Assembly (NCBI GenBank): GCA_023265025.1
Contig: JAHFUP010000032.1
Span: forward strand, 1-53,378
DNA: 53,378 nucleotides
Reading direction: 5' to 3'
Source: Acidimicrobiia bacterium
Lineage (GTDB): Bacteria > Actinomycetota > Acidimicrobiia > Acidimicrobiales > AC-14
The notes beneath the pieces were generated by a model, which saw only the letters and a list, made by a program, of their open reading frames with translations, searched no databases and was not told the origin of the DNA. Below are positions 1 to 53,378 of the stretch, piece by piece. Made by a program: the position numbers and the translations under genes. Within the stretch, counting starts at the first letter, position 1. The number at the start of each line of letters is the position of its first letter.

Positions 1-2
1 GG

Positions 3-68
3 GCTTTCGTGCCACCGGATGATCCCCGTCACCCTCGCCACGCCGACGCGCCGGCGAGCGCGGCATGA
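3..68 (+). CDS. possible 3' end of an upstream gene (partial)
   Basis: One + strand frame is open from the window edge to a TGA at 66-68 and would encode a Pro/Ala/Asp-rich tail of 21 residues. Composition is the only support, and the other frames are also partly open, so this may be chance. No domain can be recognised. Confidence 0.15.
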
Positions 69-100
69 GCGCGGGCCGGCGGCGTCTCGAAGCGTTACGG

Positions 101-556
101 CTACTGCGCGCTGGGGTGGTGACGACGCTCGGGGTGCCGCTCGATGACGGCGCCGAGCCCGCCGGATCGCAACGCCAGCGCGGTCACCGGCAACGCTCCG
201 GCCAGGAGGAATCGGCCTTCGCGCGCCTCCATGGAGTGTCTGGCCGCGGTCAGCACAGCGAGCGCCAGGACATCAGTGACGACCATGGCTCGGACGTCAA
301 CGACCAGGAACAGGTTGCCCTGCCCGTCGATCAGGTCAGAGAGCGTGTCGCCGAGCGCTGCTGCCGTCCGGGCGTCGAGCGGACCTTCGACGGTGACAAT
401 TACCGCGCCCAGGCTGCGGGTGATGTCAACGTGCCACGCCGCTGCCCTCCAGCTACCCGTGGTGCCGTCGTCCACCTCCCCCAGCTTCATGCCGTGGCGC
501 GAGGTAGCGACCGGCGACAGGGACACCTTGCTGCGAACGTCGTCGAGCGCTGGCAT
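101..556 (-). CDS. STAS-domain protein (anti-sigma-factor-antagonist-like)
   Basis: The protein has 151 residues. After a short N-terminal extension it shows a STAS-like fold: a strand with [18 protein letters not shown], a helix with the Arg-Thr-Ala region, then [21 protein letters not shown], which corresponds to the segment around the SpoIIAA phospho-site. A canonical DxSG is not obvious there (VTDVLAL), so phosphorylation is uncertain. I chose the ATG at 556 because GGAAGG lies about 4 nt upstream; an in-frame start at 592 lacks a comparable site. STAS proteins usually pair with an anti-sigma kinase and a PP2C phosphatase. A SpoIIE-type phosphatase is encoded at 41336, but any link is inference. 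The AAA ATPase gene lies upstream on the same strand, 69 nt away. Confidence 0.7.
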
Positions 557-625
557 GGGGCCTTCCGTCGAACGGCGGCCGCCCCTGCGCACTCAAGGAT
601 GACTTCGGTTGCAGTTTACTCCCGG

Positions 626-1711
626 TTAGAGGTACTGGCCGGTGGAACCCTCCGCCGGCTGCGAACTGAGCCGGGTGACGTCGCCTCGACGCTCGAACAC
701 CTCGGCAAGGGTCATCTCGCCCGCGGCCACAATGCGGCTGGCGCCGGCGCTCAGGAGCGCGGTCGCCTCGGCTCGGGCGAGGGCGGGGAACTCGACCTCG
801 GCCAGGCAGCGCCCTGGCCGCACCACCGCCGGGTGCAGGCGGCCGAGCGCCTCGTTCGTGGTGATCATCACCAGCGTTCGCAGCCCGCGCCCCACGAAGC
901 CGTCGGCCAGATTCAGCAGGCGGGACAGCGACTGGCCGCTCTGCCGCTTGGCGTCGGCGTGCAGCAATTCGTCGGCGTCCTCGATCACGAGGAGGCGCCA
1001 TTTCGGCGGCTTGTCGTCGTCGTGGTCATCGGCGTCGAGCAGCACCGACATCAGGTAGCCGGCGTCGCCGAGGAAGCGCTCGGGATCGACGACGAACAGC
1101 GTTCGGCACCAACTGGCCCACGCCCGGGCCAGCGAACGGATGGCAGTCGTCTTGCCAGTGCCCGGCGGGCCGTGCCACAGCAGGAGGCGGCCACCGTCGC
1201 CGGGCGGCTCAACGGCGGCGAGCGCGGCCACCTTCGCTCGGGGCGCCGCGGCGTAATTGCCGACGATCTCCTCCCACAGCGGCGCGTCGAGATCCCGTTT
1301 GACGCTCTTCGGACCGTGGGGGCCCACATACCAGAACTCGACCTGGATGGCATCGAGCTTGGGCGCCACGACCGGACAGCGGGCCTTCACGTCGGCGACC
1401 ACCTTGGCCAACGTCTCGGCGCCGGCCGCGCTCACGCCGACGTCGGCCGCACCGTTCCGGTAGCGCTGTACGAGCACCGACCATCCATCGCCGCGAGCCA
1501 GCACCCGCTCCATGTGCACCTCGGTGAGGTGGCGGACGACCGACCCGAGCGGCACCAGGTCGGTGGCCCTCGCCACCTCCGTGACCTCGAGCTCCTCGGC
1601 GAAGGGCTCCTCGCCGGTCACGAAGCGCGTCAGCGCGAGAGACGCGATCGCGTCCCCGTAGTCCTCGCTTCCTTGCATCATCAGGCGCGTCGGCAGCTCG
1701 GTGGAGCCCAT
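626..1711 (-). CDS. AAA-family ATPase with N-terminal DUF5925-like region
   Basis: The 361-residue protein has an N-terminal region of about 180 residues without a motif I can assign, then a AAA ATPase core. That core has Walker A ([13 protein letters not shown]), Walker B ([12 protein letters not shown]), a sensor-1-like MITTNE and an arginine-containing segment [13 protein letters not shown]. The layout resembles actinobacterial DUF5925/AAA proteins of unknown substrate. The start is the ATG at 1711. The same frame stays open upstream to 2413, but only as a shadow of the response regulator gene. It is transcribed divergently from that regulator and sits upstream of the STAS gene on the same strand. 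Confidence 0.75.
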
Positions 1712-1774
1712 CAGGCCATGGTGACAGCCCGCCGGGGCCGGCCTCATGTGATTTTCAGCCGGAGGGCGCAGACT

Positions 1775-2449
1775 GTGCCGGTGCAGATCCTCGTGGTCGA
1801 CGACGAGCCGTCGGTGCGCACCGCCCTGCACCGGGCTCTCCGCCTCGACGGGTACGACGTCGAGTTGGCCGCCAACGGCGCCGACGCCCTCGACGCCCTC
1901 GCAACCGCGGGCCGTGACGCCGTGCTCCTCGACGTCCTCATGCCGGGCATCGACGGGCTGGAGGTGTGCCGGGAGCTGCGCCGGCGGGGGGACCGCACAC
2001 CGGTGCTGATGCTCACGGCGCGCGACGGCGTGGCCGACCGGGTCGCCGGCCTCGATGCCGGCGCCGACGACTACCTGGTGAAGCCCTTCCACCTGGAGGA
2101 GCTGCTGGCCCGGGTGCGGGCACTCCTGCGGCGGTCGGGGGAGAGCGGCGGCACCGTGCTGCGGGTGGCCGACCTGAGCCTCGACCCGGTGGCCCACGAG
2201 GTCCGCCGAGCCGGCCGGGCCATTGAGCTGACCCGCACCGAGTACCTGCTGCTCGAGCTCCTGATGGTCAACGCCCGCCAGGTGCTCAACCGGGAGGTCA
2301 TCTTCGACCGCATCTGGGGCTATGACTTCGGGCCGGCGTCGAACTGCCTCGAGGTCTACGTCCGCTACCTCCGGCGCAAGACCGAGGCCGGCGGCGAGCC
2401 GCGCCTCATCCACACCGTCCGCGGCGTCGGCTACGTCCTGCGACCATGA
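1775..2449 (+). CDS. OmpR/PhoB-family response regulator
   Basis: The 224-residue two-component regulator has a receiver domain (about 1-115) followed by a winged-helix DNA-binding domain (about 125-222). Receiver landmarks are the acidic pair in [10 protein letters not shown], the phospho-acceptor Asp in [12 protein letters not shown], the Thr in MLTARD and the Lys in LVKPF. The C-terminal part ends in the typical [12 protein letters not shown]. The GTG at 1775 is chosen because GGAGGG at 1761-1766 is 8 nt upstream and the protein then begins directly with the first receiver strand. The gene overlaps the kinase gene by 4 nt (ATGA), so the two are co-translated. It probably controls the adaptor/ABC operon that follows. 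Confidence 0.93.
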
Positions 2450-3837
2450 GCTTCCGGACCCGGATCATCTCCGCCGTCGCCGTGGCCTTCGCGGTGGCGG
2501 TGATCGTCGCCTCGGCCGCGGCGTACGTCGGCGCCCGGTCGGAGCTGCGGGGCGACGTGGACGAGGGCCTGAGGGCACGAGTGCAGCGGGTGTCTGAGTT
2601 CCGGCCCGACGCCAGCGTCAACGCCGGCCCCGTCGTCGACGACCTGGCCCAGCGGCGCTCCCGGCTGGGCCCCCCGGAGGCCTACTTCCAGCTGCTCGAC
2701 GCCGACGGGACGGTGACCAAGCCGCCGGGCGAACCGGCGGGGCTTCCGGTCAGCGCCCGGGCCCGGGCGGTCGCCGCCGGCACCGCGTCGACGTACTTCT
2801 CCGACGCCACCGTGAACGGAGCCCACGTCCGCATCGTCACCGCGCCACTGCGGGCCGGCGTCGCCGTCCAGGCCGCCCGGCCAGTGGGCGACGTCGACCG
2901 GACGCTGCACCACCTCGGCGTCATCCTCGCCTTCGTGTCCGCCGGCGGCGTGCTGCTCGCCGGTGCCCTGGGCTGGACCGTGGCCCGCGCCGCGCTGCGG
3001 CCGCTGGAGCGCCTGTCGGGGACCCTCGAGCACGTCGCCGCCACCCACGACCTCAGCCAGCGGGTGGAGGTCGCCGGCCACGACGAGCTGGCCCGGCTGG
3101 CCGCCCGCTTCAACGAGATGCTGGGCGCCCTCGAGGAGTCCCGCCGGGCTCAGCGCCAGCTGGTGGCCGACGCCTCCCACGAGCTGCGCACGCCCCTCAC
3201 CAGCCTGCGCACCAACATCGAGGTGCTGGCCCGCAGCGACCACATGGCCGGCGCCGAGCGGGCCCGGCTCCTCGATGACCTGGTGAGCCAGTTGGAGGAC
3301 CTCACCGTGCTCGTCGGCGACCTGGTCGACCTGGCCCGGGAGGAGGAGCGCGTCGACACCACGAAGGCCGGCGCCGGCGACGCCGAGGACGTCCGCCTCG
3401 ACGCCGTCGTCGAGCGCGCCGTGGACCGGGCCCGCCGCCACGCCCCGCTTCTGTCCTTCCGGGCCGACCTCGACCCCGTCGTGGTCCATGGCGTGCCGGA
3501 ACGGATCGACCGGGCGGTGGCCAACCTCCTCGACAACGCCATCAAGTGGAGCCCCCCGGGCCAGGTCGTCGAGGTCGTCGTGCGTCCCGGCCAGGTGACC
3601 GTGCGCGACCACGGCCCGGGCATCGACGCCGCCGACCTGCCCTTCGTGTTCGACCGCTTCTACCGCGCCCCGGCCGCCCGGGGCCTGCCTGGGTCGGGCC
3701 TCGGGCTGGCGATCGTCCGCCAGGTCGCCGAGGCCCACGGCGGGTCGGTGAGCGCCGATCGGGCCGAGGGCGGCGGCACCGTCCTGCGGCTCCACCTGGG
3801 CGACGCCGGCGAGCGGAACGCCGCGGCGCTCACGTAG
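2446..3837 (+). CDS. two-component sensor histidine kinase
   Basis: The 463-residue membrane kinase has a first transmembrane segment at about 7-28, an extracytoplasmic sensor region of about 125 residues, and a second transmembrane segment at about 160-182 ([20 protein letters not shown]). HAMP, a HisKA domain with the phospho-accepting His in [14 protein letters not shown], and a HATPase domain follow. The HATPase N box is [10 protein letters not shown] and the G boxes are [10 protein letters not shown] and GSGLGLAIV. Overlap with the response regulator makes this a cognate MprA/MprB-like or BaeS/R-like pair. The signal is not apparent from sequence. The location suggests envelope stress or a substrate of the downstream exporter. 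Confidence 0.93.
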
Positions 3838-3868
3838 ATCTCATGTTGCTGTGCTCACATAGAGCCCC

Positions 3869-4426
3869 ATGAGGGCAGGGAGGGTGCGAGGACGGTTGCT
3901 GGCCACCGTCGTGGGTGTGGCGCTGGCCGCCGGCGCCACGGCATGCGGCGGCGGGAAGGCGGCGGTGACGCCGGTGGCCGCAGTCGACGCGACCACGACC
4001 ACGTCGACTGCCGGGAGCGCCGGCGTCGGCGCCGGCGACGCCGGGGCCGCCTACATGGCCTGCCTGCGCGACCACGGCGTCGACGTCGCTGACCGGCAGC
4101 GCCCCGCCGACGCGGCCGGCACCCCGCCGTCGTCGCGGCCAGCCACGCCGCCCTCGTCCCGCCCGGCGGGCAGCCGGCCCTCGACATCGCTGCCCGCCGG
4201 CGTCGACCAGGCCAGACTGGCTGCGGCCCGCGACGCGTGCCAGACCCTCCAACCGACCGACAGAGGCCCGATGAACGGTCCGCCCAGCCAGGCCTTCCAG
4301 GTCTACGCCAGTTGCATGAAGGACCACGGCGTCACCGTCGCCGGCGCCATCCGGGACGACCCGGCGTTCAAGGCCGCCGACGCGATCTGCGGCGTCCTCC
4401 GACCGGCGCCCACGACCACGCCATGA
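3869..4426 (+). CDS. secreted lipoprotein with duplicated Cys motif
   Basis: This 185-residue protein begins with a lipoprotein signal peptide (hydrophobic residues 10-23, lipobox ATAC with Cys26). After a Thr/Ala-rich linker it carries two copies of a short motif: YMACLRDHGVDV near residue 65 and YASCMKDHGVTV near 150. Each is followed by a second cysteine (DACQTLQP; DAICGVLRP). This suggests two disulfide-bonded helical hairpins on the outer face of the membrane. I do not recognise a named family. It lies between the kinase and the adaptor gene and overlaps the adaptor by 4 nt, so it is probably an accessory lipoprotein of the export system or an input to the kinase. Confidence 0.8.
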   Translation: MRAGRVRGRLLATVVGVALAAGATACGGGKAAVTPVAAVDATTTTSTAGSAGVGAGDAGAAYMACLRDHGVDVADRQRPADAAGTPPSSRPATPPSSRPAGSRPSTSLPAGVDQARLAAARDACQTLQPTDRGPMNGPPSQAFQVYASCMKDHGVTVAGAIRDDPAFKAADAICGVLRPAPTTTP

Positions 4427-6375
4427 CGGACCTCGCCGACCGGACCGCCCCGCTGGCCGTCACCCGCTCCGGCCCGGTCGTACCGAGCCGGCTCCCCGCC
4501 CGCGCCCGCCGGCGCAAGGGCTGGCTGAACGTGCTGCTAGCCGCCGTGCTCGCCGGCCTCGTCGCCATCGGCTACGCGTCCATCGGCCGGCCCAAGGCAA
4601 CCACCTCGACGCCCCGCACCACCGCGGTGGTGCTCGGTGTCGTCCAGTCGACGGTCACGGCCACGGGGAACGTGGCGGTGGCCGGCGACCTGGCGGTCAA
4701 CTTCACGACCGCGGGCAAGCTGATCGAGGTCGCCGTCGCCGTGGGCGACAAGGTGACCCGCGGCCAGGTGCTCGGCCGCACCGACCCCTTCACGCCCCAG
4801 GGCAACCTCAGGACGGCCCAGGCCAACCTGGCGTCCGCCCAGGCCCGGCTCGTCCAGCTGCAGACTGGCCTGACACCCGACGAAGTGGCCCAGACGAACA
4901 TATCGCTCCAGCAGGCTGCGGCTCAGGTCGAGTCGGCCAACGCCTCCCTGGCCAACGCCCAGACCAACGCGGCGCAGAACGCGGTGTCCACGCAGACCGC
5001 GGTCAACCAGGCGCTGGCCACCATGGCCACCGACCAGAACCAGCTGGCCATGGACCAGAACCAACTGGTGATCGACCAGAACGCGGCCAACGACTACGCC
5101 AACCAGCAGAACGCGGCCCAACTCGTCGTCGACGCCGACCAGGCCAAGGTCACCGCCGACCAGGCCAAGCAGTTCGCCGACGGCTGCACGTCGGGTGGAT
5201 CGGGCGGCGGCCAGACCACGTCGACCACCACGTCGGTCTGCCCGACCAACGCCTTCGTCCTCCAGCAGGACCAGGCCAAACTGTCCCAGGACCAGGCCGC
5301 CCTGAACGCGGTGAAGTCCAACGCGACCGCGGCCAACAACGCGGTGACCAGCGGGAAGGCCAAGGTCACGAGCGACCAGGCCAAGCTGGTCTCCGACCAG
5401 AACGCCCTCACCAACGCCACGAACAACCAGACCGCCGGCCAGCTCAAGGACCAGCAATCGATCCAGTCGGCCCAGTTCGCGGCCAACAACGCCGCGCTGT
5501 CCTACCAGTCGGCTGTCGCCGCCGCCCAGGTGAAGGTGGCGCCGCCCAAGGTCGGCGACCTGGCCGCGGCCCAGGCCAGCGTGGCGTCGGCCCAGGTCAG
5601 CGTGGAGACGGCGCAGAAGGCGGTCGACGACACCACCCTGCTGGCGCCGGCCGACGGCACGGTCGCCACCCTGACCGGCGTCGTCGGCCAATCCGTCCCC
5701 GGCGGCGGGGCGTCGGCAGCCACCACGAACGCCCAGGGAGCGGCGACGACCGCCACCGCCAGTGCCTTCCTTACCCTCAGCAACCTTTCGACGCTGCAGA
5801 TCAAGGCCGGCCTGAGTGAGACCGACTCGTCCAAGGTCAAGGTCGGCCAGCCGGCCACCGTCACGCTGGCCGCGCTGCCCGGCGTCGGCCTCGCCGCCCA
5901 TGTCGCCAGCATCGACACCACGGCCACCGTCGTCAGCAACGTCGTCACCTACAACGCCGTCCTGCTGCTGGACCGCACGTCCGACGGGGTCAAGCCGGGC
6001 ATGACCGCGGCCATCAGCATCGTCATCGCCGAGCGCCCGAGCGCCCTCCACGTGCCCACCGCCGCCGTCCGCGGCACCGGGAGCAACACCACGGTGACCG
6101 TGATGAACGGCACCCAGCAGGTCACGACGCCGGTGGTCGTGGGCCTCCGGGGTGACGAAGCCGTCGAGATCGTGAGCGGCCTGAAGGCGGGCGACCTGGT
6201 CGTCGTCTCCTCCGGGGTCACTGCCGCCGCCGGCGCCGGCAACACGAACACCGGACGCCTGCCCACCGGGGGGGCCGGCGCCGGCGGCCTGGGTGGCGCC
6301 GGCGCAGTCGGGGGCGGCGGCGCGGTTCCCGGCGCCGGCGCCGGCGGAGGCGGGGCGCGGCCGGCGGGGCGATGA
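4423..6375 (+). CDS. HlyD/MacA-family periplasmic adaptor protein
   Basis: The 650-residue membrane fusion protein has a cytoplasmic N-terminus, one transmembrane segment (about 30-52), a biotinyl-lipoyl half near GKLIEVAVAVGDKVTRGQVL, and a very long helical region. The second lipoyl half follows (TLLAPADGTVATLTGVVGQ), then a beta-barrel domain (LQIKAGLSETDSSKVKVGQ) and a membrane-proximal domain. The tail is Gly/Ala-rich. The hairpin of about 300 residues is unusually rich in Asn, Gln, Asp and Ala, with repeated DQNQL and DQAKL heptad-like units, and contains a Cys pair near 265-285. It pairs with the MacB-type ATPase and permease downstream (4-nt overlaps). In a Gram-positive-type envelope it would bridge membrane and cell wall rather than reach an outer-membrane channel. 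Confidence 0.9.
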   Translation: MTDLADRTAPLAVTRSGPVVPSRLPARARRRKGWLNVLLAAVLAGLVAIGYASIGRPKATTSTPRTTAVVLGVVQSTVTATGNVAVAGDLAVNFTTAGKLIEVAVAVGDKVTRGQVLGRTDPFTPQGNLRTAQANLASAQARLVQLQTGLTPDEVAQTNISLQQAAAQVESANASLANAQTNAAQNAVSTQTAVNQALATMATDQNQLAMDQNQLVIDQNAANDYANQQNAAQLVVDADQAKVTADQAKQFADGCTSGGSGGGQTTSTTTSVCPTNAFVLQQDQAKLSQDQAALNAVKSNATAANNAVTSGKAKVTSDQAKLVSDQNALTNATNNQTAGQLKDQQSIQSAQFAANNAALSYQSAVAAAQVKVAPPKVGDLAAAQASVASAQVSVETAQKAVDDTTLLAPADGTVATLTGVVGQSVPGGGASAATTNAQGAATTATASAFLTLSNLSTLQIKAGLSETDSSKVKVGQPATVTLAALPGVGLAAHVASIDTTATVVSNVVTYNAVLLLDRTSDGVKPGMTAAISIVIAERPSALHVPTAAVRGTGSNTTVTVMNGTQQVTTPVVVGLRGDEAVEIVSGLKAGDLVVVSSGVTAAAGAGNTNTGRLPTGGAGAGGLGGAGAVGGGGAVPGAGAGGGGARPAGR

Positions 6376-7115
6376 GCGACCGCTGGGTCATCGTCGTCCA
6401 CGAGGCGGTCAAGACCTACACGGTGGGATCGGTGGAGGTGCAGGCGCTGCGGGGCGTATCGCTCGCCGTCGAGGCCGGCGACTGGCTCGCGGTGATGGGC
6501 GCGTCGGGCAGCGGCAAGACGACCCTGATGAACATCATCGGCTGCCTCGACGTGCCCACGACCGGCCACTACATGCTCGACGGCATCGACGTCAGCACCC
6601 TCGACGACCGTGAGCTGGCCGAGGTCCGGAACCAGAAGATCGGCTTCGTGTTCCAGAGCTTCAACCTGCTGGCCCGCACCACCGCCCTGCAGAACGTCGA
6701 GCTGCCCCTGGTCTACGCCGGCCTGCGGGCGCGCGAGCGCCGGCGGCGGGCGCTGGCCGCGCTGGACGCGGTCGCGCTCTCGGACCGCACCGAGCACGTG
6801 CCGTCGGAGCTGTCGGGTGGCCAGCAGCAGCGGGTCGCCGTGGCCCGGGCCATCGTCACCGACCCGGCCCTGATCCTGGCCGACGAGCCGACGGGGAACC
6901 TCGACACCGTCTCGACCGGCGACATGCTCTCCCTCTTCGGCCGGCTCAACACCGAGGGCCGCACGATCGTCATGATCACCCACGAGGCCGACGTGGCCGC
7001 CCACGCCAAGCGTGTCGTGCGCCTCCGCGACGGACTGGTGATCGAGGACCGCCGGCAGGGCCCGGTCGCCGGCCCGCCGCCGCAGTACCTCCAGCCGCCG
7101 GCGGTTCGGGTGTGA
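6372..7115 (+). CDS. MacB/LolD-type ABC transporter ATP-binding protein
   Basis: This 247-residue ATPase has all the ABC motifs: Walker A GASGSGKTTLMN, Q-loop FVFQSFNLLART, signature LSGGQQQRVAVARA, Walker B LILADEPTGNLD and the switch His in MITHEAD. The motif set is typical of the MacB/LolD/FtsE group that powers mechanotransmitter permeases. It has 4-nt overlaps with the adaptor gene upstream and the permease gene downstream, so a fixed stoichiometry by coupled translation is likely. The substrate cannot be told from sequence; related systems export macrolides, peptides or lipids. Confidence 0.95.
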   Translation: MSDRWVIVVHEAVKTYTVGSVEVQALRGVSLAVEAGDWLAVMGASGSGKTTLMNIIGCLDVPTTGHYMLDGIDVSTLDDRELAEVRNQKIGFVFQSFNLLARTTALQNVELPLVYAGLRARERRRRALAALDAVALSDRTEHVPSELSGGQQQRVAVARAIVTDPALILADEPTGNLDTVSTGDMLSLFGRLNTEGRTIVMITHEADVAAHAKRVVRLRDGLVIEDRRQGPVAGPPPQYLQPPAVRV

Positions 7116-8350
7116 GAACGCGCGAGAGCATCAAGATCGCCATCCGGGCCATCCTCGGAAACGGCCTGCGCTCGGCGCTGACCATGCTCGGGATCCTCAT
7201 CGGCGTCGGCGCCGTCATCATGCTGGTCGCCGTGGGCAACGGCTCGTCGGTGGCGGTGCAGAAGCAGATCCAGAGCCTGGGCACCAACACCCTGATCGTC
7301 AACCGCCAGGCCGGTTTCGGGCCGGCGGCGGGTGGGCGGTCGCGCGCGGGCACGCTGAGCCGACCCACCGACCTCACCATGAAGGACGTGTCCGCCCTGC
7401 GGGACAAGGGCGCCAACCCCGACGTGAAGGCGGTGGCGCCTACGCTCATCGCCCCGTCGATCACCGGCACGTACCTCGACGCGACCTACGCCCCGGCCCA
7501 GTTCATCGGCACGTCGGCCGAGTACGCCGAGATCCGCAACTACAAGGTGGCCTCGGGCGACTTCTTCACCAACGACGACGTCGAGAACCACGCCCGGGTC
7601 GTGGTCCTGGGCCAGACCACGGTCACCAACCTGTTCGGCACGGGCGCCGACCCCGTCGGACAGACGGTCAAGTTCGGCACGATCAACATGCAGGTCGTCG
7701 GCATGCTCGCCCGCAAGGGGTCGAACGGCGCCCAGGACCTCGACGACGTGGCCATGGCGCCGGTCACCATCGTGCAGGACAGCTTCGCCGGCATCAGCAC
7801 GTCGCTGAACAACATCACCATCGAGGCCACGTCGCGCAAGACCATGGACATCGCCGCATCCGAGATCACCGCCACCCTCCTCGGCACCCACCGCATCACG
7901 ACCGGCACGCCGGACTTCAGCGTCTTGAACCAGGGCACGCTCCTGGAGACGTCGAACTCCACCAACCGGGTCTTCACCGTGCTGCTCGGGGCGGTGGCCG
8001 CCATCTCCCTGCTGGTCGGCGGCATCGGCGTGATGAACATCATGCTGGTGACCGTCACCGAGCGAACACGGGAGATCGGCATCCGCAAGGCCATCGGGGC
8101 CACGAAGGTCGACATCCTCACCCAGTTCCTGGTCGAGGCCGTCCTGCTGTCGGTGCTGGGTGGCCTGGTCGGGGTGGCCGCCGGCCTGGCCGGGAGCCGG
8201 TTCAAGGTGGTCGGCGTGACGCCCGTGGTGGCTCCGTACTCGGTGTTCCTGGCCTTCGGCGTGGCCGTCGTCGTCGGCCTGTTCTTCGGCATCTACCCGG
8301 CCAACCGGGCCGCCTCCCTGCGGCCCATCGAAGCCCTCCGCTACGAGTGA
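7112..8350 (+). CDS. MacB-type FtsX-family ABC permease
   Basis: The 412-residue permease has one N-terminal transmembrane helix (about 20-45, ALTMLGILIGVGAVIML). A MacB-like extracytoplasmic domain of about 220 residues follows, then three C-terminal helices in the FtsX domain (VLLGAVAAISLLVGGIGVMN onwards; LVGVAAGLAG; VFLAFGVAVVVGLFFGIYP). The conserved ERTREIGIRKAIGAT coupling segment and the end AASLRPIEALRYE are diagnostic. It starts at GTG overlapping the ATPase stop (GTGA). With the adaptor and ATPase it forms a tripartite-like mechanotransmission exporter controlled by the two-component pair. Confidence 0.94.
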   Translation: MRTRESIKIAIRAILGNGLRSALTMLGILIGVGAVIMLVAVGNGSSVAVQKQIQSLGTNTLIVNRQAGFGPAAGGRSRAGTLSRPTDLTMKDVSALRDKGANPDVKAVAPTLIAPSITGTYLDATYAPAQFIGTSAEYAEIRNYKVASGDFFTNDDVENHARVVVLGQTTVTNLFGTGADPVGQTVKFGTINMQVVGMLARKGSNGAQDLDDVAMAPVTIVQDSFAGISTSLNNITIEATSRKTMDIAASEITATLLGTHRITTGTPDFSVLNQGTLLETSNSTNRVFTVLLGAVAAISLLVGGIGVMNIMLVTVTERTREIGIRKAIGATKVDILTQFLVEAVLLSVLGGLVGVAAGLAGSRFKVVGVTPVVAPYSVFLAFGVAVVVGLFFGIYPANRAASLRPIEALRYE

Positions 8351-8361
8351 GAGAGAACGCC

Positions 8362-9024
8362 ATGGACCACGAGACGAACCGCCCGGGAACCGGCATCGTG
8401 CCGGCCCGCTCCGAGCCGACCCTGCCCCCCGACGCCATGGCCGCCCTGGAGCGGTCCATCGCCACCAACGGCGCCGGCCGGGGGCCGCGCTCCATGGCTC
8501 GCCGGCTCGGTGGCCTCACGTCGGTGCTCGTCCTCGGCGTGTTCGCCGCCGCCGGCTTCATCGGCGGCGTCCAGGTCCAGAAGCACCAGGGTGGCACCAG
8601 CCAGGTGGCGACCGGCGGTGGCGGCGCCGCAGCCGCAGCCCGCGCCGCCGGGGCTGGGGTCACGACAACGGTGCCCGGCGCGACGGGCGAGGCCGGCCCG
8701 TCCAGCTCAGTGGCCGGCGGCGCGCTGCGCGGCGCGCAGGGCGGGGCCGGCGCCGCCGCCCGCGGGGCGGGCGCGGGCGGGGCGCTGGCGGCCGGTGCGG
8801 CGACCGCCGGCCAGGTGAAACTGGTCGACGGGCCGAACATTTACGTCACCGATGCGCAGGGCAACGTGGTCAAGGTGGTGACGACGCCGTCGTCCCGGTT
8901 CACCAGGACGGGCGCCGGCTCGATCTCCGACGTGCGACCGGGCGACACCGTGATCGTCCAGGGCCAGAAGGGCGAGGACGGGATCGTGACGGCCACCGCG
9001 GTCGCCAACTCCGGCGCCTCGTAG
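8362..9024 (+). CDS. membrane-anchored protein with C-terminal DUF5666-like beta domain
   Basis: The 220-residue protein has a cytoplasmic N-terminus, one transmembrane helix at about 55-75 (SVLVLGVFAAAGFIGGVQV) and a Gly/Ala-rich linker with little complexity. A C-terminal beta domain of about 65 residues follows (VKLVDGPNIYVTDAQGN; VRPGDTVIVQGQKGEDGIV). That pattern resembles DUF5666/OB-like domains found beside MacB-type operons. The ATG at 8362 has a GAGAGA site just upstream; a GTG at 8347 overlapping the permease stop is an alternative. As the last gene of the operon it is a candidate accessory factor of the exporter. Confidence 0.75.
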   Translation: MDHETNRPGTGIVPARSEPTLPPDAMAALERSIATNGAGRGPRSMARRLGGLTSVLVLGVFAAAGFIGGVQVQKHQGGTSQVATGGGGAAAAARAAGAGVTTTVPGATGEAGPSSSVAGGALRGAQGGAGAAARGAGAGGALAAGAATAGQVKLVDGPNIYVTDAQGNVVKVVTTPSSRFTRTGAGSISDVRPGDTVIVQGQKGEDGIVTATAVANSGAS

Positions 9025-9027
9025 TTC

Positions 9028-9085
9028 CACCGAACTGGTGACACATCCGGAGGTCAGGGCCCCCGTTCGTGTCACCAGTTCGGTG
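9028..9085. repeat. palindromic (REP-like) repeat, copy 1
   Basis: A perfect 17-bp inverted repeat, CACCGAACTGGTGACAC (9028-9044) and its complement (9069-9085), surrounds a 24-nt loop. It lies between two convergent genes and could stop transcription from both sides, although no T-run follows. A degenerate second copy lies inside the helicase gene at 12132-12187, so this is a dispersed element rather than only a terminator. Confidence 0.75.
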
Positions 9086-9097
9086 CGGAACTGACGG

Positions 9098-10753
9098 TTA
9101 CGGCATGTGCGAGACGGTGGCGGTGTAGCTGCCGCTCGAGCCGCCGACCACCAACCGGTAGGTGCCGGCAGCCGGCCCGGAGACCGTCACCGTGCGGGTG
9201 CCCATGCCCGAGGTCGTGGCGATGAGGGCGCCGCTGGGTGCGTACAGGGAGGAGGTCACCGTCTTGTTGTTCGGGCCCTTGATCGTGACCGTCATGGACC
9301 CGGCGCCGGAGTCGAAGGTGTGGGTGATCGACCGGACCCGGTTCGAGAACGAGCCGCTGAAGGTGTTGGTGACCGGGGCGTTGGGGTCGGTCACCGTGAC
9401 CGTCATCGTGTCGCTCGCCGAAAGCTGGGTGTCGCCGGCGGTGAGGGACAGCGTGTAGGTGCCGGCCATGGAGAACCCGGCGGTGGTGTCGACGCTGGAC
9501 GTACTGGCGAAGGTGACCGTGCCGGGGCCGGCGGCCTTGGCCCACGTCGAGGTGACCGGGGCGCCGGCCGGGAGGCCGTCGTCGGACACGGTGCCGTCGA
9601 GCGACGCCTCGGCGCCGAGCTGGGCCGAGCGGTCCGGTCCGGCATTGACAGTTGGCGCCGCGTTGGTCGGCTGGCCGGTGGCACCACGGATGAGGAAGCG
9701 GCTGTCGAAGGTGTTCCAGTGGGTCGACAGGTACGTGCCCGCCGCCGGCGTGCCGGCCAGGAAGTAGTCGTCGTGGTTGCAGTCGAACCAGCGGCTGTCA
9801 CGGCTGCCGCAGACGTACTGCATCACGACCGGTCCGCTGCCGTCGTCGTCGTAGCACATCTCGTCGTTCTCGTCCCAGCAGTGGAAGCCGGCGGTGGCGT
9901 GGGGGGCGCCGGGCTGGACGCCGCCCAGGTTGTGCATCAGCTCGTGCGACTCGCCGTAGCCCCAGCAGCCGGCGTCGACCCGACCGAAGGCGGTGTAGTA
10001 GCCGTTGTTGGCGTTGCCCTGGCCGGGCTGGCTGTCGCTGTAAATCTGGCCGATCCCGCAGAGGACGTTGGCGTCCATCCACACCATGTAACGGCGGTCG
10101 GCCCGGGTGTAGCCCCTGGCCCGCAGCTCGTTCATGGTGTTCGAGAAGTTGTCGTCGGCGGTGCTGGACAGGACCTCATGGCGGACGACGACGGCGCAGC
10201 TGGTGCCGTCGGCCGCGGTCACGAAGGGCAGGTGGACCTCGCCACCGGACTCGGCGGCAGACGAGCGGTACTGCCACTCCATGTAGGGGGCGTAGCTGGT
10301 CTGGATCATGGGGGCGATCGAGGCGTAGCGGTCGGTGCCGCCGGCGGTGGCGTAGATGGCCTCGACGCGGAAGCCGGACGTGCCGTCGCCGCTGCAGGCG
10401 ATGCCGTTGCCGTTGGTGCCGGGCCCGGGGGCCGGCGCCGGGAGGGTGGCGGTCATCTGGGCCAGCTTGTCGGTGGCCACCGGCACGCGGACGTCGACGT
10501 TGGCCGGCGCCGGGTCGGGGCCGTGGGTGCAGCCCAGCACCTCGTTCGCCCGACCACGGATCTCATAGCCGCCCTGGCAGCGGTTCGCCGCCGAGCCGGG
10601 GACCAGCCCGTCCCATACCAGGCCACGCGCCCGGTCGTTCGGCGGCACCGTCTGGGCCGCGCCGGCGCCGGGCGTGACCCCGGCCAGAGCTGCGGCAGAG
10701 AGGACCGCCGCGGCGATGATCTTCCAGATTGAGCGCCTGCCGTTGGTTCGCAT
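9098..10753 (-). CDS. secreted zinc-metallopeptidase-like protein with PKD and C-terminal beta domains
   Basis: The 551-residue protein has a signal peptide (basic start, hydrophobic 8-28, AGAAQ). A catalytic-like region of about 350 residues follows, with the zinc motif GESHELMHNLGG at about 290. Next come a PKD/Ig-like domain (APTVNAGPDRSAQLG onwards, about 370-455) and a C-terminal beta domain of the pre-peptidase or carbohydrate-binding type (about 460-551). The metzincin pattern HExxHxxGxxH is not complete: Gln occupies the third-ligand position, and a His occurs five residues later. A MQY segment could serve as the Met-turn. Many Cys residues suggest disulfides. The ATG at 10753 has GGAAG 5 nt upstream. 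It probably acts on extracellular or surface protein. Confidence 0.75.
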   Translation of the reverse strand: MRTNGRRSIWKIIAAAVLSAAALAGVTPGAGAAQTVPPNDRARGLVWDGLVPGSAANRCQGGYEIRGRANEVLGCTHGPDPAPANVDVRVPVATDKLAQMTATLPAPAPGPGTNGNGIACSGDGTSGFRVEAIYATAGGTDRYASIAPMIQTSYAPYMEWQYRSSAAESGGEVHLPFVTAADGTSCAVVVRHEVLSSTADDNFSNTMNELRARGYTRADRRYMVWMDANVLCGIGQIYSDSQPGQGNANNGYYTAFGRVDAGCWGYGESHELMHNLGGVQPGAPHATAGFHCWDENDEMCYDDDGSGPVVMQYVCGSRDSRWFDCNHDDYFLAGTPAAGTYLSTHWNTFDSRFLIRGATGQPTNAAPTVNAGPDRSAQLGAEASLDGTVSDDGLPAGAPVTSTWAKAAGPGTVTFASTSSVDTTAGFSMAGTYTLSLTAGDTQLSASDTMTVTVTDPNAPVTNTFSGSFSNRVRSITHTFDSGAGSMTVTIKGPNNKTVTSSLYAPSGALIATTSGMGTRTVTVSGPAAGTYRLVVGGSSGSYTATVSHMP

Positions 10754-10815
10754 CCGCACTTCCTCGACACAACGGAGACACAACTTGAACCGCTGATGCG
10801 TTCACATCAAACGGC

Positions 10816-11412
10816 CTAGATAACGACAGTGAGCGCGTCCGGTTCCACGCGCACCGAGATCACTCTAGCCGTTCCTACATTGGTGTTGTCAATACGTACG
10901 GTGAGCGGGTGCTCCAGCTCGACCTGCAGGGCGCCGGTACGGCGCTCGCGGATGTTCGGGTGGGGCAGGTGGGCGCCGTGGTGCAGCCGCGATCGCACCG
11001 CCAGCAGCTGGCCCACCGGCAGATGGGCGTCGTAGGTGTCCAACAGGCCGTCGTTGGGATGGGCCCGTGGACCGACGTTCCAGCGGCCGATCCACTGGGC
11101 GTTCATGGCCACGAAGGCGCGCGTCCACCGTCGGTTGCGGGCGACGAGGTGGGCGACGAAGAGGTGCAGGCGGCCGTCGAGCAGGGCCTCCCCCAGGTCG
11201 ACCGTGAACCGGACGCCATGGAGCTCACCGCCGCCACCGCCGCCGAGGGTCCGACACAGGTCGCCACCGAGCAGCCCGAGGGCGGGGAACGGCCGGCGCT
11301 CCTTGCGGGCGGCCCACAGGACGTGCCCCGCCTCGGCGTCGGAGCCGACGATGACCCCGCCGGCGGGCAGCTCGCCGGGCTCGCCCCAGGGCTGGCCTTT
11401 CGCGATGGGCAC
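10816..11412 (-). CDS. diacylglycerol-kinase-like (LCB5/YegS-type) C-terminal domain protein
   Basis: This 198-residue protein resembles the C-terminal beta-rich half of YegS/diacylglycerol-kinase-family lipid kinases, in particular the stretch RWNVGPRAHPNDGLLD followed by an all-beta tail. The N-terminal nucleotide-binding domain with its GGDGT motif is absent, so it is unlikely to be an active kinase alone. It might bind lipid or be a remnant of a longer gene. The start is a GTG that overlaps the helicase TAG by one base, so it is read after the helicase on the same transcript. Confidence 0.6.
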   Translation of the reverse strand: MPIAKGQPWGEPGELPAGGVIVGSDAEAGHVLWAARKERRPFPALGLLGGDLCRTLGGGGGGELHGVRFTVDLGEALLDGRLHLFVAHLVARNRRWTRAFVAMNAQWIGRWNVGPRAHPNDGLLDTYDAHLPVGQLLAVRSRLHHGAHLPHPNIRERRTGALQVELEHPLTVRIDNTNVGTARVISVRVEPDALTVVI

Positions 11413-14045
11413 TAGGAGCCGACGACGGAGGAAGCAGCCACCACGCCGCGGAAGAGCCGGTCGGCGGCGTCACGGGCCGCCTTGGCCGTCGCCGGCTCCG
11501 GGGCCATCTGGCCGAGCTGGCGGACCAGGTCGATGAGCTGCTTGACGTTGCGGACGAAGTCGCCCCCGGAGACGCCCTCGTCGACGATCACCTCGGACAG
11601 CTCCTCGCCGGCGGCCCACCCGTGGGCGTGGGCGACGAAGCCGGGGTCGGGCCGGCGGGTGAGCGGCAGGCCGGCTTCCTCCTCGGCCAGATTGAGCTCG
11701 GTGGCCATGGCGTCGAGCTCGGCCCACCGCCGCTTCAGTCGGGACGACGGGAACCACGGCTCCTCGGGCCGGCCGTCGTTCCGCCTGGCCTCGTAGGTGA
11801 ACGTCGAGGCCAGCGCCGCCACCGCGGTGGCGTCGAGCTGATCGAACAGGCCGCCACGCAGCGCCTCGGCCACCAGGAGATCGCACTCGTGGTAGATGCG
11901 GGCGAGCATTTCCCCACCCTCGGTGAGCGACCACCCGGCGACGTACCCCCACGCCTCCAGCACCCGCAGGACCCGGTCGAACTGATGCCCGAGCGACTCA
12001 GTCCGCCCCTGAATCCGGCGCTCCAGCCGCCGGCGGTCCTTCTCCAGCCGGTCGGCCCGCTCGGCCGCCCGCAGGTGCTTGCGCACGTCGGGGCACGAGG
12101 CGACCGCCAGATTTTCGGGTGATCGCTCCTCCACCGACGAACTGGTGACACTTCGACCGGCTCTGGCGTGTCCGTTCGTCACCGGTTGGGAGGGACGGAG
12201 GCGGGCCAGGGCCTGGGCCACCTCGCGACGGAACGTCGGGTTGCGGGGTGAGTAGGGCGCCGGCAGCTCGACGCGGCCCACGGTGCGGGGTGGGAAGCGG
12301 AAGTCGCGTGCCGACAGGGTGAGGTAGCGGCGCTCGGGGGTGAGGGCGCCGATGCGGACGTCGTCGCCCCGGCGGTTGGCGGTGGAGATGACGGCGACCC
12401 GGCCGGCGGACTTGCCGCCGGAGACCATCAGCACGTCGCCCGGCTTGAGCCGTTCCAGGGCGGCGACCACGCCGCTGCGGGCCGAGGCCCGGCGGGGCGG
12501 GCCGTCGTCGTCCTCCCGGAGCAGCCGGCGGTACTCCTCGACGTCGCCCAGCTCGCAGCCGGCGTCCCGCCGGGCGGTGGCCAGGAGCTGGCCGGTGCGC
12601 TCCACCTGGGCCTCCAGGCGGACGACGTCGCGATCGGACGTGAACTGGGCGAAGGAGAGGTTCAGCAGGTGGCGGGCGGACTCGGGCGCGTAGCGGCGGA
12701 CGAGGTTGGCGGCCATGTTGTACGTCGGCCGGAAGGACGACCGCAGGGCGTAGGTCCGGGTCGACGCCAGGCCGGCGACCTGGTCGAACGGCACGTATGG
12801 CGACCAGAGCACGACGGCGTACCCGATGTCGTCGATCCCCCGCCGGCCGGCCCGGCCGGTGAGCTGGGTGTACTCCCCCGGCGTCAGGAACTCGTGGCGC
12901 TCGCCGGTGAACTTCGACAGCTTCTCGATGACCACCGACCGGGCCGGCATGTTGATGCCCAGGGCCAGGGTCTCGGTGGCGAAGACGGCCTTGACCAGGC
13001 CGGCGGAGAAGCAGGCCTCGACCGTCTCCTTGAACGGTGGGACCATGCCGGCGTGGTGGGCGGCCAGCCCGGCTTCGAGGGCCGCGAGCCACCGGCCGTA
13101 GCCGAGGACGCCCAGGTCGTCGTCGGTGAGGATCTCGGTGCGGGCCTCGGCGATGGCCCGGATCTCCGCCGCCTCCTCGGGCGTGGTCAGTCGCAGGCCG
13201 GCGTCGAGGCACTGCTTGACCGCGTCGTCGCACGCGGCCCGGCTGAAGATGAAGTAGATCGCCGGCAGCATCCCCTCGTCCCAGAGCCGGTCGACGACCT
13301 CGGCCCGCCGGGGCGTGTGCAGTCGGGCCCGGGGATGGGCCCGCCACCGGTCGCCCGGGTGGGCGGGCCGCGACTCCAGCCGGAGGGCCTCGGGGTTGGG
13401 CTTGCCTTCCAGGAAGGTCGGCATGAGCCGCAGCTCATCGGCTTCCCGATCACCCACCATGTACAGGTGGTTCAGGGTGACCGGCCGCTTCTCCTCGATG
13501 ATGGCGGTCGTCGCCCCCCGGACGGTCTGGATCCAGTCGGCGAACTCCTCGGCGTTCGACACCGTGGCCGACAGGCAGACCAGGTCGACCTCCGGCGGGG
13601 TGTGGATGATGACCTCCTCCCACACCGGGCCCCGGTAGCGGTCCTGGAGGTAGTGGACCTCGTCGAGGACGACGTAGCGCAGGCCGTCGAGGGTGGAAGA
13701 CGCGGCGTAGATCATGTTCCGCAGGACCTCGGTGGTCATGACCACCACCGGGGCGTCGCCGTTGATGGAGTTGTCGCCGGTCAGGAGCCCGACCTTCTCG
13801 GGCCCGTGGCGGCGGGACAGGTCGCCGAACTTCTGGTTGGACAGGGCCTTCAGGGGCGTCGTGTAGAAGGTCTTTCCGCCCTCGGCGAGGGCCTTGGCCA
13901 CCGCGTATTCGGCGACCACCGTCTTGCCCGAGCCGGTCGGGGCGGCCACGAGGACCGACCGGCCGGCGTCGAGGGCGTCGAGGGCCTGGACCTGGAAGTC
14001 GTCGAGGCCGAACGCGTAGGTGGCCGCGAACTCGTCGCGGGTCAC
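11412..14045 (-). CDS. Ski2/Mtr4-like DEVH-box RNA helicase
   Basis: The 877-residue superfamily 2 helicase has the full motif set: AAPTGSGKTVVAEYA (I), TPLKALSNQKF (Ia), VLDEVHYLQD (II), LSATVSNAEEF (III), a domain-2 segment FATETLALGINMPA, and QLTGRAGRRGID (VI). A beta-rich middle region and the helical DSHCT domain follow (SLTEGGEMLARIYHECDLL onwards). Actinobacteria carry this helicase next to tat genes; a role in RNA turnover is assumed from Ski2/Mtr4 relatives. The GTG at 14045 overlaps the tatC stop (GTGA), so translation is coupled. A palindromic repeat at 12132-12187 adds about 20 residues in frame, just before the conserved CPDVRKHLRAAERADRL segment. Confidence 0.92.
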   Translation of the reverse strand: MTRDEFAATYAFGLDDFQVQALDALDAGRSVLVAAPTGSGKTVVAEYAVAKALAEGGKTFYTTPLKALSNQKFGDLSRRHGPEKVGLLTGDNSINGDAPVVVMTTEVLRNMIYAASSTLDGLRYVVLDEVHYLQDRYRGPVWEEVIIHTPPEVDLVCLSATVSNAEEFADWIQTVRGATTAIIEEKRPVTLNHLYMVGDREADELRLMPTFLEGKPNPEALRLESRPAHPGDRWRAHPRARLHTPRRAEVVDRLWDEGMLPAIYFIFSRAACDDAVKQCLDAGLRLTTPEEAAEIRAIAEARTEILTDDDLGVLGYGRWLAALEAGLAAHHAGMVPPFKETVEACFSAGLVKAVFATETLALGINMPARSVVIEKLSKFTGERHEFLTPGEYTQLTGRAGRRGIDDIGYAVVLWSPYVPFDQVAGLASTRTYALRSSFRPTYNMAANLVRRYAPESARHLLNLSFAQFTSDRDVVRLEAQVERTGQLLATARRDAGCELGDVEEYRRLLREDDDGPPRRASARSGVVAALERLKPGDVLMVSGGKSAGRVAVISTANRRGDDVRIGALTPERRYLTLSARDFRFPPRTVGRVELPAPYSPRNPTFRREVAQALARLRPSQPVTNGHARAGRSVTSSSVEERSPENLAVASCPDVRKHLRAAERADRLEKDRRRLERRIQGRTESLGHQFDRVLRVLEAWGYVAGWSLTEGGEMLARIYHECDLLVAEALRGGLFDQLDATAVAALASTFTYEARRNDGRPEEPWFPSSRLKRRWAELDAMATELNLAEEEAGLPLTRRPDPGFVAHAHGWAAGEELSEVIVDEGVSGGDFVRNVKQLIDLVRQLGQMAPEPATAKAARDAADRLFRGVVAASSVVGS
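12132..12187. repeat. palindromic (REP-like) repeat, degenerate copy 2, inside the helicase gene
   Basis: The sequence shares CGAACTGGTGACAC and CCGTTCGT..CACC(G)GTT with the intergenic palindrome at 9028-9085. Relative to copy 1, the left arm has extra bases and the right arm lacks two. It lies inside the helicase reading frame without breaking it and encodes a hydrophilic Ser/Arg-rich stretch at a domain junction. Confidence 0.65.
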
Positions 14046-14776
14046 TTCTTCAGCAGCCGGCCGATGAGGATCGACGCTTCGTAGAAGAGGTACATGGGCA
14101 CCACCATGGCGAACAGGGAGTAGGGGTCCTGGCTGGGTGTGATGACGGCGGCCACGGCGACGATCACGACGATGGCCGGCCGGCGCCACTTGCGCAGCTT
14201 GCGACTGGTCACGACCCCGGCCAGCTCCAGGAAGATCAGCAGGATCGGGAACTCGAAGGCCACCCCGAAGGCGATGATCATCAGGATGACCAGGCTGAGG
14301 AACTTCGAGGCGCTGAACAGCGGGGTTAGCTGGTCGCCACCGACGCCGACGAGGAACCGCAGGGCGGACTCGAAGGTGTACAGGGCGACGGCGGCGCCCA
14401 AGGCGAAGAGCAGGATCGACGCGATGATGAACGGGACCGCGTAGCGCTTCTCCTTCTTGTGCAGCCCCGGCGTGATGAAGCGCCAGAGCTGCCAAAGGAC
14501 CACCGGCGAGGCGAGAAAGCCGCCGCTCCACGCCGCCACCTTGAGGCGGGTGGCGAACGCCTCGAGGGGGTCGAAGAACACAAAGTCGGTCTTCCCGGTG
14601 ACCTCGGTGTACGGCCGGATCAGGATCGTCAGTATCCGGTTGTAGAGGATGAAGCCGACGATCGCCCCCACGACGAGGGCGAGGACGGAGATGATCAGGC
14701 GGCGGCGGAGCTCGGCGAGGTGCTCGACCAGCGGCATCCGGTCGCCGGCATCCTCATCGGGGTCCCGCTCCGGCAC
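14042..14776 (-). CDS. tatC: Sec-independent protein translocase subunit TatC
   Basis: The 244-residue inner-membrane protein is the Tat receptor core that recognises twin-arginine signal peptides with TatA/B. It begins with the conserved MPLVEHLAELRRRL segment before the first helix and shows six hydrophobic spans, among them ISVLALVVGAIVGFILYN, FITPGLHKKEKRYA with its following helix, and IAFGVAFEFPILLIFLELAG. The length is typical. The assigned start is a GTG at 14776; an in-frame TAG lies a short way upstream, and an internal ATG (MPLVEH) is an alternative. It follows tatA by 36 nt and overlaps the helicase gene by 4 nt. Confidence 0.95.
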   Translation of the reverse strand: MPERDPDEDAGDRMPLVEHLAELRRRLIISVLALVVGAIVGFILYNRILTILIRPYTEVTGKTDFVFFDPLEAFATRLKVAAWSGGFLASPVVLWQLWRFITPGLHKKEKRYAVPFIIASILLFALGAAVALYTFESALRFLVGVGGDQLTPLFSASKFLSLVILMIIAFGVAFEFPILLIFLELAGVVTSRKLRKWRRPAIVVIVAVAAVITPSQDPYSLFAMVVPMYLFYEASILIGRLLKK

Positions 14777-14812
14777 CTCGGGGTCGTCGGAGATGATGGC
14801 GATGGTCGAGCC

Positions 14813-15277
14813 CTAGGTGGCGGGAGGCTCGCCGGCGGCCGCGGCCGGCGGCTCGGGGGGCGGCGCCGGGGTCGGACGGTCCCACGGCGTCCAGTCGGCG
14901 GGCGACGACGTGTCGACCTCGGCGTGGCTGCCGGCGGTGGTCGTGGCGGTGCCGTTGGTCTCCGCCGGCGGAGCCGTACCGTTGGTCGGGCCCGGCGGCG
15001 ACATCGAACCCTCGTCGGGCGGCGGGGCGGTCTCGGCCGGCACCATCGGGATCGGCGGCGGGTCGTAGCCCGGCTGGGGCTGGGAGTAGGACGGCCGTGC
15101 CGTGTCGGGCTCGATGGCACTGCGGATCTCGTTCTGGAAGCCCTGCGACCACTTTCGGACCTCGGCGAGGGCTTTGCCGACCTGGCGACCGGCCTCGGGC
15201 AGCCGCTTCGGGCCGAGGACGATCAGGGCCACGACGAGGATCACCATGATCTCCGCCGGTCCCAGCGAGGTGGGCAA
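14813..15277 (-). CDS. tatA: twin-arginine translocase TatA/TatB-like subunit
   Basis: This 154-residue protein has the TatA/B layout. A short N-terminal helix (SLGPAEIMVILVVALIVLGP) contains the conserved Glu-Ile and Gly-Pro hinge. It is followed by KRLPEAGRQVGKALAEVRKW as amphipathic helix and a long Pro/Thr-rich tail. The tail of about 90 low-complexity residues is longer than in most TatA proteins and closer to TatB. The start is a TTG at 15277, supported by GGAAGG about 7 nt upstream. It is the first gene of a tatA-tatC-helicase-lipid-kinase-like cluster. Confidence 0.88.
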   Translation of the reverse strand: MPTSLGPAEIMVILVVALIVLGPKRLPEAGRQVGKALAEVRKWSQGFQNEIRSAIEPDTARPSYSQPQPGYDPPPIPMVPAETAPPPDEGSMSPPGPTNGTAPPAETNGTATTTAGSHAEVDTSSPADWTPWDRPTPAPPPEPPAAAAGEPPAT

Positions 15278-15322
15278 AGTCGGTCCTTCCCGGCGGATCG
15301 ACGACCCGCCTCGTCGCCGATG

Positions 15323-15535
15323 CTACTGGCGGTGCGTCTCGTCGACGGTCGCCCCCAGGCGGGCGACCTCCTCCTGCACCGAGTTCAGCTTGGCGCCGGC
15401 GTCGGCCAGGTCGGTCATCGCCGTCCGCAGCTCCCGGATGGACTTGGAGAGGCGGCTGAACGAGCGGATCATGAAGAATCCGCCCACCAGCATGACCGGG
15501 ATGAGCAACAGCCAGAGCGCCTCCATGGGCTCCAT
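15323..15535 (-). CDS. small membrane protein with coiled coil (DUF948-like)
   Basis: The 70-residue protein has one transmembrane helix (LWLLLIPVMLVGGFFMI) followed by an amphipathic helix with heptad-like spacing (SFSRLSKSIRELRTAMTDLA and on). It resembles DUF948-type proteins found near tat genes; its function is unknown. It lies 45 nt upstream of tatA in the same orientation. Starts at 15535 or 15526 are both possible. Confidence 0.65.
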   Translation of the reverse strand: MEPMEALWLLLIPVMLVGGFFMIRSFSRLSKSIRELRTAMTDLADAGAKLNSVQEEVARLGATVDETHRQ

Positions 15536-15557
15536 GGTACCCGCCAGTCGCTTCTAG

Positions 15558-16271
15558 AGTCCCTGCATCATCGAGTCGCTCCGGACGCCGCCGATCGCCT
15601 TCGCCCACCGGGGCGGGCGGGCCCACGCGACCGACAACACCATCGAGGCGTTCAGGCTGGCCTTGCGGTTGGGGGCGACCGGCCTGGAGAGCGACGTCTG
15701 GCTGACCGCCGACGGCGCCGCCGTCCTCGACCACGACGGGAAGGTGAAGGTGGGCCTCCGCAACCGGCCCATCGCCTCGATGGTGCGGGCCGCGCTCCCA
15801 GCCCACGTCCCTACCCTCGAAGACCTCTACGCCACCTGCGGCACCGACTTCGAGCTGTCCCTCGACGTCAAGGACCCCCAAGTGGCCGCAACCGTGGTCG
15901 CGGTGGCCCGGGCCGCCGGCGGCGATGCCCCCCGGCGGCTGTGGCTCTGCCATCCCGACTGGGAGTTGCTGAAGGGATGGCGGGAGGCTCTGGCCGACAT
16001 CCACCTGGTGGACAGCACCAAGCTGAGGATGATGCGCCAGGGGCCGGAGCGGCGGGCCGCCCAGCTCGCGGCCGCCGGCATCGACGCAGTCAACCTGTTC
16101 CACGAGGAGTGGAGCGGTGGCCTCACCACGCTGTTCCACCGCTTCGGCGTCCTCACCTTTGGATGGGGCGCCCAGCACGAGCGCGAGATCCGCAACCTGC
16201 TCAAGAAGGGGATCGACGGGGTGTTCAGCGATCACGTCGACCGGATGGTCGACGCCTTCGGCCTGGCCTGA
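15558..16271 (+). CDS. glycerophosphodiester phosphodiesterase-like protein, start codon unresolved
   Basis: The frame encodes a GDPD-family TIM barrel: AFAHRGG near the N-terminus, DNTIEAF where relatives have ENT, LESDVW, VLDHDG, SLDVKDP and a C-terminal GVFSDHVDRMV. These enzymes hydrolyse glycerophosphodiesters to glycerol-3-phosphate and an alcohol. Homology clearly starts near 15582, but no ATG, GTG or TTG exists in frame between the TAG at 15555-15557 and a TTG at 15663. Starting at the TTG would remove the catalytic HRG. Either initiation is at a rare codon (ATC at 15567 or 15570), or the TAG is a sequence error or nonsense mutation. Two ATGs (15525, 15534) lie just before it in frame. 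The entry starts at the first codon after the TAG. Confidence 0.7.
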   Translation, partial: SPCIIESLRTPPIAFAHRGGRAHATDNTIEAFRLALRLGATGLESDVWLTADGAAVLDHDGKVKVGLRNRPIASMVRAALPAHVPTLEDLYATCGTDFELSLDVKDPQVAATVVAVARAAGGDAPRRLWLCHPDWELLKGWREALADIHLVDSTKLRMMRQGPERRAAQLAAAGIDAVNLFHEEWSGGLTTLFHRFGVLTFGWGAQHEREIRNLLKKGIDGVFSDHVDRMVDAFGLA

Positions 16272-16277
16272 CCCGGG

Positions 16278-16442
16278 CTACCGCACGAGGGTGGCGACCT
16301 CGGGTGCCGGGGCGGCCTCGGCCACCTGCCACTCGACGAAGAACTCGTCGTCGAAGGCGGTGAACACATCCGGGAGCGGCCCGTCCAAGGGCTGGGGTCG
16401 CACGTGGAGGGGGAGGATGGCGGCGCCGTCGATGCCGGTCAA
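16278..16442 (-). CDS. small hypothetical protein, TTG start
   Basis: The 54-residue frame starts at a TTG preceded by GGAGA about 7 nt upstream. It encodes a compact acidic and hydrophobic sequence (AAILPLHVRPQPLDGPLPDV, then FDDEFFVEWQV) with codon use like neighbouring genes. The region would otherwise be a gap of about 280 nt. No family is recognised; the frame remains open upstream, so it could also be the end of a decayed longer gene. The rest of the gap (16443-16554) shows nothing I can name. Confidence 0.4.
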   Translation of the reverse strand: MTGIDGAAILPLHVRPQPLDGPLPDVFTAFDDEFFVEWQVAEAAPAPEVATLVR

Positions 16443-16554
16443 ACAGAGTCTCCGATACTGATGCCGAAGTGAGCGTGGAATGACGCGGGGCTACGAGCTC
16501 AACCTTGCGTCCAGTTTACATCTTGTCCACAGCCGGTAGCAGGTCGGATCCGGC

Positions 16555-18123
16555 TCAGGGGCCGACCTCGGCCTGGCGGACCTCGGTCCGGGCAAGGACC
16601 CGCAGGACCTTGTTCACCGCGTTGAGATAGGCCCGGGCCGAGGCCTCGACCACGTCGGTGGACACCCCGCGGCCCGAGACCCGGATGCCGCCGGCCTCGA
16701 GCTGCACGATCACGTCGCCGAGGGCGTCGACGCCGCCGGTCACGGCCGAGACGTTGAAGCCGGTCAGGGTGCCGTCGACCCCGGTGGCCGCCTTGATGGC
16801 CTTGCAGGCGGCGTCGATCATGCCGTCGCCCTCACCGGTGGCCTCCACCTTCTCGCCGGCCTTCAGCACGACGACGGTGGCCCGGGGCACACCGACCGTG
16901 CCGCCGCTGACCTCCAGGGACTCCAGCGACCAGGTGTCCTCCAGACGCTCGCCCATCTCCTCGGCCACGATGGCCTCCAGGTCGGCGTCGGTCAGCTCGA
17001 CCTTGCGATCGGCCAGCTCCTTGAAGCGGGAGAAGGCGGCGTTCAGCATGTCGCCCGAGACGTGGATGCCCATCTTGGCGAGGGTGTCGGAGAAGGCGTG
17101 GCGGCCGGAGTGCTTGCCCAGGACGATCTGGCTGCCGACCTGGCCGACGGTGCTGGCGTCGATGATCTCGTAGGTGCTGCGGTCGGCCAGCACCCCGTGC
17201 TGGTGGATGCCCGACTCATGCGCGAACGCGTTGCGGCCCACGACGGCCTTGTTGTACTGGATCGGGTAGCCGGTCAGGCGGCTGACGAGCCGGCTGGTGC
17301 GGGCCAGCTCCTCGGTGTTGACGCCGGTGGTCAGGCCGGGGAACTGGTCGGGACGGATCTTGACCGCCATGACCACCTCCTCGAGCGCGGCGTTGCCGGC
17401 CCGCTCGCCCAGACCGTTCACGCACACCTCGATCTGGCGGGCGCCGGCCTGCACGCCGGCGAGGGAGTTGGCGGTGGCCAGGCCCAGGTCGTTGTGGCAG
17501 TGCACGGAGGTGACGTAGTCGCCCTTCACCTCACGCCGGATGTACTGGATCAGGGCGCCGAAGTCCCAGGGGATGCCGTAGCCGACGGTGTCGGGGATGT
17601 TCAGGGTGGTGGCGCCGTTGTCGACCGCGGCCTGCAGCACCTCCATCATGAAGTCGATCGGGGTGCGGGTGGCGTCCTGGGGGCTGAACTCGACGTCGCG
17701 GGTGTGCTCGGCGGCCCGGGCCACACCGCTGCGGGTGGCGGCCAGCACCTGGGCCCGGTCCATCTTCAGCATGTGCTCCATGTGCTGCGGGCTGGTGGAG
17801 ATGAAGACGTGGATGCGGGCCCGCTCGGCGTCGCGCAGCGCGTCCCAGCACCGGTCGACGTCGGTCACCTGGGTGCGGGACAGGCCGGCGATCGCCGGGC
17901 CGCCCACGGTGCGGGCGATGGCGCGCACCGCCTCGAAGTCACCCTCGCTGGCCACAGGGAAGCCGGCCTCGATGTAGTCGACCCCGAGACGCGCCAGCTG
18001 CTCGGCGATCTCCAGCTTCTCGGCCGCGTCCAGGGAGATGCCCGGCGACTGCTCGCCGTCGCGCAGCGTGGTGTCGAAGATGATCAGGCGCTGATCTTCA
18101 GAGGTGCGGGGGTCGGGACTCAT
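16555..18123 (-). CDS. leuA: 2-isopropylmalate synthase
   Basis: LeuA condenses acetyl-CoA with 2-oxoisovalerate, the first committed step of leucine synthesis. The 522-residue protein starts with the DRE-TIM motif IIFDTTLRDGEQSPG. It carries the metal-binding SVHCHNDLGLA and NGLGERAGNAALEE segments and GIHQHG, and ends with the C-terminal LeuA dimer/regulatory domain (about 390-515), the site of leucine feedback inhibition in the family. This is the roughly 520-residue LeuA1 type, not the longer mycobacterial form. AGAGG lies 6 nt upstream of the ATG. The 130-nt leader encodes a short Leu-containing peptide and a terminator (separate entries), so transcription attenuation by leucyl-tRNA level is likely. 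Confidence 0.96.
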   Translation of the reverse strand: MSPDPRTSEDQRLIIFDTTLRDGEQSPGISLDAAEKLEIAEQLARLGVDYIEAGFPVASEGDFEAVRAIARTVGGPAIAGLSRTQVTDVDRCWDALRDAERARIHVFISTSPQHMEHMLKMDRAQVLAATRSGVARAAEHTRDVEFSPQDATRTPIDFMMEVLQAAVDNGATTLNIPDTVGYGIPWDFGALIQYIRREVKGDYVTSVHCHNDLGLATANSLAGVQAGARQIEVCVNGLGERAGNAALEEVVMAVKIRPDQFPGLTTGVNTEELARTSRLVSRLTGYPIQYNKAVVGRNAFAHESGIHQHGVLADRSTYEIIDASTVGQVGSQIVLGKHSGRHAFSDTLAKMGIHVSGDMLNAAFSRFKELADRKVELTDADLEAIVAEEMGERLEDTWSLESLEVSGGTVGVPRATVVVLKAGEKVEATGEGDGMIDAACKAIKAATGVDGTLTGFNVSAVTGGVDALGDVIVQLEAGGIRVSGRGVSTDVVEASARAYLNAVNKVLRVLARTEVRQAEVGP

Positions 18124-18143
18124 GAGGATCCTCTCTGGAAAAG

Positions 18144-18195
18144 AAAAAACCCCCCGGCCCGAAGGTCGAGAGGCGAGATGGCGAGCACCGGAGGG
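18144..18195 (-). terminator. leuA attenuator (intrinsic terminator)
   Basis: Read on the minus strand, CCCTCCGG (18195-18188) pairs with CCGGGGGG (18157-18150) with one G-T wobble, and TTTTTT follows immediately. It sits between the leader-peptide stop and the leuA ribosome site, the position expected for an attenuator. The segment between the arms can also fold around ACCTTCGGGCC. Confidence 0.75.
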
Positions 18196-18204
18196 CGCCC
18201 GCCG

Positions 18205-18258
18205 CTAGGTAAGGAGCAGGTTGCTGAAAGTGCGCGCGGTGGTGGAGGGCCGGGACAT
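18205..18258 (-). CDS. leuA leader peptide
   Basis: This 17-codon frame encodes MSRPSTTARTFSNLLLT, with three consecutive leucine codons (CTG, CTC, CTT) two codons before the TAG. GAAGG precedes the ATG by 3 nt. It lies 9 nt upstream of the attenuator stem. By the classic mechanism, a ribosome stalled at the Leu codons under leucine shortage would block terminator folding and let leuA be transcribed. Leader peptides of this kind are known upstream of leuA in other actinobacteria. Confidence 0.8.
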   Translation of the reverse strand: MSRPSTTARTFSNLLLT

Positions 18259-18267
18259 CTGCCTTCG

Positions 18268-18296
18268 AGGATGACAGTCGCGCCGGAAACCGTCAA
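18268..18296 (-). promoter_or_regulatory. predicted leuA promoter
   Basis: On the minus strand TTGACG (18296-18291), a 17-nt spacer and CATCCT (18273-18268) form a plausible housekeeping promoter. Transcription would start only a few bases before the leader-peptide ATG. The -10 element is weak. Confidence 0.45.
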
Positions 18297-18327
18297 GTAG
18301 GGTCGACCGGGTGATTGGAGCTTCGCC

Positions 18328-18786
18328 GTGGTCAGGCTGATCAAGACGTCCATCCGCCTGGGCATCCGGCTCGGGCTGCTCGCAGGCATCGGGTTCGCCC
18401 TCTTCAGGCTGGTCAAGGGCCGGCGGGCCGAGTACGGCAGCCCCTCGGCCGACTGGGCGCCGGCGCCGGCGCCGAACCCCAACCTGCCCAAGCCGGTCCC
18501 CGATCCCCCGCTGGTCACATTGGTCGAGCTCCACGAGGTCATCGAGAAGAAGGCGGCCGAGAAGGCCGTGCTCCTCGCCGAGCCGGCGCCGGCGCCCGAG
18601 GCGCCGGTCAAGAAGGCGCCCGTGAAAAAGGTCGCGGCGAAGAAGGCGGCGGCGAAGAAGGCCGCCGAACCCGCCGCCGCTGGCCCGGTCAAGAAGGCGG
18701 CCGCCAAGAAGGCGGCCGCAGAGAAGGCACCGCCAGCGGCCAAGAAGGCGGCTCCCGTGAAGAAGGCGCCCAAGAAGGCGACCTGA
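18328..18786 (+). CDS. membrane protein with histone H1-like Lys/Ala-rich tail
   Basis: The 152-residue protein starts at a GTG with GGAG 7 nt upstream. A short basic, hydrophobic N-terminal segment (IRLGIRLGLLAGIGFALFRL) could be a single membrane anchor. A Pro/Ala linker follows, then a tail of about 60 residues made of KKA, AAKK and PVKK units, as in bacterial histone H1-like and HU-tail proteins. The tail should bind nucleic acid or acidic polymer. The combination suggests tethering of DNA or polyanions to the membrane; this is inference. Length variation in the AAKKA repeats is likely. It is divergent from leuA. Confidence 0.75.
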   Translation: MVRLIKTSIRLGIRLGLLAGIGFALFRLVKGRRAEYGSPSADWAPAPAPNPNLPKPVPDPPLVTLVELHEVIEKKAAEKAVLLAEPAPAPEAPVKKAPVKKVAAKKAAAKKAAEPAAAGPVKKAAAKKAAAEKAPPAAKKAAPVKKAPKKAT

Positions 18787-18791
18787 TCCGC

Positions 18792-18828
18792 TGTGCAATC
18801 TCGTACCGTGGCGGTACAAGATTGCACA
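18792..18828. repeat. long hairpin (palindrome family 2), possible bidirectional terminator
   Basis: The arms TGTGCAATCT and GTACCG pair with CGGTAC and AGATTGCACA around a TGG loop, with one mismatched base on each side. It lies just after the stop of the Lys/Ala-rich gene and before the convergent SOD gene. No T-run follows. Its centre resembles the centre of the hairpin at 36564-36610. Confidence 0.65.
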
Positions 18829-18844
18829 ATCGCCGGCGAGTTGG

Positions 18845-19774
18845 TCAGGTACGGACGAAGGTGACCTTCTTGGCGCCGTTCGTGCACTCGTAGAACGCCT
18901 GCGGGATGGGCTCCCGCACGGTGCGCACCCGGACGCAGCGGTAGCCGTTCACGTCCACCCGGGCCGGGCCACCGGAGCTGGTCCGCGCCCCGGCGGCCCG
19001 GACGAACGTCTCGGCTTCGGCGCAGGACAGTCCCGTCGCCGTGACGCTGGTGGCCGCATCTTCGGTGTTCGGCGTGAAGCCGACGGACGGGCAGTCCAAT
19101 GTCGCGGCGCGAACTGTGGTGGTGGCGCCGGCCCTGGTGGTCGCGGTGGCCCCGGCGGAGGTGGTGGTGGTCAGCGCCGCGGCCGCGGTCGTCGAGGTGA
19201 CGCCGGCGGGGCCGGGCCGCGAGCCGGTCACCACGCCGCACGCGATGCGGTCGCCGGCGTCGCCCGTGGACTTGGTCGCCGCGTCAGGCTCGCGGACGTA
19301 GCGGCTGGGGATGTTGGCGTAGTTGTCGGCCGCAGCGTGGACGATCACAGCCCGACCCTCCGGCGCCAGCAGTTGGGACATGGTGTACCGGTCGGTGACG
19401 AACCGGAGGGACGCGGTGCGGTCGGCGAGGACCATCAGGACGGGTTGGTCGCCGGCGTGGACCGGATGAGAGGCATCACCGGTGACCAAGTGGCCGCCGG
19501 CGGTCGTGAAGGCCGGCCGGTCGCACTTGCCGACGGTGTGGATGTGGAAGCCGTGGAACCCCGGCGGCAGGTTGGTGAAGGCGGCCTCGACGGCGACCTG
19601 CGCACCGGCCTCGACGAAGGTCACCCGCCCCACCGGCGTGCCGTCGCCGGCGACCATCTCGGCGACCACCGGCTGCCGCGTGGCCACCGTGGTCTGGACT
19701 GCGCCGCCGGCGCCGTCGTCGTCGTCACCGCAGGCGGCCAGGAGGACGCCGGCGACAACCAGCGCGGCGGTCAA
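18845..19774 (-). CDS. sodC: Cu/Zn superoxide dismutase-like lipoprotein with extra Cys-rich C-terminal domain
   Basis: The protein (about 309 residues) begins with a lipoprotein signal ending LLAAC followed by an acidic stretch. The SOD core has FHGFHIHTVGKCD (copper His pair), HLVTGDASHPVHAGD (bridging and zinc His), AVIVHAAADNYA and GDAGDRIACGVV. A Thr/Ala linker leads to a C-terminal domain of about 85 residues with four Cys (CPSVGF, LSCAEAE, YRCVRV, YECTNG). That domain also occurs on other actinobacterial secreted proteins. It should remove superoxide outside the membrane. The start is unclear: a TTG at 19774 gives a signal peptide without a basic n-region, while upstream codons up to the serA stop would supply Arg residues but offer only ACG. 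Confidence 0.85.
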   Translation of the reverse strand: MTAALVVAGVLLAACGDDDDGAGGAVQTTVATRQPVVAEMVAGDGTPVGRVTFVEAGAQVAVEAAFTNLPPGFHGFHIHTVGKCDRPAFTTAGGHLVTGDASHPVHAGDQPVLMVLADRTASLRFVTDRYTMSQLLAPEGRAVIVHAAADNYANIPSRYVREPDAATKSTGDAGDRIACGVVTGSRPGPAGVTSTTAAAALTTTTSAGATATTRAGATTTVRAATLDCPSVGFTPNTEDAATSVTATGLSCAEAETFVRAAGARTSSGGPARVDVNGYRCVRVRTVREPIPQAFYECTNGAKKVTFVRT

Positions 19775-19801
19775 GGTTCGGGCGTGGGCGCGGTCCGTTG
19801 G

Positions 19802-21370
19802 TCAGTCCTGATCGACCGTCGAGACCTGGAGGATGCCGTCGGCGGCGCTCAGCTCGGCGACGACCTCCGCCGGGAGGGACTTGTCGGTGGACAGCACCAT
19901 GAGGGCGGCGACGCCCGACGGGGACTGGCCGACGTCCATGTCCGCGATGTTGATCCCCGCCCGGCCCATGGTGGCGCCGACCAGCCCGATCATGCCGGGG
20001 CGGTCGTCGTTGCGGATGATGACCATGTGGCGGGCCGGCGGGATGTCGACGGTGTGGTCGTCCACCATGACCAGGCGGGCCTCGTTGCGCAAACCGAAGA
20101 GGCTGCCGGCGAGGGAGTGGCCGTCGCCCCGGAGGGTGATCAGGTTGACGTAGTCGTGCGCCGCGGCCGTGCGCGACTCCTGCACGTCGAGGCCCCGGGA
20201 CTTCGCCACCTGGGGGGCGTTGACGTAGGAGACCGACTCGGTGCCGTCGGCGCCCAGCACCCCCTTGAGCACGGCCAGGGTCAGGATGCGGGTGTCGTAG
20301 TCGGCGAGCTGGCCCTGGTAGTCGACGGCCAGCGACGTCGGCTCGCCGTGCTCGATCGACGCCCAGATGCGGCCCAGCCGCTCGGCGAGGGGCAGGAACG
20401 GGCGCACGGCCTCGGCCGCCTCGCTGGCGTCGACGTTGACGGCGTACGGCACGAACTCGCCGGCCAGGGCCAACGAGACCTGCTCACCGATGGTCTCGCC
20501 CGCCTTGTCCTGGGCTTCCACCGTGCTGGCGCCCAGGTGGGGCGTGACCACCACCGACGGCAGCCCGAACAGGGGCGACTCGGTGGTCGGCTCCTTGGCG
20601 AAGACGTCGATGGCGGCGCCGGCGACCCGCCCCTCGGAGATGGCCCGGGCCAGGGCGGCCTCGTCGATGATCCCGCCCCGGGCCACGTTGACGATGCGCA
20701 GGGTCGCCTTGGCGTGGGCCAAGAGGTCGTCGCCCACGAGGCCCACGCTCTCGGAGGACTTCAGCAGGTGGATGCTGATGAAGTCGGCCTGGCGCACGAC
20801 CTCCTCCAGCTCCAGCAGCTCGACGCCCAGCTTGCGGGCCCGGTCAGGGGACATCCAGGGGTCCCAGGCCACCAGGCGCATGCCGAAGGCGTAGGCCCGC
20901 TGGGCCACGAGCGTGCCGATGCGGCCGAGGCCGAGCAGGCCCAGCGTCTTGCCGTGCAGCTCGACGCCGGTCCACTTCGACCGCTCCCACTTGCCCTGCT
21001 TCAGCGCCGCCGAGGCCTGGGGAACGTTGCGGGCCGCCGACAGGAGCAGCGCCATGGTGTGCTCGGCCGCGGTCACGATGTTGGACAGGGGCGCGTTGCA
21101 GACCATCACGCCCCGTCGGGTGGCGGCGGCCACGTCGACGTTGTCGAGACCGATCCCGGCCCGGCCGACGACCACCAGGTCGGTGCCCGCCTCCAGGACC
21201 TCGGCCGTCACCTGGGTCTCGGAGCGGATGATGAGGGCGGCGGCTCCCGGAACCACCGATCGAAGCTGTTCTGGACTCAACCCGAGTTGAACGTCGACGT
21301 CGTGGCCCTCGTCCCGCAGGCGCGCCAGGCCCCGCTCGGCAAGCTCTTCGGTGATCAGGACCCTGGCCAT
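19802..21370 (-). CDS. serA: D-3-phosphoglycerate dehydrogenase
   Basis: SerA oxidises 3-phosphoglycerate to 3-phosphohydroxypyruvate, the first step of serine synthesis. The 522-residue protein is the long actinobacterial type. It has a catalytic domain split around a Rossmann domain (LGLLGLGRIGTLVA), the substrate-binding GRAGIGLDNVD, the catalytic Arg/Glu region (NVARGGIIDE), VVTPHLGAST, an intervening ASB domain (about 315-440) and a C-terminal ACT domain (MVIIRNDDRPGMIGLVG). The ATG at 21370 fits homologues; earlier in-frame starts at 21379 and 21409 lack support. serC is encoded at 25228, so two of three serine-pathway genes are in the window. Confidence 0.95.
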   Translation of the reverse strand: MARVLITEELAERGLARLRDEGHDVDVQLGLSPEQLRSVVPGAAALIIRSETQVTAEVLEAGTDLVVVGRAGIGLDNVDVAAATRRGVMVCNAPLSNIVTAAEHTMALLLSAARNVPQASAALKQGKWERSKWTGVELHGKTLGLLGLGRIGTLVAQRAYAFGMRLVAWDPWMSPDRARKLGVELLELEEVVRQADFISIHLLKSSESVGLVGDDLLAHAKATLRIVNVARGGIIDEAALARAISEGRVAGAAIDVFAKEPTTESPLFGLPSVVVTPHLGASTVEAQDKAGETIGEQVSLALAGEFVPYAVNVDASEAAEAVRPFLPLAERLGRIWASIEHGEPTSLAVDYQGQLADYDTRILTLAVLKGVLGADGTESVSYVNAPQVAKSRGLDVQESRTAAAHDYVNLITLRGDGHSLAGSLFGLRNEARLVMVDDHTVDIPPARHMVIIRNDDRPGMIGLVGATMGRAGINIADMDVGQSPSGVAALMVLSTDKSLPAEVVAELSAADGILQVSTVDQD

Positions 21371-21409
21371 GGCGACCATGCTGGCACACAGGGTGTGTGT
21401 GCCCCACAT

Positions 21410-21736
21410 CTACTCCCTGTCGGGATCCTCGTCGTCGACCCACGGGCGATAGATGGCCTGGGCGTCACGCGGACTGCTGTTGAGCCGGATCTCGTAGCGC
21501 TGGGGGCCTTCCGGCTCACCGGGCGCCTCCTGCTCGATGGCGATGGTGTCGCGCTTCTTCTCGGGGTCGAAGATGTCGCGCAGGCCGAGGGCGATGCCGG
21601 TGAGCAGGGCGCCGGCGGCGGTCCGGGCCTTCTTGACCGGCGGCCGGGGCATGGGCTCCACCGGCTTGAAGCCGAACAGGTCGTCGCGCCCGTAGAACTC
21701 CTCCAGCGGCTCCTCGCCGGCGGGCCGCTCGTCCAT
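21410..21736 (-). CDS. conserved hypothetical protein
   Basis: The 108-residue acidic protein has no signal peptide. It has a Pro-rich first part (FGFKPVEPMPRPPVKKAR), a short helical stretch (AAGALLTGIALGLRDIFDPE) and a polar C-terminus. It is not a domain I can name. It lies 39 nt upstream of serA and 9 nt downstream of the aminotransferase on the same strand, so it is probably part of that amino-acid operon. Confidence 0.65.
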   Translation of the reverse strand: MDERPAGEEPLEEFYGRDDLFGFKPVEPMPRPPVKKARTAAGALLTGIALGLRDIFDPEKKRDTIAIEQEAPGEPEGPQRYEIRLNSSPRDAQAIYRPWVDDEDPDRE

Positions 21737-21745
21737 CGGGCCAGG

Positions 21746-22978
21746 TTACGCCAGGAGGGTCGCCAACCGGCTCAGGCCCTCCTCGAGGGCCTCGTCGGCC
21801 AGAGCGTAGGACAGCCGGGCGTAGCCGGGGGCGCCGAACGCCTCGCCGGGGACAATGGCCACCTTGGCCTCTTCGAGGGCGATCTCGGCCAGCTCCAGGG
21901 TGTTGTTCGCCGTGCGACCGCCGGCGAGGGGCCGGCCGAGCACGCCGGCGAAGTTCGGGAAGGCGTAGAACGCCCCCTCCGGCTCCAGGCACTCGACGCC
22001 GGGCATGGCCGAGAGGAGCTCGAACATCCGCCGGCGCCGGCGGTCGAAGGCGGCCCGCATCTCGCCGACGCAGGCCTGGTCGCCGGTGAGGGCGGCGACG
22101 GCGGCCCGCTGGGAGACGTTGGCCACGTTGGACGTGGCGTGTGACTGCAGGTTGGTGGCGCCCTTCACCACGTCCGCCGGAGCGATCATCCACCCGACCC
22201 GCCACCCGGTCATGGCGTAGCTCTTGGCGACGCCGTTGATCACGATGGTCCGGTCGGCCAGCTCCGGCACGAGCGCCGGCATCGACGAGAAGGTGTGGCT
22301 CCCGTAGACGAGGTGCTCGTAGATCTCGTCGGTGATCACCCAGAGACCGTGCTCGGCGGCCCAGCGGCCAACCGCGGCGGTCTGCTCGGGGGTGTACACC
22401 GCGCCGGTCGGGTTCGACGGCGACACGAACAGCAGCACCTTGGTGCGCTCGGTCCGGGCCGCCTCCAGGGCCTCCACGGTGGCCCGGAGCCCCGTTGACT
22501 CGTCGGTGGGCACGGCCACGTCGACCCCGCCGGCCAGCCGGATGCTCTCCGGGTACGTCACCCAGTACGGCGCCGGCACCAGGACCTCGTCGCCCGGGTC
22601 GAGGAGGGCGGCGAAGGAGTTGTAGACGGCCTGCTTGGCCCCGTTGGTGATGACGACCTGGGCCGCGGTCACCTCGTAGCCGGAGTCCTTGGCGGTCTTG
22701 ACCGCCACCGCCTCCTTGAGCTCCGGGAGGCCGCCGGCGGGCGTGTACCGGTGATTCTTGGGCTGCGGGGCGGCCTCGACGGCGGCGGCGACGATGTGGG
22801 CCGGCGTGGGGAAGTCGGGCTCGCCGGCGCCGAATCCGATGACGTCGTGGCCGGCGGCGACGAGGGCCTTGGCCTTGGCGTCCACGGCCAGCGTGGCCGA
22901 CTCCTCGATGGCGCCGATACGGCGGGAGACACGGGGGAACGGGCTGTCGGTGATGTCAGGCACGGGCGCGATAGTCAC
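21746..22978 (-). CDS. pyridoxal-phosphate aminotransferase class I (aspartate-aminotransferase-like)
   Basis: This 410-residue fold-type I aminotransferase shows [10 protein letters not shown], the PLP-phosphate and aromatic contact region (NGAKQAVYN), [23 protein letters not shown], the Schiff-base Lys in [17 protein letters not shown] and the carboxylate-binding Arg in YARLSYA. This is the AspC type used for aspartate/glutamate transamination; related specificity is possible. The start is a GTG at 22978. It leads a minus-strand run with the hypothetical gene and serA. Its upstream region abuts the LexA-type site that controls the divergent small gene. Confidence 0.93.
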
Positions 22979-23018
22979 ATGCCCGGCCGGTCACCGCAAA
23001 GACATTCGACTTCCGGAG

Positions 23019-23039
23019 TCGAACGCGTGTTCGTATACT
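23019..23039 (+). promoter_or_regulatory. LexA/SOS-box-like operator overlapping a -10 element
   Basis: TCGAACGCGTGTTCGT (23019-23034) matches the actinobacterial LexA site TCGAAC-N4-GTTCGA at 11 of 12 defined positions. TATACT (23034-23039) follows directly as a -10 element, 6 nt before the ATG at 23046. A second small palindrome, TTCGACTTCCGGAGTCGAA (23005-23023), overlaps its left edge. Confidence 0.7.
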
Positions 23040-23045
23040 CCGGCC

Positions 23046-23252
23046 ATGCTCCCCGATCCCCTGACCCCGGAAACCCTCGAACAGTTCCGCCGCAGCCTGG
23101 CCATGCTCGGCCATCGCCAGCCCTCGGGCCTCGACCGAGAGACCGCGATGCAGCTCATCGAGGAGCTGCAACGCCGCGAGGGCGCCGACCGACGGCTCGG
23201 GGAGATGATCCAGACGCTGCGGGATCTCGTGGCGCGCGCCGCGCCCGAATGA
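23046..23252 (+). CDS. small helical protein, predicted SOS-regulated and leaderless
   Basis: The 68-residue protein is predicted to be almost entirely helical, with two amphipathic stretches (TLEQFRRSLAMLGHRQ and AMQLIEELQRREGADRRLGE). There is no signal peptide or metal motif, and I do not recognise a family. The ATG is 6 nt after a TATACT -10 element, so the mRNA should be leaderless, and a LexA-type box overlaps the promoter. The simplest reading is a DNA-damage-induced microprotein that acts through protein contacts. The gene stands alone between the divergent aminotransferase gene and a decayed gene on the other strand. Confidence 0.7.
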   Translation: MLPDPLTPETLEQFRRSLAMLGHRQPSGLDRETAMQLIEELQRREGADRRLGEMIQTLRDLVARAAPE

Positions 23253-23266
23253 CCGCCGGCCGGCGC

Positions 23267-25112
23267 TCACAGCGAGGCGCACTGGCCCGTCTTCGACGCC
23301 GCGGTGTTGGGCTGGCCGGCGTTGGCCGGGGGCGGGTCGTTGCCGGCGCAGCCCAGCGTGCCGAAGACGGTGTTGGCCTTGACGACGGTCTGGCCGGGGC
23401 CGTTCCCGTCGATCGTGGCGTTGGTCGACACGGTGTTGGCGCCGAAAGTCACGGCGAGGTTGCCGGTCAGCGTCACCCGGCCGGCGAAGCGGTTGCCGGC
23501 GCACCCGGCGGCGGGGTCGCCGACGCGGATCGGGACGTCGGCGCTGCTCACGCTGAGGGCCACCCCCGACGCCGGCGCGGCCACCTGGGCCCCGCAGAGG
23601 CTCAGGAACGCCGGCGCGCCGGCGGTGATCCCACCCGTCACCCGGGAGTTCAGGACGGTGAGCGCCCCGCCGGCGCTCACCGTCACCGGGCCGACCCCCC
23701 GGGCGTCGGTGATGAGGACGCTCTCGCCGGGACCCACGGTGAGCGGGCCCATGAGGTCTCCGGTGACGGTATGGGTGAAGGCCGGCGCCTGGAAGGGGGT
23801 GATGGTGACCGACTCGCCCGGCGCGCCGCAGGCCGACGTCACCGCGTCGTTGGCCGAGTCCCCGCTGTACTCGGCCGTTCAGTAGTAGGTGCCCGCCATC
23901 GTCGGCGCCGCCGATCCCGAGGTGGCGGTGCCGTTCACGAGCGGGACGGTCGAGGTGAACAACCTGCACCGTGCACCCGGGGTCGCTGAACAGGCGGAAC
24001 GTCACCGTCCCGGTCGGGCCGAGGCTGAGGCCGCCGGCCACCGTGGCGACGTCGTGGACCGGGGCGCCGGCGACGCCGCCGGTCGACGCCTGCGTGGTGA
24101 TCGTGGGGATGCCGTGGAAGATCAGGGCCCAAGCGCCGGCAGACCCCGGCTGGGCGCCGGCGCTCTCCCCGTCGCCGGCGCACAGGTTCACACCGGGATT
24201 CCCGCCCAGGGCGAGGGGGTCGACGTCCACGCCGACCCGTGGGCCGGTGACCCAGATGACGCCGCCTGCACCCCCACCGCTGGCGCCCTTACGGCTGTCG
24301 CCGCCGTGGCCGCCATTGGCATGGAGCTCACCGATGGTCGTGCCCCGGAGGTCGACGCTCCTCGACGCGACGGTGATCGACCCGCCGGCGCCGGCGCCCC
24401 GGGGTGCCTCCACGCCGGTATTCGGGTGATGGATGGTGCCTGCGGAAGTCATCTGGTCGAACGCGCACGCCCCCACCGTCAGGTCGGTGCCGTCCTCACC
24501 GTCGGCGCCGATCTCCCCGTCGCTGACGAACTCCTCGTTGGCCACCAGCACGACCGCGCCGCCGCCCCGGCCTCCCGGGCCGCTCCCGGCGCCTGGGGCA
24601 CCCTCGTTGAGGACCGAGAAGCTTGCCGGCAGTGCCGCCAGGCACCGGTCGTAACCCGTCCCGCCCTCGCCGGAGGACCCGGCGCCGCCCGGTTCCCAGT
24701 GCGGGCCGCCCGAATTCCCCGTGGCCGGCGAGTAGAACGGCGGCCCCGGGCACGAGGATTCGTCGGGAGCGAACGGCTCCGCCTGCCTGGCACCGGCGTC
24801 GATCGTGCCGTGGTTCACGATGCGGTCGGCGGTGATCCGCAGCTCGTTCACGTCGCCCGCCGAGGGGCAGTCCGGCCCCGTCGGGGTCGTCACCGCGGCC
24901 GAGACCGCGTCGGCCACCCGCAACGTGCCGCCGGCCTGGATGGTCAGCGTCCCGAAGGTGTGGGCGCCACACAGGCTGACCGTGACGCCGGCGAGGACCG
25001 TGTAGTCGGGCCGGGTGGCGGGCAGCGCCGGCGGCGCAGATGCGACCCCCATCGCTCCTGCGGCCAGAGCCAGCACCGCGCCCGCCACGACGGAGCGTGA
25101 AGTGCGAACCAT
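23267..25112 (-). pseudogene. decayed secreted Ig-like/repeat protein gene (frameshift plus nonsense)
   Basis: From the ATG at 25112 the frame encodes a signal peptide (SVVAGAVLALAAGAMGVASA). A Gly-rich beta-repeat region of the adhesin type follows, with many GGxGG turns and Cys, and then an Ig-like domain. At 23958-23963 (GGTTGTTC on the minus strand) the frame shifts by one base: the Ig-like domain continues in another frame (FTSTVPLVNGTATSG, then MAGTYY). There TGA at 23881-23879 replaces the Trp expected in TYYWTAEYSGD. The rest of that frame is intact to the stop at 23267 and encodes another beta-rich region. Two independent lesions in one domain suggest a pseudogene; clustered sequencing errors are the alternative. 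The intact product would be a surface protein of about 610 residues. Confidence 0.75.
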
Positions 25113-25227
25113 GGAGGACCCGCTTCGACTCCGGGCCCCCAAGGCCCACTGCCGCCGTACAGCGTACCGCCGGCCCGACCGCTTCGAGGTCGCCGTCACG
25201 CGGAGGACTGAGGGATAGTTGTCACCC

Positions 25228-26352
25228 ATGAACCCGTCTGACATCACCCTCCCCGACGACCTGCGCCCGGCCGACGGGCGCTTCGGCAGCGGGCCGTCCA
25301 AGGTCCGGCCTGAGGCGCTGGTCGCCCTGGTGGCCGCGGCACCGACGTACCTCGGCACCAGCCACCGCCAGTCGGCGGTGCGGTCGGTGGTCGGGCGCCT
25401 GCGGGCCGGGATGGCCGAGCTCTTCGCCCTTCCGGAGGGCTACGAGGTGGTCTTCGGCAACGGCGGCGCCGCCTACTTCTGGGACGCCGCCGTCTTCTCC
25501 CTCATCGAGCGCCGCAGCCAGCACCTGTCCTTCGGCAACTTCTCCGAGTCGTTCGCGGCCATGGTCGCCAACGCCCCCCACCTCGCCAGTCCCGACATCA
25601 TCTCCTCGGCCGCCGGCACCCACCCCGAGCCCAAGCCCTGGCCCGACATCGACACCTACGCCCTCACGCACAACGAGACGTCCACGGGCGTGGCCATGGA
25701 GGTGGTCCGGCCGGTGCTCGTCGACGAAGGCCTGGTGCTGGTCGACGCCACGTCGGCCGCCGGCGGTATGCGGGTCGACCCCAACCAGTTCGACTGCTAC
25801 TACTTCTCGCCCCAGAAGGGCTTCGGCTCCGACGGCGGCCTCTGGATCGCCCTGTGCTCCCCGGCGGCCCTCGACCGGGTCGACCGGATCGTGGCCACCG
25901 GCCGCTGGATCCCGGAGTCCCTCAGCCTGGCCACGGCCATCGAGAACGCCCGCCTCGACCAGACCTACAACACCCCCGGCCTCGCCACCCTGTTCCTCAT
26001 GGCCGACCAGACCGACTGGATCCTCGGCAACGGCGGCCTCGAGTGGGCCGCCTCCCGCTGCGAGACGTCGACGAGCATCCTCTACGGCTGGGCCGAGAAG
26101 TCCGACTTCGCCACGCCGTTCGTCGCCGACCACGCAGACCGCAGCCCTGTCGTCGCCACGATCGACTTCGACGAGGCCATCGACGCCACCAAGATCTCCA
26201 AGGCCCTCCGGGCCAACGGCATCCTCGACACCGAGCCCTACCGCCGGCTGGGCCGCAACCAGCTCCGGGTCGCCGTGTACCCGAGCGTCGACCCCGACGA
26301 CGTCACCATCCTCACCGGGGCCATCGATCATGTGGTCGGCGCCCTCGCGTAG
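25228..26352 (+). CDS. serC: phosphoserine aminotransferase
   Basis: SerC transfers an amino group from glutamate to 3-phosphohydroxypyruvate, giving phosphoserine. The 374-residue protein is of the actinobacterial SerC type. It shows RFGSGPSKVRPEALVAL at the N-terminus, GNGGAAYFWDAA, LTHNETSTGVAM, VDATSAAGGM and the PLP-Lys segment YYFSPQKGFGSDGGLW. The C-terminal small domain has LRVAVYPSVDPDDV. The ATG at 25228 is preferred; a TTG at 25219 is in frame. It stands alone on + and complements serA. Confidence 0.95.
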   Translation: MNPSDITLPDDLRPADGRFGSGPSKVRPEALVALVAAAPTYLGTSHRQSAVRSVVGRLRAGMAELFALPEGYEVVFGNGGAAYFWDAAVFSLIERRSQHLSFGNFSESFAAMVANAPHLASPDIISSAAGTHPEPKPWPDIDTYALTHNETSTGVAMEVVRPVLVDEGLVLVDATSAAGGMRVDPNQFDCYYFSPQKGFGSDGGLWIALCSPAALDRVDRIVATGRWIPESLSLATAIENARLDQTYNTPGLATLFLMADQTDWILGNGGLEWAASRCETSTSILYGWAEKSDFATPFVADHADRSPVVATIDFDEAIDATKISKALRANGILDTEPYRRLGRNQLRVAVYPSVDPDDVTILTGAIDHVVGALA

Positions 26353-26450
26353 AGCGCCGGCGCCCTTACACTTTCCTCACAGTCCCGTCGGCGGCAGCTC
26401 ACACCGGTTGGCGACGATGCAGTCGTCAACCACCAGAGGAGTCCTGACAT

Positions 26451-26927
26451 ATGAAAAGAGTGCTTGCAGTGCTGATCGGCGCCGGGATCGCCGTCGGCGG
26501 TGGCGCGGCGGCGTGGGCCGGCACCGCCGGGCCGGGCGGCGCCAACCGCGAGGCGGCCAAGGCCTGCCTCACCCAGGCCCGTCAGGAGCTCCCAGGGGCC
26601 GACAAGGCCACGTTGCGGGACGCGGTCAAGGCCTGCCTGAGCGCGGCGGGCATCGAAGGCCGGACGCTGACCCCCGAGCAGCAGGCCAAGCGCGACTCGG
26701 TCAAGGCGTGCCTCGAAGGCGTCAAGGCCGCCAACCCCGGTGCGGACAAGGCCACCCTGCGCCAGGCGGCCGGGACCTGCCTCCAGGACGCCGGCGTGAT
26801 GCCCGGCCGTATCCGGGCCAAGCTGGCCGGCGCCCGTGAGTGCCTCGCCGAGGTCCGGGCCGCCAACCCGGGCGCCGACAAGGGGACGGTCCGCAGCCTG
26901 GTCAAGGAGTGCGTGGCCGCCAAGTAG
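26451..26927 (+). CDS. secreted protein with three Cys-containing helical repeats
   Basis: The 158-residue protein has a signal peptide (KRVLAVLIGAGIAVGGGAAA, cleavage near AWAG) and three imperfect repeats of about 35 residues. Each has the pattern CL, then about 12 residues, PGADK.T.R, then C. The copies span about 35-70, 82-118 and 124-156. Each repeat carries a Cys pair, giving six in all, so each unit could be a disulfide-closed helical hairpin. AGAGGAG lies about 10 nt before the ATG. I know no family with a defined role. It is followed by a strong hairpin, then the sigma-factor gene. Confidence 0.75.
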   Translation: MKRVLAVLIGAGIAVGGGAAAWAGTAGPGGANREAAKACLTQARQELPGADKATLRDAVKACLSAAGIEGRTLTPEQQAKRDSVKACLEGVKAANPGADKATLRQAAGTCLQDAGVMPGRIRAKLAGARECLAEVRAANPGADKGTVRSLVKECVAAK

Positions 26928-26941
26928 CGCGATCACGACCG

Positions 26942-26978
26942 GGCGAAGGGCGGGTGGCCTGGCCACCCGCCCTTCGCC
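26942..26978 (+). terminator. strong hairpin after the Cys-repeat gene
   Basis: GGCGAAGGGCGGGTGGCC pairs perfectly with its complement across a minimal loop, an 18-bp GC-rich stem. No T-run follows, so it may act as a high-GC terminator of the I-shaped type or as an mRNA 3'-end stabiliser. It separates the secreted protein gene from the sigma-factor gene. Confidence 0.6.
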
Positions 26979-26996
26979 GCGCTTCAGGACGGCACA

Positions 26997-27539
26997 TTGC
27001 CTGTCGACACTTCCCGGGTGAACGAGTCCCGGCGACCGACCTTCGAGCAGGTGCTGGTCTCGGCCCGCCACGGATCCCCGTGGGCGTTCGGCTGGCTCTA
27101 CCGGCACTTCCAGCCGGGCCTCCTGCGGCTCCTGGCGGTGATCGCGCCTCAGCAGGCGGAAGATCTCGCCGCCGACGTCTGGCTCGACGTCGCCGTGGCC
27201 CTCCCCCACTTCGCCGGCGACGAGCAGGCCTTCCGCAGCTGGTTGGCGGCGACCGCCCGCGGCCGGGTCATCGCCGCCCACCGCCACGCCGACCGCCCCG
27301 TCGAGCGTGTGCCCTCGGAAGCGGACACCATCGACGAACTGGCGGCCTTCGCCGCGCGCGTCGTCTCCGTCCTGCCCCCGGAGCAGGCCGACGTCGTCCT
27401 GCTGCGGGTCGTCGGGGGCTTCGCCGTCGGAGAGATCGCCCGGCTCCTGGGCCGCCAGCCGGCGACGGTCCGCTCGCTCCAGCATCGGGCCCTGCGCCGC
27501 CTCGCCCGCCAGTTCGACCCGGAGGCCCTCTCGGCCTGA
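26997..27539 (+). CDS. ECF-like RNA polymerase sigma factor
   Basis: This 180-residue protein has sigma region 2 (AFGWLYRHFQPGLLRLLAVI, then AEDLAADVWLDVAVALPHF and FRSWLAATARGRVIAAHRH). Region 4 is LPPEQADVVLLRVVGGFAVG followed by EIARLLGRQPATVRSLQHRA, a helix-turn-helix. Region 3 is absent, as in ECF sigmas. The TTG at 26997 has AGGA 7 nt upstream; a GTG at 27018 is an alternative. No anti-sigma gene is adjacent. The intergenic 27540-27662 contains no clear motif beyond a less GC-rich first half. Confidence 0.82.
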   Translation: MPVDTSRVNESRRPTFEQVLVSARHGSPWAFGWLYRHFQPGLLRLLAVIAPQQAEDLAADVWLDVAVALPHFAGDEQAFRSWLAATARGRVIAAHRHADRPVERVPSEADTIDELAAFAARVVSVLPPEQADVVLLRVVGGFAVGEIARLLGRQPATVRSLQHRALRRLARQFDPEALSA

Positions 27540-27662
27540 GCTTCTCGTACCAGCACCTCTTCCAATTCGGGTCGAGTCGTGCCTCAATGGACGGGCAGAA
27601 CGCGCGGAATGCCCGGTGAGGTACGGGGGTTCCAGGTGGTAGGGCCCTCTGGGGGGTGATTG

Positions 27663-29783
27663 ATGAGCACGGCAGTCTTCGAGCCCGGCGCAGACGTCAC
27701 GGTGCCGGGTGCGGTCGTCACGCTGGACTCGGCGCCGGCGCTGGATCCGTCGGTGGCCGGCGCCAAGGCGGCATCGCTCGCCGTGGCGCTCCGGTCCGGC
27801 CTGCCGGTGCTGCCGGGCTGGGTGGTCACGACCGGCGCGTTCACCCCGCCGGCAGCCGGCGGGCCCGCCCTGCCGGTCGAGGCCGAGCTGCGGACCGCCT
27901 GGTCAGCGGCCTCGGCCGGCGGCTCCCGTGCGGTCGTCGTTCGGTCGTCGTCAACCGTCGAAGACGGCCGGACCAGCTCGATGGCCGGCATCTTCACCTC
28001 CGTCCTGGACGTCACCGACTGGGCCTCCTTCCGGCGGGAAGTCGACACCGTGCTCGAGTCCGCCAAGCTGGTGGCCCTGGCCGACGCCGGCGCCCGCCAG
28101 CGGGCTCGTGCGCCCATGGCGGTGCTGGTCCAGCCCCAGCTCCGGCCCACTGTCGGCGGGGTCCTGTTCGGCGTCGACCCGGTGTCGGGGCGGACCGACC
28201 GCATGGTGGTCGCGGCCAGCGAGGCGGGGCCGGCGGCGATCGTCGGCGGCGAGGTCGACGGCAGCCGCTACGTCCTCTCCCGCCGGCGGGTGGTGGAGGG
28301 CCCGTCCGCCGGGCCGCTGACCGCGGCGCAGCTCGGCCGGTTGCGCACGCTGGCCCGCAGCGCGGCCCAGGTGTTCGGGGGACCGCAGGACGTGGAGTGG
28401 GCGTTCGGCGACGACGGTCGGCTGTACCTGCTCCAGAGCCGGCCGGTCACCGCAGTGGGCGCGTCGACCGCCGGCGGGCCGACGTTCGGGCCCGGGCCGG
28501 TGGCCGAGACGTTCCCAGAGCCGCTGTCCCCCCTGGAGGCGGATCTCTGGGTGGAGCCGCTCCGTGCCGCCATGCGGTCGGCGTTGACCTTGGCCGGCAC
28601 CACGCCCAAGCGCCGGCTGGCCGCGTCCCCGGTGGTCACGACCATCGGCGGTCGGGTCGCCGCGGACCTCGACCTGCTGGGCGCCGGCGACGGGCCGGTG
28701 TCGATCGTCGCCCGCCTCGACCCCCGGCCGCCGATCCGGCGCCTGGTGGCGGCCTGGCGGGTCGGGCGCCTGCGCGCCGCCCTGCCCGTGCTCGCCGGCG
28801 ACCTCATCGCCCGGGTCGACGCCGACCTGCTGGCCGTCGGCGCGGTGGGCGGGCTGTCCGACCGTGAGCTGCTCGGACTGCTCGACCGGTCGGCCCAGGG
28901 CCTGGTCGCTCTCCACGGCCACGAGGTGCTCGTCGGCTGGCTGGTGCCGGCGGGCGGCGCCGGGACGACGGTCACCGCCGCGTCGGTGGCATTGCACGAC
29001 CTGGCCGCCGGCCGGGCCGAGGGCCTGGCCGACGAGGACATCGTGGTCCGCCACCCGAGCGTGCTGGCCCTCGTGCCGCCCCGGATCGGCCCCTTGGTGG
29101 AGCTGCCGCCGTCGGTGGGCATCCCGCCGGCGTCGCCGGCCGGCGCCGATCCCGACCCGGCCGCCCTCCGGCGCGAAGCCCTCCGCCTCCGGGCCCGCTG
29201 GCTCCAGGAGCTGACGGCCCGCGCCGCCTGGGAGCTCGGCGAGCGCCTGGCGGCACGGGGCATCATCGCCGCCGCGGCCGAGGTCCGGTCGTTCCGGCGG
29301 GCCGAGCTCACCGAGGCGGTCCGCACCGGCGTCGCGGCGTCCGGCGCGATGTCAGCCGCGCCGTCCGGCGCCCCGCCGCTCCCCGCCCGATTTCACCTGG
29401 CGGCCGACGGCAGCGTCGTCCCGGCCGGCCCAACCGGCCGGCGCTACCGCCGCAGCCGCCACGCCGGCGGCACCGGCGCCGGCGGCGGGCGGGGCTCGGG
29501 CCGGGTCCACGGCGGCAGCGGGCCACCCGAGGCCGGCGCCGTGCTCGTCGTGCGCACCCTCGACCCAACGCTGGCGCCCCTCCTCCCCCGGCTGGGCGGC
29601 CTGGTCGCCGAGACCGGGAGCATGCTGTCCCACCTGGCGATCCTGGCCCGGGAGTTCGGCGTGCCCACCGCAGTGGGGGTGGACGACGCGGTGGCCCGCT
29701 TCCCCGCCGGCGCCACGGTCGTCGTCGACGGGACGACCGGCCAGGTGACCCTCGTCGACGAGCACCGGAGCGGGGCGGCATGA
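27663..29783 (+). CDS. PEP-synthase/rifampin-phosphotransferase-like protein
   Basis: The 706-residue protein joins a pyruvate-phosphate-dikinase-type ATP-grasp domain with a C-terminal swivelling phosphohistidine domain. The first (about 15-270) has AVVVRSSSTVEDGRTSSMAG, VLVQPQLRPTVGGVLFGVDP and the ending DVEWAFGDDGRLYLLQSRPV. The second has GSMLSHLAILAREFGVPTAV, with His at about 657. About 300 residues lie between them and begin with FPEPLSPLEADLW. The PEP-binding barrel of true PEP synthase is missing. This order matches rifampin phosphotransferase, which transfers the ATP beta-phosphate to a substrate bound by the middle domain. The acceptor here is unknown. The ATG at 27663 follows GGGGGG; it overlaps the next gene by 4 nt. 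Confidence 0.82.
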   Translation: MSTAVFEPGADVTVPGAVVTLDSAPALDPSVAGAKAASLAVALRSGLPVLPGWVVTTGAFTPPAAGGPALPVEAELRTAWSAASAGGSRAVVVRSSSTVEDGRTSSMAGIFTSVLDVTDWASFRREVDTVLESAKLVALADAGARQRARAPMAVLVQPQLRPTVGGVLFGVDPVSGRTDRMVVAASEAGPAAIVGGEVDGSRYVLSRRRVVEGPSAGPLTAAQLGRLRTLARSAAQVFGGPQDVEWAFGDDGRLYLLQSRPVTAVGASTAGGPTFGPGPVAETFPEPLSPLEADLWVEPLRAAMRSALTLAGTTPKRRLAASPVVTTIGGRVAADLDLLGAGDGPVSIVARLDPRPPIRRLVAAWRVGRLRAALPVLAGDLIARVDADLLAVGAVGGLSDRELLGLLDRSAQGLVALHGHEVLVGWLVPAGGAGTTVTAASVALHDLAAGRAEGLADEDIVVRHPSVLALVPPRIGPLVELPPSVGIPPASPAGADPDPAALRREALRLRARWLQELTARAAWELGERLAARGIIAAAAEVRSFRRAELTEAVRTGVAASGAMSAAPSGAPPLPARFHLAADGSVVPAGPTGRRYRRSRHAGGTGAGGGRGSGRVHGGSGPPEAGAVLVVRTLDPTLAPLLPRLGGLVAETGSMLSHLAILAREFGVPTAVGVDDAVARFPAGATVVVDGTTGQVTLVDEHRSGAA

Positions 29784-30274
29784 GGCCCGGGCGGATTTCC
29801 GCCTGGTTGGGCGGCGGGGTGCTGGCCGCCACCGGCCTCTACTTCTTCGTCTACCTGTGGCGGTGGGAGTGGAACCGGGCCCTGATCGCCGGCATCCTCT
29901 TCGTCGCCACGGAGCTCGCCATCGCCTCCGTCACCGTCCTGGGCCGACTCCGGAGCATGGAGCACCGGCTCCAGGCACCCGACCGGGCGGTGCTGGCCCG
30001 GATCCGCGAGTCGGCGCCCCCGCCCCACGACCACTTCGAATGGCTCTCCCCCCGCACCGGCCGCCTCGGGGTGTTCGTGCCTGTGCTGATCGGGATGGGG
30101 GTGGTCGCCTCGGGCCTGGCCTGGCTGGTCGAGCGCATGGCCCGAATCACCGCCGGCCCGGCGCTGGAACGGGGCCTGGCCGCCCGCCTGGGCCCGCTGG
30201 CCTGGCCCGCCGGCGGCCTCGTGCCCGACGACGGCGACGACCCCCTGGCCGTGCTGCGGGGCCCGCGGCCGTGA
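29780..30274 (+). CDS. hypothetical membrane protein
   Basis: The 164-residue protein has two adjacent N-terminal membrane helices (ISAWLGGGVLAATGLYFFV; IAGILFVATELAIASVTVLG), a polar loop, and a third helix (VFVPVLIGMGVVASGLAWLV). The tail is Pro/Gly-rich. It overlaps the preceding PEP-synthase-like gene (ATGA) and the next gene (GTGA), so the three are almost certainly translated together. No family is recognised. Confidence 0.75.
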   Translation: MRPGRISAWLGGGVLAATGLYFFVYLWRWEWNRALIAGILFVATELAIASVTVLGRLRSMEHRLQAPDRAVLARIRESAPPPHDHFEWLSPRTGRLGVFVPVLIGMGVVASGLAWLVERMARITAGPALERGLAARLGPLAWPAGGLVPDDGDDPLAVLRGPRP

Positions 30275-30657
30275 AGCGGGTGGTGCTCGTCGTGCTGGCC
30301 GTGGCCGCCATCGCCGCAGGTGTCGACACCCTGGCCGACATGACCCAGGACCGGCCCGACAGCGTCGCGCCCGGCTCCCGAAGCGAGATCCTCCTCGACC
30401 TCGACTCCCGAGACCGGGGTGGTTCCCCCCTCCGCTCTGCCCGCGGCCTGTGGGGCGCGTGCCAGGGGACCGTGTGGCAGCAGGCGGTGGAGCCCGGTCC
30501 GGTCGAGATCTCCGACGGGCGCTTCCGCGTCGTCACCGAGCCGGCCATCGGCGAGCACTCCTGGCGGCGGCTCCAGGGCTGCCTCGAGGACACCACCCTC
30601 GACCGGGTGAAGGCCCACGTGGTCAGCAAGCGCGACCTTCTACCCCCGGAGGACTAG
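30271..30657 (+). CDS. hypothetical secreted or membrane-anchored protein
   Basis: This 128-residue protein has an N-terminal hydrophobic segment (VVLVVLAVAAIAAGVDTLAD), then a compact domain with two Cys (WGACQGTVWQ; LQGCLEDTTLDRVKAHVVS) that could form a disulfide outside the cell. No family is recognised. It is the third gene of the PEP-synthase-like operon. Its TAG shares the bases CTAG with the TAG of the convergent phosphatase gene. Confidence 0.7.
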   Translation: MKRVVLVVLAVAAIAAGVDTLADMTQDRPDSVAPGSRSEILLDLDSRDRGGSPLRSARGLWGACQGTVWQQAVEPGPVEISDGRFRVVTEPAIGEHSWRRLQGCLEDTTLDRVKAHVVSKRDLLPPED

Positions 30658-31355
30658 CTACTCCAGACGCTCCACGCCCGGCGAGGGGCGTCGAGCACCC
30701 GACTGACCGCGGTGAGAATGGCCCCGGGCTTCTCGGTCCGGCCGCTGCCCATGGTGGCCACGAAGGCGATCTGCTCCAGGCTCGGCGGCCCGACTGCGAG
30801 GTTCTGGCGCAGGGCGGTCCGGGCCGAGGTCTCCCCCAAAGACACCTCGTAGGCGCCGACCATGGCCCCGGTGCGGCCGACGCCGGCGCCGCAGTGCACG
30901 AAAACCGGACCGTCGGAGTCCCGGACGGCGGCGAGGAACGTCTCCACGTCCTGGGCGGAGGGGACCTGACCGTCGCGGAGCGGGATCGAGACCAGGCGCA
31001 TGCCCATGTCCTGGACGGTCAGCGCGTCGCCCTCGATCCCCTCTTCGGCCCGCAGGTCGACGACGGTCCGGATGCCCGCCTGCCACAGGTTCCGGTAGCC
31101 CTCGGTCGTGGGCGCCGCCCCCCGCCACATCCGGGCGTCGACCGCCCGCAGGTTGTCGACGCCGGCGATCGCGGTCGGCGACGTCGCGGACGTCGTCTCG
31201 CGGGCCCAGAAGGAAGCGGCGACGATGGCCAGGTTCCCGAGTATCAGGAACGCCACCGCACCCCCTACAGCCTTGAGCACCAGGGCTCCCACACGTCGAG
31301 GGGTCAGCTTCAGGGCTCCATCTCTTTCCCAACGGTCCCAAAATGTGCCGGCCAC
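30654..31355 (-). CDS. membrane-anchored tyrosine/dual-specificity phosphatase
   Basis: The protein of about 233 residues has one N-terminal membrane helix (VGGAVAFLILGNLAIVAASF) and a cysteine-phosphatase domain. The P-loop is VFVHCGAGVGRTGAMVG, the CX5R signature with the catalytic Cys, and a general-acid Asp candidate lies in the loop with SIPLRDGQVPS. The layout resembles DSP/PTP-like lipid or protein phosphatases. The start is uncertain: GTG at 31355 is chosen, but TTG at 31361 and a GTG shortly before the membrane helix are possible. It is convergent with the hypothetical gene, which it overlaps by 4 nt, and divergent from the methyltransferase fusion. Confidence 0.82.
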   Translation of the reverse strand: MAGTFWDRWERDGALKLTPRRVGALVLKAVGGAVAFLILGNLAIVAASFWARETTSATSPTAIAGVDNLRAVDARMWRGAAPTTEGYRNLWQAGIRTVVDLRAEEGIEGDALTVQDMGMRLVSIPLRDGQVPSAQDVETFLAAVRDSDGPVFVHCGAGVGRTGAMVGAYEVSLGETSARTALRQNLAVGPPSLEQIAFVATMGSGRTEKPGAILTAVSRVLDAPRRAWSVWSS

Positions 31356-31412
31356 ATGCAAATAACGTCGGCATCCGCCGTGGTGGTCTGTACCCTTGAT
31401 GCCACTCCAACC

Positions 31413-32471
31413 ATGCACCGGGCCACGATCGACGTCTACGAGCGGGAGGCGGACGAGTGGGCCCGCCGCCGCTCCCCGGTCCATCGGGACCGCGCCGTGC
31501 GCCTGGCGGCCCGGGCCTTGCCCGGGCTGGCGGTCGCCGATATCGGCTGTGGCCCGGGCCCCTACCTCGCCGACCTGGGGCCGGCGGCGGTCGGGGTGGA
31601 CGCGGCGGCGGCGATGCTGGCGCTGGCCCTTCCACGCGGTGTCCGGCTCGTCCGAGCCGACCTCGAGGCCCTGCCGTTCCGGGACGGCGCCCTGGGCGGG
31701 GCGTGGGCGTCGAACTCCTACCTGCACGTCCCGCACACCGGCCTGCCGCTGGCGCTGGCCCGGTTGCACTGGGCCATGGCCGTCGGCGCCCCGCTCACCC
31801 TCTCGGTGATCGCCGGCGACGGGGAAGGCGCGTGGGAAGACGACGACTTCCCGGGCCGGTTCTTCGCCTGCTGGCCACCGGAGCGGCTCGCCGCCCTCCT
31901 GGCCGGCGCCGGCTTCGAGGTCGACCAGGTCGAGGTCGCCGGCGAGCGGGTGTGGGTCGAGGCCCGCCGGGCCCGCACCCTGCCCGATACCGTCGGCCCG
32001 GGGTTGCGGGTGCTGGTCTGCGGCCTCAACCCGAGCCTGGTCGCGGCCGACGCCGGCTTCGGCTTCGCCGGCCCGACCAACCGGTTCTGGCGGGCGGCCG
32101 TCACCTCCGGGCTCGTGAGGTGGCCGCGTGATCCACTGGGCTGCGTGCGCCACGACCGCGTCGGCATGACCGACCTGGTGAAACGGGCCACGCCCAACGC
32201 CGCCGTCCTCTCGGTCGAGGAGTACCGGGCCGGCGCCGAGCGCGTCAGGCGCATGGTCGACTGGCTGCGCCCCGGCCTGGTCCTGTTCGTGGGCCTGGCC
32301 GGCTGGCGGGCGGCCGTCGACCGGAAGGCGGTTGCCGGCCTCCAAGCCGAGCCGTTCGGTGGCGTGGCCGCCTACGTCATGCCGTCGACCAGCGGGCTGA
32401 ACGCCCACACCAGCGCCGGCGACCTGGCCGCGCACATGACGAACGCGCTGTCCGCCGTCCGACCCGCCTAA
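31413..32471 (+). CDS. fusion of SAM methyltransferase and mismatch-specific uracil/thymine-DNA glycosylase
   Basis: The 352-residue protein is uninterrupted and has two parts. Residues about 1-185 form a class I methyltransferase: motif I VADIGCGPGPYLADLG, acidic motif II (AVGVDAAAAM), VRADLEALPFRDG, and the acceptor region ASNSYLHVPH. Residues about 190-350 form a MUG/TDG-type DNA glycosylase with RVLVCGLNPSLVAADAGFGF, NRFWRAA, GMTDLVKRAT and VMPSTSGLNAHTS, the two active-site loops of the family. MUG enzymes remove uracil or ethenocytosine opposite G. The methyltransferase substrate is unknown. The ATG at 31413 is used; TACCCT about 17 nt upstream might be a -10 element. Confidence 0.85.
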   Translation: MHRATIDVYEREADEWARRRSPVHRDRAVRLAARALPGLAVADIGCGPGPYLADLGPAAVGVDAAAAMLALALPRGVRLVRADLEALPFRDGALGGAWASNSYLHVPHTGLPLALARLHWAMAVGAPLTLSVIAGDGEGAWEDDDFPGRFFACWPPERLAALLAGAGFEVDQVEVAGERVWVEARRARTLPDTVGPGLRVLVCGLNPSLVAADAGFGFAGPTNRFWRAAVTSGLVRWPRDPLGCVRHDRVGMTDLVKRATPNAAVLSVEEYRAGAERVRRMVDWLRPGLVLFVGLAGWRAAVDRKAVAGLQAEPFGGVAAYVMPSTSGLNAHTSAGDLAAHMTNALSAVRPA

Positions 32472-32481
32472 CGTCGCCTCC

Positions 32482-33231
32482 GTGTCCGACGAACCGGCGG
32501 TCGAGGAGCGGCCGAGACCTTCCCGCCGGACCCTCATCCTGCTGGTGGCGCCGATCGTCGTGATCATGACGATGGGACTGGTGGCCAGCGCCTTCACGCC
32601 GACGCTGGCCACCAAGCACCCCCTGCTCATGATCGCCCTCGACGCCCGGAACCGGTTCCTGGTGCTGGCCCGCCACGTCGACCTCGTCCCCTTCGTCATC
32701 GTGGCCGTGTTGCGCCGGTCCTTCAGCGACCCGCTCTTCTACCTGCTCGGCCGGTTCTACGGCGACAACGCCCTGCGCTGGCTGCAGAAGAAGGGCGGCG
32801 CCGGCGACCTCGTGCCCTTCACCGAGAAGCTGTTCAAGCGGGCCGGCTACCCGATGGTCTTCGCCTTCCCGGGCGCCATTGTGTGCGCCTTGGCCGGCCA
32901 GACCGGCATGTCGCCGGTGGGGTTCATGGTCACCAACCTGGCCGGGACCCTGACTGCGGTGTTCGCGGTCCGCCGTTTCAGCTCCACCATCGCCAGCCCG
33001 GTCGAGGGCCTGCTGGGCTTCTTCAGCCGCCACATCGTGGCCACCACCGCGGTCAGCGTCGGGCTGGTCCTGCTGTCGGTGGTCCTCAACCGGTTCCAGG
33101 ACAAGCTCGACCTCGACCTCGACGAACTGGAGGGCGGGACGTCAGATGTCGAGGAGGGCGTCGAGGCCGACGGTGACGCCGGGGTGGGAGGCGACCGCCT
33201 TCACGGCGAGCACGACGCCGGGCATGAATGA
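32482..33231 (+). CDS. DedA/VTT-domain-like integral membrane protein
   Basis: The 249-residue protein has an N-terminal helix (LILLVAPIVVIMTMGLVASA), then the SNARE-associated/VTT-like core: FSDPLFYLLGRFYGDNALRW, a re-entrant loop region (GYPMVFAFPGAIVCALAGQT) and GMSPVGFMVTNLAGTLTAVF. A last helix and an acidic tail follow. DedA-family proteins move lipids across the membrane. The start is a GTG 10 nt after the glycosylase fusion stop, so it is the same transcript. The last 90 nt overlap the convergent dapB gene, which explains the low-complexity Glu/Asp/Gly tail. Confidence 0.75.
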   Translation: MSDEPAVEERPRPSRRTLILLVAPIVVIMTMGLVASAFTPTLATKHPLLMIALDARNRFLVLARHVDLVPFVIVAVLRRSFSDPLFYLLGRFYGDNALRWLQKKGGAGDLVPFTEKLFKRAGYPMVFAFPGAIVCALAGQTGMSPVGFMVTNLAGTLTAVFAVRRFSSTIASPVEGLLGFFSRHIVATTAVSVGLVLLSVVLNRFQDKLDLDLDELEGGTSDVEEGVEADGDAGVGGDRLHGEHDAGHE

Positions 33232-33933
33232 GGCCCGGTCGTAGGAGTCGTGGCGGATCGACAGGCTCTGCCCGGCCGTCCCCAGGAGCACCTCCTGGTG
33301 GGCCACCAGGCCCCGCAGGCGCACCGAGTGCACCCTGATGCCGCCGGGGCCCCTGGCGCCCCGGGCGCCCTCGGCGACCACCTTGGTCGTGGGGTCGTCG
33401 GCCCAGTCCGGCGACCGGGCCGCCATGCGCTCGGCGGTGTGCATGGCCGTCCCTGACGGAGCGTCGACCTTCTGGTCGTGGTGGAGCTCGATGATCTCGG
33501 CCGTCTCGAAGTAGGGCGCGGCCAGCTCGGCGAAGCGCATCATCAGCACCGCGCCGATGGCGAAGTTCGGCGCCACGAAGCAGTTGCTGCGGGTGAAGCG
33601 GGTGGCCAGCTCCTCGTAGTCGGCGGGCGTGAACCCCGACGTCCCCACCACGGCATGGATCCCGTTCGCCGCACACCAGGCCAGGTTGGCCCGGGCCGCG
33701 TCGACGTGGGTGAAGTCGACGGCAACCTGGGCCTCCGCCCTCGCGAGCGACTCGACGTCGGGCGACACCTGGAGTCCCCGGAGGTCGGCACCGGTCACGC
33801 CCCGGAGGTCGATGCCGGCGTGGAGGGGGTCGACGGCGGCGACGAGCTGGAGGTCGGGGTCGGCGACCACCGCCCGGCACACCGTCGAGCCCATACGGCC
33901 CCCGGCTCCGAACACCCCCACCCGTATCGTCAT
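33142..33933 (-). CDS. dapB: 4-hydroxy-tetrahydrodipicolinate reductase
   Basis: DapB reduces hydroxy-tetrahydrodipicolinate with NAD(P)H in lysine and diaminopimelate synthesis. The 263-residue protein has the N-terminal nucleotide motif VGVFGAGGRMGSTVCRAV, VDFTHVDAA, GTSGFT, the NFAIGAVLMM segment and the substrate-binding signature ELHHDQKVDAPSGTA with catalytic His and Lys. It closes with the conserved C-terminal VRLRGLVAHQEVLLG region. The length is typical. It converges on the DedA-like gene and overlaps it by 90 nt; the cupin gene is 26 nt upstream on the same strand. Confidence 0.95.
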   Translation of the reverse strand: MTIRVGVFGAGGRMGSTVCRAVVADPDLQLVAAVDPLHAGIDLRGVTGADLRGLQVSPDVESLARAEAQVAVDFTHVDAARANLAWCAANGIHAVVGTSGFTPADYEELATRFTRSNCFVAPNFAIGAVLMMRFAELAAPYFETAEIIELHHDQKVDAPSGTAMHTAERMAARSPDWADDPTTKVVAEGARGARGPGGIRVHSVRLRGLVAHQEVLLGTAGQSLSIRHDSYDRASFMPGVVLAVKAVASHPGVTVGLDALLDI

Positions 33934-33959
33934 GGGCAGAAGATTCTCATGAACCGCCG

Positions 33960-34373
33960 TTATCGGCCAGGCTCCCAACCCGCCGGCGCCAGCTCGAACC
34001 GCGAGAACTCGAAGGCCGGCGCCACCGTGCAGCCCACGAGGGTCCACCCCCCCAGGGGGGTCGCCGCCTGCCACACGCCCGCGGGCACGACGATCTGGGG
34101 GCGTTGGCCGGCGGCAATGCCGGGTCCGAGCAGTCTCCGCTCCACCACGTGCCCGTCCGTGGACAACGTCAGCTCCAGGGCGTCGCCGGCGTAGAAGTGC
34201 CAGATCTCCGTGGCGTCCACCCGGTGCCATGCGGAACGCTCCCCGGCCCGCAACAGGTAGTGGATGGCGGTCGTCGCCGGCTCGCGCCACGTCTCCCGGT
34301 ACCACCCGCCCTCGGGATGGGGTTCCAGGCCCAGGGCGGCGATCAGGTCGTCAGCACTGGTCACGGGGCGCAT
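33960..34373 (-). CDS. cupin-fold protein (DUF985 family)
   Basis: The protein of 137 residues has the DUF985 pattern: LGLEPHPEGGWYRETWRE, AIHYLLRAGERSAWHRVDAT, EIWHFYAGDALEL, VVPAGVWQAA and a C-terminal VGCTVAPAFEFSRFEL. The family has a cupin barrel, sometimes with epimerase or metal-binding features; its biological role is unclear. GGAGGG lies directly upstream of the ATG at 34373; a GTG at 34364 is an alternative. It lies just upstream of dapB in the same orientation. Confidence 0.85.
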   Translation of the reverse strand: MRPVTSADDLIAALGLEPHPEGGWYRETWREPATTAIHYLLRAGERSAWHRVDATEIWHFYAGDALELTLSTDGHVVERRLLGPGIAAGQRPQIVVPAGVWQAATPLGGWTLVGCTVAPAFEFSRFELAPAGWEPGR

Positions 34374-34403
34374 TCTCCCTCCGACCGCGTAACGTCCGCC
34401 CGG

Positions 34404-35258
34404 ATGACCGCGGAGCCGCCCGGGCACGACAACCGAACCCTCATCGTCGACGAGCTGGCCGACCGCCTCGAGCGGTTCCGCCTCCTCTACGACAGCGACG
34501 AGGCGGCCACCGACAAGATGCTCGGCGAGCTCGGTGGGCAGGGCCGCGTCGAGCGGGAGATGGTTCGCCAGTTGGCCGCCACCCGGCCCGTCGCCAACCC
34601 CGAGCGGATGCCCGACGCTCACGCCCTGGCCATGCGGGCCCTGGAGGTGCTCGCTCGCAACGGGAGCCGCGCGCCCAGCCGGCTCCGCAACCTGGGCCCG
34701 CTGACGCCCGTGGCCAAGTTCTGTGTCCAGCAGGTCATCCGCTACGTCGTCCGGCGCCACCAGACCCAGGTCATCGAGGCCATCCGCGACCTCTACGCCC
34801 GGCGGCTGGCTTGGATCCGCGTGGGCGACCCGTCGCGCCGGGTGCTGCTGCGGGCCCGGGTCGACGTGGAACGGGCCACGCAGGCGTACAAGAAGAGTGC
34901 GGGCGGCATCCCCGCGGTCCTTGTGGGTGGGGCCGCGGTCTCCTCGATCACCCAGGGCGTCCGGGGTGGCGCCAGCGCCGCCGCCGGGTCACGCGTGGGG
35001 CTGGCCGTCGGCGTCGTCGTCACGTTCGTCCTCCTGGCCGCGGCGTCGTGGATCGTGCTACAGGGCGCGGCGGTCGCCCGCCGGCGCATCAACCTCACGC
35101 TCGACCAGCCGCTGCAGGCGCTGTGGGAAACCATCGGGTGGTGTGGCCGGCCGCCGAAGGACACCTCCCGCACGCTCGCGGCGGTGGCCATCGCCCTGAC
35201 CTTCGCCGGCTGGCTGCTGATCCCCGTCGGTTTGCTGCTGGTGGTGGCGGTGTTCTAG
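34404..35258 (+). CDS. hypothetical membrane protein
   Basis: This 284-residue protein has a long soluble, helical and Arg-rich N-terminal part (about 1-165), then two hydrophobic segments (GLAVGVVVTFVLLAAASWIV and LAAVAIALTFAGWLLIPVGL), with a charged loop between. This orientation suggests a large cytoplasmic domain on a membrane anchor. No family is recognised. It is divergent from the cupin gene, with 30 nt between starts. A GATAAT at 35263-35268, after its stop, may be a -10 element for the OsmC gene. Confidence 0.7.
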   Translation: MTAEPPGHDNRTLIVDELADRLERFRLLYDSDEAATDKMLGELGGQGRVEREMVRQLAATRPVANPERMPDAHALAMRALEVLARNGSRAPSRLRNLGPLTPVAKFCVQQVIRYVVRRHQTQVIEAIRDLYARRLAWIRVGDPSRRVLLRARVDVERATQAYKKSAGGIPAVLVGGAAVSSITQGVRGGASAAAGSRVGLAVGVVVTFVLLAAASWIVLQGAAVARRRINLTLDQPLQALWETIGWCGRPPKDTSRTLAAVAIALTFAGWLLIPVGLLLVVAVF

Positions 35259-35302
35259 AGGCGATAATCACCTAGTACCACTCCATGGGAAGGGGCCATC
35301 TG

Positions 35303-35878
35303 ATGGGTTTGCCGGTCACCGCCACGCAGGACGAGGTTTCCGGGATCCCGATCCCGGCGCTGCGCGGCTTCTACGAGGCCATCGGCGACGGCCCGATCAT
35401 GCTGGACCTGGAGGCGTTCGTGGAGTGGCAGGGCAAGGGCACCCGCGCCACCGGCCACATCGGGCCCTTCAGCCTGATGGGCGAGCGCAAGGAGCGCCTA
35501 ACCCGCAAGTACACGATCCAGTACGACGACTGGGCCGAGATGCCCGGCTGCGACGACGCCGGCCCCGAGGCGGTCGAGACCGTCCTGTCCGCCCTCGGCG
35601 CCTGCATCATCAACCAGACGTCCTGGCACGCAGCCCGCATGGGCATCGTCCTCGACGCCCTCTCGGTCAAGGTCAACATGAGCTTCGACGCCCAAGGCTT
35701 CTTCCAGAACACCGACCAGACCGACAAGTTCAGTGCCATCACCTACGAGATCAACATCCAGTCGATGGGGACGAGCAAGAAGAAGCTCACCGACCTGGCC
35801 AACGTGGGCCGCAACTGCCCGGTGTGCCGGATGCTCAGCAAGCCGATGGTCCTGAAGTCCAAGGTCCTCGTTCACTGA
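35303..35878 (+). CDS. OsmC-family peroxiredoxin-like protein
   Basis: The 191-residue protein carries the two conserved OsmC cysteines, in SALGACIINQTSWHAAR and NVGRNCPVCRMLSKP, plus the core beta-alpha pattern DALSVKVNMSFDAQGFFQNT. OsmC/Ohr proteins reduce organic hydroperoxides through a peroxidatic Cys and a resolving Cys, often using thioredoxin-like partners. GGAAGGGG lies 7 nt before the ATG at 35303. It is followed after 2 nt by the thioredoxin-like gene with the in-frame TGA, so a shared redox pathway is likely. Its second Cys region has an extra CPVC pair. Confidence 0.88.
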   Translation: MGLPVTATQDEVSGIPIPALRGFYEAIGDGPIMLDLEAFVEWQGKGTRATGHIGPFSLMGERKERLTRKYTIQYDDWAEMPGCDDAGPEAVETVLSALGACIINQTSWHAARMGIVLDALSVKVNMSFDAQGFFQNTDQTDKFSAITYEINIQSMGTSKKKLTDLANVGRNCPVCRMLSKPMVLKSKVLVH

Positions 35879-35880
35879 AC

Positions 35881-36573
35881 GTGCCGACATTCGACGACGT
35901 CGACCGCAGCTACGTCGTCGCCCAGCTCGAGGGGCGGATGGACGCGCCCGTCGACCTCACCGTGTCGGTGCGGCGGTCGTCGCCCTTGGCGCTGGTACCG
36001 GCGCCGGGCGCCGAGGAGGCGGCCCGGGCCGAGCAGCTCGGGCGGGAGCTGGCGTCGCTGGAGCCGCGCCTCCGGCTGATGGTCACCGAGGACGGCGCCG
36101 GCGACGTGCCGGTGTTCACCGTCGCCGGCCGGGTGCGCTTCATCGGTGTGCCCCGGATGAACCTGTTCCGCGCCCTGCTGGAGACGATCCGGCGGGCCTC
36201 GACCGGCGACCACGGCCTGGCCGAGGGGTGGGCCCAGGCGTTGGCGCAGCTCCCTCGACCGGTCCACGCCCAGGTCTTCGCCACCCCGACCTGACCCGGC
36301 TGCCCCCCGGTCGTGGTCACGACCATCGGGATGGGCCTGGCATCCGACCGGCTGCAGGTCGACGTGGTCGACGGCATGGCCGGGATGAACCTGGTCCGCG
36401 AGCTGGGCGTCTCGGGCGTGCCGACCGTCGTCCTCGACGGCCGCCTCCGCCTCGACAACCCCTCACCGGACGAGTCCCTGCTCGACTTCGTCCTCCACGC
36501 CGGCGACCGGTCACGGCCGGCGCCGCTCGTGGCCACGGTGCCCTTCCGGGGCTGCGGCCGCCTTTCTTTGTGA
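35881..36573 (+). CDS. two-domain thioredoxin-fold protein, probable selenoprotein (Sec-Pro-Gly-Cys)
   Basis: The frame runs from GTG 35881 to TGA 36571-36573 with one internal TGA at 36292-36294, codon 138. The N-terminal half is a thioredoxin-like domain without active cysteines but with the cis-Pro type segment RFIGVPRMNLFRALLETI. The second half begins PVHAQVFATPT, then TGA, then PGCPPVVV. In protein-disulfide-oxidoreductase relatives this position is TPTCPxCP, so TGA replaces the first Cys of CxxC. The domain then continues normally (ASDRLQVDVVDGMAG, SGVPTVVLDG with cis-Pro). A SECIS-like hairpin follows the TGA. Read as Sec, the product has 230 residues. The alternative is a nonsense mutation giving a 137-residue product without an active site. 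The last few residues come from a palindromic repeat. Confidence 0.75.
36306..36330 (+). promoter_or_regulatory. SECIS-like stem-loop downstream of the in-frame TGA
   Basis: CCCG and GTCGT pair with ACGAC and CGGG around a GGTC loop, with a 3-nt CAT bulge on the 3' side. The loop's first G is 21 nt after the TGA. Bacterial SECIS elements lie directly downstream of UGA, with an apical loop about 16-37 nt away that has a G in its first two positions; this hairpin fits. It lies within the coding sequence, as bacterial SECIS elements must. Confidence 0.55.
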
Positions 36574-36610
36574 GTTCAGCTACCGCAGCGGTAGCTCAGC
36601 CCACAAAGAA
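36564..36610. repeat. long interrupted palindrome (family 2), at a convergent gene boundary
   Basis: Outer arms TTCTTTGTG/CACAAAGAA and inner arms AGCTACCGC/GCGGTAGCT are separated by 5-nt internal loops, with a single-base centre. The element includes the stop codon of the thioredoxin-like gene and ends 4 nt before the stop of the M16 gene. It may stop transcription from both sides. Its centre TACCGCAGCGGTA resembles that of the hairpin at 18792-18828. Confidence 0.65.
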
Positions 36611-36613
36611 CGC

Positions 36614-37870
36614 TCAGGCGACGCGGGCGGCGAAGTCGTCTTCGCTGAAGGGGCCGACGACGGCCAGGACGCGCTCCTCGCCCATGATGCGGTCGGCGAC
36701 CCGGCGCAGGTCCTCGTGGGTGACCGCCTCCGTGCGGGCGACGGTCTCCTCGAAGGTGAGGACGCTGCCGTGGATGAGCTGGCCCCGGCCGATGCGGTTC
36801 ATGCGGCCGGCCGAGTCCTCGAGGGACAGGGCGAGCGAGCCCTTGATGTGGCCCTTGGCGACGGCCAGCTCCCGGTCGGTCACCGGCCCGGTGGCCAGCT
36901 TCTCCAGCTCGTCGTCGATCAGCGCGAGCACCTCGTGTGCTCGCCCTGGCGCGGTGCCGGCGTAAACCGCCAGCGCCCCGCTCTCGAGGTAGGCGGCCCG
37001 GTAGGAGAACACCGAGTACACCAGGCCCCGCTTCTCCCGGATCTCCTGGAACAGCCGGCTGGACATACCGCCGCCGAGGATCTGGTTGAGGATCGAGAAG
37101 GCGAAGCGGTCGTCGTCGTGGCGGTCCATCGCCCGCATGCCGACGACCAGGTGGGCCTGCTCGGTGGTGCGGTGCTGGACGATCAGCGGGCGGACCGGCG
37201 CCAGCGCCGGCCGCTCCCGTGCCGGCGCCGACCCTGTGCGGCCGGTGAAGCGCCGCTCGATGCCGTTCACGACGCTGTCGTGGTCGAGGTTCCCGCTGGC
37301 CGCCACCACGATGCTCGGTGGCTTGTAGCGGGTGGTGAAGTACCCGGCGATCTGGTCGCGGGTCATGGCGGTGATCGTGGACCGCTCGCCAAGGACCTCG
37401 CGGCCCAGCGGGTGGCCCGGGTACAGCGCCTCGTGCAGGAGTTCGTGCACGAGATCGGACGGCTCGTCCTCGTGCATGTTGATCTCTTCGAGGATGACCT
37501 GGCGCTCGGCGTCGATCTCATCGGGACGGAACGCCGGCTCCCACATGATCTCCGAGAGGATGTCCAGGCCAAGCTCGAGGTCCTCGTCGATCAGGCGGGT
37601 GTAGAAGGCGGTGTACTCCTTGGTGGTGAAGGCGTTCATGTCGCCCCCGACCGCCTCGATGTCCTCGGCGATGGAGTGCGCGCTGCGCGTCTCCGTGCCC
37701 TTGAACAGCAGGTGCTCCAGGAAGTGTGAGGCCCCGGCTTCCGCCGGGGTCTCGTCACGGCTGCCGGCGTCGACCCAGAAGCCGATGGTCACCGAGTGCG
37801 CGTCAGGCATCGCATCGGTGATCACCTGCATGCCGTTGTCGAGCGTGGTGACCCTGATTGTGTCAGGCAC
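36614..37870 (-). CDS. M16-family zinc peptidase (mitochondrial-processing-peptidase-like)
   Basis: The 418-residue protein carries the inverted zinc motif HFLEH in AGASHFLEHLLFKGT, with the distal Glu in EYTAFYTRLIDEDLELGLDI. The second M16 domain (about 200-400) includes GGGMSSRLFQEIREKRGLVY, the substrate-binding R/Y segment. One polypeptide with two domains is typical of bacterial single-chain M16B peptidases found next to pnp in many bacteria. The GTG start overlaps the pnp TAG by one base, so it is read after pnp on the same mRNA. It should cut short peptides; the natural substrate is unknown. Confidence 0.92.
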   Translation of the reverse strand: MPDTIRVTTLDNGMQVITDAMPDAHSVTIGFWVDAGSRDETPAEAGASHFLEHLLFKGTETRSAHSIAEDIEAVGGDMNAFTTKEYTAFYTRLIDEDLELGLDILSEIMWEPAFRPDEIDAERQVILEEINMHEDEPSDLVHELLHEALYPGHPLGREVLGERSTITAMTRDQIAGYFTTRYKPPSIVVAASGNLDHDSVVNGIERRFTGRTGSAPARERPALAPVRPLIVQHRTTEQAHLVVGMRAMDRHDDDRFAFSILNQILGGGMSSRLFQEIREKRGLVYSVFSYRAAYLESGALAVYAGTAPGRAHEVLALIDDELEKLATGPVTDRELAVAKGHIKGSLALSLEDSAGRMNRIGRGQLIHGSVLTFEETVARTEAVTHEDLRRVADRIMGEERVLAVVGPFSEDDFAARVA

Positions 37871-40281
37871 TAGCGGGAGCGCCGCCGGTCACGGTCACGG
37901 TTGCGACGGGGGGCGTCGCCGCCCTCCGGGCGCCCGGCGGCGACGTCGGCCGGGCCGAGGTCGCCGAACTTCTCCTTGGCCTTGGCCTCGAACTCCGCCT
38001 CGAAGCTGACAAATTCCCTGTCGTCGGACGGCTTCGACGACGCGGCCGAAGGCCTTGCTTCGTCGGAACGGGAGGAACGCCGAGCCGCAGGCTCGTCCGA
38101 GCCGTTTCCGGGCTCACTCGCATCGTCCCCGACAGGGGACAATGCGACTTTCCCCTGCGGGTCGATGTCGTCCACCCGCACCGTAATTTCGCTACCGAGC
38201 GACACGACGTCTTCCACCCGCTCGACCCGCTTGCCGCGGCCCAGCTTGGAGATGTGGAGCAGGCCGTCACGGCCGGGGAGGATGTTGACGAAGGCGCCGA
38301 ACTTGGTGATGTTGACCACCTTGCCGGTGTAGACGTCGCCCACGTTGGCTCGGGGCGGGTCGAGGATCTGCTCGATCCGCTTCTGCGCCTCGGTGACGGC
38401 GGCGCCGTCCTTGGACCCGATGGTGACGGTGCCGACCACGCCGTTGTCGTCGACGTTGATGTCGGCGCCGGTCTCCTGCTGGATGGTGTTGATGACCTTG
38501 CCCTTGGGCCCGATGACCTCGCCGATCTTGTCCATCGGGATCTCGAAGCTGATGATCTTCGGGGCGGTCTCGCGCACCTCGGTGCGGGGTGCGGAGATGG
38601 CCTCGTTCATGACGGCCAGCACCTGGAGGCGGGCGTCGTGGGCCTGGTTCAGGGCGGCGGCCAGCACGTCGGCGGGGATGCCGGCGATCTTGGTGTCGAG
38701 CTGGAGGGCGGTCACGAACTCGGCCGTGCCCGCCACCTTGAAGTCCATGTCACCGAACGCGTCCTCGGCGCCCAGGATGTCGGTGAGGGTCGTGTACTTG
38801 CCCTCGGCGAAGACCAGGCCCATGGCGATGCCGGCCACCGGCGCCTTGATGGGCACGCCGGCGTCCATGAGCGACAGGGTCGAGCCGCAGACCGACGCCA
38901 TCGAGGTCGAGCCGTTGGACGACATGCAGTCGGACACGGTCCGCAGCGTGTACGGGAACTCCTCGACCGGCGGGACGACGGGCAGCAGCGCCCGCTCGGC
39001 CAGCAGGCCGTGGCCGATCTCCCGGCGCTTCGGGCCCCGCATGAACCCGGTCTCGCCGGTGGCGAAGGGGGCCATGTTGTAGTGGTGCATGTAGCGCTTG
39101 GAGTCGTCGATGCCGATGGTGTCGAGCATCTGCTCCATGCGGGGCATGCCCAGGGTGGCGACGGTGAGGACCTGGGTCTCACCCCGCTGGAACAGGCCGG
39201 AGCCGTGGGCGGTGGGGATGAGGCCGACCTCGGCCGACAGTGGCCGGATGTCGGTGGGGCCACGGCCGTCGATGCGGGCGCCGTCCTCGACGATGCGCCG
39301 GCGGACGATCTTCTTCTGCAGCGCCTTGACCGCAGCCTTGATCTGCTTCTCGGCGCCCTCGAACTCGGCGCCCAACTGGCCGATGATGGCGGCGGCCGCC
39401 TCGTCGGTGGCCGCGTTGCGCTCGGCCTTGGCGACGATGGACGACGCCTCGGTCACGGGGCCGGAGCCGACCTCGACCACGCGGTCGAAGATGGCGTCGG
39501 AGTAGTCGACCTGGGTCTCGAAGGCGATCTGCGGCTTGGCGCCGAACTTCTCGACCAGCTCCAGCTGGAGGTCGATGGCCTCCTTGATCGGGCCCTTGGC
39601 CGCCTCCAGCCCGGCGGCGATGACCTCCTCGGTCACCTTCGGTGCGCCCTGCTCGTAGTACGACCAGGCGTCCTCGGTGCCGCCGGCCTCGACCATCATG
39701 ATGGCCACATCGCCGTCCTCCAGGGCCCGGCCGGCGACGACCAGCTCGAAGGTCGCCAGGTCGCCTTCCTGGTAGGTCGGGTGCGGGACCCACGCGCCAT
39801 CGGTGGTGAAGGCCATGCGCACGGCACCGATGGGGCCGTCGAAGGGGATGCCCGACAGCATCAGGGCGGCGGAGGCGCCGTTGATGGCCAGCACGTCGTG
39901 CGGGTTCTCCTGGTCGGCGCCCAGGATGGTGGCCACGATGTGGACCTCGTTGCGGAAACCGTCGGGGAACGACGGGCGCAGGGGCCGGTCGATCAGACGG
40001 CAGGTGAGGATGGCCTGGTCGGTCGCCCGACCCTCGCGGCGGAAGAACGAGCCGGGGATCTTGCCGGCCGCGTACATCCGCTCCTCGACGTCGACGGTGA
40101 GGGGGAAGAAGTCGACTCCCTCACGGACGCCCTTGGAGGCCACAGCGGTGGCCAGGACGACGGTGTCGCCGATGCGGGCGACGACCGAGCCGTTCGCCAG
40201 CTGGGCCAACTTGCCCGCCTGGAAGGACAGGGTCTTCTCGGTGCCCGAGATGGGGCTTGATACGGAAACAGGTTCCGTCAT
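37870..40281 (-). CDS. pnp: polyribonucleotide nucleotidyltransferase (PNPase)
   Basis: PNPase degrades RNA 3'-to-5' by phosphorolysis and can add tails. The 803-residue protein has two RNase PH cores: the first includes SFFRREGRATDQAILTCRLI, the second FATGETGFMRGPKRREIGHG and CGSTLSLMDAGVPIKAPVAG. A KH domain (PMDKIGEVIGPKGKVINTIQ) and an S1 domain (GKVVNITKFGAFVNILPGRD) follow. The tail is a charged low-complexity region ending in an Arg/Asp-rich stretch (NRDRDRRRSR), as in other actinobacterial PNPases. The ATG at 40281 has AAGGAG 6 nt upstream. The gene follows rpsO in the classical rpsO-pnp order. Confidence 0.97.
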   Translation of the reverse strand: MTEPVSVSSPISGTEKTLSFQAGKLAQLANGSVVARIGDTVVLATAVASKGVREGVDFFPLTVDVEERMYAAGKIPGSFFRREGRATDQAILTCRLIDRPLRPSFPDGFRNEVHIVATILGADQENPHDVLAINGASAALMLSGIPFDGPIGAVRMAFTTDGAWVPHPTYQEGDLATFELVVAGRALEDGDVAIMMVEAGGTEDAWSYYEQGAPKVTEEVIAAGLEAAKGPIKEAIDLQLELVEKFGAKPQIAFETQVDYSDAIFDRVVEVGSGPVTEASSIVAKAERNAATDEAAAAIIGQLGAEFEGAEKQIKAAVKALQKKIVRRRIVEDGARIDGRGPTDIRPLSAEVGLIPTAHGSGLFQRGETQVLTVATLGMPRMEQMLDTIGIDDSKRYMHHYNMAPFATGETGFMRGPKRREIGHGLLAERALLPVVPPVEEFPYTLRTVSDCMSSNGSTSMASVCGSTLSLMDAGVPIKAPVAGIAMGLVFAEGKYTTLTDILGAEDAFGDMDFKVAGTAEFVTALQLDTKIAGIPADVLAAALNQAHDARLQVLAVMNEAISAPRTEVRETAPKIISFEIPMDKIGEVIGPKGKVINTIQQETGADINVDDNGVVGTVTIGSKDGAAVTEAQKRIEQILDPPRANVGDVYTGKVVNITKFGAFVNILPGRDGLLHISKLGRGKRVERVEDVVSLGSEITVRVDDIDPQGKVALSPVGDDASEPGNGSDEPAARRSSRSDEARPSAASSKPSDDREFVSFEAEFEAKAKEKFGDLGPADVAAGRPEGGDAPRRNRDRDRRRSR

Positions 40282-40417
40282 GTGTTGCTCCTTTGTCTTG
40301 TCCGACCGGAGCGGCGACGGCCAGTTCCCAGTTGGCAACCACCCGGAGGTTCCGGGGAGCTGGCGACTGGCAGCTGACTCCTTACGCCATCAGGTCGTTC
40401 TATGTGGTGAAACAGGA

Positions 40418-40441
40418 ACGAGCGGCCCGAAGGCCGCTCGT
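40418..40441 (-). terminator. rpsO terminator or rpsO-pnp intercistronic hairpin
   Basis: On the minus strand, ACGAGCGGCC-TTCG-GGCCGCTCGT is a perfect 10-bp stem with a UUCG tetraloop. It is 13 nt after the rpsO stop and is followed by a T/C-rich stretch (TCCTGTTTC). It should end or attenuate rpsO transcripts before pnp, or protect the rpsO 3' end. Confidence 0.75.
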
Positions 40442-40454
40442 CGAGAGAACTGCG

Positions 40455-40712
40455 TTAGCGCCGGAGGCCGAGGCGGGCGATCAGGGCCCGGTACCGCTCG
40501 ACATCGTTGGCCCTCACGTAGTCGAGAAGACGCCGCCGCCGGCCCACCAGCATCAGCAGGCCTCGCCGGCTGTGGTGGTCCTTCTTGTGCATCTTCAGGT
40601 GCTCGGTGAGGTGGTTGATGCGCTCGGTGAGGATCGCGATCTGCACCTCGGGAGAACCCGTGTCAGTCTCGTGAAGCCGGTACTCGCCGATGGTGGCGGT
40701 CTTGTCGGGCAT
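40455..40712 (-). CDS. rpsO: 30S ribosomal protein S15
   Basis: S15 binds the central domain of 16S rRNA early in 30S assembly. The 85-residue protein has the family hallmarks [39 protein letters not shown] and [20 protein letters not shown], and a normal length. The ATG at 40712 is correct by homology; a longer in-frame extension is a shadow. The Shine-Dalgarno site is weak (AGAGG about 13 nt upstream). It precedes pnp, separated by about 170 nt that include the hairpin. Confidence 0.98.
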
Positions 40713-40799
40713 TGCTGAAGCGCTACCTCTTGTCCGGGAGCGCGCCAGAGCGGTCGCAATGGCGCTGCGACGATGGTACCAGCCGGTACCGTCGGGCGA

Positions 40800-41219
40800 G
40801 TGATCGACGCCCGGACCCACCTGGTCGTGAGCCGGAGCTGTCGCATCCCGTTGGACGAGCTGGAGTGGCGGTTCAGCTCGTCCGGCGGCCCCGGCGGCCA
40901 GCATGCCAACACCTCGAACACCCGGTCCGAGGTGCGATTCGACGTGGCCGGCTCGCCGTCGCTGGGCCCCCGCCAACGGGCCCGCCTGCTCGAACGGCTC
41001 GGCCCGACGGTCCGCGTCGTCGCCTCCGACGAGCGCTCCCAGGCCCGCAACCGCGACCTGGCCCTGCAGCGGCTGGCCGCCCGGCTGGCCGAGGGCCTGC
41101 GGGTGGAGACGGTCCGGGTGCCGACCCGCCCCCGCCCCGGCGCCAAGCTCGACCGCCTGGCCGACAAGCGCCGGCGCTCGGAGACCAAGCGGCTTCGGAG
41201 CCGTCCTGAAAACGAGTAG
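40800..41219 (+). CDS. arfB: alternative ribosome-rescue peptidyl-tRNA hydrolase (ArfB/ICT1 type)
   Basis: The 139-residue protein is an RF1-domain hydrolase. The catalytic loop [17 protein letters not shown] contains the GGQ motif, preceded by the conserved [15 protein letters not shown] basic C-terminal tail ([15 protein letters not shown]) matches the ArfB tail that enters the empty mRNA channel of stalled ribosomes. It releases stalled peptides on non-stop mRNAs. The GTG at 40800 fits homologues; an ATG at 40773 would add nine residues. It is divergent from rpsO, with 87 nt between starts. Confidence 0.9.
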
Positions 41220-41335
41220 GTGATAGCCCTCAAGTTTCGGCGCGGACCTGCCGATAACCGCCCCAACTGGAATACTGGGGAGCGGTTGAGACACCAGCCG
41301 GAGGCTGCGTCGGGCCGGGGTGGAAGTCGGGGGTG

Positions 41336-44300
41336 ATGGGCGAGCGGAATCTGCAGGCCCCGTTCCGGGTCATGGCCGACGCGGTACCCGTGCTGATCTG
41401 GATCTCCGACGCCGGCGGCGGCTGCACCTTCGTCAACCAGCGCTGGCTGGAGTTCACCGGCCGCACCCTTGACTGCGAGTTGGGCCACGGGTGGGAGGAC
41501 AACCTCCATCCCGACGACCTCGACCGTTGCGGCGCCGGCATGGCGCTCGCCGCAGCACGGCGTGAGCCCTTCGAGCTGGAGTTCCGCCTGCGACGGGCCG
41601 ACGGGGCATGGCGGTGGATCCTCGCCCGTGCCGTCCCGCTGACCGGCGCCGACGGCACGTTCGGCGGCTTCATCGGGAGCGGCATCGACCTGACCGAGCG
41701 CCGGGAGGCCGACGAGGCGCTCGGGCGCAGCCGGCAGGATCTGGCCGCGGCGATGGCCGCCGGGCGCATGGGCGCCTTCGACCTCGACCTCGCCACCGGC
41801 CACGTGACCCGCGACCACAACCTGGAGCTGCTCTACGGGATCGACGCCGGCCAGGCGGCCACGTTCGACGAGTGGGCGTCGATGATCCACGAGGACGACC
41901 GGTCCGGGGTCCTCGACGAGGTCGCCCGGGTCAGCGCCGAGGGTGGCGAGTACCGGCTGGAGCACCGGCTCGTGCGTCCTGACGGGCAGGTGCGGTGGGT
42001 CGAGCGGCGCGGGCACGCCTACGCCGACGCCGGCGGGCGCGTGGTCGGGCTGCGGGGCATCGTCGTCGACGTCACCGAGCGCCGGGCCGGCGAGCAGGAG
42101 CGGGCGATGCTGCTCGAACGGGTCACCCGGCTGCAGGCCATCACTGCCGCGCTGGCCCGGGCCGGAACACCCGACGACGTGCTCGACGTCATGGTCAAGG
42201 AGGGCATCGAGGCCGCCGGCGCGTCGGCCGGATCGGTCGCCGTGCTCGACGCCCCGGCCGGCGCGCTGGAGGTGGCCCGGGCCGGCGGCTACCCGGCGGC
42301 CATGTTGGAGGAGTTCGGACGCATGGAGCTGGCGGCTGCGCTGCCGCTCGCCGAGGCGGCCAGGACGGCGACACCGGTCCTGACGCCCGACGTCACGGCC
42401 CGGGCGCACCGGTTCCCGCACCTGGTGCCGCACGCCAGCAGGCTCGGCCACCGGGCGAGCGCCGCCTTCCCGATGATCGTCGACGACCAGGTGATCGGTG
42501 CCGTCGGGCTCTCCTTCGACGACCCGCAGCCCTTCGACGACGCCCAGACGGAGTTTCTGGCCGCCGTCGTCGCCCAGTGCGCGCAGGCCCTCGATCGGGC
42601 CTGGGCCTATGCCTCCGAAGCCAGCGCCCGCCAGTCGGCCGAGGAGGCCCAGGCCCGCCTTGCGCTGCTGGCCGAGGCGTCCATCCACCTGGCCGGATCG
42701 ATGGAGTACGAGGCCTCCGTGCCCCACGTCGCCCGCCTGGCCATCCCCCTCCTCGCCGACTGTTGCGTGGTCGACGTCGGAGACGGGGACGGCGCCGTGC
42801 CACAGCGGGTGGCCGCGGCGGCGACCGACCCGTTGCTCGAGCGCCGGCTCCTCACCGTCGCGCCGTTGGCCGGCGCCGGCATCACCGACGACGTGCTGAC
42901 CGACCTCGGCCTCCACGCCGCCCTGGTGATGCCCCTCGAAGCCCGCGGTCGCACCCTCGGCGTCGCGGCCTTCGGCCGGAGGGGCTTGTCCCCCTTCACC
43001 CGCGCCGATCGCAGCCTGGCCGCCGGCCTGGCCACCCGCATCGCCCAGGCCGTCGACAACGCCCGGCTGTACCGGGCCGAGCGCGGCGCCCACGAGGACG
43101 CCGAGAGGGCCGCCGCCCACCTGCGCTTCCTGCTCGAGGTCAGCACCACGCTGGCCGCGCCGATGGAGTCCCGGGAGCGGCTGGAGCGGCTGGCCGCCCA
43201 GGCCGCCGGCGCCATCTGCGACCTGTGCCTGATCGACCTCGTCGACCGTGACGGCTCCATCCGGCGGGTCGCCGCCGTCGCCGCCAACCCGGGCCTCCAG
43301 CCCGCGGCCGACGCCCTGCTCCGGCTCATGCACCCCGATCCCGCCAGCAGCCACCCCTCCGCCGCCGCCATCCGGGGCGGTCGCACCGAGCTCTGCGCGG
43401 AGGTCACCGACGAGCGGCTCCAGTCCATCGCTACGAGCGGTACCCACCTGCAGGTGGCCCGCCGGGTCGAGCCGCTGTCGTACATCGCCGTCCCCCTTGT
43501 GGGGCTCAGTCGCGTCCTCGGCGCCATCACGCTGATCACGACCACCTCGTCCGGCCGGCGGTACGGCGCGGCCGACCGGGTCCTCGCCGAGGACATGGCC
43601 ACGCGGGTGGCGATGGGCCTCGAGTGGGCGTCGATGCACGAGGAGATGCGCAGAGTCGCCCAGACGCTGCAGGCCAGCCTGCTCCCATCGGTCCCTCCCT
43701 CCATACCCGGCCTGGAGGTGGGCACCCGGTACGTCGCCGCCGAGGAGGGCACGGTGGTGGGCGGCGACTTCTTCGACGTCTTCGCGCTGGAGCCCGGGGC
43801 GTGGGCGGTGGTCGTCGGCGACGTCTGCGGCCAGGGCGTGGAGGCGGCGGCGGTCACCGGCCTGGCCCGGCACACGTTGCGCTCCTCGGCCATGGAGCAC
43901 CCCTCGCCGGCGGCGGTGCTGACCCACCTCAACGACGTGCTGCTCGGCGTCAGCTCCGACGCGCCGCACGAGTCCGATCCCCGGTTCTGCACCGTGGGCA
44001 TGGGCCGGCTCCGGCTGACCGAGCACGGGGCGACCGTGACGCTGGCCCTCGGCGGCCACCCGCTCCCCTACATCCTCGGCGCCCACGGCTGCGTCCGCCA
44101 GGCCGGCGAGCCCGGGACCCTCCTGGGCGTCGTGCCGGCGCCGGCGCTCGTCGATGCCACATACGACATCGGGCCGGGCGAGTCGCTGGTGTTCTACACC
44201 GACGGGATCACCGAGCGGCACGGGGGCGACCGGTTCTATGGCGACGAGGGCTTCGAGCAGACACTGTCCGGCTGCGCCGGCCTGTCCGCCGACGAGATCG

Positions 44301-44392
44301 CCGGCCGCATCGAGGAGGCCGCCCGCCATTTCGTCGACGGCCGGCCGTCCGACGACATGGCGGTGGTCGTCGTGCGGGTGCCTCCCCGCTGA
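41336..44392 (+). CDS. multi-sensor PAS/GAF protein with C-terminal PP2C (SpoIIE/RsbU-type) phosphatase
   Basis: This 1018-residue soluble protein has two PAS domains (about 10-120, [20 protein letters not shown]; about 135-250, [20 protein letters not shown]). Three GAF domains follow (about 265-425, 450-600, 615-775). The PP2C-like serine phosphatase domain (about 785-1018) has [20 protein letters not shown], the metal Asp in [21 protein letters not shown], and [22 protein letters not shown] near the end. Such proteins dephosphorylate STAS-type anti-sigma antagonists in partner-switching stress responses. No STAS or anti-sigma kinase gene is next to it; the nearest STAS gene is at 101-556. 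The ATG at 41336 is used; a GTG at 41333 is also possible. Confidence 0.9.
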
Positions 44393-44402
44393 TCAACCCG
44401 AT

Positions 44403-44435
44403 CTGGCGGCACTGACGTGCCCGTAGACCCGCCAG
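44403..44435. terminator. hairpin between convergent genes
   Basis: CTGGCGG and CCGCCAG form a 7-bp stem 10 nt after the phosphatase stop and before the convergent gene at 44462. No T-run follows. It may be a weak bidirectional terminator. Confidence 0.35.
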
Positions 44436-44461
44436 TGCAGCCGGATCGGTCGGGAGGAGGG

Positions 44462-45205
44462 TCAGCCGGTCAGTGCGCCCAGACCGGCGATGAGCTCCAA
44501 CCTCTCCTCGACGTCGAGGGCGGCGTAGGGAGGAGCCCCCCGCCGGTTGGTCTCGGCCTCGATCGCGTCCCGCTCCGGCCCGTCGGTCGTCGCCCGGATC
44601 GTCTCGGGCGTGAACCCGGCAGCCTCCCAGGCGCCGACGTGGGCATCGAAGCGGTACCAGCGCAAGGCGGTCACCTGCTCGATCAGGACGAGCTGCGGGG
44701 AAACGCCGGCGGGGAGGTACGGCGGAGCGGTCATCAGATACCCCGGACCGGCGGTCGCCTGTGCCGCTTCCATGACCCGGCCGGCCAAGGCGGAGACCTC
44801 GGCGACGCGGTCGGGTTGGGTGGGCCACAGCTCCTGGGCCGCGGCGTCGGTGGCCTCGAGCAGCATGGTGGCCAGCTTCTGTCCTCCGGCCGCGAGCCGG
44901 TAACCAGTGGCCGTCTGTTCCACGATGCCGGCGCCCACTGCGTCGGCCAGGCCGGCCTGGAGCCGCTCCTCGGGCTGGTAACGCTGCACGGCCCGGATGT
45001 GATCGAGCGTCACCTCCCGGTCGGGCAGCGTGTTGCGCAACATGGTCCAGGTCCGCGTACCCGTCTCGGTCAGGCCGGCCTCGCTCGCCAGCGACGCCGT
45101 CGTAGCCCGGATCTTGTTCGAGATGGCGAACCGCAGTCGGTCGATGATCGGAGCGACGAGGGTGGCAGCGCGGACCGGCGACAGCATCTCTTCATCCGTA
45201 GGCAT
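44462..45205 (-). CDS. hypothetical protein, possible winged-helix N-terminal domain
   Basis: The 247-residue, largely helical protein begins VRAATLVAPIIDRLRFAISN, then IRATTASLASEAGLTE and a segment that looks like a winged helix (ADAVGAGIVEQTATGYRLAA). The second half contains a conserved-looking helical domain (LRWYRFDAHVGAWEAAGFTP; APPYAALDVEERLELIAGLG). It resembles some actinobacterial proteins annotated only as helix-turn-helix or unknown. No cofactor motif is visible. It is convergent with the phosphatase gene and sits 50 nt upstream of era on the minus strand. Confidence 0.65.
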   Translation of the reverse strand: MPTDEEMLSPVRAATLVAPIIDRLRFAISNKIRATTASLASEAGLTETGTRTWTMLRNTLPDREVTLDHIRAVQRYQPEERLQAGLADAVGAGIVEQTATGYRLAAGGQKLATMLLEATDAAAQELWPTQPDRVAEVSALAGRVMEAAQATAGPGYLMTAPPYLPAGVSPQLVLIEQVTALRWYRFDAHVGAWEAAGFTPETIRATTDGPERDAIEAETNRRGAPPYAALDVEERLELIAGLGALTG

Positions 45206-45255
45206 GCCGCCACATTAGGGAGACGACGACTTCGTTGCTCGGCCGCCGGCGTGAC

Positions 45256-46092
45256 TCAGTACCCCAGGCGGTCCAGGGACTTGGGCTGGCGCTGCCAGTC
45301 GGGGTCGACCTTGACCACCAGTTCGATGTAGGCGCCCTCGCGCAGCTGGGCCCGCACGGCCTGGCCGACCTGCTTGAGCACCTGCCCGCCCTTGCCGATG
45401 ACGATGCCTTTCTGGGAGTCGCGCTCGACCACGATCTCCACCCGGATCCAGGGCCACTCGTACTCGGTCACCCGGCAGGCGATGGAGTGCGGCAGCTCCT
45501 CCCGGACGACGGCGAGCAGCTGCTCGCGGACGAGCTCGGCCACCCAGACCTCGTCGGGCTGGTCGGTGACCATCTCCTCCGGGTAGTACTGCGGACCCTC
45601 GGGCAGGCGGGCGACGATGGCCTCCACCAGCTCGTCGACGCCCTGGCCGGTCCTGGCCGAGATCGGGAAGTAGTCGGCGAAGTCCAGCGAGGCGGCGCGG
45701 GTGAGCTGGGCCAGCACCTGGGTCCGTTCGGCGACGTCGACCTTGTTGACCACGCAGATCGCGTCCTTCGGCAGCCGGCCGGCGACGAACCGGTCGCCCT
45801 TGCCGAGGGGCTTGGTGGCGTCGAGGATGAAGCAGACGACGTCGACCCCCGAGGACGCGGCCTCGGCGGTGGCGTTCAGGCGCTCGCCCATCGTGGTCTT
45901 GGGCTTGTGGATGCCGGGCGTGTCGACGAAGACAATCTGCGCGTCGGACCTCGTCAACACCCCCCGAATCTCAGTGCGGGTGGTCTGGGGTGAGGCGGCC
46001 ACGATGCTGATCTTCTCGCCCAGGATGGCGTTCAGCAGGGTCGACTTCCCGACGTTGGGGCGGCCGACCAGGGTGGCGAACCCGGACTTCAC
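45256..46092 (-). CDS. era: GTPase Era
   Basis: Era is a ribosome-assembly GTPase that binds the 3' end of 16S rRNA. The 278-residue protein has G1 GRPNVGKSTLLN, the G2 region QTTR, G3 VDTPGIHKP, G4 VVNKVDVAE and G5 ISARTG. The C-terminal KH domain has RDSQKGIVIGKGGQVLKQVG. The end SLDRLGY is typical. The GTG start overlaps the CNNM gene stop (GTGA). It is the last gene of the phoH-ybeY-CNNM-era cluster. Confidence 0.97.
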   Translation of the reverse strand: MKSGFATLVGRPNVGKSTLLNAILGEKISIVAASPQTTRTEIRGVLTRSDAQIVFVDTPGIHKPKTTMGERLNATAEAASSGVDVVCFILDATKPLGKGDRFVAGRLPKDAICVVNKVDVAERTQVLAQLTRAASLDFADYFPISARTGQGVDELVEAIVARLPEGPQYYPEEMVTDQPDEVWVAELVREQLLAVVREELPHSIACRVTEYEWPWIRVEIVVERDSQKGIVIGKGGQVLKQVGQAVRAQLREGAYIELVVKVDPDWQRQPKSLDRLGY

Positions 46093-47357
46093 TCCCTGTC
46101 GCCGACGGGCTCGAGCTTGCTGATCCGCACCCGGCCGATGCGCCGGCCCTGCACCCGCTCGGCCCGCAGCCGCCGGCCGCCGTAGTCGACGGTCTCGCCC
46201 TCCGACGGCACGTGGCCGAGGAGGTAGTAGACGAGCCCGCCGACGGTGTCGTAGTCACCCTCGGGGAACTCGGCGTCGAGCAGGTCGTTCACCTCGTCGA
46301 TCGGCATGCGGGCGTTGACCCGCACGTCGCCCCCGGGCAACGGCTCGATGGGCGGCTCCTCGACGTCGTACTCGTCGACGATCTCGCCCACCAGCTCCTC
46401 GATCAGGTCCTCGAGGGTGACCAGGCCGGCGGTGCCGCCGTGCTCGTCGACGACGATGGCCATGTGGCTCTTCTGCTTCTGCATCTCGGGCAGCAGCTCG
46501 GCCACCCGTTTGGTCTCGGGCACGAAGTTGGCCGAGCGGGTCAGCTCGCGGACGGGTGCGTCGCCCCGCTTGTCGCGCACGGCTCGCATCAGATCCTTGG
46601 CGTAGAGCAGGCCGGCGATGTCGTCGATGCCCTGCTCGTAGACGGGGATGCGGCTGAAGCCGGCGGCCATGACGACCTCCATGGCGTCGTTGACCGTGGC
46701 CCTCGCCTCGACGGCCACCATGTCAGGTCGGGGGATCATCACCTCGCGTACGACCGTGTCGCCGAACTCGATGATCGAGTGGATGAGCTGGCGCTCCTCG
46801 CGCTCGATGACGTCCTCCTCCACGGCGACGTCGGCGAAGGCCAGCAGCTCCTGCTCGGAGACGTACGGGCCCTCCTTGAGGCCCTTCCCGGGGACGATGA
46901 CGTTGGTCAGGCCGATCAGGGCGCGGGCCAGGAAGCGCACGGGAGGGAACCGCACGATGGCCGAGACGAGAGGGGCGGTCAGCAGGGCGGCCCGGTCGGG
47001 GTGCTGCACCGCGTAGGTCTTCGGGATCGACTCGGCGGCGAGGAAGATGACGATGACCTCGAAGGCGGTGGCGATGGCCACGCCAATGGGACCGAAGACC
47101 CGCTCGGCCACCACACCGACGAGGGTGGCCGCCACCAGGTGGCAGAGGAGCAGCAAGAAGAGGACCGGGTTGAGAAACCGCTCGGGGTGATCGACCAGGC
47201 TGACCAGGGTGTTGGCGCCCCGGCGCTTCTCCTCGGCCATCGTCAGCGCCTTGACCCGGTTCGTGCGGGTCAGGGCGGTCTCGGCCATGGCCAGCACGGC
47301 GGCGAACATGATGAGGATCAGCACCGCCACGGCCATCAGGCTTTCGGCCCGCGTCAT
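46089..47357 (-). CDS. CNNM/CorC-family membrane protein with CBS domains
   Basis: The 422-residue protein has a DUF21/CNNM membrane domain with three or four helices (LMAVAVLILIMFAAVLAMAE; VLFLLLLCHLVAATLVGVV; EVIVIFLAAESIPKTYA). Two CBS domains (about 200-325) include VMIPRPDMVAVEA and AIVVDEHGGTAGLVTLEDLI. The CorC/HlyC domain (about 340-415) follows. The family is tied to magnesium or cobalt efflux. The older name hemolysin is misleading. GGAAG lies 4 nt upstream of the ATG at 47357. It follows ybeY by 46 nt and overlaps era. Confidence 0.93.
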   Translation of the reverse strand: MTRAESLMAVAVLILIMFAAVLAMAETALTRTNRVKALTMAEEKRRGANTLVSLVDHPERFLNPVLFLLLLCHLVAATLVGVVAERVFGPIGVAIATAFEVIVIFLAAESIPKTYAVQHPDRAALLTAPLVSAIVRFPPVRFLARALIGLTNVIVPGKGLKEGPYVSEQELLAFADVAVEEDVIEREERQLIHSIIEFGDTVVREVMIPRPDMVAVEARATVNDAMEVVMAAGFSRIPVYEQGIDDIAGLLYAKDLMRAVRDKRGDAPVRELTRSANFVPETKRVAELLPEMQKQKSHMAIVVDEHGGTAGLVTLEDLIEELVGEIVDEYDVEEPPIEPLPGGDVRVNARMPIDEVNDLLDAEFPEGDYDTVGGLVYYLLGHVPSEGETVDYGGRRLRAERVQGRRIGRVRISKLEPVGDRE

Positions 47358-47403
47358 CGGGCTTCCGCCCGATGAATGTCTATGGACCGGCCTTCCGGGC
47401 CGG

Positions 47404-47913
47404 TCATGAGGGCTGTTTGTGGAAGAGGTCCAGCAACTCCCGCTCGCGTGCTTCCATGGCTTCCGCCTCCTCGTTGTCGATGTGGTCCATGCCCAGGACG
47501 TGCAGGATCCCGTGCACGACCAGCAGCGCCATCTCGTCGTCGTAGGTGCCGGCGTGGTCGGGTGCGTTGCGGGCGGCGACCGCGGGGCACACGACGACGT
47601 CGCCAAGGAGGTTGGGCGGATCCATGGTTTCGGGGTCCACACCCGGCCCCGGACCGAGGGAGTCGGGGGACCGCCCGCCCTCCACCACGTCGTCGTCGTC
47701 GATCGGGAAGGCCAACACGTCGGTGGGCCCGTCCTTGCCGAGGAAACGCTTGTTCAGCTCGGCCATGGCGTCCTCGTCGACGAAGAGCATCGACAGCTCG
47801 GAGTCGGCCTTCACGCCCTGGGCGGCCAGCACCGACTTGGCCAGGCGGACCAGGCGCATGGCATCGACCGGCTGCGCGGACTGCTCGTCGGCGGCGAAGA
47901 CCTCGACCGGCAC
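47404..47913 (-). CDS. ybeY: endoribonuclease YbeY (16S rRNA maturation)
   Basis: YbeY processes the 16S rRNA 3' end and takes part in ribosome quality control. The 169-residue protein has the zinc motif [11 protein letters not shown] and the upstream [10 protein letters not shown] and [11 protein letters not shown] strands. An acidic Pro/Gly insert (about 80-100) lies between the conserved blocks. It starts at a GTG overlapping the phoH TAG by one base. The order phoH-ybeY-CNNM-era is conserved in actinobacteria. Confidence 0.95.
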
Positions 47914-48887
47914 TAGAAAATCGCCCCTGATGTGGGATGGGCTCTCTCGTAGGCGTCGACGATCTGCTGGACGATGCGATGCCTGACCACGTCCTTCGAC
48001 GTGAGGTGCACGAAGCTCAACCCGTCGATGTCGGTGAGGATCTTCTCGAGGCCGAGCAGGCCGCTGCGGCCGGCCTGGAGGTCGACCTGGGTCACGTCGC
48101 CGGTGACGACGGCTTTGGACCCGAACCCGATGCGGGTCAGGAACATCTTCATCTGCTCGGGTGTGGTGTTCTGGGCCTCGTCGAGGATGAGGAAGCTGTC
48201 GTTGAGCGTGCGGCCCCGCATATAGGCGAGGGGCGCCACCTCGATGGTCTCGCCTTCCAGCAGGCGCTTGGCCCCTTCGGGCCCGAGCATGTCGTAGAGG
48301 GCGTCGTAGAGCGGCCGCAGGTAGGGGTCGACCTTGGCCAGCACGTCGCCGGGGAGGAAGCCCAGCCGCTCCCCCGCCTCGACCGCCGGCCGGGTCAGGA
48401 TGATGCGGCTCACGGTGTGGGCCTGCAACGCCTGCACGGCCAGGGCGACGGCGAGGTACGACTTGCCGGTGCCGGCGGGACCGATGCCGAAGGTGACGGT
48501 GCTGTTGGCGATGGCGTCGACGTAGCGGCGCTGGCCGCTGGTCTTCGGCCGGACCGTGCGGCCGCGGGACGAACGGAGCACCTCGGCGGCCAGCACCTCG
48601 GAGGGGCGCTCGTCGGCCTTCACCATGTCGATGGTGCGGCCGACGTCGGCGGAGTCGAGGCGCTGGCCCCGCTGCACCAGTAGGACGAGCTCCTCGAAGA
48701 GGTGACCGACCTGGTCGGCATGGTCGCCGCTGATGCTGATCTCGTTGCCGCGCACGAGGATCTCGGTGTTCCCGAAGGCCTTCTCGATGAGGCGGAGCAA
48801 CTCGTCGCGCTCGCCCAGGAGATCCACCATGAGGTGGTTGCCGGGCACGAGGATCTTGATCTGGGTCGGGGACACGGCTGGTTTCAC
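47913..48887 (-). CDS. phoH: PhoH-family ATPase
   Basis: This 324-residue P-loop ATPase has an N-terminal KH-like region (about 10-100), Walker [21 protein letters not shown], Walker [21 protein letters not shown] and a sensor segment [11 protein letters not shown]. PhoH-like proteins linked to ybeY are thought to act as RNA helicases in rRNA processing. The start at GTG 48887 has a GAGGAG too close to it; a GTG at 48875 with the same site about 11 nt upstream is an alternative. Confidence 0.95.
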
Positions 48888-48924
48888 TCCTCAGGCTACC
48901 CGGCTGGGGCGCCCGACCGGTGAA

Positions 48925-49269
48925 CTATCCCGGCGGCCATTCCATCGGGCGCCCTCCGACCAGGTGCATGTGGAGGTGGGCCACGGAGTTCTGGGCGTCG
49001 TCGCCGACGTTGAGCACCAGGCGGTAGCCCCGTTCGGACAGCCCCTCGGCGCGGGCCACTTGCTGGGCCGTCGACATCATCTCGGCGAGGATCTCGGCGT
49101 GCTCCGGGGCCACCGTGTCGGCGGAGACGATGTGCTCCCTGGGCACCACGAGGACGTGGACCGGCAGCGCCGGCTTGATGTCGCGGAAGGCGTAGGTGCG
49201 CTCGGTGGAGGCGACCTCGTCCGACGGCAGGTCGCCGGCCACGATGCGGCAGAAGAGGCAGTCGCTCAC
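48925..49269 (-). CDS. HIT-family nucleotide hydrolase/transferase
   Basis: The 114-residue protein has the histidine triad HLHMHLVGG with the catalytic middle His, the N-terminal CLFCRIVAGDLPSDEV with a zinc-type Cys pair, and VLVVPREHIVSA. This is the Hint/HinT-like branch that hydrolyses adenosine phosphoramidates. It is close to full length and starts at a GTG. It lies upstream of phoH on the same strand, a common arrangement. Confidence 0.93.
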   Translation of the reverse strand: MSDCLFCRIVAGDLPSDEVASTERTYAFRDIKPALPVHVLVVPREHIVSADTVAPEHAEILAEMMSTAQQVARAEGLSERGYRLVLNVGDDAQNSVAHLHMHLVGGRPMEWPPG

Positions 49270-49322
49270 GGTGCCGTCAGGCTATCGAGTTGGTGCAATT
49301 GGCGAGTGCTCTACTGGGTGGC

Positions 49323-49871
49323 GTGGACGGCGCCGGCGACCTCGAGCAGTGGGCGGCCGACGCCCGGGCACGGGAGGCGGCGGACGCTCGAGTGCGGGAG
49401 CGGTGGCTGCGGGCCCAGGCCGCCGAGGAGGCCAGCCTGGCCGGCGTGCTGCTGGCCCTGGCCGAGCGACGGGAGACGGTAGTGGTCACCACCGGCGCCG
49501 GCCGGCGCCACCGGGGCGTGGTGACCGGTGTGGGGGTCGACTTCGTGGTCGTCGAGCTGCCGGCGGGCACCTCCACGCTGGTCGCCCTGGCCGCGGTGGG
49601 CGACGTCCGGGTGGCCGAGGAAGGGGCGCGGGTGGCGACCACTGGAGATGGGCCCGGCACCACGTCGCTGGGCGTGCGCCTGGGCGACGTGCTGGCCCAG
49701 GCCGCCGGCCAACGACCGCGGGTAGCGGTCTACGCCGGCGCCGCCTCCGTGGTGGGCGAGCTCCGGGCCATGGGGAGCGACGTGCTGACGGTACGGACCG
49801 ACGGCGACGCCCGCGCCGTCTACGTGCCGCTGACCTCGCTGTCGGAGGTCTCCTTCTTGGCCTCGGGGTAG
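49323..49871 (+). CDS. hypothetical protein with a Sm-like/beta-barrel core
   Basis: The 182-residue protein has an Ala/Arg/Glu-rich helix (about 1-45), then a beta-rich core (ETVVVTTGAGRRHRGVVTGV; GVDFVVVELPAGTSTLVALA) and a second beta region (DVLTVRTDGDARAVYVPLTS). The core has the look of a small barrel as in Sm-like proteins, but the assignment is weak. The family is often seen near the Tad/SAF and BldC-like genes of actinobacteria. The GTG at 49323 is preferred. It overlaps the convergent regulator gene by 52 nt. Confidence 0.65.
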   Translation: MDGAGDLEQWAADARAREAADARVRERWLRAQAAEEASLAGVLLALAERRETVVVTTGAGRRHRGVVTGVGVDFVVVELPAGTSTLVALAAVGDVRVAEEGARVATTGDGPGTTSLGVRLGDVLAQAAGQRPRVAVYAGAASVVGELRAMGSDVLTVRTDGDARAVYVPLTSLSEVSFLASG

Positions 49872-50071
49872 AGGTGCTCGAGGTCGCCCGGGGTGATGCG
49901 GGAGGCCTTGATGAAGCCCTCCACCTCGGCTTCCTGGAGCCGGATCACCCGCCCGAACTTGTAGGCGGGCAGCTCGCTCTCATCGATGAGTCGGTACAGC
50001 GTGCGAACGGTCACGCCTAACCGGCGGGCTGCCTCACCGGTGCTCATCCAGCGAATGTCGTCTTCTGACAT
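49820..50071 (-). CDS. excisionase/BldC-like helix-turn-helix DNA-binding protein
   Basis: The 83-residue protein has a MerR/Xis-type winged helix-turn-helix: WMSTGEAARRLGVTVRTLYR, then LIDESELPAYKFGRVIRLQE and AEVEGFIKAS. Residues after about 60 form an acidic tail. BldC-like proteins bind direct repeats as head-to-tail oligomers. It is divergent from the Flp/Tad pilus operon and is a candidate regulator of it. The ATG at 50071 follows a TACACT -10 element by 6 nt, so the mRNA is probably leaderless. Confidence 0.85.
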   Translation of the reverse strand: MSEDDIRWMSTGEAARRLGVTVRTLYRLIDESELPAYKFGRVIRLQEAEVEGFIKASRITPGDLEHLYPEAKKETSDSEVSGT

Positions 50072-50077
50072 ACGCGT

Positions 50078-50083
50078 AGTGTA
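50078..50083 (-). promoter_or_regulatory. -10 element of a leaderless promoter
   Basis: TACACT on the minus strand lies 6 nt before the ATG at 50071, so transcription should start at or next to the initiation codon. A -35 element is not obvious. Confidence 0.45.
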
Positions 50084-50187
50084 GCCGCGGTCGACGTTCC
50101 CTTGTGGTTCTTCATGGGGTTTCGTGGTGTACAACGTACGGCCGGGCTTCCTACAGCTTTTGCACCGGAAATCCTCAGGTTTTCCCC

Positions 50188-50216
50188 TTGTGCCCTTCCA
50201 GCGCCTTTCATAGGCT
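50188..50216 (+). promoter_or_regulatory. predicted promoter of the Flp/Tad pilus operon
   Basis: TTGTGC (50188-50193), a 17-nt spacer and TAGGCT (50211-50216) form a fair promoter about 55 nt upstream of the cpaB-like ATG. The 200-nt region 50072-50270 is less GC-rich than its surroundings and contains no other gene that I can support. Confidence 0.45.
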
Positions 50217-50270
50217 CTGCCTCCAGGCGATCACGGCGACCGGCGTACCGGCGAAAGGCGGCAGCGAGCG

Positions 50271-51023
50271 ATGGCTCAGAAGGTGGGCACGGCCCCCGAT
50301 CGCAGCGCGCCAGAGCGCAGGGCAGCGGAGCGAACGGCCAACGGCGCCGGCCCTGCAAACCGGGCCGTCCGCCGGCGGCGGGGGCTGCCCGGCAGCCGCG
50401 CCGTGGTCGGCGGGCTGCTCGTGGCCGCCGCCGCCGTCGGCCTGTTCGCGGCCACCAGCAGCTCACAGGCCGGCCCGGATCACTCCTACGTCGTGGCCCG
50501 GCAGGACCTGGCCGCCGGCACCCGCTTACAGGTGTCCGACCTCCAACTCGTGCCCATGGAGCTGTCCGACGGGCTGCGGTCGCGCGTGTTCGAGCGGGCC
50601 GAGCCGCTCGTCGGCGCCACCCTCCTCGCTCCCCTCGGTGCCGGCGAGCTCGTGCAGTCGAGCGCGGTGGTGGCCCGGAAGGCCGACACGGCCAGCCGGG
50701 AGGTGACCTTCACGCTCGAGCGGGGGCAGATGGGCACGGCCATCAAGCAGGGCGAGCGCGTCGACCTGCTGGCCACCTACGGCACCGGCAACGACGCGTT
50801 CACCGTGGTGGTCGTGCGCCAGGCCCTTCTCGTCGGCGTCGAGCGGGCGCGGACGTCCTCCGGCGAGTCGGGCCCGGCGACGGTGACGGTGGCGCTCGAC
50901 GACTCGGCCGACTCGGTGGCGCTGGCGCATGCCATCCAGCTCGGGAAGATCACCCTGGTGCGGGCCACCGGTGCCCCGCCACTGGCCGGCGTGCCGCCCA
51001 CGTACCGGACCGGCCGGGCCTGA
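50271..51023 (+). CDS. cpaB: CpaB/SAF-domain Flp pilus assembly protein
   Basis: The 250-residue protein has a cytoplasmic Arg-rich start, one membrane helix (AVVGGLLVAAAAVGLFAATS) and an extracytoplasmic SAF domain (VVARQDLAAGTRLQVSDLQL onwards). A C-terminal beta domain follows (EVTFTLERGQMGTAIKQGER; RVDLLATYG). In Tad systems CpaB/RcpC sits in the envelope and supports pilus assembly. The stop overlaps the cpaE-like start (TGATG). It is the first gene of the Tad operon here. Confidence 0.85.
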   Translation: MAQKVGTAPDRSAPERRAAERTANGAGPANRAVRRRRGLPGSRAVVGGLLVAAAAVGLFAATSSSQAGPDHSYVVARQDLAAGTRLQVSDLQLVPMELSDGLRSRVFERAEPLVGATLLAPLGAGELVQSSAVVARKADTASREVTFTLERGQMGTAIKQGERVDLLATYGTGNDAFTVVVVRQALLVGVERARTSSGESGPATVTVALDDSADSVALAHAIQLGKITLVRATGAPPLAGVPPTYRTGRA

Positions 51024-52318
51024 TGGCGGCGGAGCGCTTCGTCGTCCTCGGCCTGGCGCCGGCCCGTTCGGCCTGGTTCCGTTCCGTCGGCGTCTGGGCC
51101 AACAGCGGCGCCCTGCCGGCGGAGTTCGTCCGGTGCATCTCCGCCGAGGAGGTCCGGGCCCGCCTCGGGTCCGGACGCCCGTTCTCGGCGCTGGTCGCCG
51201 ACGCCGGCCTCCCCGCCGTCGACCGCGATCTGGTCGCCGCGGCGCGCAGCGCCGGGTGCGCGGTCCTTGTGGTCGACGACGGGCGGGCCACCCGGGACTG
51301 GCTGGAGCTGGGCGCGGCGCGGGTCCTGCCGCCGTCGTTCGGGCGGGAGGAGCTGGTCGCCGCCCTGGCGTCGTGCGCCCACCCGGTGCGTCGCGGCGAG
51401 GCCGACGCGTCCGACCTCCTCACCCGCCCGGCGCCGGTCGCCTGGCGCGGCTCGGTCGCCGCTCTCACCGGCGCCGGCGGCACCGGCGTGTCGACGACGG
51501 CGATCGCCCTGGCCCAGGCCCTGGCCGACGACGTCCGCCACGGCGGCATGGTCCTGCTCGCCGACCTGCGGCTGCACGCCGAGCACGCCGTCCTCCACGA
51601 CGCCGGCGACGTCCTGCCCTGTGTGCAGGAGCTGGTCGAGGCCCACCGCTCGGGCCAGCCGACGGCGGACGACGTGCGCTCGCTGGCCTTCGCCGTGCCC
51701 GAGCGGCACTACCACGTCCTGCTCGGCCTGCGGCGGGCGCGGCACTGGCCGGCCATCCGGCCCCAGGCCTTCGAGGCCGCGTTCGACTCGCTGCGCCGGG
51801 CCTGGGGCGTGGTGGTGTGCGACATCGACGCCGACCTCGAAGGCGAGGACGACGCCGGCTCGATCGACGTCGAGGAGCGCAACATCATGGCCCGGACCGC
51901 GGCGGCCCAGGCCGACGTGGTGTTCGCCGTCGGCCTGCCCGAGCTCAAGGGCGTCCACTCGCTGGTCCGGGTGCTCGAGGAGCTGATCGCCTTCGGCACC
52001 GACGCGGCCCGCATCGTGCCGGTCATCAACCGGGCGCCCCGCTCGGCGCGCGCCCGGGCCGGCCTGGCTGCGGTGGTGGCCGAGCTCACGGGGCCCTTCG
52101 CCGGCGGCCGGTTGATGAACCCGATCCACGTCCCGGAGCGGGGCAACGTCGAGGCCGACGTCCACGACGGCGCCCGGCTGCCATCTGCATTGGGCGCGCC
52201 GCTGGCCGGCGCCTTCAAGGCGCTGCTCGACCGTCCCCGCCTGGAGCCGGTGGCGACCGAGCCCGAGCCGGTGCGGCCGGGCACCCTCGGTCACTGGACC
52301 GAGGAGGCGCTCGGGTGA
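51023..52318 (+). CDS. cpaE: CpaE/TadZ-like ATPase of the Flp pilus system
   Basis: The 431-residue protein has a receiver-like N-terminal domain (about 1-130, ALVADAGLPAVDRDLVAAAR) and a MinD/ParA-type domain (about 145-415). The deviant P-loop is VAALTGAGGTGVSTTAIALA; the signature Lys of Walker A is replaced by Val-Ser (GTGVSTT), so ATP hydrolysis may be weak. A Walker B-like GVVVCDIDADLEGE and RIVPVINRAPRS follow. TadZ proteins mark the pole where the pilus machine assembles. It overlaps both cpaB and the tadA gene. Confidence 0.85.
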   Translation: MAAERFVVLGLAPARSAWFRSVGVWANSGALPAEFVRCISAEEVRARLGSGRPFSALVADAGLPAVDRDLVAAARSAGCAVLVVDDGRATRDWLELGAARVLPPSFGREELVAALASCAHPVRRGEADASDLLTRPAPVAWRGSVAALTGAGGTGVSTTAIALAQALADDVRHGGMVLLADLRLHAEHAVLHDAGDVLPCVQELVEAHRSGQPTADDVRSLAFAVPERHYHVLLGLRRARHWPAIRPQAFEAAFDSLRRAWGVVVCDIDADLEGEDDAGSIDVEERNIMARTAAAQADVVFAVGLPELKGVHSLVRVLEELIAFGTDAARIVPVINRAPRSARARAGLAAVVAELTGPFAGGRLMNPIHVPERGNVEADVHDGARLPSALGAPLAGAFKALLDRPRLEPVATEPEPVRPGTLGHWTEEALG

Positions 52319-53247
52319 CGTCGGCAAGCGAGGCGTCGCCGCTGCAGGAGATCGAGCGGCGTGTCCAGCTGCGGGCCAAGGACATCTCCCTCGACATGGC
52401 CGGCGACGGCGGCCGGGCCAAGCTGCGGTCCCTGATCGCCGATGAGGTCGCCGCCTGGTCCGAGGCGTACAAGCGGGGGCTGCGGGCCTTCGACCTGGCC
52501 GACCCGGACCTCGTCGCCGAACGGGCCTACCGCAACCTGGCCGGTTACGGCCCCTTAGCGCCTCTCCTTGAAGATGATGATGTTTGGGAGATTATGGTTA
52601 ACTCTCCTGACCAGATCTTCGTGAAACGGCACCGGGGTACGAGCGGCTACCACGACGAGGCGTTCAACGACGACGACCATGTCGTCCGCACGCTCACCAA
52701 GATCCTCGACGAGGCGGCCGGATCGCACCGCAAGCTCGACCCCGCCGAAGGGCTCCAGGACGCGCAGCTCGACTCGGGCGCCCGGCTCCACATCGTCCAC
52801 GGCGACGTCGGCCGCGACGGCCACGTGCTGGTCAACATCAGGAAGTTCACCGGCGTGGCGTACAGAAGCCTCGACGAGCTGGTCGACCGCGACATGCTCG
52901 ACACCAGGGTCGCCGGGTTCCTGCGGGCATGCGTGCGGGCCCGCCTGTCGATCGTCTTCTCCGGCTCCCCCGGGTGCGGGAAGACCACGCTGCTTTCCTG
53001 CTGCGCGGCCGAGCTCGACCCGAGCCTGCGGGTGGTCGTGGCCGAGGAGGTCTTCGAGGCCGACCTCCCACTGCCCAACGTGGCGTCGATGCAGACCAGG
53101 CCGGCCCGGCCCGACCGTCGTGAGGTCGACCTCCGCCGGCTGGTCTCGGGCTTCCTGCGCATGGCGCCCGACATCGCCGTGGTCGGCGAGGTGCGCGACC
53201 GCGAGGCGTTACCCCGAGAAGGTTACCCACCTCAGCAAGCCGCCTGA
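52315..53247 (+). CDS. tadA: CpaF/TadA-family pilus ATPase, 3' part replaced
   Basis: The visible 310 codons encode a TadA/CpaF secretion ATPase that drives Flp pilus extension. The N-terminal domain includes LAGYGPLAPLLEDDDVWEIM. Walker A is IVFSGSPGCGKTTLLSC, then VVAEEVFEAD, the RREVDLRRLV region and PDIAVVGEVRDREAL. Homologues continue from there with the His box and about 120 more residues. Here the frame instead reads PREGYPPQQAA and stops at 53247. The break is at about 53208, right after the conserved Asp box, and the Leu is encoded by TTA, rare in this DNA. The gene is interrupted by an insertion or joined to unrelated sequence. Codons at 52555-52610 are unusually A/T-ending. Confidence 0.82.
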   Translation: MTSASEASPLQEIERRVQLRAKDISLDMAGDGGRAKLRSLIADEVAAWSEAYKRGLRAFDLADPDLVAERAYRNLAGYGPLAPLLEDDDVWEIMVNSPDQIFVKRHRGTSGYHDEAFNDDDHVVRTLTKILDEAAGSHRKLDPAEGLQDAQLDSGARLHIVHGDVGRDGHVLVNIRKFTGVAYRSLDELVDRDMLDTRVAGFLRACVRARLSIVFSGSPGCGKTTLLSCCAAELDPSLRVVVAEEVFEADLPLPNVASMQTRPARPDRREVDLRRLVSGFLRMAPDIAVVGEVRDREALPREGYPPQQAA

Positions 53248-53378
53248 CCAAGACAATTAGACCTGAACCAAGCGTAAGACCTCGGCGGCGGGCGGCATGG
53301 GGCCCGGAACGCCTTGTGTTCCGGCGTTCTTGAGAGGCACGGCCGCCGAGGCTGGGGACGGTTCAGGTGAACGAGAAC
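53209..53378. other. unrelated structured sequence interrupting tadA (insertion or assembly junction)
   Basis: After the break in tadA the sequence no longer encodes TadA in any frame. It contains nested perfect inverted repeats: ACCTGAACC (53261-53269) with GGTTCAGGT (53360-53368), and inside these CCTCGGCGGC (53280-53289) with GCCGCCGAGG (53342-53351), plus an apical CCGGAAC/GTTCCGG. This is the look of a folded RNA, such as part of a self-splicing intron or another mobile element. No intron boundary or encoded protein is visible before the window ends. A misassembled contig end is the alternative. Confidence 0.5.

Follow-up and report, generated by a model that had tools for sequence, protein, structure and literature searches.

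A predicted single-active-site selenocysteine oxidoreductase encoded beside an OsmC-family gene in one genus of Acidimicrobiia

Disulfide oxidoreductases of the PDO type that contain selenocysteine (Sec) are already described. Tables of a 2006 survey record them for Carboxydothermus and Symbiobacterium (PMC1794560), and PMC13188914 and PMC9312934 list the Sec form as 'Homolog of AhpF N-terminal domain (Grx-like domain protein), TIGR02187, UxxC'. The gene described here lies in a stretch of 53,378 nucleotides from an Acidimicrobiia bacterium (contig JAHFUP010000032.1), called the window below. It is a divergent, single-active-site form of the Sec-PDO and was found in one genus only; since the family has been in print from 2006 on, in the tables cited above, a known kind is widened and no new one is opened.

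Three described systems came closest. The first is the Sec-PDO of TIGR02187 (PDO_seleno_TRX; e.g., ABB15282.1), with which the window protein shared a profile match across both domains (E = 1e-26, residues 19–206 on profile positions 14–208 of 209) and, within the second-domain pattern U/C-P-x-C, the motif TPT-U-PxC, here TPT-U-PGC. However, the match scored 93.6 bits, below the NCBI curated cut-off of 185, the first domain had no CxxC, and the gene stands behind an OsmC gene. The second is the N-terminal domain of AhpF, which was likewise matched in sequence, and where the lack of a first-domain CxxC in the window protein has a parallel in L024. Unlike AhpF, the window protein stands alone without a reductase part (TIGR03140, 44.1 bits vs. 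502.9; the frame ends at 36573 without a reductase fusion) and has Sec for Cys; it also fell outside the branch holding 29 of the 31 AhpF-type rows in a tree whose root serves for drawing only. The third comprises PDOs of archaea and Aquifex with solved structures, 2hls (E = 6.6e-13), 2ywm (E = 2.1e-12) and 1a8l; these were the best structure matches by sequence, followed by AhpF N-terminal domains. In contrast to the window protein, 2hls and 2ywm have Cys in the second-domain motif, and the first domain of the window protein is bare. The first-pass annotation of this DNA had proposed a two-domain oxidoreductase of the PDO type, which the matches to 2hls, 2ywm and TIGR02187 bear out.

The in-frame TGA and the two domains

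Translation of the window reproduced what had first drawn attention to the locus (Table 1), namely a frame that runs through TGA at codon 138 within TPT-[TGA]-PGC and remains open for codons 139–230, a further 92 codons. The peptide at the TGA read ATPT-U-PGCPPVVV, and the SGVPT segment noted earlier was recovered in frame as GVSGVPTVVL. Homologues had cysteine at the position of the TGA, also as anticipated; examples are L023 (TPTCPYC), L071 (TPSCPYC), and L075 and L076 (both TPTCPNC).

Table 1. Positions of the genes, domains and elements discussed in the text (window coordinates)
Feature	Position	Strand	Basis and remarks
OsmC-family gene	35285..35878	+	PF02566; stop separated by 2 nt from the PDO start GTG at 35881; alignment with 9wo1; neighbour in the other two genomes
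Predicted Sec-containing two-domain PDO gene	35881..36573	+	GTG start; 230 residues including Sec138 and Cys141; stop TGA 36571-36573
First thioredoxin-fold domain, no cysteine	35881..36180 (limits approximate)	+	TIGR02187 from residue 19; alignment with CxxC-bearing relatives; Cys positions
Second thioredoxin-fold domain, predicted active, with U138-P-G-C141 and GVPT segment	36265..36510 (limits approximate)	+	Thioredoxin_3; structure matches; alignment
Codon 138 TGA, predicted to be read as selenocysteine (U in TPT-U-PGC)	36292..36294	+	Same codon in three genomes of the genus; Sec machinery in the genome
Bacterial SECIS-type hairpin (candidate)	36309..36324	+	Stem GGUCGU / ACGACC, loop GGUC, 20 nt from TGA to loop

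The second domain was also recognized by Pfam Thioredoxin_3 (residues 130–190, 28.5 bits vs. a cut-off of 24.8). Cys141 and Cys225 were the only cysteines of the protein, and none preceded residue 141, so the first domain is indeed free of cysteine, as the first reading had it. In an alignment that joined the three genes of the genus to 11 relatives, the window protein had GAEE at the site of the first-domain CxxC, where L073 and L074 have CETC and L064 and L068 have CEYC. A CxxC in the first domain is a mark of PDOs, and the window protein lacks this feature of PDO proper. Structure prediction from an alignment of three rows failed (mean pLDDT 31.4, pTM 0.21), and the kinship with PDOs therefore rests on sequence; judged in this way, the protein is a two-domain PDO with a first domain without cysteine.

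The pair formed by U138 and C141 was the sole UxxC or CxxC pair in the protein. Cys225 (36553–36555, + strand) is located in the C-terminal tail, VPFRGCGRL, and was invariant in the three genomes of the genus; it could be a third redox residue. The earlier claim that the Sec-Cys pair is the only active site thus holds for pairs of this type, while the invariant Cys225 leaves room for a further redox residue.

Upstream of its start the PDO frame meets no stop within the OsmC gene, and a plain list of open reading frames therefore gave a 289-codon ORF at 35425–36294 (+), which overlaps OsmC and ends at the Sec TGA. Annotation around this ORF may be open to error. Automatic annotation may also miss or truncate this predicted selenoprotein gene, because its score is so far under the cut-off of the NCBI model.

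Conservation, decoding and relatives of the TGA-containing gene

The PDO gene was searched for in 248 relatives. It was present in 3/3 genomes of the genus and in 0/7 others of the family; besides the window's own genome, the genus was represented by G001 and G002, whose copies were 86 and 88% identical and lay on contigs JAHFUR010000049.1 (Acidimicrobiia MAG nzgw84) and CADCTB010000074.1 (Acidimicrobiales MAG AVDCRST_MAG10). Both contigs came from an alignment-based contig scan; a contig scan with a single PDO protein as the query produced no match. A profile search across the class Acidimicrobiia, within the Actinomycetota (395 genomes, E = 1e-10), returned G000, G001 and the Cys-type G068, G002 evidently being outside the sample. 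Viral contigs searched for the PDO gene gave no match, and nor did PADLOC.

All three genomes of the genus had TGA at the identical codon. Pairwise dN/dS of the PDO gene was 0.22–0.25 before the TGA and 0.08–0.12 after it, with dS of 0.43–0.52. A Cys-type PDO gene broken by a nonsense change, or by sequence error, would look like an in-frame TGA, and searches of other genera of the family did not turn up the gene; yet the same TGA occurred in three separate genomes at dS of about 0.45, purifying selection was stronger downstream of the TGA than upstream, the genome has Sec machinery, and TGA stands at the same place in 12 distant PDO genes from elsewhere in the phylum. A pseudogene is considered very improbable on these grounds, which agrees with the initial opinion that chance nonsense was unlikely.

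Another possibility is that there are two products, a first domain ending at the TGA and a second domain, without Sec, started internally at GTG 36313. The ORF list does contain an 86-codon frame from this GTG, but the product of an internal start would be without the motif, and yet ATPT-U-PGCPPVVVTTIGMGLA was invariant in the three genomes. Hardly any weight is given to this arrangement beside the preferred reading, which is that of a single protein with Sec at position 138.

The components needed to insert Sec, for which the first-pass annotation had recommended a search and whose absence it would have taken as a refutation, were all found above cut-off in the window's own genome. The tRNA-Sec scored 66.4 bits against a gathering score of 47 and was labelled SeC by ARAGORN, while SelA, SelB and SelD scored 405.6, 273 and 361.5 bits; SelA and SelB were adjacent on contig C124. 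SelD carried an in-frame TGA of its own (HGAG-U-ACK), and two formate dehydrogenase-type matches in this genome, on C160 and C118, had one TGA each. Each of the 10 genomes of the family searched (10/10) had a tRNA-Sec above cut-off. A search of the window with Rfam at gathering scores gave no match.

The frame is open on both sides of the TGA, and this would also be expected if the codon were decoded as another amino acid, through a different code or some other suppressor. Against this, TGA terminates both the OsmC gene (35876–35878) and the PDO gene of the window, the latter ending in TAG in G001 and G002; other relatives have Cys at this position, and a tRNA-Sec is present. The probability of such decoding is accordingly put at next to nothing. 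A TGA at the Cys position of homologues, retained in orthologues, together with SelA, SelB, SelD and tRNA-Sec in one genome, argues that the PDO gene very probably encodes a selenoprotein, with TGA 138 predicted to specify Sec.

The wider search, with TIGR02187 against 396 genomes of the phylum, produced matches in 265 at E = 0.001; 13 were above cut-off, and 10 of these 13 had one TGA. With two further genes below cut-off (L077 and L078), the search yielded 12 Sec-PDO genes beyond the genus. They belong to four other families, f83, f99, f102 and f103, and TPT-U-PxC was present in 12/12. A first-domain CxxC was found in 10/12, being absent from L077 and L078 (family f103). The genus offers an example of a Sec-PDO that keeps the Sec active site only, and L077 and L078 likewise have no CxxC in the first domain. 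In a tree of 48 rows, from which six duplicate loci had been removed beforehand, the genus was placed beside L072–L074 with support of 96/95. This placement is unsure because the branch leading to the genus is very long (3.51) and the tree program warned of long branches. L077 and L078 were on another branch than the genus, and so the first-domain CxxC may have been lost twice.

The hairpin downstream of the TGA

PMC13188914 gives a rule for bacterial SECIS elements: a loop of 3–9 nt, a stem of 4–16 bp, G in loop positions 1–2, and a spacing of 16–37 nt. The hairpin after TGA 138 fits this geometry, with its 4-nt loop, 6 bp and spacing of 20. Its folding energy was -7.2 kcal/mol for the 16 nt alone, slightly weaker than the published limit of -7.5 or lower, and -13.1 kcal/mol for 31 nt including a lower stem (z = -0.96). 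In the two other Sec genes of this genome that were inspected, SelD and the formate dehydrogenase gene on C160, the hairpin that follows the TGA likewise had GGUC at its tip; when the SelD hairpin was folded alone, its loop consisted of the three letters GUC.

A GGUC hairpin with at least six pairs and the right spacing followed 7/1032 TGA trinucleotides in the window (both strands, that of the PDO gene included) and 465/106596 window positions, but 1448/20000 synonymous recodings of the same peptide. For any hairpin of at least six pairs, the values were 275/1032 TGA trinucleotides and 8431/20000 recodings. This shows that the PDO peptide itself favours such a hairpin, which is weak evidence when taken alone, and the case therefore leans on covariation with a second clade. 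The hairpin region contained seven identical codons in a row, and runs as long or longer (10, 8 and 7) occurred elsewhere in the gene, where 96 of 173 comparable codons were identical overall.

Covariation was measured in a gap-free alignment of six distinct Sec genes, picked for their common hairpin register, of which three come from the genus and three (L072–L074) from a second clade. All 36 of 36 cells paired, and three of the six pairs had changed on both sides. The covariation score was 0.578, whereas shuffles averaged 0.192, and 0/500 shuffles reached either the score or the pairing; shifted registers paired at 19–69%. Two of the five measures were within reach of the shuffles, i.e., changes on both sides (51/500) and further pair types (268/500). 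The other nine Sec-PDO genes formed three to five of the six pairs in that register and had other candidate hairpins instead. Among 31 distinct Cys homologues, none formed all six pairs in register and seven formed five; this control comprised the homologues caught by their motif, and so omits L081, L082 and the weak matches L040–L042, L044 and L046–L049.

The adjacent OsmC gene and a putative mechanism

The gene upstream of the PDO gene was assigned to the OsmC family (PF02566, 51.7 bits vs. a gathering score of 27.5). Its product has cysteines at 89, 107, 178 and 181, of which Cys107 and Cys178 align with cysteines of the OsmC structure sequence 9wo1. It resembles the OsmC-related (seleno)protein NF041052 in matching that model at 52.4 bits, but the score is under the cut-off of 95 bits and the OsmC frame contains no TGA. 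At E = 1e-10 this OsmC was present in 3/3 genomes of the genus and 0/7 others of the family; it was found in 4/60 relatives, three of them the genus and the fourth at 29% identity, and in 12/396 genomes of the phylum sample, the 11 others at 26–34% identity.

OsmC preceded the PDO gene in all three genomes of the genus. The window and L062 had the same gene order, namely DapB, an ORF of unknown function, OsmC, PDO, an M16 peptidase on the opposite strand, and PNPase. In L063 the M16 gene was about 2.7 kb past the PDO gene with other genes between, and OsmC and PDO were still together. At the contig start of this locus (L063:1–273, genome G002), the OsmC reading is broken into two parts that lie in different frames, and some 70 residues are missing, through either an assembly fault or a real change.

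A mechanism can be proposed from these observations. SelB with Sec-tRNA would read UGA 138 as selenocysteine, steered by the hairpin 20 nt downstream. The first thioredoxin fold, being without cysteine, would act as a scaffold, and for the same reason the chemistry would fall to the second domain with its U138-P-G-C141 pair. The selenolate of Sec138 would attack a disulfide of the substrate and Cys141 would resolve the mixed selenenyl-sulfide, after which the oxidised pair would be reduced again, probably by thioredoxin reductase, a gene for which scored above cut-off in 3/3 genomes of the genus. Among possible substrates, the disulfide of the neighbouring OsmC-family protein would be the likeliest.

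The pairing of PDO and OsmC would follow the model of AhpC, which is served by the AhpF N-terminal domain. OsmC is put forward tentatively as the main partner of the Sec-PDO, from its position, at somewhat below an even chance. With similar reserve, the two genes might constitute a dedicated module for peroxide reduction, in which a Cys-based OsmC peroxidase would be served by a selenium-based PDO reductase with one site; such a module would parallel AhpC and the N-terminal domain of AhpF, with OsmC in the place of AhpC. About an even probability is assigned to a selenoprotein whose main partner is not OsmC, that is, a general thioredoxin-like reductase or one acting on peroxiredoxins or other substrates. 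Other Sec-PDO loci have different neighbours: within some 1.5 kb on either side, or less where a contig ended, no relative of this OsmC was seen, and the genes beside L072–L074, read by eye, are of the rhodanese-ThiF type. Against a different partner, OsmC adjoins PDO in every genome of the genus and neither gene was found in 7/7 others of the family. The OsmC-type peroxidase is a concrete and testable candidate partner for a Sec-PDO. A search of open-licence literature, by titles and the openings of abstracts, found no description of this OsmC/Sec-PDO pair.

The ORF before OsmC (34229–35275, +) has 348 codons. At the E-values applied, neither Pfam nor NCBIfam gave a match to it, and a stretch in L062 was 57% identical.
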